Of a stretch of 34,027 nucleotides of DNA, positions 1 to 34,027 are shown in pieces. Where the stretch lies: the NCBI GenBank assembly GCA_902790175.1, contig CADAQZ010000017.1, positions 1-34,027 on the forward strand, given 5' to 3'. The position numbers and the translations under genes were made by a program. The stretch's first letter is position 1. Each line of letters opens with the position of its first letter. The DNA comes from an uncultured Eubacteriales bacterium. GTDB lineage: Bacteria > Bacillota > Clostridia > Christensenellales > Aristaeellaceae. The notes below the pieces were generated by a model. It searched no databases. It was not told the origin of the DNA and saw only the letters and a program-made list of their open reading frames with translations.

Positions 1-162
1 GTTCTCACCGGCCAGAGCGTCTACATGGACCATGCGAACTGCGACAACCAGGACTGCGTGAACATGGGCGCGGTGACGCTGGAGAACCTGGAGGCGCGGG
101 TGCTCGGCGGGTTCATCGTGTGCCTGCCGCACAGGCTTTCCGTGGAGGTGCGCGACGAATGA
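1..162 (+). CDS. NusG domain II-containing protein (C-terminal part only)
   Basis: The open frame enters from the left edge and ends at TGA 160-162, so only the last 53 residues are visible. They contain a C-x4-C pair (CDNQDC) followed by a G-G-F-I-V-C-L-P-H turn and a hydrophobic end. This is the usual signature of the NusG domain II found alone in small secreted or membrane-anchored proteins of Clostridia, not of the transcription factor NusG. A full-length paralogue lies at 2297-2722 with the same cysteine pattern. The stop overlaps the start of the next gene (ATGA), which suggests translational coupling. These proteins commonly accompany Gx and ApbE genes; their biochemical role is not established. 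Confidence 0.75.
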   Translation, partial: VLTGQSVYMDHANCDNQDCVNMGAVTLENLEARVLGGFIVCLPHRLSVEVRDE

Positions 163-860
163 GTGATACCAAGGAGAAGCGCCCAGCGTCCCGGGCGCGG
201 GTCGTGGCGCGCTTCGGGCTTTTGACGGCGCTGGCGCTCGTGCTGGGCTGGCTGGACCGCGCCATACCGATCACGTGGCTTCTCAGCGGCGCGGCGCCGG
301 GCATCAAGCTGGGCCTGGCGAACACGGTGCTGCTCTACGCGGTCTATCTGATGGACTGGCGCGGCTGCGTGCTGCTGATGCTGGCAAAGGTGTTCCTGTC
401 CGGCTTCCTGTTCGGCTCGATGAGCGCGATCATCTACAGCCTGTCCGGCGGCGCGCTGAGCCTCGTGGTGATGCTGCTGGTGCGCCGCAACGAGAAATAC
501 GGCGCGCTGGCGATCGGGCTGATGGCCCTGGCGAGCGACGTCGCGCTGCTGATGCGCAACTCCGCTCCGAAGGGCAGGATGCTGTGGATCATGCTGCTGA
601 TCGCCGCCGCGAGCGTCGCGGCGTTCGCGGGGTTTTGCGCCATCCGCAAAAATCCTCGCCTGGGCGTGCTGGGCACGTCGCTCGCCGGTGCCGTGGCGCA
701 CAACGTCGGCCAGATCCTGGCGGCCAGCGCGATGCTCAGAACGCCACAGCTGCTGTACACCTACCTGCCGTTCCTGGTGGGCATGGGCGCGGCGGTGGGC
801 TGCCTGACGGGCATTGTGGCGCGGCGGGTGTTCCTGTCGCTGCGCGCGCCTGGTATGTGA
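159..860 (+). CDS. Gx transporter family protein (heptaprenyl diphosphate synthase component I-like)
   Basis: A 233-residue polytopic membrane protein. The start is ATG 159, which overlaps the TGA of the preceding gene by ATGA; an upstream ATG in the same frame lies inside that gene. A short basic N-terminus is followed by repeated hydrophobic stretches separated by short Arg/Lys loops. Glycine-rich segments (GAAPGIKLGLANTV) match the family named for heptaprenyl diphosphate synthase component I, which resembles ECF-type substrate-binding membrane proteins. The substrate is unknown. Its place between a NusG-II protein and ApbE suggests a part in quinone or flavin-linked extracytosolic redox chemistry; that is inference from context. 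Confidence 0.75.
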   Translation: MSDTKEKRPASRARVVARFGLLTALALVLGWLDRAIPITWLLSGAAPGIKLGLANTVLLYAVYLMDWRGCVLLMLAKVFLSGFLFGSMSAIIYSLSGGALSLVVMLLVRRNEKYGALAIGLMALASDVALLMRNSAPKGRMLWIMLLIAAASVAAFAGFCAIRKNPRLGVLGTSLAGAVAHNVGQILAASAMLRTPQLLYTYLPFLVGMGAAVGCLTGIVARRVFLSLRAPGM

Positions 861-883
861 TTTCAAAGAGGGGCAGGGGAATC

Positions 884-1867
884 ATGAAGAGTTTGAGGAT
901 CGCGGCGCTGGCGCTGGCATTGATGTTGGCGATGGCCGGCTGCGCGTCGGTGGACCCGAAGAAGGAGTCCGCCGTGGGCTTCTACCTGGACACGGTCGTG
1001 ACGCTCACGGCCTACGTGGACGACGCCCAGGTGCTCAAGGACGCGCTGGACGAGTGCGGGCGCTGGGAGGCGCTGCTGTCCAGAACCATCGAGGGCAGTG
1101 ACGTGTGGAACATCAACCACGCCGGCGGCGCGCCCGTTCAGGTGTCGCAGCCGACGATCGAGATCATCGAGGCCGCCCGCGAGGTCAGCGAGCGCTCCGG
1201 CGGCGCGTTTGACATCTCCATCGCTCCGGCCTCCACGCTCTGGGACTTCACCTCCGGCGAGGGCGTGGTGCCCGACGCGGACGCGCTTGCCGAGGCCGCC
1301 GCGAAGGTGGACTATCGCAAGGTGGTCGTCGAGGGCGACACGGTCACGTTGCCGGACGGCATGATGATCGACCTCGGCGGCATCGCCAAGGGCTACATCG
1401 CCGACCGCGTGAAAGAATACCTCAAGGAGCGCGGCGTCGAAAGCGCGATCCTCTCCTTCGGCGGAAACATCGTCGCCATCGGCACAAAGCCCGGCGGCAA
1501 GCCGTGGAAGGTGGGCATCCAGGACATCGACAAGCCCACCGGCGAGTACATGCTGGTGTCGAAGAACTACGGCGGCTCCACCGTCACCAGCGGCATCTAC
1601 GAGCGCGGCTTCGAGGCGGACGGCGTGTGGTATCACCACATACTGGACCCCGCGACGGGTTGGCCCGTGCAGAACGAGCTGGCCTCGGTGACGATCTTCT
1701 CCGAGAGCTCGATGCTCGGCGACGCCTTGGCCACGGCTGCGTTCGCGCTGGGCGGGGAGGAAGGCGCGGCGCTGATCGAGGGCATCGACGGCGTCGAGGC
1801 CGTGTTCATCGCCCGCGACCGCAGCGTGCGCTACACATCCGGGGCGGACGCGTATATGGAGGATTGA
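884..1867 (+). CDS. apbE: FAD:protein FMN transferase (ApbE family lipoprotein)
   Basis: A 327-residue protein. The start ATG 884 follows a purine-rich AGGGGCAGGGG stretch and opens a lipoprotein signal peptide (about 20 residues ending in the lipobox A-G-C), so it is probably anchored outside the membrane. Family hallmarks are visible: FYLDTVVTLTAY near the mature N-terminus, MIDLGGIAKGYIAD in the middle, HILDPATGWP, and the metal-binding DALATAAF near the end. ApbE enzymes transfer FMN from FAD to Thr or Ser of target proteins in a Mg-dependent reaction. No obvious FMN-acceptor protein is encoded in this window, so the target must lie elsewhere, perhaps left of the edge. Confidence 0.9.
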   Translation: MKSLRIAALALALMLAMAGCASVDPKKESAVGFYLDTVVTLTAYVDDAQVLKDALDECGRWEALLSRTIEGSDVWNINHAGGAPVQVSQPTIEIIEAAREVSERSGGAFDISIAPASTLWDFTSGEGVVPDADALAEAAAKVDYRKVVVEGDTVTLPDGMMIDLGGIAKGYIADRVKEYLKERGVESAILSFGGNIVAIGTKPGGKPWKVGIQDIDKPTGEYMLVSKNYGGSTVTSGIYERGFEADGVWYHHILDPATGWPVQNELASVTIFSESSMLGDALATAAFALGGEEGAALIEGIDGVEAVFIARDRSVRYTSGADAYMED

Positions 1868-1944
1868 CGGTCGGACGCGATAACGCGATCGCGCCGCCGG
1901 GGATGGGATAACCCCATACAGATGAATGAGTGGGAGAGATCATT

Positions 1945-2265
1945 ATGTTCGTAATACTGGAAGACATTTTCCGCATCGCCGTCCAGTACGGCATACTGCT
2001 GTTTGAAACCATCGGCGTCGTGATCCTGCTGGTGACGGCGGTGAAGGCGCTCATCTGCCTGACCCGAAGCCACAGCGCCAGCAAGCTGGAGATGGCCGAG
2101 GGCATTACCACCGCGCTCAGCTTCCTGCTGGGCAGCGAGGTGCTCAAGACCATCGTCGCCCCGAACTGGACCGAGATCGGCATGACCTGCGTGGCGCTGC
2201 TGATGCGCGCGGGCATGGCGGTGCTGCTCCACTGGGAGAGCAAGCACGAGAAACAGCATGATTGA
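1945..2265 (+). CDS. DUF1622 family membrane protein
   Basis: A 106-residue protein with about three membrane helices. ATG 1945 is preferred over GTG 1930 because a GGGAGAG ribosome binding site sits seven bases upstream of it. The first helix contains the LLFETIGVVILLVTAVKAL pattern typical of DUF1622. A charged stretch follows (RSHSASKLEMAEG), then two more helices. The function is unknown. It lies 77 bases after apbE on the same strand and just before a NusG-II protein, so it is probably part of the same operon. Confidence 0.75.
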   Translation: MFVILEDIFRIAVQYGILLFETIGVVILLVTAVKALICLTRSHSASKLEMAEGITTALSFLLGSEVLKTIVAPNWTEIGMTCVALLMRAGMAVLLHWESKHEKQHD

Positions 2266-2296
2266 CCGCCCAATGCTCATGGGGGGTGAAAGGGTT

Positions 2297-2722
2297 ATGA
2301 AGAAGATCATTTTGCTGCTGGCGCTGGTGATGGCGCTGGCCTTCGGCGCGCTCGCGGAGGACGCGGAGCCAGCCATGCCCGCGGGCTACGTGCTGGTGAG
2401 CACCGCCACGCAGTCCGGCTGGCTGCCGCTGCCGACGGAGGGTGATAGCGTGTTCCCGCTGTCACAGGTGCTGCCGGACGGCACGCAGGCGCTGAACGTG
2501 ATCCACCTGATGCCGGACGGCGTCTACATGGAGGACTCCACCTGCAAGAACCACGACTGCGTGGGCGAGGGCGAGGTGACGCTGGAGAACATCCCCGAGC
2601 GCGTCCTTGGCAACATGATCATCTGCCTGCCCAACCAGGTGGTGCTGCAGTTGTACACGCCGGAAGAGACGATGGCGATCTTGGGCGAGTTGCCGGAGAT
2701 CCCGGAGAGGGAGAAGCCGTAG
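2297..2722 (+). CDS. NusG domain II-containing secreted protein
   Basis: A 141-residue protein starting at ATG 2297, preceded by a GGGGGGTGAAAGGG purine stretch; the earlier ATGs at 2258 and 2276 overlap or abut the upstream gene and would precede the signal peptide. A short Lys-Lys start and a hydrophobic core ending in A-L-A form a cleavable signal peptide. The mature part has a hydrophilic linker and then the NusG-II signature: C-x4-C (CKNHDC), VTLENI, and NMIICLPNQV. It is a paralogue of the partial gene at 1-162 and shares its VYMD/VYMED, VTLEN and CLP motifs, so the module is bracketed by two copies of the family. Function unknown. Confidence 0.75.
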   Translation: MKKIILLLALVMALAFGALAEDAEPAMPAGYVLVSTATQSGWLPLPTEGDSVFPLSQVLPDGTQALNVIHLMPDGVYMEDSTCKNHDCVGEGEVTLENIPERVLGNMIICLPNQVVLQLYTPEETMAILGELPEIPEREKP

Positions 2723-2768
2723 GGTCTGTCTAAAACATTTGAAACAATGCAAATCGCAGCAGTTATCC

Positions 2769-2823
2769 GCCGTAGGGACGCCATAAATGGCGTCCGCGGG
2801 CGGCAATTATGCCGCCCCTACTG
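2769..2823. repeat. Dispersed palindromic repeat, family A (GTAGGG...CCCCTAC type)
   Basis: A roughly 50-bp element begins with GTAGGGACG and ends with GCCGCCCCTAC. It consists of two small palindromes, GACGCCATAAATGGCGTC and GGCGGCAATTATGCCGCC. Related sequences occur at 12982, 14462-14510, 15796-15908 and, as a fragment, at about 28452-28463. No coding capacity. Confidence 0.7.
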
Positions 2824-2857
2824 TGATTTACAACATAATCAGGGTTATCGGGAGAAC

Positions 2858-2965
2858 CGGATTGCCACGTCGCCCCTTCGGGTCTCCTCGCAATGACGTA
2901 CAGCGCAACAATAACGTACGTTGTCATTGCGAGGAGCATCCGCAAGGATGCGACGTGGCAATCTG
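2858..2965. repeat. Large inverted repeat, family 'ATTGCCACGTCGC...'
   Basis: Arms GATTGCCACGTCGC (2860-2873) and GCGACGTGGCAATC (2950-2963) are exact inverse complements. Inner arms CTCCTCGCAATGACGTAC and GTACGTTGTCATTGCGAGGAG extend the pairing, so the element folds as one long hairpin. Similar sequences are common in many bacterial genomes as short non-autonomous palindromic repeats; the assignment to a known family is from memory. It lies just downstream of hydG and of the NusG-II gene, between convergent transcripts. Confidence 0.75.
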
Positions 2966-2981
2966 GTCCCTCTTCCTTTTA

Positions 2982-4430
2982 TCAGAACCTGAAATCCCGT
3001 CGATTCGAGCTCTTGATCGCCTCGATGTTCTCCGAGGCGACGGCGCGCACGCTCTCCTTGGGGATGCGCATCAATTCGTCGTCGATCATCTTCCAGCCGA
3101 TTTCCTTCGTCTCGTCGCTCGCGTAGTCCACCAGGTATTCCGCCAGCGTCATCAGCGCGTTGGGGTGGCAGCAGTTGAGGATCTGCCCGCTCTTGCACAG
3201 GCTCATGAAGCGGTCGCCGGTGCGGCCCGCGCGATAGCACGCGGTGCAGAACGAGGGGATGTGGCCCGTCTCCATCAGCCAGCGGACCACCTCGTCCAGC
3301 GTGCGCTGGTCGGACACGTCGAACTGCTCGGTGTCGTGCGGGCGCTCCTCCTCAGTGTAGCCGCCCACGGACGTGCGGCTCGCGCCCGAGACCTGGCTGA
3401 TGCCCACCTGCAACAGGCGGCGGCGCACCTCCTCGCTCTCGCGAGTGGACACGATCATGCCCGTGTAGGGCACGGCCAGGCGGATGCAGGCCGCGATCTT
3501 CGTGAAGGTCTCGTCGTCGATGCCGTTGTCGAACATGTCCGGGTCGATGTCGTCGGCCTTCTTCACGCGGGGCACGCTGATCGTGTGCGGGCCCACGCCG
3601 TGCACGGCCTCCAGGTGCTCCGCGTGCATGATGAGCCCCGCGAACTCGTACTTGTAAAGCTCCAGGCCGAACAGCACGCCCAGGCCTACGTCGTCGATGC
3701 CGCCCTCCATGGCGCGGTCCATCGCTTCGGTGTGGTAGGCGTAGTCGTGCTTGGGGCCGGTTGGGTGCAGGCGCAGATAGCTCTCCTTGTGGTAGGTCTC
3801 CTGAAACAGGATGTACGTGCCGATGCCGGCCTCCTTCAGGCGGCGGTAGTTCTCCACCGTCGTGGCGGCGATGTTCACGTTCACGCGGCGGATGTCGCCG
3901 TTCTTGTGGTGCACGCCGTAGATCGTGTCGATGCACTCGAGGATGTACTCGATCGGGTTGTTCACCGGGTCCTCGCCGGCCTCGATGGCCAGGCGCTTGT
4001 GGCCCATGTCCTGCAGCGCGATCACCTCCGCGCGCACCTCGTCCTGCGTGAGTTTCCTGCGGGCGATGTGCTTGTTCTTCAGGTGATAGGGACAGTACAG
4101 GCAGCCGTTGACGCAGTAGTTGGACAGGTACAGCGGCGCGAACAATACGATGCGGTTGCCGTAGAACGCCTGCTTGATCTCCTCGGCGATTTCATACATC
4201 TTCTCGATCTTCTCCGGGATCTCGCACGCCAGCAGCACCGACGCCTCGCGGTGCGTCAGCCCCGCGCATTTGCAGCCGCTGCCCTGCTTCACCGGGCGCG
4301 CCTTCTCCAGGATGGCGTCGATCAACTTGACGTTGTTCTTGTTCGCCTCGGCGTATGCCAGCGTCTCGCGGATCTCCGCGTCGTTGATGAACTCCTCGGC
4401 CTTCAGGGACTTGGGATCATAGTTATACAT
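2982..4430 (-). CDS. hydG: [FeFe] hydrogenase H-cluster radical SAM maturase HydG
   Basis: A 482-residue protein. HydG splits tyrosine to p-cresol plus CO and cyanide, the diatomic ligands of the H-cluster iron. The start is ATG 4430, preceded by a strong GAGGAGGAAA site; the longer frame to 4517 reads into a repeat. The radical SAM C-x3-C-x2-C motif is at Cys106, Cys110 and Cys113 (CVNGCLYC). The C-terminal auxiliary-cluster motif C-x2-C-x22-C is at Cys395, Cys398 and Cys421. Both are intact, and the length is normal for HydG. It is the last gene of the hydFEG block and is separated from hydE by 210 bases of repeat DNA. No hydrogenase structural gene is in the window. Confidence 0.95.
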   Translation of the reverse strand: MYNYDPKSLKAEEFINDAEIRETLAYAEANKNNVKLIDAILEKARPVKQGSGCKCAGLTHREASVLLACEIPEKIEKMYEIAEEIKQAFYGNRIVLFAPLYLSNYCVNGCLYCPYHLKNKHIARRKLTQDEVRAEVIALQDMGHKRLAIEAGEDPVNNPIEYILECIDTIYGVHHKNGDIRRVNVNIAATTVENYRRLKEAGIGTYILFQETYHKESYLRLHPTGPKHDYAYHTEAMDRAMEGGIDDVGLGVLFGLELYKYEFAGLIMHAEHLEAVHGVGPHTISVPRVKKADDIDPDMFDNGIDDETFTKIAACIRLAVPYTGMIVSTRESEEVRRRLLQVGISQVSGASRTSVGGYTEEERPHDTEQFDVSDQRTLDEVVRWLMETGHIPSFCTACYRAGRTGDRFMSLCKSGQILNCCHPNALMTLAEYLVDYASDETKEIGWKMIDDELMRIPKESVRAVASENIEAIKSSNRRDFRF

Positions 4431-4465
4431 GTATGTTTCCTCCTCATTTTCAGATGATGATGGCA

Positions 4466-4628
4466 AGATTCTTCGACTTCGGCTTCGCCTTCGCTCAGAA
4501 TGACAATGTAGCTTCAACTTCGCCTTCGCTCAGAATGACAATGTAACTACGAATGCGCCTGTGTCTGGAATGACAGCGAGGCGCGCCGAATGTCATCCTG
4601 AGCGAAGCGGTAGCGGAGTCGAAGGATC
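4466..4628. repeat. Dispersed palindromic repeat, family B (partly duplicated copy) between hydE and hydG
   Basis: The left arm AGATTCTTCGACTTCGG... with CGCTCAGAATGACA and the right arm GTCATCCTGAGCG...GTCGAAGGATCT are near inverse complements. The left half is present twice (CTTCGCCTTCGCTCAGAATG repeats at about 4481 and 4519), so this is a compound copy. Other copies are at 23118-23210, 26828-26918, 26930-27022 and 33769-33872. It fills nearly all of the hydE-hydG gap. Confidence 0.75.
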
Positions 4629-4640
4629 TGTACGAAGCGC

Positions 4641-5711
4641 TCATTGCTGCGCCTTAGATGGAGATTTCTTAACGTCTCCCCGGTCTGTCACGACCCGGTA
4701 GCCGACCCTCTCGACGCGCGCCTCCAGGCACCGTCGGCACTGGGCGGATTCGTCGCCGGTGCAGATCTTGTTGTCGTAGAGCTCATACTGCTTGCGCACC
4801 TGAACCGGCGAAAGGTTCGGCATTACCACGTTCGCTCCGGCCAGCAGGCCCTTCTCGCGGCCCTCCGGGTGGATGGTGCCCAGCGCCGTGGTGGCGGGCA
4901 GAAGCACCGGCGGGTGGATGAGGCGTATGATCGACAGCAGGTAGAGCGTCTCCTCCAGCGTCCCGGCGAGCCTATCGCGAAAGGGCGTGTCGTGGTGGGG
5001 GATGAACGGCCCGATGCCGCACATGTCGGGCCTAAAATCCTCGATGAACTTCAGATCCTTCGCCAGCGCCGCGCTCGTCTGGAAGGGCGAGCCGACCATG
5101 AACCCGCAGCCCACCTGGTAGCCGATGGCGCGAAGGTCATATAGGCAGCGCATGCGATTGTCGAACGACATCGAGGCGGGGTGGAGCCTGGCATAGTGGT
5201 CCGGGTCGGCGGTCTCGTGGCGCAACAGGTATCGGTCGACTCCGGCGTCGAACAGGCGCTTGTAGCTATCGCGGGAGCGCTCGCCCAGCGAGAGCGTCAC
5301 GGCGCAATCGGGAAAGCGCCGCTTGATCTCGCCGATGATTTCGCAGAGGATCGCGTCGGTGAACCACGCATCCTCGCCGCCCTGCAACACGAACGTGCGA
5401 AATCCCAGTGCGTGCCCCTCCGCAGCGCAGGCGATGATCTGCTCGGGCGTCAGGCGGTAGCGCTGCGCGTTCGCGTTGCTCCGGCGTATGCCGCAGTAGA
5501 GGCAGTCGTTCTTGCAGATGTTGCTGATCTCGATCAGCCCGCGGATGAAAACCGCGTCGCCGTAGATCTCGTGTCGAACGGCCACGGCCTTCTCCGCCAA
5601 TAGCGCGGCGCTCTCATCGTCCCGCGCCTCGATCAGCGCCCGGTAATCCGCCTCGGAAAGCGCATGCTCTCGCGAGAGCCGTTCGATCAGCTCAGCCGTC
5701 CGCGCGTTCAT
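4641..5711 (-). CDS. hydE: [FeFe] hydrogenase H-cluster radical SAM maturase HydE
   Basis: A 356-residue radical SAM enzyme that helps build the dithiomethylamine bridge of the H-cluster. The start ATG 5711 overlaps the TGA of hydF (ATGA), which supports translational coupling and rules out the much longer frame that runs antisense-like through hydF. The radical SAM cysteines are Cys66, Cys70 and Cys73 (CKNDCLYC). A C-terminal C-x7-C-x2-C at Cys317, Cys325 and Cys328 matches the non-essential second-cluster site described for some HydE proteins. The FVLQGGED and EGREKGLLAGANVVMPNLSP segments are typical of the family. Confidence 0.94.
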   Translation of the reverse strand: MNARTAELIERLSREHALSEADYRALIEARDDESAALLAEKAVAVRHEIYGDAVFIRGLIEISNICKNDCLYCGIRRSNANAQRYRLTPEQIIACAAEGHALGFRTFVLQGGEDAWFTDAILCEIIGEIKRRFPDCAVTLSLGERSRDSYKRLFDAGVDRYLLRHETADPDHYARLHPASMSFDNRMRCLYDLRAIGYQVGCGFMVGSPFQTSAALAKDLKFIEDFRPDMCGIGPFIPHHDTPFRDRLAGTLEETLYLLSIIRLIHPPVLLPATTALGTIHPEGREKGLLAGANVVMPNLSPVQVRKQYELYDNKICTGDESAQCRRCLEARVERVGYRVVTDRGDVKKSPSKAQQ

Positions 5712-6916
5712 GCGCCGCCTCCCATGAGCAGCGCGTGCACCTGGGGAAACAGCCGGAGGCTCCGCTCCAGCGCGCCGGTCATGCGGGCGATGGCGGTGCC
5801 GTAGTTTGTGAACGGCACGCCCTGCGCGAGCGCGAGGTTCATCCGGTACTGCACCACGTTCTCCGTCAGCATGCAGCCGCCGCAGTGGATCACCAACCGG
5901 TACGGCGTCAGATCCTCCGGAAAGTCGCGGCCGGTGCACGTTTCGATCTCGATCGCCGCGCCGGTGTGCGCGCGCAGCCAGCGGGGGATCTTCACGGTGC
6001 CGATGTCGTTGCACTGGCGGTGGTGCGTGCAGCCCTCGGCCATCAGCACGCGGTCGCCGTCCTTCAGCGCGTCGACCGCCGCCACGCCCGCCACTGCCGT
6101 CTCCAAAAAGCCCTTGTAGCGGGCCATCAGGATCGAGAACGACGTGAGAGGGATGTCGTCCGGCACGATCTGGCTCACGACGCCGAACGCCTGGCTGTCG
6201 GTGATGACGAGCCTGGGCGGCCTCGCGAGGCTCGCGAGTGCCCCTTTCAATTCCTTCTCCCGGCACACCAGCGCCAGCGCCCCGGCGTCCAGCAGGTCGC
6301 GGATGGCCTGCTGCTGCGGCAGGATCATGCGGCCCTTCGGTGCGGATTCGTCGATGGGACAGACCAGGATCGCCGCGTCGCCGGGTTTAACCAGGTCCGC
6401 CAGCAGCCGTTTTTCCGCACGATTCGGCAGGATGCGCGCCAGTGCTTCCTTCAACTCGTTCACGTTCGCGCCGGTCGCGGAGCTGACGGCCATCGCGTCC
6501 GGCGGGGCGGGGAGCGACGCAGTCAGATCCGCCTTGTTCCAGGCGATCAGAAATGGCAGACGGCGCGCCTTGATCATCTCGAGGAGCTTGACGTCCTCGG
6601 CGCGCACGCCGATGGCGCCGTCGATCACCAGCACCGCCGCGTCGCAGCGGTTCAGCGCGTCCACGGTGCGCTTTACTCGAAGTTCGCCCAGCGCGCCCTC
6701 GTCGTCGAAGCCGGGCGTGTCGATGATCACCACCGGTCCCAGCGGCAAGAGCTCCATGGCCTTCAATACCGGGTCGGTGGTGGTGCCTCGCACGTCGGAC
6801 ACGATGGCCAGCGCCTGACCGGTCACGGCGTTCACGAGGCTGGACTTCCCGGCGTTGCGGCAGCCGAAGAAGCCGATGTGCGTCCGCTGCGCGGACGGGG
6901 TGGAATTCAGACTCAT
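5708..6916 (-). CDS. hydF: [FeFe] hydrogenase H-cluster maturation GTPase HydF
   Basis: A 402-residue scaffold GTPase on which the diiron subcluster is assembled before transfer to the hydrogenase. The start ATG 6916 follows a GAGGT site five to six bases upstream; the frame upstream of it runs into a palindrome. The N-terminal G domain has Walker A GCRNAGKSS (residues 18-26), DTPGF and NKAD. The C-terminal cluster-binding residues C-x-H...H-C-x-x-C are seen as Cys296, His298, Cys345 and Cys348. Its stop overlaps the hydE start by ATGA. Confidence 0.94.
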   Translation of the reverse strand: MSLNSTPSAQRTHIGFFGCRNAGKSSLVNAVTGQALAIVSDVRGTTTDPVLKAMELLPLGPVVIIDTPGFDDEGALGELRVKRTVDALNRCDAAVLVIDGAIGVRAEDVKLLEMIKARRLPFLIAWNKADLTASLPAPPDAMAVSSATGANVNELKEALARILPNRAEKRLLADLVKPGDAAILVCPIDESAPKGRMILPQQQAIRDLLDAGALALVCREKELKGALASLARPPRLVITDSQAFGVVSQIVPDDIPLTSFSILMARYKGFLETAVAGVAAVDALKDGDRVLMAEGCTHHRQCNDIGTVKIPRWLRAHTGAAIEIETCTGRDFPEDLTPYRLVIHCGGCMLTENVVQYRMNLALAQGVPFTNYGTAIARMTGALERSLRLFPQVHALLMGGGA

Positions 6917-6930
6917 AATATACCTCAAAT

Positions 6931-6977
6931 ATACAGACAGCCGCCGCATCCCACTGGGATACGGCGGCTGTCTGTAT
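6931..6977. repeat. Near-perfect 47-bp palindrome upstream of hydF
   Basis: Arms of 23 bases (ATACAGACAGCCGCCGCAT... and its inverse complement ending CTGTCTGTAT) pair with one mismatch around a single central base. The element ends about 15 bases before the hydF ribosome binding site and start. There is no T-tract on the hydF side, so it does not look like a simple terminator. I found no second copy in the window. Confidence 0.75.
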
Positions 6978-7068
6978 GCACGCAAAACATTGCGCGAGCG
7001 CACATCGTATCTTTCGCCTCAAGTTTTACGTTTCGGCGTCAGGGGATGCGTTGTATTCAGTTCGGTCG

Positions 7069-7091
7069 GGCCTTTTAGAAACACACTCTAG
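7069..7091. repeat. Solo terminal-repeat sequence (GGCCTTTTAGAAACACACTC)
   Basis: About 20 of 23 bases match the right terminal repeat of the small element at 24541-24701. No opposite end is visible nearby, so it is a remnant or an independent solo end. It overlaps the last codon of the TM1266-like gene and supplies its TAG stop. Confidence 0.5.
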
Positions 7092-7333
7092 ACGTTGCTG
7101 TAGGTCGCCTTGGCGTTGATGCCCTCGATGCGGCCCAGCGCGCCGGTCAGCGCGTTGATGCTGTCGCCGGGGGCGTCGATGGCGACGCAGATGATGTTCA
7201 CGCCCTTCTGGCGATAGGGGATGCCCAGGCGGCCGATGATATACTGCCCGTACTTGTGCAGCAGGTCGTTCAGCGGGTTCACGGCGTCCTCTTTCTCAAC
7301 GATGATGCTGATGACGGCCACGCGATTGTCCAT
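7088..7333 (-). CDS. TM1266 family iron-only hydrogenase system putative regulator
   Basis: An 81-residue protein with an ACT-like beta-alpha-beta pattern (RVAVISIIVEKEDAVNPLN; GVNIICVAIDAP). It matches the small TM1266 family that travels with [FeFe] hydrogenase and hydEFG genes and is named a putative regulator; its ligand is not known. ATG 7333 is preferred over ATG 7339 because the AGGTGA site is about seven bases from the former and touches the latter. It is the first gene of the hyd block and is separated from hydF by 171 bases containing a large palindrome. Confidence 0.85.
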   Translation of the reverse strand: MDNRVAVISIIVEKEDAVNPLNDLLHKYGQYIIGRLGIPYRQKGVNIICVAIDAPGDSINALTGALGRIEGINAKATYSNV

Positions 7334-7390
7334 GTACATTCACCTCACAACCCTTATCATATCCGAAGTCCGCGCGAAAAGCAAGTAAAA

Positions 7391-8818
7391 TTATTGGTCC
7401 GCCGACGAAAGCAATTCCTCCAGTTGCTCCGGCGTCACCGACCCGGCCCGGTTGTACACGACTTCGCCGCGCCGGTTCAGTACGATCGTCTGCGGCAATA
7501 GCGGCGACCCGCCCACGGCGGTGAACAGCGCGTCGTCCGCGCCGTCTACGGCAAAGTCGAGCGCCCAGCCCTTGTCCGCAAGCCATGCCGCCACGTCGTC
7601 CGTCACGAGCGACGAGTGAACGGCCAGCACCTCGATCTCCGGGTGGGCCGCCTTCAGCGCGTCGAACCACGGCAGTTCCTTCACGCAGGGGCCGCAGTAG
7701 GTGGCCCAAAGGTTGATGAACACGACTTGCCCCCGGTGTTCCGACAGGTTGAACGTCCCGCCGCCGATCAGGTCGATCGAGAAGTCGGAAAGCTGTTCGC
7801 CCACCTCGTGGCCCGTCGGCGCGTCGCTGCTGTAGTCCGCGGCGGGTTTATGCCCGGGAAGATTGAATAAAACCAGCGCGGCGACGAGCGCGACCAGCAG
7901 GACAGCGCGCGGGAGTTTGCCGCGCCCGTTTGGCTTCGCGTCCGGGCCGACCAGCGTCGCCTTGCCACACTTAAACGAGATCGCCTTCTGCGCGCAGACG
8001 CCCGCGCACTGGCCGCACTGGATGCACTCGCGGTCGTTCACGCGCCGCACGTCCATCTCACAGTGCTTGACGCACGCCCCGCAGCCGTTGCAGCGGCTGG
8101 CGTCCACGCGCACGCCGACGAGCGCGAAGCGGTTGAACAGTCCGTAGAAGGCCCCCAGCGGGCACAGGAAGCGGCAGAACGCGCGATAGACGAAGACGCA
8201 TGCGACGGCGATGAGCGCGAGGATGACGGCCTTGCGGGCGAACACGACGCCCAGCGCGTCCCGAAGCCCCGCGTTCTTCGGGTGGATCAGCAGTGCCAGC
8301 GCGCCCTCCAGCGTCCCGGCGGGGCAGATGAACTTGCAGAAGCCGGGCAGGGGAAGGTCCTTGAGGAGCCCGTAGTACAGGGGAACGGCGACGACGAACA
8401 GCATAAGGATCGCGTACTTGAGCAGCGACAGCGCCCGCGTGACCCTGCTCTTCTTGATCTTCGACGTGGGCAGCTTGTGCAGCCATTCCTGAACGAGCCC
8501 CATCGGGCAAAGCCAGCCGCAGACCGTCCGACCGAGCACGACGCCGAACAGCGCGAGCATGCCAAAGACGTACCAGCCCGCGCGGTGCCCGGACGCGGCC
8601 AGCGCGTTTTGCAGCGCCCCCAGCGGGCACGCCGCGACGGCCCCGGGGCAGGAATAGCAGTTCAGCCCCGGGACGCACAGCGCCTTGAAGTCGCCGGTGT
8701 AGATCTCGCCCTGCAAAAAGCCCTTGAGGTGGGCGTTGTATAAAAGCGCCGCGTACAGCTGCGCGAGCCTTCTGGTCGAGGGGCGATGCGCCCGCCACCA
8801 TTGCGCGATCCTAGCCAA
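7391..8818 (-). CDS. Polyferredoxin (4Fe-4S, NapH/YccM-like) fused to a C-terminal thioredoxin-like domain
   Basis: A 475-residue membrane protein. Residues 1 to about 230 hold several membrane helices and the repeated Cys motifs of NapH/YccM-type proteins (CYSCPGAVAACPLGAL, CGWLCPMGL, CKFICPAGT, CRFLCPLGAF). Two bacterial 4Fe-4S ferredoxin motifs follow (CNGCGACVKHC; CIQCGQCAGVC). After another membrane helix (about 305-320) comes a TlpA/ResA-like redoxin domain with active-site Cys375-Gly-Pro-Cys378 and a following cis-Pro (LLPQT). The start is TTG 8818, overlapping the stop of the small upstream gene by eight bases; no in-frame ATG precedes the first motif. It likely passes electrons across the membrane to an external dithiol; that is inference. 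Confidence 0.85.
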   Translation of the reverse strand: MARIAQWWRAHRPSTRRLAQLYAALLYNAHLKGFLQGEIYTGDFKALCVPGLNCYSCPGAVAACPLGALQNALAASGHRAGWYVFGMLALFGVVLGRTVCGWLCPMGLVQEWLHKLPTSKIKKSRVTRALSLLKYAILMLFVVAVPLYYGLLKDLPLPGFCKFICPAGTLEGALALLIHPKNAGLRDALGVVFARKAVILALIAVACVFVYRAFCRFLCPLGAFYGLFNRFALVGVRVDASRCNGCGACVKHCEMDVRRVNDRECIQCGQCAGVCAQKAISFKCGKATLVGPDAKPNGRGKLPRAVLLVALVAALVLFNLPGHKPAADYSSDAPTGHEVGEQLSDFSIDLIGGGTFNLSEHRGQVVFINLWATYCGPCVKELPWFDALKAAHPEIEVLAVHSSLVTDDVAAWLADKGWALDFAVDGADDALFTAVGGSPLLPQTIVLNRRGEVVYNRAGSVTPEQLEELLSSADQ

Positions 8819-8957
8819 GTCCGATACACTCCGTGCAGATGTTCTTCGCCTTGTAGAGCACGTCCCGCAGACCGCCGTTTGCGATGCCGGCGGCGATCAT
8901 CAGCGCGGCGGCGATCAGCAGCGCCGCGCGGATGAGGTTCAATCGACGATCGTTCAT
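8811..8957 (-). CDS. CD1871A family small CXXC-motif protein
   Basis: A 48-residue protein in an interval without any other gene. The start ATG 8957 has a GGAGG site six bases upstream. One membrane helix (LIRAALLIAAALMIAAGIA) is followed by a short charged segment and the ending NICTECIGLG. That C-terminal I-C-x-E-C-I-G-L-G is the hallmark of the CD1871A family. Its stop lies within the first codons of the polyferredoxin gene, so the two are probably translationally coupled. It lies between a secreted thioredoxin and the polyferredoxin and may act as a small membrane redox or assembly partner; this is inferred from position only. Confidence 0.85.
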   Translation of the reverse strand: MNDRRLNLIRAALLIAAALMIAAGIANGGLRDVLYKAKNICTECIGLG

Positions 8958-8967
8958 GGGTCCTCCG

Positions 8968-9762
8968 TCAGTCGCAGATGCAGCTCGGGTCGCGCTTCAC
9001 CTGTACGAACACCCACTCGCCGTCGCCCTCGCACGTGGCCTCGAAGCCCTCGTCGATCGAGCAGCCCTCGGGCAGCTTCAATACCTGCAGATGATAGCTG
9101 GCGGGCTTGTCGGTGAACGTGATGGTGCCGTCGTCGGCGGACGTCATCGGCAGGCAGGTCTCGTCCGTGCAGAAGCTGATGACCGCGCCGGGCACCGGAT
9201 GGTCGTCCTGGTCGCACACGTATACGTTGTAAGCCGCGGCGGGTGTGCCGTCGTAGGCTTCGTCCAGGAAGTAGTCGAGCGCGCCCTTGAACGACGCGGC
9301 GTTTGCGAACATGCCCACCTGCTTGAAGCCCACGACGCCGTTCTTGTCGATCACGATCGTGGTGGGGTAGGCCTCGAGGTTCAGGAAGTCGGCGATGCCG
9401 GTTCCCTCCTCGCGGCCCATCGGGAAGGTGAGGCCCATCTCGGCCTTGTAGTCGGAGACGATGTCGTTGGTGTCGTCCGGGTCGCCGGACAGAGCCACGA
9501 TCTCAATGCGGTCGGACATCTCCTCGTACACGCTCTGCATCTCGGGGAACTCCGCGCGGCAGGGCGGGCACCAGGAGGCGAAGATGTTGACGACCACCAG
9601 GTCCTTCTCCTCCAGCAGCGCGCTCAGCGATATGTCCTCGCCCTCGCAGGTGGTGAAGGCGAAGTCGGGCATGGTCTGGCCTAGAGGGGCGCCTGCTTCT
9701 GAGAGCGCGCCCGCGCACAGCGCAAGCGAAAGAACGACGATCATTGCAAGTATCTTTTTCAT
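8968..9762 (-). CDS. TlpA family thioredoxin-like protein, secreted
   Basis: A 264-residue protein with a signal peptide (MKKILAMIVVLSLALCAGALS). ATG 9762 has an AAGGAG site seven bases upstream. The TlpA/ResA-like domain spans about residues 25-170, with active-site W-C65-P-P-C68 and a cis-Pro region (EAYPTTIVIDKNG). A C-terminal extension of about 90 residues starts near YNVYVCDQDDHPVPGA and resembles a beta-sandwich (carboxypeptidase-regulatory/Ig-like) module. It has several cysteines and ends C-I-C-D. It heads a three-gene cluster with the CD1871A protein and the polyferredoxin, which could be its electron donor (inference). Confidence 0.85.
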   Translation of the reverse strand: MKKILAMIVVLSLALCAGALSEAGAPLGQTMPDFAFTTCEGEDISLSALLEEKDLVVVNIFASWCPPCRAEFPEMQSVYEEMSDRIEIVALSGDPDDTNDIVSDYKAEMGLTFPMGREEGTGIADFLNLEAYPTTIVIDKNGVVGFKQVGMFANAASFKGALDYFLDEAYDGTPAAAYNVYVCDQDDHPVPGAVISFCTDETCLPMTSADDGTITFTDKPASYHLQVLKLPEGCSIDEGFEATCEGDGEWVFVQVKRDPSCICD

Positions 9763-9902
9763 GGAGGCACTCCTTTGTCGATGGGTTCATACGTTCACTT
9801 ATAAGTATACCACAACGCGGCGGATTTGGCGAGGGGGAGAAACACATATCGACAAAATATTGCCATCCGCGCGATATCCCTGAAATCACCAGCGCAATCC
9901 CT

Positions 9903-9930
9903 TTGATTCTTAACACATTTACGCTATACT
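9903..9930 (+). promoter_or_regulatory. Sigma-A type promoter for lon
   Basis: TTGATT (9903-9908), a 16-base spacer and TATACT (9925-9930). Transcription should start near 9937, downstream of the ATG at 9933, so the longer lon frame cannot be used from this promoter. No CIRCE or CtsR operator is visible. Confidence 0.6.
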
Positions 9931-9962
9931 GAATGTACGAATACACACGGGGGACACCTGAA

Positions 9963-12323
9963 TTGAGCAAGGTCAAGCGCCAAAGGACGAGCATGAGGCT
10001 TCCGCTGCTGCCGCTGCGGGGCGTCGTCATGTTCCCCAACACCGTCATCACCATCGACGCCGCACGGGATCGCTCCATCGCCGCGCTGCAGGCGGCCACC
10101 CGGGGCGAGGATCAGCGCGTGTTCGTCGTGGCCCAGCGGGACAGCCTCGTGGAGCACCCGGCCCTGGAGGACCTCTACACCATGGGCACCGTCGCCACGG
10201 TGAAGCACCTGATGCTGCTGCCGGACAATTCCGTGCGCGTACTGCTGGAGGGCGAATCCCGCGCGCTGCTGTTGACCGTCTTTGAGGACGTGGACATGCA
10301 GTACGCCGAGGTGGCCCAGGCCATCTCGCTGCCGGTGGGCTACAAGAACAAGGCGTACGCCTACGTCAGCGCCATCCGCCAGCTGGTGGACCGCGCGCTG
10401 CGCGCCAAGGGATTGAACCTGCCGGAGTTTTTAAGCGGCATCCAGGGCGAGGACAACCCCTCCGCGCTCTGCGACGACGTGGCCGCGTCGAGCCTGATCT
10501 CGCGCCTGGAGGACAAGCAGGCGCTTTTGGAGTGCCTGCACGTGGATGAGCGGCTGGAGCTGCTGGTGGAAAAGCTGGTGCAGGAGATCCAGGTGGCCGA
10601 CCTGGAGGAGCGCATCCACATGCGCGTGCAGGAGGCCATGGACAAGGCCAACCACGAGTACTACCTGCGCGAGCAGATCCACGCCATCCAGGAGGAGCTG
10701 GGCGAGGACGAGGACGAGGAGGTCGCGGAGCTGCGCAAGCGCATCGCCGCCTCGAAGCTGCCGCCCGCCGCCCGCGAGCACGTGGAGAAGGAACTGAAGC
10801 GCCTGGCGCGCTCGTCCGTCCACGCGCCGGAGAGCGGCGTCAGCCAGAACTACATCGAGTACATGCTCGAACTCCCGTGGGACGTGTACGATCCCTCCGA
10901 CATCGACATCAACAAGGCGCGCAAGATCCTCGAGGCCGACCACTACGGCATGGAGGACGTGAAGAAGCGCCTGATCGAATACCTGGCCGTGCGCAAGGTG
11001 GCCTCCGATAAGCTGAAGAGCCCCATCATCTGCCTCGTGGGCCCGCCCGGCGTGGGCAAGACGAGCATCGCGCAGTCCATCGCCCGCGCGCTGAACCGCA
11101 AGTTCACGCGGCTGAGCCTGGGCGGCGTGCACGACGAGGCGGAGATCCGCGGCCATCGCAAGACCTACGTGGGCGCGATGCCCGGGCGCATCATCAGCGC
11201 CATCCGCGCCTCCAAGACGATGAACCCGGTGTTCCTGCTGGACGAGATCGACAAGATGGCCCGCGACATGCGCGGCGACCCGGCCTCGGCCATGCTGGAG
11301 GCCCTCGACCCGGAGCAGAACAACGCCTTCAAGGACCACTACCTCGAAGTGCCGTTCGACCTGTCGGACGTGCTGTTCATCACCACGGCGAACTCGCTGG
11401 ACTCCATCGACCGGGCGCTTCTGGACCGCATGGAGGTCATCGAGGTGCCCAGCTACACCAGCGAAGAGAAGCTGCAGATCGCCAAGCGCCACCTGCTGCC
11501 CAAGCAGCGCGACGCGCACAACCTGACCCGCATGCAGATGAAGATGTCGGACAAGGCCATCGCGGCGCTGATCGACGGCTACACGCGCGAATCCGGCGTG
11601 CGCGGGCTGGAGCGGCAGATCGCCCAGCTGTGCCGGCGCGCGACGCTGCACCTGGTCGAGCACCCGGACGACAAGGGCGTGTCCATCAAGCCCGCCGATT
11701 TAAAGGACTACCTCGGTGCGCCGCGCTTTTTGCGCCAGCCCGTGGCGGCCTCGGAGGTGGGCGTGGTGAACGGCCTGGCGTGGACCAGCGTCGGAGGCGA
11801 AGTGATGCCCGTGGAGGCGATTGTGTTCCCCGGCAAGGGCGAGATGAAGCTGACCGGCAAGCTGGGCGACGTGATGAAGGAATCCGCGGAGCTGGCGCGC
11901 AGCGTCGTGCGTGCGCGGCTTACCGACTTCGGCATCGAGGCGGACTTCTTCGACCGACACGACGTGCACATCCACGTGCCCGAGGGCGCGGTGCCCAAGG
12001 ATGGGCCGTCGGCGGGCGTGGCGCTCTCGTGCGCGCTGATGTCGGCGGTGACGGGAAGGGCCGCGCGGGGCGACTGCGCGATGACCGGCGAGATCACGCT
12101 GCACGGGCGCGTGCTGCCCATCGGCGGCGTGAAGGAAAAACTGCTCGCGGCCTATCGCCAGGGCATTACGGCGATACTTTTGCCGCGTGAGAACGAGAAG
12201 GATCTGGAGAAGATCGACGCCGACATCCTTAAAAAGTTCAAAATCACCCTGATCGACCGCGTGGACGAGGCGCTCGGCGCGGTGCTCATGCCGCCTGCCG
12301 ACGGAAGGGGCGACGCCGCATGA
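9963..12323 (+). CDS. lon: ATP-dependent endopeptidase Lon
   Basis: A 786-residue AAA+ protease that degrades misfolded and regulatory proteins in the cytoplasm. I choose TTG 9963, which has GGGGGA upstream, because the ATG at 9933 lies too close to the promoter -10 to be transcribed. The N-terminal LON domain begins at LPLLPLRGVVMFPNT. Walker A GPPGVGKT is near residue 360, with Walker B FLLDEID after it. The S16 protease domain has the catalytic Ser in PKDGPSAG (near 682) and Lys in GGVKEKLLAA (near 725). Length and motifs are complete. Its stop overlaps the engB start (ATGA), the lon-engB order also seen in Bacillus-type genomes. Confidence 0.95.
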   Translation: MSKVKRQRTSMRLPLLPLRGVVMFPNTVITIDAARDRSIAALQAATRGEDQRVFVVAQRDSLVEHPALEDLYTMGTVATVKHLMLLPDNSVRVLLEGESRALLLTVFEDVDMQYAEVAQAISLPVGYKNKAYAYVSAIRQLVDRALRAKGLNLPEFLSGIQGEDNPSALCDDVAASSLISRLEDKQALLECLHVDERLELLVEKLVQEIQVADLEERIHMRVQEAMDKANHEYYLREQIHAIQEELGEDEDEEVAELRKRIAASKLPPAAREHVEKELKRLARSSVHAPESGVSQNYIEYMLELPWDVYDPSDIDINKARKILEADHYGMEDVKKRLIEYLAVRKVASDKLKSPIICLVGPPGVGKTSIAQSIARALNRKFTRLSLGGVHDEAEIRGHRKTYVGAMPGRIISAIRASKTMNPVFLLDEIDKMARDMRGDPASAMLEALDPEQNNAFKDHYLEVPFDLSDVLFITTANSLDSIDRALLDRMEVIEVPSYTSEEKLQIAKRHLLPKQRDAHNLTRMQMKMSDKAIAALIDGYTRESGVRGLERQIAQLCRRATLHLVEHPDDKGVSIKPADLKDYLGAPRFLRQPVAASEVGVVNGLAWTSVGGEVMPVEAIVFPGKGEMKLTGKLGDVMKESAELARSVVRARLTDFGIEADFFDRHDVHIHVPEGAVPKDGPSAGVALSCALMSAVTGRAARGDCAMTGEITLHGRVLPIGGVKEKLLAAYRQGITAILLPRENEKDLEKIDADILKKFKITLIDRVDEALGAVLMPPADGRGDAA

Positions 12324-12925
12324 AGATCGTCAAGTCGAAGTTCGTGCAGTCGATGAGCGCGTTTCGCCAGTTTCCGGGGCAGGGCCTGCCGGAGATCGCC
12401 ATGGTGGGGAAGAGCAACGTGGGAAAGTCCTCGCTCATCAACAGCATGACGGGCAACTCGCACCTCGCCCGCACGTCCTCCGAGCCCGGCAAGACGCGCC
12501 TGGTGAACCTCTACCTCATCAACGAGGCCTTTTTCCTGGTGGACCTGCCCGGCTACGGCTTCGCGAAGGCCCCCAAGCAGGAGAAGCAGAAGTGGGCGGA
12601 GATGATCGAGGGCTACCTGAAGAATTCGCAGCACCTGAAGCGCGTGTTCCAGCTGGTGGACCTGCGCCACGAGCCCACGCAGGACGATCAGCTGATGGTC
12701 GAGTACCTCCGGCACTACGAGATCCCCTTCACCGTCGTCGCCACCAAGGCCGACAAGCTCTCCGGCGCGCAGCGGGGCCGCTGCATCCCCGCCATCTGCC
12801 GCGCCCTCGCCGTGCAGCCCTGGGAGGTCATGGTCACCTCCTCCAAGGACGGGATGGGGAAGGAGAAGCTGTTGGATCTGATTGGGGAAGAGATCGGGGA
12901 AGAGGGATTAGTGACTAGGGATTAG
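12320..12925 (+). CDS. engB: Ribosome biogenesis GTP-binding protein EngB (YihA/YsxC)
   Basis: A 201-residue GTPase needed for 50S ribosomal subunit maturation. The start ATG 12320 overlaps the lon stop. G motifs are G1 GKSNVGKSS, G3 DLPGYG, G4 TKAD and G5 SSKDG. The last residues (LVTRD) and the stop are encoded by the first units of a 7-bp tandem repeat array that begins at 12904. The original C-terminus may therefore have been replaced by repeat DNA; the essential GTPase core is complete. Confidence 0.93.
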   Translation: MKIVKSKFVQSMSAFRQFPGQGLPEIAMVGKSNVGKSSLINSMTGNSHLARTSSEPGKTRLVNLYLINEAFFLVDLPGYGFAKAPKQEKQKWAEMIEGYLKNSQHLKRVFQLVDLRHEPTQDDQLMVEYLRHYEIPFTVVATKADKLSGAQRGRCIPAICRALAVQPWEVMVTSSKDGMGKEKLLDLIGEEIGEEGLVTRD

Positions 12926-12973
12926 GGATTAGGGACTAGGGATTAGGGATTAGGGACTAGGGATTAGGGATTA
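12904..12973. repeat. Tandem 7-bp repeat array (GGGATTA/GGGACTA)
   Basis: Ten consecutive heptamers: mostly GGGATTA, with GGGACTA or GTGACTA at every third position, giving a higher-order period of 21. The array overlaps the engB stop codon at 12923-12925 and ends in an imperfect unit near 12980. Confidence 0.9.
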
Positions 12974-12976
12974 GGA

Positions 12977-13083
12977 ATAGCCGTAGGGGCGGCGATGCGC
13001 CTATGGGAGCAGCCCCACCGCCCAAAAGCCTTCCCCTTAAGGGGAAGGTGGATCGTCGCGCAGCGGCGAGACGGATGAGGTCG
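12977..13083. repeat. Intergenic repeat cluster (family A fragment plus family C palindrome)
   Basis: A CGTAGGGGCGGCG stretch (12982 onward) resembles the start of family A. It is followed by a perfect 20-bp palindrome CCTTCCCCTTAAGGGGAAGG at 13029-13048 and a smaller stem TCGTCGC-GCA-GCGGCGA. A related GGGGAGGTGCCGAC... fragment lies at about 21210-21240. The 206-base gap between engB and the aspartate kinase is almost entirely repeat DNA, and I see no clear promoter in it. Confidence 0.65.
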
Positions 13084-13131
13084 TTCTTCCAAAATCCATT
13101 CGAATTACCTTACCGAAGGGAGAAATCAAAC

Positions 13132-14454
13132 TTGGGAATCAAAGTGGCAAAGTTCGGCGGCTCCTCGCTGGCCGACGCGGAGCACTTCCGCAAGGTAAAG
13201 GCCATCGTGCAATCCGACCCGGACTACTGTTATGTGGTGCCCAGCGCGCCCGGCAAGCGCCATGACGCCGACGAGAAGATCACGGACCTGCTCTACCAGT
13301 GCCACCGCCTGGTGGAGCGCGGTAAGAGCCACGAGGAACTGTTCCAGAAGATCGCGGACCGCTACGAGCAAATCGCCCGCGAGCTGGAGCTGGATTTCGA
13401 CGTGACGGGCATGCTGCTGGAGACCAGCGACGCCATCCGCCGCTACAAGAACCCGGACTTTGCAGCCAGCCGCGGCGAGTACATGAACGGCGTGCTGCTG
13501 TCGAAGTACCTGGGCTGGGACTTCATCGACGCCCAGGACGTGATCAAGTTCGACCGGCAGGGCAGCTTCGCCGCGGAGTGGACCAACGAGGTGCTCACCG
13601 AGGCGCTGAAAAACCACCCGCGCGCCGTGATTCCCGGCTTCTACGGCTCCTATCCCAACGGCGACGTGCACACGTTCTCGCGCGGCGGCAGCGATATCTC
13701 CGGCGCGATCGTGGCGCGGGCCGCGAAGGCGGACGTGTACGTGAACTGGACGGACGTCTCCGGCTTCATGATGGCGGATCCGCGCATTGTGAAGAACCCG
13801 AAGGTGATCCGCGAGTTATCCTACGCGGAGCTGCGCGAACTCTCTTACATGGGCGCGACCGTATTGCACGAGGACGCCATCTTCCCGGTGCACAAGGCCG
13901 GCATCCCCACCAATATCCGCAATACCAACGCCCCGCAGGACCCGGGCACGATGATCGTGATGAAGCCGTCGCCCCACCGCGAGGACGCGCAGGTGATCAC
14001 CGGCATCGCCGGGCACAAGAACTTCACGCTGCTGTCCATCGAGAAGGCCATGATGAACGCGGAGCTGGGCTTCGGCCGTCGCGTATTGCAGGCGCTGGAG
14101 GACTTCGGCGTGTCGTTTGAGCACCTGCCCACCGGCATCGACACGATGTCCGTCGTCATCGCCGACAAGGAGCTGGTGACGCGCAAGGACCAGATCATCC
14201 AGCGCATCCAGCAGACCTGCCAGCCGGACTCCATCGAGATCAGCGCGGGCATCGCCCTGATCGCCACCGTGGGCCACGGCATGTCCAGCAAGCCTGGCAC
14301 CGCCGCCAAGCTGTTCACCGCGCTCTACGAGGCGGGCGTGAACATCCGCATGATCGACCAGGGCTCCAGCGAGATGAACATCATCGTCGGCATCAACATC
14401 GAGGACTTCGAGACCGCCATGAACGCGATCTACAAGGCGTTTGTGAAGGACTGA
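13132..14454 (+). CDS. Aspartate kinase
   Basis: A 440-residue monofunctional aspartokinase, the first step from aspartate to lysine, threonine and methionine. TTG 13132 is chosen because a GAAGGGAG site lies upstream and the protein then begins GIKVAKFGGSSLADA, matching the family N-terminus; the frame upstream reads repeat DNA. The kinase domain has KFGGSS, VVPSAPGKR, and FSRGGSDISGAIVA. Two ACT domains follow (GHKNFTLLSIEKAMMNAELG; LIATVGHGM). The SAPGKR insertion and overall length resemble the YclM/ThrD class. No lysine riboswitch or T-box is visible upstream. Confidence 0.92.
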   Translation: MGIKVAKFGGSSLADAEHFRKVKAIVQSDPDYCYVVPSAPGKRHDADEKITDLLYQCHRLVERGKSHEELFQKIADRYEQIARELELDFDVTGMLLETSDAIRRYKNPDFAASRGEYMNGVLLSKYLGWDFIDAQDVIKFDRQGSFAAEWTNEVLTEALKNHPRAVIPGFYGSYPNGDVHTFSRGGSDISGAIVARAAKADVYVNWTDVSGFMMADPRIVKNPKVIRELSYAELRELSYMGATVLHEDAIFPVHKAGIPTNIRNTNAPQDPGTMIVMKPSPHREDAQVITGIAGHKNFTLLSIEKAMMNAELGFGRRVLQALEDFGVSFEHLPTGIDTMSVVIADKELVTRKDQIIQRIQQTCQPDSIEISAGIALIATVGHGMSSKPGTAAKLFTALYEAGVNIRMIDQGSSEMNIIVGINIEDFETAMNAIYKAFVKD

Positions 14455-14461
14455 TCCGAAT

Positions 14462-14510
14462 AAAAGGAACAGGCAGGGGCGCCATAATGGCGCCCCTGCC
14501 TGTTCCTTTG
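14462..14510. terminator. Bidirectional terminator-like hairpin between convergent genes
   Basis: AAAAGGAACAGGCAGGGGCG... and its exact inverse complement form 24-base arms around one central base. A-rich and T-rich flanks serve both directions. It lies 7 bases after the aspartate kinase stop and 5 bases from the stop of the AAA+ gene on the opposite strand. Its core GGGGCGCCATAATGGCGCCC resembles repeat family A. Confidence 0.75.
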
Positions 14511-14515
14511 TCGCC

Positions 14516-15736
14516 TTACTCCTCAGTGTTTGTCGGCTCCTCGTCGCCGTCGGGGATGCCGAGCTTGACCTTGACGTTCTTCGAGCGCTCCGTGAGCTCC
14601 TTGATCGTGTCTTCGGCAGACTGGATCAGCTCCTGCTGGGCCTTTTCCGCGGCGATCATCTTCTCGTCCGAGGCGCGCGCGGTGGCCACGTCCTCCTCGG
14701 TGATCGTCATGAGATCGTCCTTGGTCACGTCACCAGCGGAGGCCAGCCGGTTGGCCTGCGCCACCAGCAGGCGCTCGAACACGTTGCGCACGCCGCGCGC
14801 GTTGCCGAACGCGATGGACGAGGTGTTCGCCGCCACGATGTAGTCCTTCGCGGCCTCGCGCGCCTGGTCCGTCAGCTGGTACTGGCCCTTTTTCAGCTGC
14901 AGATCGAGGATCGCCAGCATCTCGTCGGCGTTGTAGTCGTCGAAGTGCAGGTAGCGGTTGAAGCGGGATTCCAGGCCGGGGTTCGAGTGGATGAACTGGT
15001 CCATCAGGCCGTCGTAGCCCGCCACGATCACCACCAGGTCGTCGCGGTGGTCCTCCATGGCCTTGAGCAGCGTGTCGATGGCCTCCTGGCCAAAGTCGTT
15101 CTCCGACTTGTTGTTCAGCGCGTAGGCCTCGTCGATGAACAGCACGCCGCCCAGCGCCTTCTCGATGGCAGCGCTGGTCTTCGTGGCCGTCTGTCCCACG
15201 TAGCCCGCCACCAGGCCGGAGCGGTCCACCTCGACCAGGTGTCCCTTCTTCAGCATGCCCAGGCTCTTGTAGATGCGCGACATCAACCGTGCGATCATCG
15301 TCTTGCCGGTGCCGGGGTTGCCGGAGAACACCATGTGCAGCGACATGTCCACCGTCTTGAGCCCCTGCTGGCGGCGCAGGTTGTAGATCGTGACGATGTT
15401 GATGAGGTTGTTGACCTCCTTCTTCACGCCCTCCAGCCCGATCAGCTCGTTCAGCTCCGCCTTCAGATCCTCGATCTTCTCCGGCGGCGTCTCCTCCTCC
15501 TCGGCCTGCGCCGCGCCGGCGGCCTCCGGCTGCGCGGCGGGGGTGGGAACGTGGCCCTTCGACAGGTTCTCCGAGCCGGTGCCGCCCTTTGGGGGCTTTG
15601 ACGCTCCGCCGTCCGGGATCTTCGGCGCGGGCGTTCCCCAGATGTCGTCCGCCAGGTTCTTCAGGTTGTTGCTGACCAGCGTGCTGATCACGTCCATCTG
15701 CGTGCGAATGATCTCGTCTCTGTTATCCATGCTCAT
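14516..15736 (-). CDS. AAA+ ATPase of the CbxX/CfxQ - SpoVK family
   Basis: A 406-residue protein. The N-terminal ~95 residues are a low-complexity Pro/Gly/Ala/Glu linker after a short helix. The AAA+ domain begins near ELNELIGLEGVKKEV, with Walker A GNPGTGKT, Walker B GVLFIDEAYAL, and the sensor and arginine-finger region GYDGLMDQF...NPGLESRFN. This order matches stage V sporulation protein K and CbbX-type ATPases. The C-terminus is helical and acidic. SpoVK is needed for spore maturation in Bacillus, and the window carries other spore genes, but the protein is longer than SpoVK, so the exact role is not certain. The start ATG 15736 follows GAGGAAAG; an alternative ATG lies two codons downstream. 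Confidence 0.8.
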   Translation of the reverse strand: MSMDNRDEIIRTQMDVISTLVSNNLKNLADDIWGTPAPKIPDGGASKPPKGGTGSENLSKGHVPTPAAQPEAAGAAQAEEEETPPEKIEDLKAELNELIGLEGVKKEVNNLINIVTIYNLRRQQGLKTVDMSLHMVFSGNPGTGKTMIARLMSRIYKSLGMLKKGHLVEVDRSGLVAGYVGQTATKTSAAIEKALGGVLFIDEAYALNNKSENDFGQEAIDTLLKAMEDHRDDLVVIVAGYDGLMDQFIHSNPGLESRFNRYLHFDDYNADEMLAILDLQLKKGQYQLTDQAREAAKDYIVAANTSSIAFGNARGVRNVFERLLVAQANRLASAGDVTKDDLMTITEEDVATARASDEKMIAAEKAQQELIQSAEDTIKELTERSKNVKVKLGIPDGDEEPTNTEE

Positions 15737-15795
15737 ATCCGTGCTTTCCTCGATCGTTTGTCATGCGCTGAACGCGCGTCTGCAAAAAACCAAAC

Positions 15796-15908
15796 GTAGG
15801 GGCGCCGTTGCGGCGCCCGCTTGAATCCAGCTGTTGGCTGCGCTGTAGTGCGCGGCAGCGGTTGGAACCCGGCACAGCCGGGGGCGGGCGGCGATACGCC
15901 GCCCCTAC
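15796..15908. repeat. Dispersed palindromic repeat, family A (long copy)
   Basis: It begins with GTAGGGGCGCCGTTGCGGCG and ends with GCGGCGATACGCCGCCCCTAC, so its ends are inverted. Smaller stems lie inside. It occupies the gap between glgA and the AAA+ gene. Nothing else is recognised in this 220-base interval. Confidence 0.65.
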
Positions 15909-15956
15909 AGATGGGTAGTGAGAGCGCCGCGTTCGGGCGTCTCTGCGGGGGACGGA

Positions 15957-17573
15957 TCATTCCGCCTTCTTGCGCGGGGCGCGGGGCTTCTTCTCGGCGG
16001 GCTTTTCAGCCTCCGCCTTCTTTGTGGGAGCCTTTTTCGCCGGAGCCTTCGCGGCGGGCTTCTTCTCCGCTGGCGCCTTCGTGGCCTTTGCCGCGGGCTT
16101 CTTTTCTGCAGGTTTCTTGGCCGGGGCCTTTGCGGCGGGCTTCACCAGCTTCGAGTACAGGTAGATGTACTGTTTGGCGGACTGATCCCAGCCGTACTGG
16201 CCCTTCATCGCGCGGATGGCCAGCGAATTGAACACGTCGCGCTGCTCATGGAACATCTTGACGGCGTTTTCGATCACGTGCAGCATGTCGTGCGCGTTGT
16301 AATAAAGGAACGTGAAGCCGTTGCCGTCGCCGGTGTACTCGTTATAGGCCAGCACGGTGTCGCGCAGGCCGCCGGTCTCGCGGGTGATGGGCAGCGTGCC
16401 GTAGCGCAGCGAGATCAGCTGCGAAAGGCCACACGGCTCAAACAGCGAGGGCATCAGGTACAGGTCCGCCGCGGCGTAGAGCTTGTGCGACAGCGCGTTG
16501 TTCATCTGGAAGTTCGCGGACACCTGCTGCGGGTACTTCCACTGGGCCCAGCTGAACAGGTCCACGTAGCGGCTCTCGCCCATGCCCAGCACCACCAGCT
16601 GCGCGCCGGTGCTCATGATCTCCGGCAGCACGCACTCCACCAGGTCCAGGCCCTTCTGGCCGGACAGGCGGGTGATCATCGCGATCATGGGGATGTTCGC
16701 GTCCACGGTCAGGCCCAGCTCGCGCTGCAGCGCCAACTTGTTCTCGGCTTTCTTCTCGAAGCTGTCGGCGCCGTAGTTGCACACCAGCAGCGCGTCCTTC
16801 TCCGGGTCGTACTCCTCGGTGTCGATGCCGTTGAGGATGCCGGAGAGGTGGTCGACGCGGCTTCGGAGCAGGCCGTCCAGGCGCTCGCCGTAGTAGGCCG
16901 TCTGGATCTCCTGGGAGTAGGTGGGGCTGACGGTGGTGATCTCGTCGGCGAACACGATGCCGCCCTTCATGCAGGAGCACATGCCGTAGAACTCCAGCGC
17001 GTCGCTGGTGTAGGCCAGGCTGCCCAGGTAGAGCAGGTCCTCGATCGTGTCGATGGGGAACAGGCCCTGATACTGCAGATTGTGGATCGTGAACACCGTC
17101 TTGATGTTCTCGAACAGCTCCAGCTGCTTGTACTGCAGCTTGTGCAGCACCGGGATCAGGCCCGTCTGCCAGTCGTTGCAGTGCAGTATGTCGGGCATGA
17201 AGTCCAGCTTCGGCAGCGCCTCCAGCACGGCCCGGCAGAAGAAAGCGAAGCGCTCGCCCTCGTCGCCGCCCATGCCGTAGATGTAGTCGCGGCCGAAGTA
17301 CTGCTCGTTGTCCACGAAGTAGTAGGTGATGCCGGCATACTTCAGCGTCTCGATGCCCACGTACTGCCTGCGCCAGCCGAGGTTGACGTAGAAGTACAGC
17401 ACGTGCTGCATCTTCTCGCGCCATTCGGGGGCGATGGCCTTGTACAGCGGGAGTATCACGCGCACGTCCTCGCCGGCCTTCAGGATCTCCCTGGGCAGCG
17501 CGCCGATCACGTCCGCCAGACCGCCGGTCTTGACAAACGGCACGCATTCCGAGGTTGCGAAGAGTATTTTCAT
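15957..17573 (-). CDS. glgA: Glycogen synthase GlgA with a Lys/Ala/Pro-rich C-terminal tail
   Basis: A 538-residue GT5 enzyme that adds glucose from ADP-glucose to glycogen. The N-terminus has the ADP-glucose-binding KTGGLADV motif, and the C-terminal GT-B domain has SLFEPCGLSQLISLRYGTLPI. The catalytic part ends near residue 477. After it comes a tail of about 60 residues made of AAKAPAKKPAEKKP-type repeats, like histone H1 or AlgP tails and not part of normal GlgA. The start ATG 17573 is preceded by a GGAGGACAG site. It is the last gene of glgC-glgD-glgA. Confidence 0.95.
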   Translation of the reverse strand: MKILFATSECVPFVKTGGLADVIGALPREILKAGEDVRVILPLYKAIAPEWREKMQHVLYFYVNLGWRRQYVGIETLKYAGITYYFVDNEQYFGRDYIYGMGGDEGERFAFFCRAVLEALPKLDFMPDILHCNDWQTGLIPVLHKLQYKQLELFENIKTVFTIHNLQYQGLFPIDTIEDLLYLGSLAYTSDALEFYGMCSCMKGGIVFADEITTVSPTYSQEIQTAYYGERLDGLLRSRVDHLSGILNGIDTEEYDPEKDALLVCNYGADSFEKKAENKLALQRELGLTVDANIPMIAMITRLSGQKGLDLVECVLPEIMSTGAQLVVLGMGESRYVDLFSWAQWKYPQQVSANFQMNNALSHKLYAAADLYLMPSLFEPCGLSQLISLRYGTLPITRETGGLRDTVLAYNEYTGDGNGFTFLYYNAHDMLHVIENAVKMFHEQRDVFNSLAIRAMKGQYGWDQSAKQYIYLYSKLVKPAAKAPAKKPAEKKPAAKATKAPAEKKPAAKAPAKKAPTKKAEAEKPAEKKPRAPRKKAE

Positions 17574-17658
17574 GGCACTGTCCTCCTGTTGGATGATGGA
17601 AATGGAATCCGGCCCGGATCGGACGCGCCGCCCGGGCCGGTGACGATCGGTCAGAGCG

Positions 17659-18795
17659 TCACAGCGTGATGTTCTTGCCGATTACGATCGGATACTGCTT
17701 CTGGCCGATCAGGCGGCTGTTGCTGCGGATGGTGACCGCCTTGTCGAAGATGACGTTTTCAAGCTCGACGCCCTCCTCGATGTAGCCGTCCTGCATGATG
17801 ATGCTGTTCTTGATCTTTGCGCCCTTGCCCACGCGCACGCCGCGGAACAACACGCAGTTCTCCACTTCGCCGTCGATCACGCAGCCGTCGGCGATCAGCG
17901 AGCCGGACACCTTCGCGTTGCCGCGATAGATGGTGGGAATGGAGTCGCGCGTCTTGGTGTAGACGGGGTTGCTGCCGAACACGTCGTCGCGCACGCCGGG
18001 CTTGAGCAGGTCCATGTTGAAGTTGAAGTAGCCGCGGATGGTCTCGATCCGGCGATAGTAGCTCTTCTCCTCGTAGGCCATGATCTTCAGCGCGCCGCTG
18101 TTGATGAACGGGCGCAGCACGTCGGCGTACAGGTCGTGGTTGCCGTGGGAGATCACCTGGTCCACCACGTACATGAGCATCGTGCGCTTGATCATCATCA
18201 CGTTCAGGTACAGGTTGTCGTAGGAGGCCGCGTTGGGGTTTATCTCGATGTCGGTGACGACCTTGTCCTCGCCCACGTTGATATAGCAGTGGTTGTTCTT
18301 GGACGACGAGGAGAACTCCGTCACTTCGGGCGTGGCCTTCTTGTACATCAGCGTGATATCCGCGCCGGACTTGATGTGCTGCTGGATCATCGGCTCGAAC
18401 GAGGTGTTCATGATGTAGTCGCTGTTGGTCAGGATCACGAACTCCTGGCGCGAGCGGCGCAGGTAGTCAAAGTTGGCCCGCAGCGCGTCCAGCACGCCGT
18501 TGTACTCGCCGCCGTTTTCACGGGTGAGGAAGGGCGGCAGGATGAACAGGCCGTTGTTGCGGGTGTGCAGGTCCCAGTCCTTGCCGGAGCCCAGGTGGTC
18601 CATCAGCGAGTGATAGTTCTTCTGGGCGATGATGCCGACGTTGTGGATGTTGGAGTTGACGAGGCTGGAGAGTGTGAAATCGATGATGCGATAGCGCCCG
18701 GCCACCGGGATGGCGGCCACCGCGCGCTGGCTGGTCAGCTCGCGCAGCGTGAGGTCATCCTTAGAAGTATAGACAATACCCATGACATCATTCAT
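17659..18795 (-). CDS. glgD: Glucose-1-phosphate adenylyltransferase subunit GlgD
   Basis: A 378-residue partner subunit of ADP-glucose pyrophosphorylase. The N-terminal nucleotidyltransferase fold keeps YRIIDFTLSSLVNSNI but lacks the GGxGxRL nucleotide loop of GlgC (here MGIVYTSKDDLTLRELT), as is normal for GlgD, which supports GlgC. The C-terminal left-handed beta-helix has hexapeptide repeats (VENCVLFRGVRVGKGAKIKNS). The start ATG 18795 is one base after the glgC stop, so the two are tightly coupled. Confidence 0.94.
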   Translation of the reverse strand: MNDVMGIVYTSKDDLTLRELTSQRAVAAIPVAGRYRIIDFTLSSLVNSNIHNVGIIAQKNYHSLMDHLGSGKDWDLHTRNNGLFILPPFLTRENGGEYNGVLDALRANFDYLRRSRQEFVILTNSDYIMNTSFEPMIQQHIKSGADITLMYKKATPEVTEFSSSSKNNHCYINVGEDKVVTDIEINPNAASYDNLYLNVMMIKRTMLMYVVDQVISHGNHDLYADVLRPFINSGALKIMAYEEKSYYRRIETIRGYFNFNMDLLKPGVRDDVFGSNPVYTKTRDSIPTIYRGNAKVSGSLIADGCVIDGEVENCVLFRGVRVGKGAKIKNSIIMQDGYIEEGVELENVIFDKAVTIRSNSRLIGQKQYPIVIGKNITL

Positions 18796-18796
18796 A

Positions 18797-19993
<1,197 letters not shown>

Positions 19994-20039
19994 ATTATCC
20001 CTACTTTCTCTTGCTTGATGGTCGGCGCTCAGTTGTGCC

Positions 20040-20085
20040 CGTTACCAAATCATAATATAGTATACAACATCTTTCCAAAAAAATC
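20040..20085 (-). promoter_or_regulatory. Possible sigma-A promoter region of glgCDA
   Basis: An AT-rich stretch on the minus strand contains TTGGAA, an 18-base spacer and TATGAT, plus the overlapping TATACT and TATTAT boxes. The exact -10 is ambiguous. It is the only AT-rich block upstream of glgC. Confidence 0.4.
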
Positions 20086-20164
20086 TATAGTTTTCGGGCA
20101 ATTTTTGATATTTATTTAGTAGAAGGACACAAAAACGGCGCTGAAATCGTTTTCCGCGCCCGGC

Positions 20165-20193
20165 GCATATCCGGCGGCGCGCGGCGCATACTA
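20165..20193 (+). promoter_or_regulatory. Sporulation sigma (E/G)-type promoter of the SpoIID-like gene
   Basis: GCATATC (20165-20171) and CATACTA (20187-20193) stand out in GC-rich DNA. As GCATA-N17-CATACTA they fit the sigma-G pattern GHATR-N17/18-CATNHTA. As GCATATC-N15-CATACTAC they fit sigma-E (KMATATT-N14/15-CATACAHT) less well at the -10. Transcription would begin within the ribosome binding site region (near 20200), a very short leader. Confidence 0.45.
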
Positions 20194-20209
20194 CCGGCGA
20201 GGTGATCGC

Positions 20210-21190
20210 ATGAGAAAAATCGCGTTGATCGCGGCGCTGCTGTGCGCCGCTTGTGTGCTATCCGGCTGCATGGGGAACCAGAAGGAGCCCGTCTCGTGGC
20301 GGCTCAACAACAACAGCGCGAACGCGCCGAGGATCCCGGAGCGCCTCGCCATCGGCGAGGACGGCCTGCCGGTATTGAGCGTGTACGACGCCGCGGCGAA
20401 GGAACTGACCGATATGGACGTGGAGAAGTACGTGGCCGGGGTCGTGGCGGGCGAGATGAAGAACGATTGGCCCGAGGAGGCGCTGAAGGCGCAGGCGATC
20501 CTCGCGCGCACGTTCGTGATGAAGTTCTGCGCGGACAAGAAGTCGAAGTATGAGGGCGCGGACATCTCCACCGATGTCTCCGAGGCGCAGGCCTACGCCG
20601 CCGGCAGCGTGAACAAGCGCGTGGAGGACGCGGTGTCCCAGACGCGCGGCCAGGTGATGGCGTACCAGGGCGAGTTTCCGAACGCCTGGTTCCACGCGCA
20701 CTCCGGCGGCATGACGGAGCTGCCGTCCGTGGCGCTGGAGTACAAGGGCGGCGACCCGGCGTACCTCAAGCCCACCGAATCGCCGGAATCCGACAAGGCG
20801 CCCGACAACGCGAAAAGTTGGACGGCGACCTTTACTGCCGAGCAGGTGGCGAAGGCGTGCGCCGATGCGGGCGTGAAGATCGGCGAAGAAATCAAGAGCG
20901 TGGAGATTGGCGAGAAGGGCGATTCCGGTCGGGCGAAGGAACTCGTCGTCAACGGCGAGCGCGTGTCCGCGCCGTCGTTCCGAATCCAGATCGGCGCGAA
21001 CAAGCTGCGCAGCACGCTGATCGATAGCATTGAAGTCGAGGACGGCGAGGTGACGTTCGCGGGCCGCGGCTTCGGCCACGGCGTGGGCATGTCGCAGTGG
21101 GGCGCGTACCAGCTGGCCGAGGATGGGAAAAGCGCCCGGGAGATCATCGCGACCTACTTCCCGGGCGTGGAAATCGTGGAGTTGTGGTGA
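20210..21190 (+). CDS. SpoIID/LytB domain lipoprotein
   Basis: A 326-residue protein starting at ATG 20210 behind GAGGTGATC. A lipoprotein signal peptide ends in L-S-G-C. The SpoIID domain includes VEKYVAGVVAGEMKNDWPEEALKAQAILARTF and the C-terminal signature GRGFGHGVGMSQWGAYQLA...YFPGVEI. SpoIID is a lytic transglycosylase acting with SpoIIP and SpoIIM in engulfment. The lipobox replaces the usual N-terminal membrane anchor, so this may be SpoIID itself or a paralogue. The promoter-like motif just upstream favours sporulation control. spoIIP and spoIIM are not in the window. Confidence 0.85.
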   Translation: MRKIALIAALLCAACVLSGCMGNQKEPVSWRLNNNSANAPRIPERLAIGEDGLPVLSVYDAAAKELTDMDVEKYVAGVVAGEMKNDWPEEALKAQAILARTFVMKFCADKKSKYEGADISTDVSEAQAYAAGSVNKRVEDAVSQTRGQVMAYQGEFPNAWFHAHSGGMTELPSVALEYKGGDPAYLKPTESPESDKAPDNAKSWTATFTAEQVAKACADAGVKIGEEIKSVEIGEKGDSGRAKELVVNGERVSAPSFRIQIGANKLRSTLIDSIEVEDGEVTFAGRGFGHGVGMSQWGAYQLAEDGKSAREIIATYFPGVEIVELW

Positions 21191-21204
21191 TTATCTTGCC
21201 CACT

Positions 21205-21254
21205 GCGCAGGGGGAGGTGCCGACGCAGTCGGCGGAGGGGTTGTGGCCCCTCTT
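21205..21254. terminator. Hairpins between convergent spoIID-like gene and aspS
   Basis: GCCGAC-GCA-GTCGGC and GAGGGGTTGTGGCCCCTC form two adjacent stems in the 66-base gap. They resemble repeat family C fragments and could end both convergent transcripts. Confidence 0.4.
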
Positions 21255-21256
21255 AC

Positions 21257-23044
21257 TTATGCGTTCTCCTGCGGGATGTCCACCCGGATCTTCAGCGTCT
21301 CCAGCTGGTCCGGGCGCACGTCGGCGGGCGTGTCCATCATCAGGCAGTTCGCGCTCGTGGCCTTGGGGAAGGCGATCACGTCGCGCAGGCTGTCGCTGTC
21401 GGTCAGCAGCATCACGAGCCTATCAATGCCGAAGGCCAGGCCGCCGTGCGGCGGCGCGCCGTACTTGAAGGCGTCCAGCAGGAAGCCGAAGCGATGGTGC
21501 GCCTCCTCGTGGCTCAGGCCGATCATGTCGAACATCTGCGCCTGCATGTCGGCGCGGTGGATGCGGATGGAGCCGCTGGCCAGCTCGATGCCGTTCATCA
21601 CCAGGTCGTAGGCGCGGGAGCGCACCTTCTCCTTGTCGGTGTCGAGGTACACGTTGTCCTCGGCGTACCAGCTGGTGAACGGGTGGTGCGCGGCCACGTA
21701 GCGGCCCTCCTCCTCGCTGTACTCAAACAGCGGGAACTCCGTCACCCAGAACAGGTTGTACTTCGCGTGGTCGATCATGTCGTTCTTGCGGGCGATCTCG
21801 CAGCGCAGCGCGCCCAGCGCCTGCCAGACGACGCTCTTCTTGTCCGCGCCGAAGAACACGATGTCGCCCGGCTCGGCGTGCATCGCCGCGCGGACCTTCT
21901 CCACCAGCTCGTCGGTCATGAACTTGTTGAAGCTGCTCTTGACGGTCCCGTCCGCGGTGAACGTCATGTAGGGCAGTCCCTTCGCGCGATAGGTCTTGAC
22001 GAATTCAGCGTAGCCGTCGATCTGCTTGCGCGTCATCGACGCCAGGCCCTTCGCGTTGATGGCCTCCACGCGCCCGCCGGCCTCGATCGCGCCGTCGAAC
22101 ACGACGAACCCTGTCTTGCCCAGCTTGTCGGTCAGGTCCACCAGCTCCATGCCGAAGCGCGTGTCGGGCTTGTCGGAGCCGAAGCGCTCCATGGCCTCGA
22201 TCCACGGCATGCGCGGCAGCGGCAGCTGCAGGTCGATGCCCTTGATCTCCTTGAAGATGCGGGCGTAGACCTGCTCCACGACGGCGTAGATGTCCTCCTC
22301 GTCGATGAACGACATCTCGATGTCGCACTGTGTGAACTCCGGCTGGCGGTCGGCGCGGTTGTCCTCGTCGCGGAAGCAGCGCGCGATCTGGTAGTACTTG
22401 TCAAACCCGGCCAGCATCAACAGCTGCTTGTAGATCTGCGGGCTCTGCGGCAACGCGTAGAACGTGCCGGGGCGCAGGCGGCTGGGCACCAGGAAGTCGC
22501 GCGCGCCCTCCGGCGTGGACTTCGACAGGATCGGCGTCTCGATCTCGGTAAAGCCCGCCTCGTCCAGCGCGTAGCGAATGCAGTTGACCACCTTGCTGCG
22601 CAGCCGCAGCTTCTCCTGCATCGAGGGGCGGCGCAGGTCCAGGTAGCGGTACTTCAGGCGCACCAGCTCGTTTTCATCCACCTTGTCGTCGATGTAGATC
22701 GGCGGGGTCTCGCTCTTGTTGAGCAGCACGGCCTCCTTGACGAACACCTCGATGGTGCCGGTGGCCAGGTCGCGGTTGATCGCGCCCTCGTCGCGCGCGC
22801 GGACCTCGCCCACGACGGTCACGACGTACTCGCCGCGCAGGCTGCGGCCCAGCTCGAAGGTCTGAGCGCCGCACACGTCGCTGTCGAACACCAGCTGCAC
22901 CAGGCCCTCGCGGTCGCGCAGCCACACGAACACCACACCGCCCAGGTCGCGCGTGCGCTGCACCCAGCCGGAAAGGTGGACGGTCTGCCCCACGTTGTTT
23001 TCATTCAGCAGACCGCAGTAGTGGTCCCTCTTGTGAGAAAGCAT
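21257..23044 (-). CDS. aspS: Aspartyl-tRNA synthetase
   Basis: A 595-residue class II synthetase of the long bacterial type. An N-terminal OB anticodon-binding domain ([22 protein letters not shown]) is followed by class II motif 2 ([19 protein letters not shown]), the bacterial GAD insertion and motif 3 ([15 protein letters not shown]). ATG 23044 has a perfect AGGAGG site. It lies downstream of hisS on the same strand; the hisS-aspS order is common in Firmicutes. The two genes are 193 bases apart and a family B palindrome sits between them. Confidence 0.96.
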
Positions 23045-23117
23045 TTTCTTTTCCTCCTAAAGCGATTGATTGGCATGGTTTTTCTATCGGGAAGTTGCCC
23101 GGTAACGGATTTGTTCA

Positions 23118-23210
23118 GATTCTTCGACTGCGGCTTCGCCTACGCTCAGAATGACAGCGAAACGCCGTGTTTGTCATCCTGAGCGGAGCGTCAGCGAAGT
23201 CGAAGGATCT
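23118..23210. repeat. Dispersed palindromic repeat, family B (hisS-aspS gap)
   Basis: The left arm AGATTCTTCGACTGCGGC...CAGAATGACA and the right arm TGTCATCCTGAGCGG...GTCGAAGGATCT pair almost fully around a 14-base centre. In the mRNA it forms a long hairpin between two co-transcribed synthetase genes. Confidence 0.8.
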
Positions 23211-23237
23211 GTACGCTATGTCATCGCGCAACAAATC

Positions 23238-24494
23238 TCACTTGCCCGCAAGCATCGCAACAATCTCGTCCCTTGCGACGTCAGCCTCGCTGCTTGCATC
23301 CATATCTCTCAGCTTCACGACGCCCTTCGCCAGCTCGTCCCCGGCGATGACGATCACCTTCTTGATGCCCAGCTTGCCCGCGTACTTGAACTGGGCCTTC
23401 ATGCTGCGCGCGGCGTGGTCCAGGTCGGCCCGGAGGCCCTTTTCGCGCAGCTGGCTGACCAGCTTCATGCCCTCCAGGCGCGCCTCGTCGCCCATCGTCA
23501 CCACGAACGCGTCCAGCAGCGCCGGAGCCTCGGGGGCGGTGCCGCGCATGTCCTGCACCATGATCATCCGCTCCACGCCCATGCCGAAGCCGATGCCCGG
23601 GGTGGCGGGGCCGCCGAGCTCCTCCACCATGCCGTCGTAGCGCCCGCCGCCGCACACCGTAAGGGGCGTGCCGTCGGGGCTGTCGGTGATGATCTCAAAC
23701 ACGGTCTTGGTGTAGTAGTCCAGGCCGCGCACGATGCGCGCGTCGATCTCGTACTCGATGCCCAGCGCCGCAAGATATCCCTTCAGCTTCTCAAAGTGCG
23801 CCGCGCAGTCCTCGCAGAGGTTGTCCAGCATCGCCGGGGCATCCGCCAGCTTCGGCGCGTCCTCCTTGCAGTCGAGTATGCGCATCGGGTTGCGCTCGAA
23901 GCGCTCCTGGCAGGTCTTGCACAGCGACGGCAGCTTTGGCGCGAGGTAGTCGCGCAGCTTGTCGAGGTAGGCCCTGCGGCAGGTCGGGCAGCCGATGGAG
24001 TTGATCGTCAGACGGAGGCCGTCGATGCCGTTGGCGCGCAGGAGGCGCAGCGCAAGTTCGATGATCTCCGCATCCACGCTGGCGTCCTTCGCGCCGAATA
24101 CCTCCACGCCGTTCTGGTGGAACTGGCGAAGGCGTCCGGCCTGGGGCTTCTCGTAGCGGAAGCACGGCGAGGAGACGTAGTACAGCTTGCAGGGCAGCGC
24201 GTCGGCGTAGAGGTGCGACTCGATGAACGCGCGCGCCGCGCCCGCTGTGCCCTCGGGCTTCAGCGTGATGGAGCGGTTGCCCTTGTCGTTGAACGTGTAC
24301 ATCTCCTTCTGCACCACGTCGGTGGTGTCGCCCACGCTGCGCTGGAACAGCTCGGTGTGCTCAAATACGGGCGTGCGGATCTCCCGATAGCCCGCCAGGG
24401 CGCAGATTTCGCGCATGCTCTGCTCGATGCGCTGCCATCGGTAGGAGGCCTGCGGCAACAGGTCCTGCGTGCCCTTGGGTGCCTGTGTCAGCAT
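23238..24494 (-). CDS. hisS: Histidyl-tRNA synthetase
   Basis: A 418-residue class II synthetase. ATG 24494 (MLTQAPKGTQDLLP) has AAGGGAG eight bases upstream; the longer frame reads the terminator and inserted element. Class II motif 1 region, motif 2 (CFRYEKPQAGRLRQFHQNGVE), the HisA signatures LDYYTKTVFE and GGGRYDGMVEELGG, and motif 3 (GIGFGMGVERM) are present. A C-terminal anticodon-binding domain follows. The leader carries a T-box-like antiterminator and terminator, so expression probably responds to tRNA charging. Confidence 0.96.
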   Translation of the reverse strand: MLTQAPKGTQDLLPQASYRWQRIEQSMREICALAGYREIRTPVFEHTELFQRSVGDTTDVVQKEMYTFNDKGNRSITLKPEGTAGAARAFIESHLYADALPCKLYYVSSPCFRYEKPQAGRLRQFHQNGVEVFGAKDASVDAEIIELALRLLRANGIDGLRLTINSIGCPTCRRAYLDKLRDYLAPKLPSLCKTCQERFERNPMRILDCKEDAPKLADAPAMLDNLCEDCAAHFEKLKGYLAALGIEYEIDARIVRGLDYYTKTVFEIITDSPDGTPLTVCGGGRYDGMVEELGGPATPGIGFGMGVERMIMVQDMRGTAPEAPALLDAFVVTMGDEARLEGMKLVSQLREKGLRADLDHAARSMKAQFKYAGKLGIKKVIVIAGDELAKGVVKLRDMDASSEADVARDEIVAMLAGK

Positions 24495-24514
24495 CGTGAT
24501 CGCTCCCTTCGTCG

Positions 24515-24730
24515 AAATAAAAACGCCTCCGTCCCACTGTAGAGTGCGTTTCAAAATGCCAGGAGATGCAGTTTCGAGTGGATTTGGCTGCATTTCAAGG
24601 CGGTTTTCCGCAGGCTTAGTGGCGCTAAGTCAAGGGAAACCAACAAAGAAATGCAGTCAAATACGCCGAAAATGCGCTTTAGGCATTTTAGAAACACACT
24701 CCAGGGGCGAAGGTATCGCGGTGCCACCCT
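24515..24730 (-). promoter_or_regulatory. T-box-type antiterminator/terminator leader of hisS-aspS, lacking an evident Stem I
   Basis: On the minus strand the T-box core AGGGTGGCACCGCG lies at 24730-24717, followed by CCTTCGCCCCT (24713-24703). AGGG pairs with CCCT and GCG with CGC, giving the antiterminator with a TGGC tRNA-binding bulge. The alternative terminator pairs CCTTCGCCCC (24713-24704) with GGGACGGAGG (24535-24526) with one mismatch, followed by TTTTTATTT (24523-24515) and then the hisS start. A 161-base terminal-repeat element fills the terminator loop. Only about 25 bases separate the predicted transcription start from the core, too few for a Stem I. Confidence 0.75.
24541..24701. 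mobile_element. MITE-like element with about 20-bp imperfect terminal inverted repeats
   Basis: Ends are AGAGTGCGTTTCAAAATGCC (24541-24560) and GGCATTTTAGAAACACACTC (24682-24701), inverse complements except for one inserted base and one substitution. The 161-bp body has no open frame of note. It contains internal repeats around GGCTGCATTTC and its complement GAAATGCAG. It is inserted in the loop of the hisS terminator. A solo end matching the right repeat is at 7069-7091. Confidence 0.7.
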
Positions 24731-24761
24731 GCTTGACATTGCAGTGGAATGATTACGTCTG

Positions 24762-24790
24762 ATTATAATATCTCCCGCGCTGAAAGTCAA
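24762..24790 (-). promoter_or_regulatory. Sigma-A promoter of hisS-aspS
   Basis: On the minus strand TTGACT (24790-24785), a 17-base spacer and TATAAT (24767-24762). This is the best consensus promoter in the window. The start is expected near 24755. The -35 lies in the loop of a 7-bp stem CCGCGCT/AGCGCGG. Confidence 0.75.
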
Positions 24791-24839
24791 TATGAGCGCG
24801 GAAACTTAAAGTAGGGGGAGTGACTGCCGCACAATTTAC

Positions 24840-24868
24840 TTGCGTTATCAAAACGCATGCGCTATCAT
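24840..24868 (+). promoter_or_regulatory. Possible promoter of the AlaX-like gene
   Basis: TTGCGT (24840-24845), a 17-base spacer and TATCAT (24863-24868), divergent from the hisS promoter. The predicted start is near 24875, about 10 bases before the start codon. Confidence 0.4.
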
Positions 24869-24884
24869 AATGCCATGGAGCGTG

Positions 24885-26087
24885 ATGAACATGACCGAAC
24901 GGCTGTACTATGACGACGCCTACCTGACGCAATTCGATGCGACGGTTCTGGAATGCGTCGAGCGCGACGGCGCGCAGCACGTGCGCCTGGACCGCAGCGC
25001 CTTCTATCCCACCTCCGGCGGCCAGCCCTACGACACGGGCGACCTCGGCGGGGCGCGTGTGCTGGACGTGTACGTGGACGAGGCGGGGGAGGTCTGGCAC
25101 GCGCTGGATCGGCCGCTGGATGTCGGCGCGGCGGTGCACGGGCGCATCGACTGGCCGCGCCGCTTCGATCACATGCAACAGCACGCGGCAGACCACATGA
25201 TCGCCAGCGCGCTGTGGCGGCTGCTGGGCGGCGTCACGATCGGGCTGCATATCTCCCACGACGCCTCCACCATCGACGTGGCCATGCCCGAGGGCGTCAC
25301 GCGCATCTCCCCGGAGGACATCCGCCGCGTGGAGGACGATGTGAACGCGCGCGTGCAGCGGGACGTGCCGGTGCGCTGCTGGTTCCCGGACGCCGACGAG
25401 CTCAAGACCCTGCCGTTGCGCAAGCCGCCGACGGTCGAAAGCCACGTGCGCATCGTGGCCATCGGCGAGGACGAGATGGTCGCCTGCGGCGGCACCCACC
25501 CCGCCACGGCGGGCCAGCTGGGCGTCGTGAAGATCCTGGGCGTGGCCCCGGCGCGCGGCAAGATGCGCGTCAGCTTCATCGCCGGCATGCGGGCGCTCAA
25601 CGACTACCGCGCCTGCTTCGAGCACGCCCACGCCGCGGCGAACCTGCTCTCCACGAGCCCGGAGAACCTCGCCGCGCACGTCGCCGCGATGCAGGAGGCG
25701 CTCAAGAGCGCCGGGGCGGAGCTGAATCGCCTGCGCCGGGATGCCGCCGTCGCGGTGCTGACCGAGGCGCTGGAGGACGCGCCGCGCCTGGAGAGTGGCG
25801 CCGCGGTGCTCGCGCACATGGTGCCCGGGGACGCGAACCTCGCCAAGGAGATCGCCTCCAGGCTGATCAAGAGGCCCGGGCTCGTGGCGCTGCTGGGTGC
25901 GGAGACGGGCGAGGGACAGGCGGCCTTCGTGTTCGCTCGGTCGCAGGATGTGGATGTGCACATGGGCCAGCTGCTGTCTCAGGCGGCGAAGCCGCTGGGC
26001 GGCAAGGGCGGCGGCAGGCCGGACTTTGCGCAGGGCGGCGGCCCCGCGGCGATACTGGACGCTGCGAGGGGCATACTCGGCGCATAA
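24885..26087 (+). CDS. AlaX-type alanyl-tRNA editing protein with DHHA1 domain
   Basis: A 400-residue free-standing relative of the alanyl-tRNA synthetase editing domain, expected to hydrolyse mischarged Ser- or Gly-tRNA(Ala). The N-terminal beta-barrel has FYPTSGGQPYDTG. The zinc site is H-x3-H (HMQQH, near residue 96) and C-x3-H (CGGTH, near 200). The C-terminal DHHA1 domain ends with GGKGGGRPDFAQGGGP, typical of the long AlaX form. ATG 24885 has GGAG only four bases upstream, and ATG 24891 is ten bases away, so the start is uncertain by two codons. Confidence 0.9.
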   Translation: MNMTERLYYDDAYLTQFDATVLECVERDGAQHVRLDRSAFYPTSGGQPYDTGDLGGARVLDVYVDEAGEVWHALDRPLDVGAAVHGRIDWPRRFDHMQQHAADHMIASALWRLLGGVTIGLHISHDASTIDVAMPEGVTRISPEDIRRVEDDVNARVQRDVPVRCWFPDADELKTLPLRKPPTVESHVRIVAIGEDEMVACGGTHPATAGQLGVVKILGVAPARGKMRVSFIAGMRALNDYRACFEHAHAAANLLSTSPENLAAHVAAMQEALKSAGAELNRLRRDAAVAVLTEALEDAPRLESGAAVLAHMVPGDANLAKEIASRLIKRPGLVALLGAETGEGQAAFVFARSQDVDVHMGQLLSQAAKPLGGKGGGRPDFAQGGGPAAILDAARGILGA

Positions 26088-26138
26088 CAGACCGAAGTCT
26101 ACATAAAACAAACCAAAGTCTATAACGGAGAACGTGCA

Positions 26139-26792
26139 ATGCGCTTTGATTACGACCTGGACGCCGCGATATTCGACAACGACGGCACGCTGCTGGACAC
26201 GATGCCTTACTGGCGCTACACGCCGCTGGAGTTCATGCTGGCCCACCAGATCCCGGTGGATACGGAGGTGCTTTCGCGGATGTACATGACCTCCTCGCGC
26301 AAGCTGGTCCGCGAGTGCTGCGAGAAGCTGGGCGGGACCATTACGCAGGAGGAGGCAACCACCGAAGTGGAGGGCTACATGAACCGCCACTACCTCTACG
26401 ACGCGCGCTTCAAGACGCCCGCGGTGCCGGCGTTCCTGAGGCGATTGAAGGCCGCGGGCGTCAGGATGTGCGTGGCCACCGCCGCGCCCCGCGAGTACGT
26501 GAGCAACGGCCTGAAGCGGCTGGGCGTGCTGGACTGCTTCGACTTCGTGACCGACCACCGGGAGTTTTCGATGAGCAAGGAGCAGCCGGAGTACTTCCTG
26601 ATGCTGCTCGAACACCTGGAGGCCGACGCCTCGCGGACGTGGGTGTTCGAGGACGCGCTCTACGCCGTGAAGTCCGCCAAGGCCGCGGGCCTGCGCGTCT
26701 GCGCCATCGAGGAGGGCACGCAGGCCAACGACAGGGAGGAGATCATGCGGCTCGCGGATGTGTATATAAAGGATTATGCGGAACTGCTATAG
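26139..26792 (+). CDS. HAD family hydrolase (phosphoglycolate phosphatase-like)
   Basis: A 217-residue HAD phosphatase. Motif I is FDNDGTLLDT (nucleophile Asp and the acid two residues on), followed by a helical cap. Motif II is the Thr of CVATAAPREYV, motif III the Lys of MSKEQPEYF, and motif IV WVFEDALYAVKSAKAAG. The start ATG 26139 has a GGAG site. The substrate cannot be told from sequence. It lies 51 bases after the AlaX-like gene and is probably co-transcribed. Confidence 0.88.
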   Translation: MRFDYDLDAAIFDNDGTLLDTMPYWRYTPLEFMLAHQIPVDTEVLSRMYMTSSRKLVRECCEKLGGTITQEEATTEVEGYMNRHYLYDARFKTPAVPAFLRRLKAAGVRMCVATAAPREYVSNGLKRLGVLDCFDFVTDHREFSMSKEQPEYFLMLLEHLEADASRTWVFEDALYAVKSAKAAGLRVCAIEEGTQANDREEIMRLADVYIKDYAELL

Positions 26793-26827
26793 ATAGTTTT
26801 ATTCACTATCGAATTTCCGGCCAAAAA

Positions 26828-26918
26828 GATTCTTCGACTCCGGCTGCGCCTCCGCTCAGAATGACACCGTATCGTTTACTGTCATCCTGAGCGGAGCGCA
26901 AGCGAAGTCGAAGGATCA
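26828..26918. repeat. Dispersed palindromic repeat, family B, first of a tandem pair
   Basis: Arms AGATTCTTCGACTCCGG... and ...GAAGTCGAAGGATC pair around a short centre. It is nearly identical to the copy at 26930-27022 and in the same orientation. Confidence 0.85.
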
Positions 26919-26929
26919 TACGGCAAAAA

Positions 26930-27022
26930 AGATTCTTCGACTCCGGCTGCGCCTCCGCTCAGAATGACAGCGTATCGTTTTGATGTCATCCTGAGCGGAG
27001 CGCAAGCGAAGTCGAAGGATCT
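26930..27022. repeat. Dispersed palindromic repeat, family B, second of a tandem pair
   Basis: It matches the preceding copy almost base for base, differing mainly in the centre (CGTTTTGATG instead of CGTTTACTG). It abuts the end of the NUDIX gene and separates convergent genes. Confidence 0.85.
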
Positions 27023-27027
27023 TATCT

Positions 27028-27486
27028 TTATCTGTCCTTCTCCGACCCGATGAAGATCGTCTCGCCGTGGCCGATCAGCCCGGACAGGTTGTCACGGATG
27101 GCGCGCGGGAACAGGTTCTTGCGGTGGGCGTCCTTCAGGTCGATCCACTCGCAGCCGATCTGGAAGCGGTCCTTTTCGGTGGGCTTCTGGCGCTCCTCGC
27201 TGGCCAGCTTGCACAGGAAGATGAAGTAGATCTTGTGGCTGTTGCCGTCCCTGCGGCCCTCGCTGATGCGCTCGTAGATGCCGGAGAGGCGCATCGGCGT
27301 CACCGAATAGCCCGTCTCCTCCAGAAGCTCGCGCTTCACGGTTTCGCTGAGCATTTCGCCGGTGTGCTGTCCGCCGCCGGGCAGCGCGAAGTACTCGCCG
27401 AAGCGGGAGACGCAGCGGTTGACCAGTATCTTGCCGTCGTTGAGTACGATGGCCTTTGCGGAATTGCGGGCGGACAATGGCCTCAT
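27028..27486 (-). CDS. NUDIX hydrolase
   Basis: A 152-residue protein with a complete NUDIX box, G-x5-E-x7-R-E-L-x-E-E-x-G, seen as GGQHTGEMLSETVKRELLEETGY. The substrate, a nucleoside diphosphate derivative, is unknown. The start is ATG 27486 or TTG 27477: the AAGGA site touches the ATG but is well spaced for the TTG. The upstream ATG at 27552 lies within the predicted promoter and is rejected. It follows sigG on the same strand but has its own promoter-like sequence. Confidence 0.88.
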   Translation of the reverse strand: MRPLSARNSAKAIVLNDGKILVNRCVSRFGEYFALPGGGQHTGEMLSETVKRELLEETGYSVTPMRLSGIYERISEGRRDGNSHKIYFIFLCKLASEERQKPTEKDRFQIGCEWIDLKDAHRKNLFPRAIRDNLSGLIGHGETIFIGSEKDR

Positions 27487-27523
27487 TCCTTCCCACGGCG
27501 CGCGCCGTTTGTTGCCTGCATCT

Positions 27524-27552
27524 ATTATACGTGCTTTGGCGGCAAAGCGCAA
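27524..27552 (-). promoter_or_regulatory. Promoter of the NUDIX gene
   Basis: On the minus strand TTGCGC (27552-27547), a 17-base spacer and TATAAT (27529-27524). The predicted start is near 27517, upstream of the chosen start codons. Confidence 0.5.
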
Positions 27553-27595
27553 GTGTCAACCGCGGGGGAATTTGTCGTTAATTGCTTAATTTTGT

Positions 27596-28369
27596 TCAAA
27601 TATACTTGCGCATGGCCTGCAGGGCCGATTTTTCGAGCCTGGAAACCTGGGCCTGCGAGATGCCGATCTCCTGCGCCACCTCCATCTGCGTGCGGCCCTG
27701 GAAGTAGCGCTGGCGGATGATGTTCTGTTCGCGCGCCTGCAGGCGGGAAAGCGCCTGGTCGATGGACAGGCTGCGCACCCAGTCGTCCTCGGTCACGCGC
27801 TTGTCCTGCACCTGGTCCATCACGTAGATCGTGTCGCCGCCGCTCTGGTACACCGGGTCGAACAGCGATACCGGGTCCTGGATGGCCTCCAGCGCCAGCA
27901 CCACGTCTTCCTCCGGCACGGCCATCGCCTTCGCGATCTCGACCGTGGTCGGTTCCTGGCCGGAGTCGGCCAGCAGCGCGTCGCGCGTGCGAAGCGCGCG
28001 ATAGGCCGTGTCGCGCATCGAGCGCGAGACGCGAATGGCGTTGTTGTCGCGCAGGTAGCGGCGGATCTCGCCGATGATCATCGGCACGCAGTAGGTGCTC
28101 AGTCGCACGTTCAGGCTCAGGTCGAAGTTGTCCAGCCCCTTCATCAGCCCGATGCAGCCCACCTGGAAAAGGTCGTCCATGTTCTCGCCCCGGTTGTGAA
28201 AGCGCTGGATGACGCTGAGCACCAGCCGCAGGTTCCCCTGGATCAGCTCGCGCCGCGCCTGGTCGTCGCCCTCGTGGGCCCGGGCGAGCAGCTCGCGCAT
28301 CTTTTCGTGGGTGAGCGTAGGCAGCGCCGACGTGTCGACGCCGCAGATTTCCACCTTGTTGCCAGCCAT
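27596..28369 (-). CDS. sigG: RNA polymerase sporulation sigma factor SigG
   Basis: A 257-residue sigma-70 family factor that directs late forespore transcription. The N-terminal segment NKVEICGVDTSALPTL is the signature of sigma-G, where anti-sigma factors bind. Region 2 follows (NLRLVLSVIQRF, DDLFQVGCIGLMKGLDNFD), then region 3 and the region 4 helix-turn-helix (GRTQMEVAQEIGISQAQVSRLEKSAL). Length is that of the B. subtilis protein. The start ATG 28369 follows GGAGGGTTTTTT; the binding site is part of a strong hairpin. spoIIGA and sigE, usual neighbours, are absent. Confidence 0.95.
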   Translation of the reverse strand: MAGNKVEICGVDTSALPTLTHEKMRELLARAHEGDDQARRELIQGNLRLVLSVIQRFHNRGENMDDLFQVGCIGLMKGLDNFDLSLNVRLSTYCVPMIIGEIRRYLRDNNAIRVSRSMRDTAYRALRTRDALLADSGQEPTTVEIAKAMAVPEEDVVLALEAIQDPVSLFDPVYQSGGDTIYVMDQVQDKRVTEDDWVRSLSIDQALSRLQAREQNIIRQRYFQGRTQMEVAQEIGISQAQVSRLEKSALQAMRKYI

Positions 28370-28410
28370 AAAAAACCCTCCACACCGGCAAGTATGGCCG
28401 GTGTGGAGGG
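28370..28410 (-). terminator. Terminator-like hairpin containing the sigG ribosome binding site
   Basis: On the minus strand CCCTCCACACCGGC (28410-28397) pairs perfectly over 14 bases with GCCGGTGTGGAGGG (28389-28376) around the 7-base loop CATACTT. Six T residues (28375-28370) follow, and the sigG ATG comes immediately after. It has the form of an intrinsic terminator for the upstream DUF1846 gene. The GGAGGG that should bind the ribosome is in its 3' arm. Confidence 0.85.
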
Positions 28411-28419
28411 GGGTTATGC
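28390..28419 (-). promoter_or_regulatory. Sigma-G type promoter of sigG, -10 in the hairpin loop
   Basis: On the minus strand GCATA (28419-28415), 18 bases, and CATACTT (28396-28390). This fits GHATR-N18-CATNHTA in all but the last base. The -10 coincides exactly with the loop of the hairpin. Start expected near 28383. Confidence 0.5.
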
Positions 28420-28424
28420 AGGGA

Positions 28425-28444
28425 GGAGTTAGGAGTTAGGAGTT
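28425..28444. repeat. Short tandem repeat GGAGTTA
   Basis: Nearly three consecutive GGAGTTA units. It is another purine-rich heptamer repeat of the same style as the array at 12904-12973. A family A fragment GCCGCCCCTACG follows at 28452. Confidence 0.7.
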
Positions 28445-28486
28445 GAAGGAAGCCGCCCCTACGACTCTGCAGGAATGCAGCGTTGT

Positions 28487-29971
28487 TTACTTATGGTACA
28501 GCTTGTTCGTCTGATACGCCGGTTCGCATGTCAGGTTGACGCCCAGCTTGCTGAGCATGCCTTCGTCCACCGGGGAGAGGATTACGGAGGAGTGGGCCTC
28601 GCAGTTGCGCAGGTTCTCCAGCTGCTCCATCGCGCGCTCGGCGTTGTCGTCGGTCACGGCGCAGATGGTCAGCGCGATCAGGATCTCGTCGGTGTGCAGG
28701 CGCGGGTTGCGGTTGCCCATGTGCGCCACCTTCAAATGCTGGATCGGCTCGATCACGGTGGGGGAGATCAGCTTGATCTCGTCGGGGATGCCGGCCAGCT
28801 CCTTCAGCGCGTTCAGAAGCGCTGCGGCGGCGGCCCCCAGCAGGTTCGTGGTGCGGCCGGTGATGATGCGCCCGTCGTTCAGCTCGATGGCCACCGCCGG
28901 CTCTCCCGTGCGCTGGGCCAGCGCGAGCGCCGGGCCCACGGTGCTTCGCCGGTCGAAGTCCAGGCTCAGCGTGCGCATCAAAAGTTCCAGTTTTTGCACC
29001 TCGCCGGGCAGCGCGCGGCCCTGCTTCACGGCGCAGGCCGTGCGATAGTAGCGGCGGATGATCTCCTGGCAGGAGGCCTCGCGGCAAACCTCGTCGTCCA
29101 CGATGCTCTTGCCCGCCATGTTCACGCCCATGTCCGTGGGGCTCTTGTAGGGGCATTCGCCGAAGATGCGCTTGAAGATCTCGCGCAGCACGGGGAAGAT
29201 TTCGATGTCGCGGTTGTAGTTGACGGTGGTCTCGCCGTAGGCCTCCAGGTGGAACGGGTCGATCATGTTCACGTCATTGAGGTCCGCCGTGGCGGCCTCG
29301 TAGGCGAGGTTCACCGGGTGCTTCAGCGGCAGGTTCCAGATCGGGAAGGTCTCGAACTTCGCGTATCCGGCCTGCACGCCGCGCTTGTGCTCGTGGTACA
29401 GCTGCGACAGGCACGTGGCCATCTTGCCACTGCCGGGGCCGGGCGCGGTGACCACCACCAGAGACCGGCTGGTCTCGATGTAGTCGTTCTTGCCGTAGCC
29501 CTCGTCCGACACGATGCCGGGCACGTTTGAGGGATAGTCCGGGATGCGGTAGAGGCGGTAGACGCGAAGGCCCATGTCCTCCAGGCGGTTCTTGAACAGG
29601 TCGGCGGCGGACTGGCCGGTGTACTGCGTGATGGCGATGCCGCCCACGTAGAGGCCGAACTCGCGGAACACGTCCACCAGGCGGATCACGTCGGAATCGT
29701 AGGTGATGCCCAGGTCGCCGCGCAGCTTGTTCTTCTCAATGTCGTTGGCGTTGATGGCGATCACGATCTCCGCCTCGTCCTTCAGCTGCATCAGCATGCG
29801 GATCTTGTTGTCCGGCGCGAAACCGGGCAGCACGCGTGAGGCGTGGTAGTCGTCGAACAGCTTGCCGCCGAACTCCAAATACAGCTTGCCGCCGAAGTAG
29901 TCGATGCGCTCGCGGATGCGGGCCGATTGCAGGTGGATGTACTTCTGACTGTCGAAACCGATCTTGTTCAT
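28487..29971 (-). CDS. DUF1846 (UPF0371) family protein
   Basis: A 494-residue protein matching the DUF1846 family along its whole length: FDSQKYIHLQSARIRERI at the start, KLYLEFGGKLFDDYHASRVLPGF, and a P-loop-like APGPGSGKMATCLSQ in the middle. The start ATG 29971 has GGAGGATCGGAA upstream; the longer frame to 30049 lies in the leader. The family is widespread in anaerobic and lactic Firmicutes, and its function is not established. It precedes sigG on the same strand and is separated from it by a terminator-like hairpin. Confidence 0.9.
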   Translation of the reverse strand: MNKIGFDSQKYIHLQSARIRERIDYFGGKLYLEFGGKLFDDYHASRVLPGFAPDNKIRMLMQLKDEAEIVIAINANDIEKNKLRGDLGITYDSDVIRLVDVFREFGLYVGGIAITQYTGQSAADLFKNRLEDMGLRVYRLYRIPDYPSNVPGIVSDEGYGKNDYIETSRSLVVVTAPGPGSGKMATCLSQLYHEHKRGVQAGYAKFETFPIWNLPLKHPVNLAYEAATADLNDVNMIDPFHLEAYGETTVNYNRDIEIFPVLREIFKRIFGECPYKSPTDMGVNMAGKSIVDDEVCREASCQEIIRRYYRTACAVKQGRALPGEVQKLELLMRTLSLDFDRRSTVGPALALAQRTGEPAVAIELNDGRIITGRTTNLLGAAAAALLNALKELAGIPDEIKLISPTVIEPIQHLKVAHMGNRNPRLHTDEILIALTICAVTDDNAERAMEQLENLRNCEAHSSVILSPVDEGMLSKLGVNLTCEPAYQTNKLYHK

Positions 29972-30014
29972 TTCCGATCCTCCAGCTTGCGTAGGATGTG
30001 CCCATATGGGAAAG

Positions 30015-30062
30015 CGCGAACGGGACAGGCGGGTTCGCGCGACAAACATCGTGACTATTATA
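30015..30062 (-). promoter_or_regulatory. Promoter -10 and leader hairpin of the DUF1846 gene
   Basis: On the minus strand TATAAT lies at 30062-30057 without a convincing -35. The leader contains GCGCGAAC...GTTCGCGC, an 8-bp stem (about 30015-30041), and the palindrome CCCATATGGG before the ribosome binding site. Confidence 0.4.
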
Positions 30063-30110
30063 TCAAATTCGCGGCGCTGCGGTCATTACAAAACGATTAA
30101 GAATCAGCGG

Positions 30111-30225
30111 GGAAAAATTTAGCGCGGTACGGGCCTTGCTCAAGGGCCTTTTCCGCGCTAAAAGGGGGGAAGAAGAAGGTTGGGTATCCTTTTCTGTCAG
30201 CATACCTGCTGACACCATTATTATA
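30111..30225 (-). ncRNA. Candidate small RNA between gpr and the DUF1846 gene
   Basis: On the minus strand TATAAT (30225-30220) is followed by the hairpin TGTCAGCA-GGTA-TGCTGACA (30214-30195) exactly at the predicted start. A terminator-like hairpin follows: TTTAGCGCGG (30162-30153) paired with CCGCGCTAAA (30127-30118), with an inner GGCCCTTG stem, then TTTTT (30117-30113). The product would be about 100 bases. The -35 is weak. The terminator could instead belong to gpr, and the 20-bp palindrome could be an operator. Confidence 0.35.
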
Positions 30226-30341
30226 GAATTCATATGTGAACAAATTATGAACGCATCGTAAACATACATTGTCGAAAGCGAAAAATAACGATGTTCCTAT
30301 CAGCTTGCAGGACAATGTTGCCTCGCGCGCACGCGCCCGAT

Positions 30342-31265
30342 TCAGTTCATCATCGCCGCGATCTCCGCGTCGCTCAGCGCCGGCTGCAGCGCCCGGTTGA
30401 TGCCGGAGGCGATGATGCCCGCCGCGTCCTGGATGATGGCGTCGATCTCCCGCGGCGTGACGATCATCTCGCCCAATTCGCCGGTCAGCAGCGTCTTCTC
30501 CATGTCCTCCAGCGCCGCCTCGTGCTCCTCGCCGCCCTCGCGCGCGTTCAGCCAGGCGAAGGCGTCCTTTGCAAGCGTCGCGGCATAGATCACCGTCGGC
30601 ATGCCCACCGAGATCACCGGCGCGCCGACGCTCTGCTCGGTCAACGCCTTCCGGTGGTTGCCGACGCCCGCGCCCGGCTGGATGCCGGTGTCGGTCAATT
30701 GGATCGTGCAGCCGATGCGGCGCGAGTCCCGCGCGGCGAGGCTGTCCACGCAGAGGATCGCCCGCGGCTCGACGCGCCTGGCCAGCGCCTCCACCAGTTC
30801 CATGCTCTCGATGCCGGTGACGCCCAGCACGCCCGGGGCGATGGCGCAGACGCTCTTCATGCTGGCGTTCTGAAGCGGCCCGCCCAGCAGGTGCCGCGTG
30901 ACCAGCGTCCGGTCCACCACGCCCGGGCCCAGAGAATCCGGCGTGATGCTCCGGTTGCCCAGGCCCACCACCATCACCGGCGCGTTCGCGCGCTCGCGGG
31001 GCAGCACGCGGTCCAGCTCCTCGCCCAGCAGCGCCGCCATCGCAAGCCGCGCGTCCGGGTCGCGCTCGCGCAGCAGCCGCGACTCCAGCGTCAGGTAGTT
31101 GCCCTTGGGCTTGCCCAACTGCCGCGCCGCCTCGTTGTCGGTCACGACTACCTCCGTGATCTCGATGCCGTCCGTCTCCCAGTGGCCCACCCGAACCCCG
31201 GGCAGCGGGCCGCCGTCGGTGTTTTCAAAGGCCTCCATGGCCAGGTCCGTGCGCGTCGCGATCAT
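30342..31265 (-). CDS. gpr: Germination protease GPR
   Basis: A 307-residue aspartic-type endopeptidase that degrades small acid-soluble spore proteins at germination. The N-terminus IATRTDLAMEA carries the propeptide-cleavage-like TRTDLA.E motif. VVGLGNRSITPDSLGPGV, GVTGIESMELVEAL, CVDSLAARDSRRIG, and the IQPGAGVGNHRKALTEQSVGAPVISVGMPTV block match GPR throughout. ATG 31265 follows GAGGGG; the TTG one codon earlier is less likely. It is divergent from rpsT, a common gpr-rpsT arrangement in Firmicutes. Confidence 0.95.
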   Translation of the reverse strand: MIATRTDLAMEAFENTDGGPLPGVRVGHWETDGIEITEVVVTDNEAARQLGKPKGNYLTLESRLLRERDPDARLAMAALLGEELDRVLPRERANAPVMVVGLGNRSITPDSLGPGVVDRTLVTRHLLGGPLQNASMKSVCAIAPGVLGVTGIESMELVEALARRVEPRAILCVDSLAARDSRRIGCTIQLTDTGIQPGAGVGNHRKALTEQSVGAPVISVGMPTVIYAATLAKDAFAWLNAREGGEEHEAALEDMEKTLLTGELGEMIVTPREIDAIIQDAAGIIASGINRALQPALSDAEIAAMMN

Positions 31266-31298
31266 CAAAATCCCCTCGTTTCAATGGATTTTTGACAT

Positions 31299-31327
31299 TA
31301 GTTTACCCAGTTTTAGCATCAAAATGT
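31299..31327 (-). promoter_or_regulatory. Possible sigma-F type promoter of gpr
   Basis: On the minus strand ACATT (31327-31323), 15 bases, and GGTAAACTA (31307-31299). The -10 fits the sigma-F pattern GGHRARHTX at every position; the -35 matches only C-A-T of GCATR. The start would be near 31291. Confidence 0.35.
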
Positions 31328-31337
31328 ATTTATCGGG

Positions 31338-31366
31338 TTGCTTTTTGGCCGGGAAGGTGGTATAAT
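31338..31366 (+). promoter_or_regulatory. Sigma-A promoter of rpsT
   Basis: TTGCTT (31338-31343), 17 bases, TATAAT (31361-31366), then a 29-base leader and an AGGGAGGTGA ribosome binding site. Confidence 0.7.
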
Positions 31367-31401
31367 AGCTGTTGCGAATTTGCGTAGGGAGGTGAAAGAA
31401 T

Positions 31402-31818
31402 TTGCCGAATATCAAGTCTGCCATCAAGCGCGTGAAGGTGACCGAAAAGAAGAACCTGCGCAACCGGATGATCAAGTCTGCGATGAAGACCCAGATCAAG
31501 AAGTTTGAAACCGCCGTTTCCGCGAACGAGGCCGATGTCAAGCTGCTCAGCGCGACTCAGGGCGCGGTTGACAAGGCTGCCGCAAAGGGCGTTATCCATA
31601 AGAACGCTGCGAACCGCAAGCGTAAGGTCACTCAAATGCAAACGAAAAAGGGAACGCGAAGCGCGTTCCCTTTTTCCGTGCCGCTGAAATCTCCTGATAT
31701 TTGCCCACACTTTAACAAAAGCCGCTTGAAGAAGCCACATATTTCCACGATAATGGATAAAGGGAAACAGGATAATAGAAGCAACGCCGATCATTGGAGC
31801 GATAGCATAGATGTCTGA
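31402..31818 (+). CDS. rpsT: 30S ribosomal protein S20, frame open through its terminator
   Basis: TTG 31402, eight bases after AGGGAGGTGA, begins the conserved [13 protein letters not shown]-terminus. Residues 1 to about 83 match S20, ending in [17 protein letters not shown]20 is usually 85-90 residues, but here no stop follows. The frame reads through the terminator hairpin at 31645-31675 and another 140 bases of non-conserved sequence to TGA at 31816-31818, overlapping the next gene's start. The extra 55 residues do not look like S20. Either a stop was lost by mutation or sequencing error, or a non-stop message is made. Confidence 0.9.
31645..31675 (+). terminator. Intrinsic terminator of rpsT, inside the open frame
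   Basis: AAAAAGGGAACGC (31645-31657) and GCGTTCCCTTTTT (31663-31675) are exact inverse complements around GAAGC. The stem begins at codon 82 of rpsT. Confidence 0.85.
31726..31754 (+). promoter_or_regulatory. Sigma-A promoter of the VanW gene
   Basis: TTGAAG (31726-31731), 17 bases, GATAAT (31749-31754). The start near 31761 is downstream of the rpsT terminator, so the VanW gene need not depend on rpsT read-through. Confidence 0.5.
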
Positions 31819-33767
31819 AGCGATCAAGAAGAGCGCGCCGCACGCCGCGACGAAGGGCAAAGCCGCGCCCGCCGGGTCGAGGACCGCCGCGAAGAAGAAG
31901 CGGAGCCAACCGGCCGCGAAGAAGGCGGCGGCCTCAAAGTCGGCGGCCTCGCGCAAACCGGCGGCGAAAAAGACCTCGACCGCGAGGAAACCGGCGGCGG
32001 TGAAGAAGCCGACTGTGGCAAAGAAATCCAGCGCAACAAAGAAGCCCGTGACTGCGAAGAAACCGACGGTCACGAAGAAGTCCAGCGCGGCGAAGAAGCC
32101 GACGGTTGCGAAGAAACCAACGACCGCGAAACGGTCTACTGCCAAAAAGAAAGCGACGAGCGCGCGCAGGCCCGCGCAGGCGAAGAAGCGGACGACGTCC
32201 GTCAAGCGCGTCGCCGAGAACCCGGTGGCGCTGGAGGCGAACCGCCGCCACGCGGGGACACCGGAAAAGACCGGCGGCGACCTGTTTATGGAGAAGCGCC
32301 CGAAATCGAAGAACAAAAAGGGCGGCGGGAAGCCGCCGCGCAAGCTCACGGCGCTGTTCAGCGCGCTGGACGTCGCGCTGATCGCCGCCATCGCGCTGCT
32401 GGTCGCGTTCGGCATCCGCCAGCAGGCGGCCTACGCCGAGTTCCGGCGCATGCGCGAGGTGGTGGACCAGCAGACGTTCTACGAGGGCACGACCATCGAG
32501 GGCGTGGACGTATCCAACATGACGCTGTCCGTCGCGATGGAGTACTGGCGCGACCGCGTGGAGGCCCGCAACGAGGGCCGGACCGTGACGTTTGACGATG
32601 GCACGAGCGTGACCGCGAAGGAGCTGGGCTATGCCAGCGACTATGAGTCGGTGCTGTCCGCCGCGTGGAGCGCCGGGCGCAGCGGCTCGCTGGAGGAGCG
32701 CTACCGGCTGGCTTCGCATCGCGTGGACAATCCCGTCGCCTACCGAATCACCCGGCGCGACTACAGCCCGAAGGTCCTGGACGCCTACGTGCAGGGCCTC
32801 GCCGAGCAGATCGACCGGCCTGCCACGGAGGCGACCATCGCCAGCTTTGATACCCAGACCTACGAGTTCCAGTTCAACCCGTCCCAGCCCGGCGCGGCGC
32901 TGGACCAGGACGCGGTGAAAGCCTCCATCGTCGAGGCGATCGAGGGCGGCGGGGGAAGCGTGGCGCTGCCGGTGGAGGTCATCCAGCCCGAGACCACTAC
33001 GCAGGACGTGGCCAGCCAGTACGGCCTGATCGACTACGCGATCACCAACGCCTCGTCCTCCAGTCGCTCGCGCATCAACAACATCGTCACGGCCATGTCC
33101 TACATCAACGGCACGCGCGTGGCTCCCGGCGAGACGTTCTCGTTCAACCAGACCGTGGGCCAGCGCACGCGGGAGCGGGGCTTCAAGATGGCGCCCGCCT
33201 ATTCCAGCGGCGAGGTGACGGAGCAGATCGGCGGCGGCATCTGCCAGGTGTCCACCACGCTGTTCAACGCCGCCGTGAAGGCCGACATGGAGATCGTCGA
33301 GCGCCACAACCACTCGCTGACAGTGCACTACGTGGACAAGGGCAAGGACGCCACCGTGGACTGGGGCAACCAGGACTTCCGCTTCAAGAACACGTCCAGC
33401 GACGACATCTACATCTGCTGCTACCTGACGGACGACAAGCGCGTGCGCTTCGGCATCTTCGGACATCTGCTGCTACCTGACGGACGACAAGCGCGTGCGC
33501 TTCGGCATCTTCGGCAAGCTCCTGCCCAACGGCGAGAAGATCACGCTGGAGGCGAACACCACCGAGGTGGTGAAGGCCGAGACGGAATACCAGAAGTCCG
33601 TGTTCCTGGGCCCGGGGCAGACCTACGTGCTGCAGGAGGGCCGCAACGGTTACAAGGCCGAGGCCTGGAAGGTGCGCTGGGACGCCGCGGGGAACGAGAT
33701 CAGCCGGGAGCTGCTGTGCAAGAGCGTCTACAAGGTGAAGAACGAGATCATACAGTACGGGACGTAA
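31811..33767 (+). pseudogene. VanW family protein with H1-like N-terminal tail, frameshifted by a 52-bp duplication
   Basis: ATG 31811 follows GGAG at some distance. Residues 1-135 are Lys/Ala/Pro/Thr-rich repeats (AAKKPTVAKKP type). A membrane helix follows near 178-200 (LIAAIALLVAFGI), then a peptidoglycan-binding-like region and the VanW domain (NGTRVAPGETFSFNQTVG; GEVTEQIGGGICQVSTTLFNAAV). A perfect 52-bp tandem duplication (33411-33462 and 33463-33514) shifts the frame. The altered frame runs to 33844, while the ancestral frame resumes as GKLLPNGEKITLEANT and stops at 33767. Without the duplication the protein would have 634 residues. VanW proteins are cell-wall associated, with unknown activity. 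It may be a true mutation, a reversible switch or an assembly artefact. Confidence 0.85.
33411..33514. repeat. Perfect 52-bp tandem duplication inside the VanW gene
   Basis: The unit starting ACATCTGCTGCTACCTGACG and ending GGCATCTTCGG occurs at 33411-33462 and again at 33463-33514 with no difference. Because 52 is not a multiple of three it shifts the reading frame. Confidence 0.97.
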
Positions 33768-33768
33768 A

Positions 33769-33872
33769 AGATTCTTCGACTTCGTTCAGCCTGCGGCTTC
33801 ACTTCGCTCAGAATGACAGACCGTCGTCTCGCGCGTCATCCTGAGCGGAGCGTCAGCGTAGTCGAAGGATCT
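33769..33872. repeat. Dispersed palindromic repeat, family B
   Basis: The left arm AGATTCTTCGACTTCG...CAGAATGACAG and the right arm GTCATCCTGAGCGG...GTCGAAGGATCT pair. It starts two bases after the ancestral stop of the VanW gene. The frameshifted frame reads into it. Confidence 0.85.
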
Positions 33873-33886
33873 TACCGTTCCTGGAT

Positions 33887-33915
33887 TTGCAATATTCGCC
33901 GCGACGTGCTATAAT
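33887..33915 (+). promoter_or_regulatory. Sigma-A promoter of the last, partial gene
   Basis: TTGCAA (33887-33892), 17 bases, TATAAT (33910-33915), 36 bases upstream of the start codon. Confidence 0.7.
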
Positions 33916-33951
33916 ACAGGCGAAACAAAAGCGCCCCGGGAGGTGAACAGC

Positions 33952-34027
33952 GTGGCCAAGATCTATACGCGCCAGGAGGCCAAGCGGCGCAGGGTGAATT
34001 TCCAGATATTCGCCGGCATCTATGACT
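33952..34027 (+). CDS. Unidentified protein, N-terminus only
   Basis: GTG 33952 has a strong GGGAGGTGA site seven bases upstream. The visible 25 residues begin MAKIYTRQEAKRRR and continue into FQIFAGIYD at the window edge. The basic start followed by a hydrophobic segment could be a cytoplasmic tail before a membrane helix. I do not recognise the family from this fragment. Confidence 0.6.
   Translation, partial: MAKIYTRQEAKRRRVNFQIFAGIYD

Follow-up and report, generated by a model that had tools for sequence, protein, structure and literature searches.

A sporulation-type promoter nested in a hairpin predicted to hide the ribosome binding site of sigG in uncultured Clostridia

Introduction

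Sporulation needs each sigma factor in one compartment at one time, and read-through transcription is common in bacteria. How could a sigma factor gene that follows a codirectional neighbour be protected from the translation of RNA started further upstream? This question is raised by the sigG gene in a stretch of 34,027 nucleotides (the window), which is contig C17 of the genome G000 and whose close matches are rumen and gut Clostridia MAGs. The gene encodes the sporulation sigma factor sigma-G (27596..28369, minus strand) and was assigned with family models, its ORF reaching 429.9 bits against NF006071 (cut-off 372) and 425.1 bits against TIGR02850, which is under the cut-off of 457. Upstream of sigG lies a codirectional DUF1846 gene (28487..30049, minus strand), recognised as a mechanical ORF with a family match. 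This match begins at residue 27, and the actual start is thus probably at 29971. The DUF1846 stop ends at 28487, 76 nt from the stem of the hairpin described below, and the gene is a possible source of read-through RNA into sigG.

We propose, as the probable explanation, that the sigG layout acts as a start-site lock against read-through expression. The sigG promoter would be nested in a hairpin, of which the 5' arm, carrying an anti-Shine-Dalgarno sequence, lies in the -35/-10 spacer, with the ribosome binding site (RBS) serving as the 3' arm. RNA coming from the upstream gene would contain both arms, fold and hide GGAGG, and it may also terminate at a T tract, whereas RNA from the sigma-F/sigma-G-type promoter would begin after the 5' arm, lack the fold and expose the Shine-Dalgarno (SD) sequence. 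Because the RBS would be hidden in the upstream-started messages, probably only the promoter-started messages are translated well. A promoter that is folded into its own RBS-hiding hairpin would be a compact means by which only promoter-started RNA counts.

Promoter and hairpin at the start of sigG

On the minus strand, the sigG start codon (ATG, 28369-28367) is preceded by a perfect stem of 14 bp. The 5' arm CCCTCCACACCGGC (28397..28410), which lies mostly within the -35/-10 spacer and has the anti-SD sequence CCTCC, is followed by the loop CATACTT (28390..28396) and by the 3' arm GCCGGTGTGGAGGG (28376..28389), which includes the RBS as judged from sequence and covariation. The SD sequence GGAGGG (28376..28381) is located 6 nt 5' of the ATG, and a terminator-like T6 tract (28370..28375) extends from the stem to the start codon. 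The original prediction had listed the stem, the loop, the six T residues, the ATG and a GCATA 18 nt before the loop, and all of these are exact. A 79-nt RNA containing the hairpin folds with -37.1 kcal/mol (z -3.85), which was equalled or bettered by 1 of 200 shuffles. Ten terminator-like sites are present between 27000 and 31000 on both strands (vs a mean of 3.0, sd 1.9, in shuffles of this region), and the sigG hairpin is the sole site with 14 pairs. Its GC-rich stem followed by T6 has the form of an intrinsic terminator.

A spacer of 15 nt separates the -35 element GCATA (28415..28419) from the putative -10 element GGCCATACT (28391..28399), which spans the loop and the top of the stem. The -35, the -10 and the spacing all agree with a promoter of the sigma-F/sigma-G type, and the pattern GHATA-N15-GGNMATAMT has a single exact match in G000, which is the one at sigG. 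The proposed sigma-G-type promoter fits in motif and spacing, and GGCCATACT also reads as a sigma-F-type -10. From the position of the -10, transcription is predicted to start at 28383..28386.

On the upstream side, short tandem repeats of the TAGGAGT type adjoin the -35 (28424-28444; CTCCTAACTCCTAACTCC on the minus strand), and CACTCCTCACTCCT in the genome G026 resembles these repeats. Downstream of sigG (26900-27030), there is dispersed-repeat-like text (CGAAGTCGAAGGATC ... CAGAATGACAG). Moreover, short palindromes of the type CCTCCCCTTACACAGGGGAGG recur in C4, C5, C15, C31 and C36 of G000 and are likely dispersed repeats.

Conservation of the sigG layout in the genus

The genus set consists of 28 genomes, of which 26 gave a sigG match, and the alignment comprised the upstream regions of all of these. 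The putative promoter, GNATA-N15-GGC[AC]ATA[AC]T, is kept in all 26 regions with a -35/-10 spacer of exactly 15 nt, and the distance from the -10 to the SD varies. In 23 of the 26 regions, the anti-SD arm in the spacer pairs all five nucleotides of GGAGG. When the spacers were shuffled, 0 to 6 of 200 shuffles were equally stable for the 23 genomes with the hairpin, and 67, 102 and 122 of 200 for the three without it. The arms differ in sequence between genomes and genes and yet remain complementary, and their steady part consists of the SD together with its complement. Thus, in the alignment check that had been suggested for the loop and the -10, the -10 remains between the arms, and the arms change and yet pair in 23 of 26 genomes. 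The loss of the loop in relatives had been named as an observation that would speak against the prediction; the -10 core ATA[AC]T is kept in 26 of 26 genomes, but the exact 7-nt sequence CATACTT varies.

The compensatory nature of the changes was evaluated by covariation. Among the 26 rows, changes on both sides of a pair occur in 45 cells vs 22.3 in shuffles, and none of 500 shuffles reached 45; these and the following shuffle counts are not probabilities because the rows are related. Paired cells amount to 81.6% vs 73.2% in shuffles and to 40-55% once the partner was slid. The weaker measures gave 9 pairs with a both-sided change vs 6.7 (12 of 500 shuffles as high) and 25 further pair types vs 21.0 (17 of 500 as high). 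The set of 23 hairpin members (20 distinct rows) agrees with the 26-row result. RNAalifold reported just 6 pairs per family.

Termination at the sigG hairpin is plausible from its sequence. In the 20 relatives for which the terminator scan reported the hairpin, the 8 nt after the extended stem contain 4 T in 12, 5 T in 4, 6 T in 3 and 7 T in 1 of them, and in some relatives the stem pairing extends into the T tract. The T tract thus appears less steady across the relatives than the pairing of the RBS.

Predicted exposure of the Shine-Dalgarno sequence

The exposure of the SD was expressed as the mean unpaired probability of its five nucleotides, and long RNA was compared with RNA beginning 4 to 9 nt downstream of the -10. 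For sigG of the window, the exposure of GGAGG is 0.00 in the read-through RNA vs 0.54-0.68 in the promoter-started RNA, and it is 0.31 for a start 2 nt after the -10. For the genus (26 of 26 scored), the median is 0.000 vs 0.59-0.68, with 23 of the 26 long RNAs under 0.2 and the other three at 0.40, 0.39 and 0.21. A control of 12 ORF starts with an SD in the window (mechanical ORFs, including sigG) gave medians of 0.23 and 0.23. The median also changes from 0.000 to 0.46-0.50 for the SpoIIQ-like genes (27 of 29 loci scored) and from 0.000 to 0.51-0.52 for the SipL-domain genes (24 of 25 scored, the SD being hidden in 23 of the 24), which are described below.

Thus, folding predicts that read-through RNA hides the SD by pairing it with the upstream arm and that RNA started at the promoter, after the 5' arm, exposes it, as the original prediction had stated. 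However, the exposure is partial: across six start positions, it exceeds 0.5 in 15-21 of 26 sigG, 11-13 of 27 SpoIIQ-like and 12-14 of 24 SipL leaders. Promoter-started SpoIIQ-like RNA has low values in G022 (0.04-0.11) and G020 (0.01-0.40), and promoter-started sigG RNA in G006, G004 and G003 has an exposure of about 0.40. Taken at its core, the earlier interpretation is right, and it is partly supported: a block of translation of the read-through RNA is likely, and we infer that sigG could be translatable solely from its own promoter.

Upstream genes and genomes without the hairpin

The gene upstream of sigG is codirectional in 23 of 23 genomes with the hairpin and belongs to the DUF1846 family in 18 of them. 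It encodes an FGGY kinase in G006, with a frame of equal size and place in G004 and G003, and it is phosphomannomutase-like in G007 and PRPP-synthase-like in G025, the hairpin being kept in both. The hairpin is thus kept with differing upstream genes, and its presence follows sigG and not one particular neighbour. A terminator scan reported no separate terminator in the 23 genomes, a scan that can miss sites because the known hairpin went unreported in G009 and G025.

G016, G005 and G023 have kept the promoter and the SD, and the hairpin is absent. Downstream of the DUF1846 stop in G016 and G005, and still upstream of the promoter, there is a separate strong hairpin followed by 4 T of 8. The probable upstream gene of G023 is divergent as judged by its signal-peptide-like start; the opposite frame is open too, and a Pfam search with the upstream frame gave no match. 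Hence, the hairpin is missing where another barrier is present, either a separate terminator or an upstream gene in divergent orientation. Such a barrier was found in 3 of 3 genomes without and 0 of 23 with the hairpin, the chance of which is 1 in 2600 when computed by hand with kinship ignored. The read-through hypothesis is in this way testable by evolution.

Similar layouts at SpoIIQ-like and SipL-domain genes

Further sites were found with the covariance model R1, which was built from the sigG sites, and with pattern searches; the motifs for the SpoIIQ-like and SipL genes were written after the sequences had been seen. A SpoIIQ-like M23 gene is present in 28 of 28 genus genomes at 29 loci. 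Its protein matches Peptidase_M23 above the cut-off and the SpoIIQ model with 47.3, under the cut-off of 250. A layout resembling that of sigG is found at 27 of the 29 loci, 26 by motif and the one in G015 by eye; of the remaining loci, G024 is truncated and G013 gave no clear call. The 26 loci have a -35, a spacer of 15-16 nt, ATA[ACT]T and, by a permissive motif, at least 4 of 5 SD nucleotides paired with the spacer. Equal stability was reached by 0 to 6 of 200 shuffled spacers. Since the -35 is GATTA or GTTTA in 10 of the 26 loci (GNATA in 16) and the -10 lacks GG, the assignment of a sigma factor is weak. Both-sided changes on RNAalifold pairs number 12 vs 4.8 (13 of 500 shuffles as high). 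The T tracts are poor by eye, and the SD pairing is kept. In G000, a terminator-like hairpin lies just upstream (by eye) and the layout is nevertheless kept, which indicates that insulation alone is insufficient to explain its retention.

A gene with a SipL domain (PF12673, above cut-off) is present in 25 of 28 genus genomes. Its hairpin encloses CATAYCAT-like sequences, which presumably represent a sigma-E -10, and has an SD GGAGG and a T-rich tail. The motif search was passed by 17 of the 25 genes, 6 are without the motif and 2 match it further upstream. Of the 17, 13 had at most 10 of 200 equally stable spacer shuffles, and both-sided changes on RNAalifold pairs number 6 vs 1.7 (15 of 500 shuffles as high). 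In six genomes (L342, L343, L344, L345, L346, L347), the SipL hairpin has a near-constant inner sequence TGTTGACAAACGGC after the -10; G007 has the variant TGTCAACAAACGGC, and the rest of the genus differs from the six-genome form.

Further candidate genes

The model R1 was run over the 28 genus genomes with 150 candidates scored per genome. The 23 sigG sites reached 60-70 bits, and the best other site, reverse strands excluded, had 38.0 bits. Nine sites of second rank comprise three SpoIIQ-like starts, one SipL gene, one DUF1614 gene in G001 and four others; the latter, in G025, G010, G027 and G004, are hairpins without a convincing gene start. In G000, the pattern CCTCC..GGAGG..ATG gave 71 matches vs 29 for the reversed pattern. 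After the removal of 9 nested or antisense duplicates, 62 matches were folded and 11 examined further. The SpoIIQ-like and SipL genes fit, as do the gene of a 247-aa membrane protein (C16) and that of a SpoIVFA-like M23 protein (C12), the latter name being based on the M23 match and a reading of the protein. Another single case in G000 is the gene of a 289-aa membrane protein (C5). The C12 SpoIVFA-like gene and C5 have a sigma-E-like -10 in the loop and no clear -35, and family searches with the C5 and C16 membrane proteins gave no match. A DUF1614 gene (G000:C12:83087-83123, L290; G001:C89:314-358, L252) represents a variant, in which the anti-SD arm is placed downstream of a sigma-F/G-like -10 and upstream of the predicted start; judged by sequence, this would be an alternative route to omit the arm from promoter-started RNA. 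The remaining CCTCC sites were rejected: at C33 (144 aa) and C13 (judged carboxypeptidase-like by reading), the hairpin comes without a clear sporulation promoter, the T tail is absent from C44 and C8, and C53 (53 aa) and C1 (16 aa) correspond to no convincing gene.

A GGGG-T pattern gave 4 matches vs 0, two of which precede frames of 13 and 31 aa. With one mismatch, the promoter pattern has 10 matches in G000 vs 6 in the reversed control. Nine of these one-mismatch matches were folded, and weak pairing (-11.6) was seen in one gene only, a putative RsfA-like gene; a family search with this gene gave no match. At this gene (G000:C14:59125-59153; L233, L294), the spacer of a sigma-F/G-like promoter weakly pairs with the SD of the gene.

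These loci suggest a wider reading, for which the chances seem evenly balanced: a regulon-wide start-site lock in the genus. It would cover sporulation promoters of the two compartments, of the sigma-F/G type at sigG and the SpoIIQ-like gene and of the sigma-E type at the SipL-domain gene, with the SpoIVFA-like, DUF1614 and two membrane-protein genes as single cases. Each of these promoters would lie within a hairpin that hides the RBS and is often terminator-like, and read-through RNA produced in a wrong cell or at a wrong time would then yield none of these proteins. The sigG form would be older and wider, and the others would have arisen within or near the genus. The compensatory changes across the genus and the genes of other sigma types turn a single case into a comparative system. 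Moreover, in uncultured Clostridia, the layout may serve as a signature by which start sites are located at sporulation genes.

Alternative explanations

The hairpin could be a plain intrinsic terminator of the upstream gene that overlaps the sigG start by chance, the hiding of the RBS being incidental. The GC-rich 14-bp stem with T6 has this form, and the three genomes without the hairpin have another terminator (two) or a divergent neighbour (one). However, we consider this unlikely, since the hairpin remains with sigG despite changes of the upstream gene, the promoter has one and the same spacing in 26 of 26 genomes and SD pairing is kept at the SpoIIQ-like gene, where the T tracts are poor. 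Compositional accident is the least credible of the alternatives: CCTCC..GGAGG..ATG is frequent in the genome, with 71 matches and still 29 for the reversed pattern, but covariation, the spacer-shuffle tests and the recurrence at other gene families stand against it.

Palindromes over the -10 are a common operator layout, and the inverted repeat over the promoter might be bound by a dimeric regulator. In such a case, the arms would not be expected to differ by genome and gene with complementarity kept and the SD and its complement steadiest, and the probability of an operator is very small. A sensor hairpin in the leader of a true sigG mRNA that begins further upstream appears slightly less improbable than the operator, and is still highly doubtful. 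Leader RBS hairpins indeed act on the PsigG RNA of B. subtilis (PMC5942855), but in 26 of 26 genomes the hairpin contains a conserved sporulation-type promoter with fixed spacing. Geometry, conservation, compensatory changes and the predicted occlusion of the SD, all read from sequences, argue for the start-site lock.

Relation to known systems and occurrence beyond the genus

In IS10/Tn10, RNA of the transposase gene that was started outside folds and its RBS is hidden; this case concerns a mobile element with a housekeeping promoter. Inhibitory RNA structures at the RBS have also been described for the T4 genes e (lysozyme), soc, 49 and I-TevI (PMC3014915). The longer early RNA of gene e hides the RBS, and RNA from late promoters located in the 5' strand lacks that strand and is well translated, the effect being 100-fold (PMC3014915). 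T4 uses a phage late sigma factor, and no terminator is described in the passages on it (PMC3014915), whereas the layout reported here involves cellular sporulation sigma factors and several genes in one genus.

For B. subtilis sigG (spoIIIG), a previous study describes a hairpin of 20+ bp, which was proposed to stop the translation of read-through RNA from PspoIIG and is unable to form in PsigG RNA, a proposal dating to 1988 (reference 52 of PMC5942855). A separate 5-bp leader hairpin dampens PsigG RNA itself (PMC5942855). The precedent named in the original prediction has to be corrected in that the two are distinct: the 5-bp hairpin dampens PsigG RNA and the 20+ bp hairpin was proposed to block read-through (PMC5942855). 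Thus, the mechanism suggested for the window had already been published for B. subtilis sigG, where, as in the window, a hairpin was proposed for the read-through RNA that is absent from the promoter-started RNA (PMC5942855). Together with T4 gene e, this proposal means that the working principle is already known. The B. subtilis gene follows the spoIIGA-sigE operon and its promoter has a spacing of 14 nt, in contrast to DUF1846 or other genes and 15 nt here, and the sigG promoters of Clostridia mostly have a spacing of 15 bp, with 14 in 3 of 13 (PMC5942855). Further differences from B. subtilis sigG are the terminator-like T tract seen here and the recurrence of a similar layout at additional genes for sporulation in the genus. 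In listings and abstracts of the open-licence literature, neither the use of the principle at multiple sporulation genes that differ in sigma type nor the nested terminator form was found. The read-through-lock logic is known, and its recurrence at SpoIIQ-like and SipL-domain genes within the genus is new.

Beyond the genus rows, 172 sigG upstream regions were tried, 168 were parsed and a promoter was found in 165. The sample comprises 60 named loci (a few maybe in the genus), 23 family or order members and 89 phylum genomes, the latter taken from the best-scoring part of 340 genomes with a match, about one per family; many rows are close kin, and G028 is present twice. Pairing was scored at p <=0.05 vs spacer shuffles with at least 4 of 6 SD nucleotides paired. 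By this measure, the spacer pairs the SD at 45 of the 165 sigG promoters and 120 of 165 fall short, and an equal-length stretch 5' of the -35, used as flank control, passes in 11 of 165. For the spoIIQ-like genes of the order, 97 genomes had a match and 29 loci were read, with start codons picked automatically; of their 27 promoters, 1 passes and 26 fail. At L148, L168, L177 and L215, which are Bacillus-like by our reading, the anti-SD arm lies within a spacer of 14 nt, in agreement with the B. subtilis hairpin described above. In L096 and L103 (Tepidibacter), the anti-SD arm is located just 5' of the -35 and outside the spacer (CTCCTCAA with TTGAGGAG).
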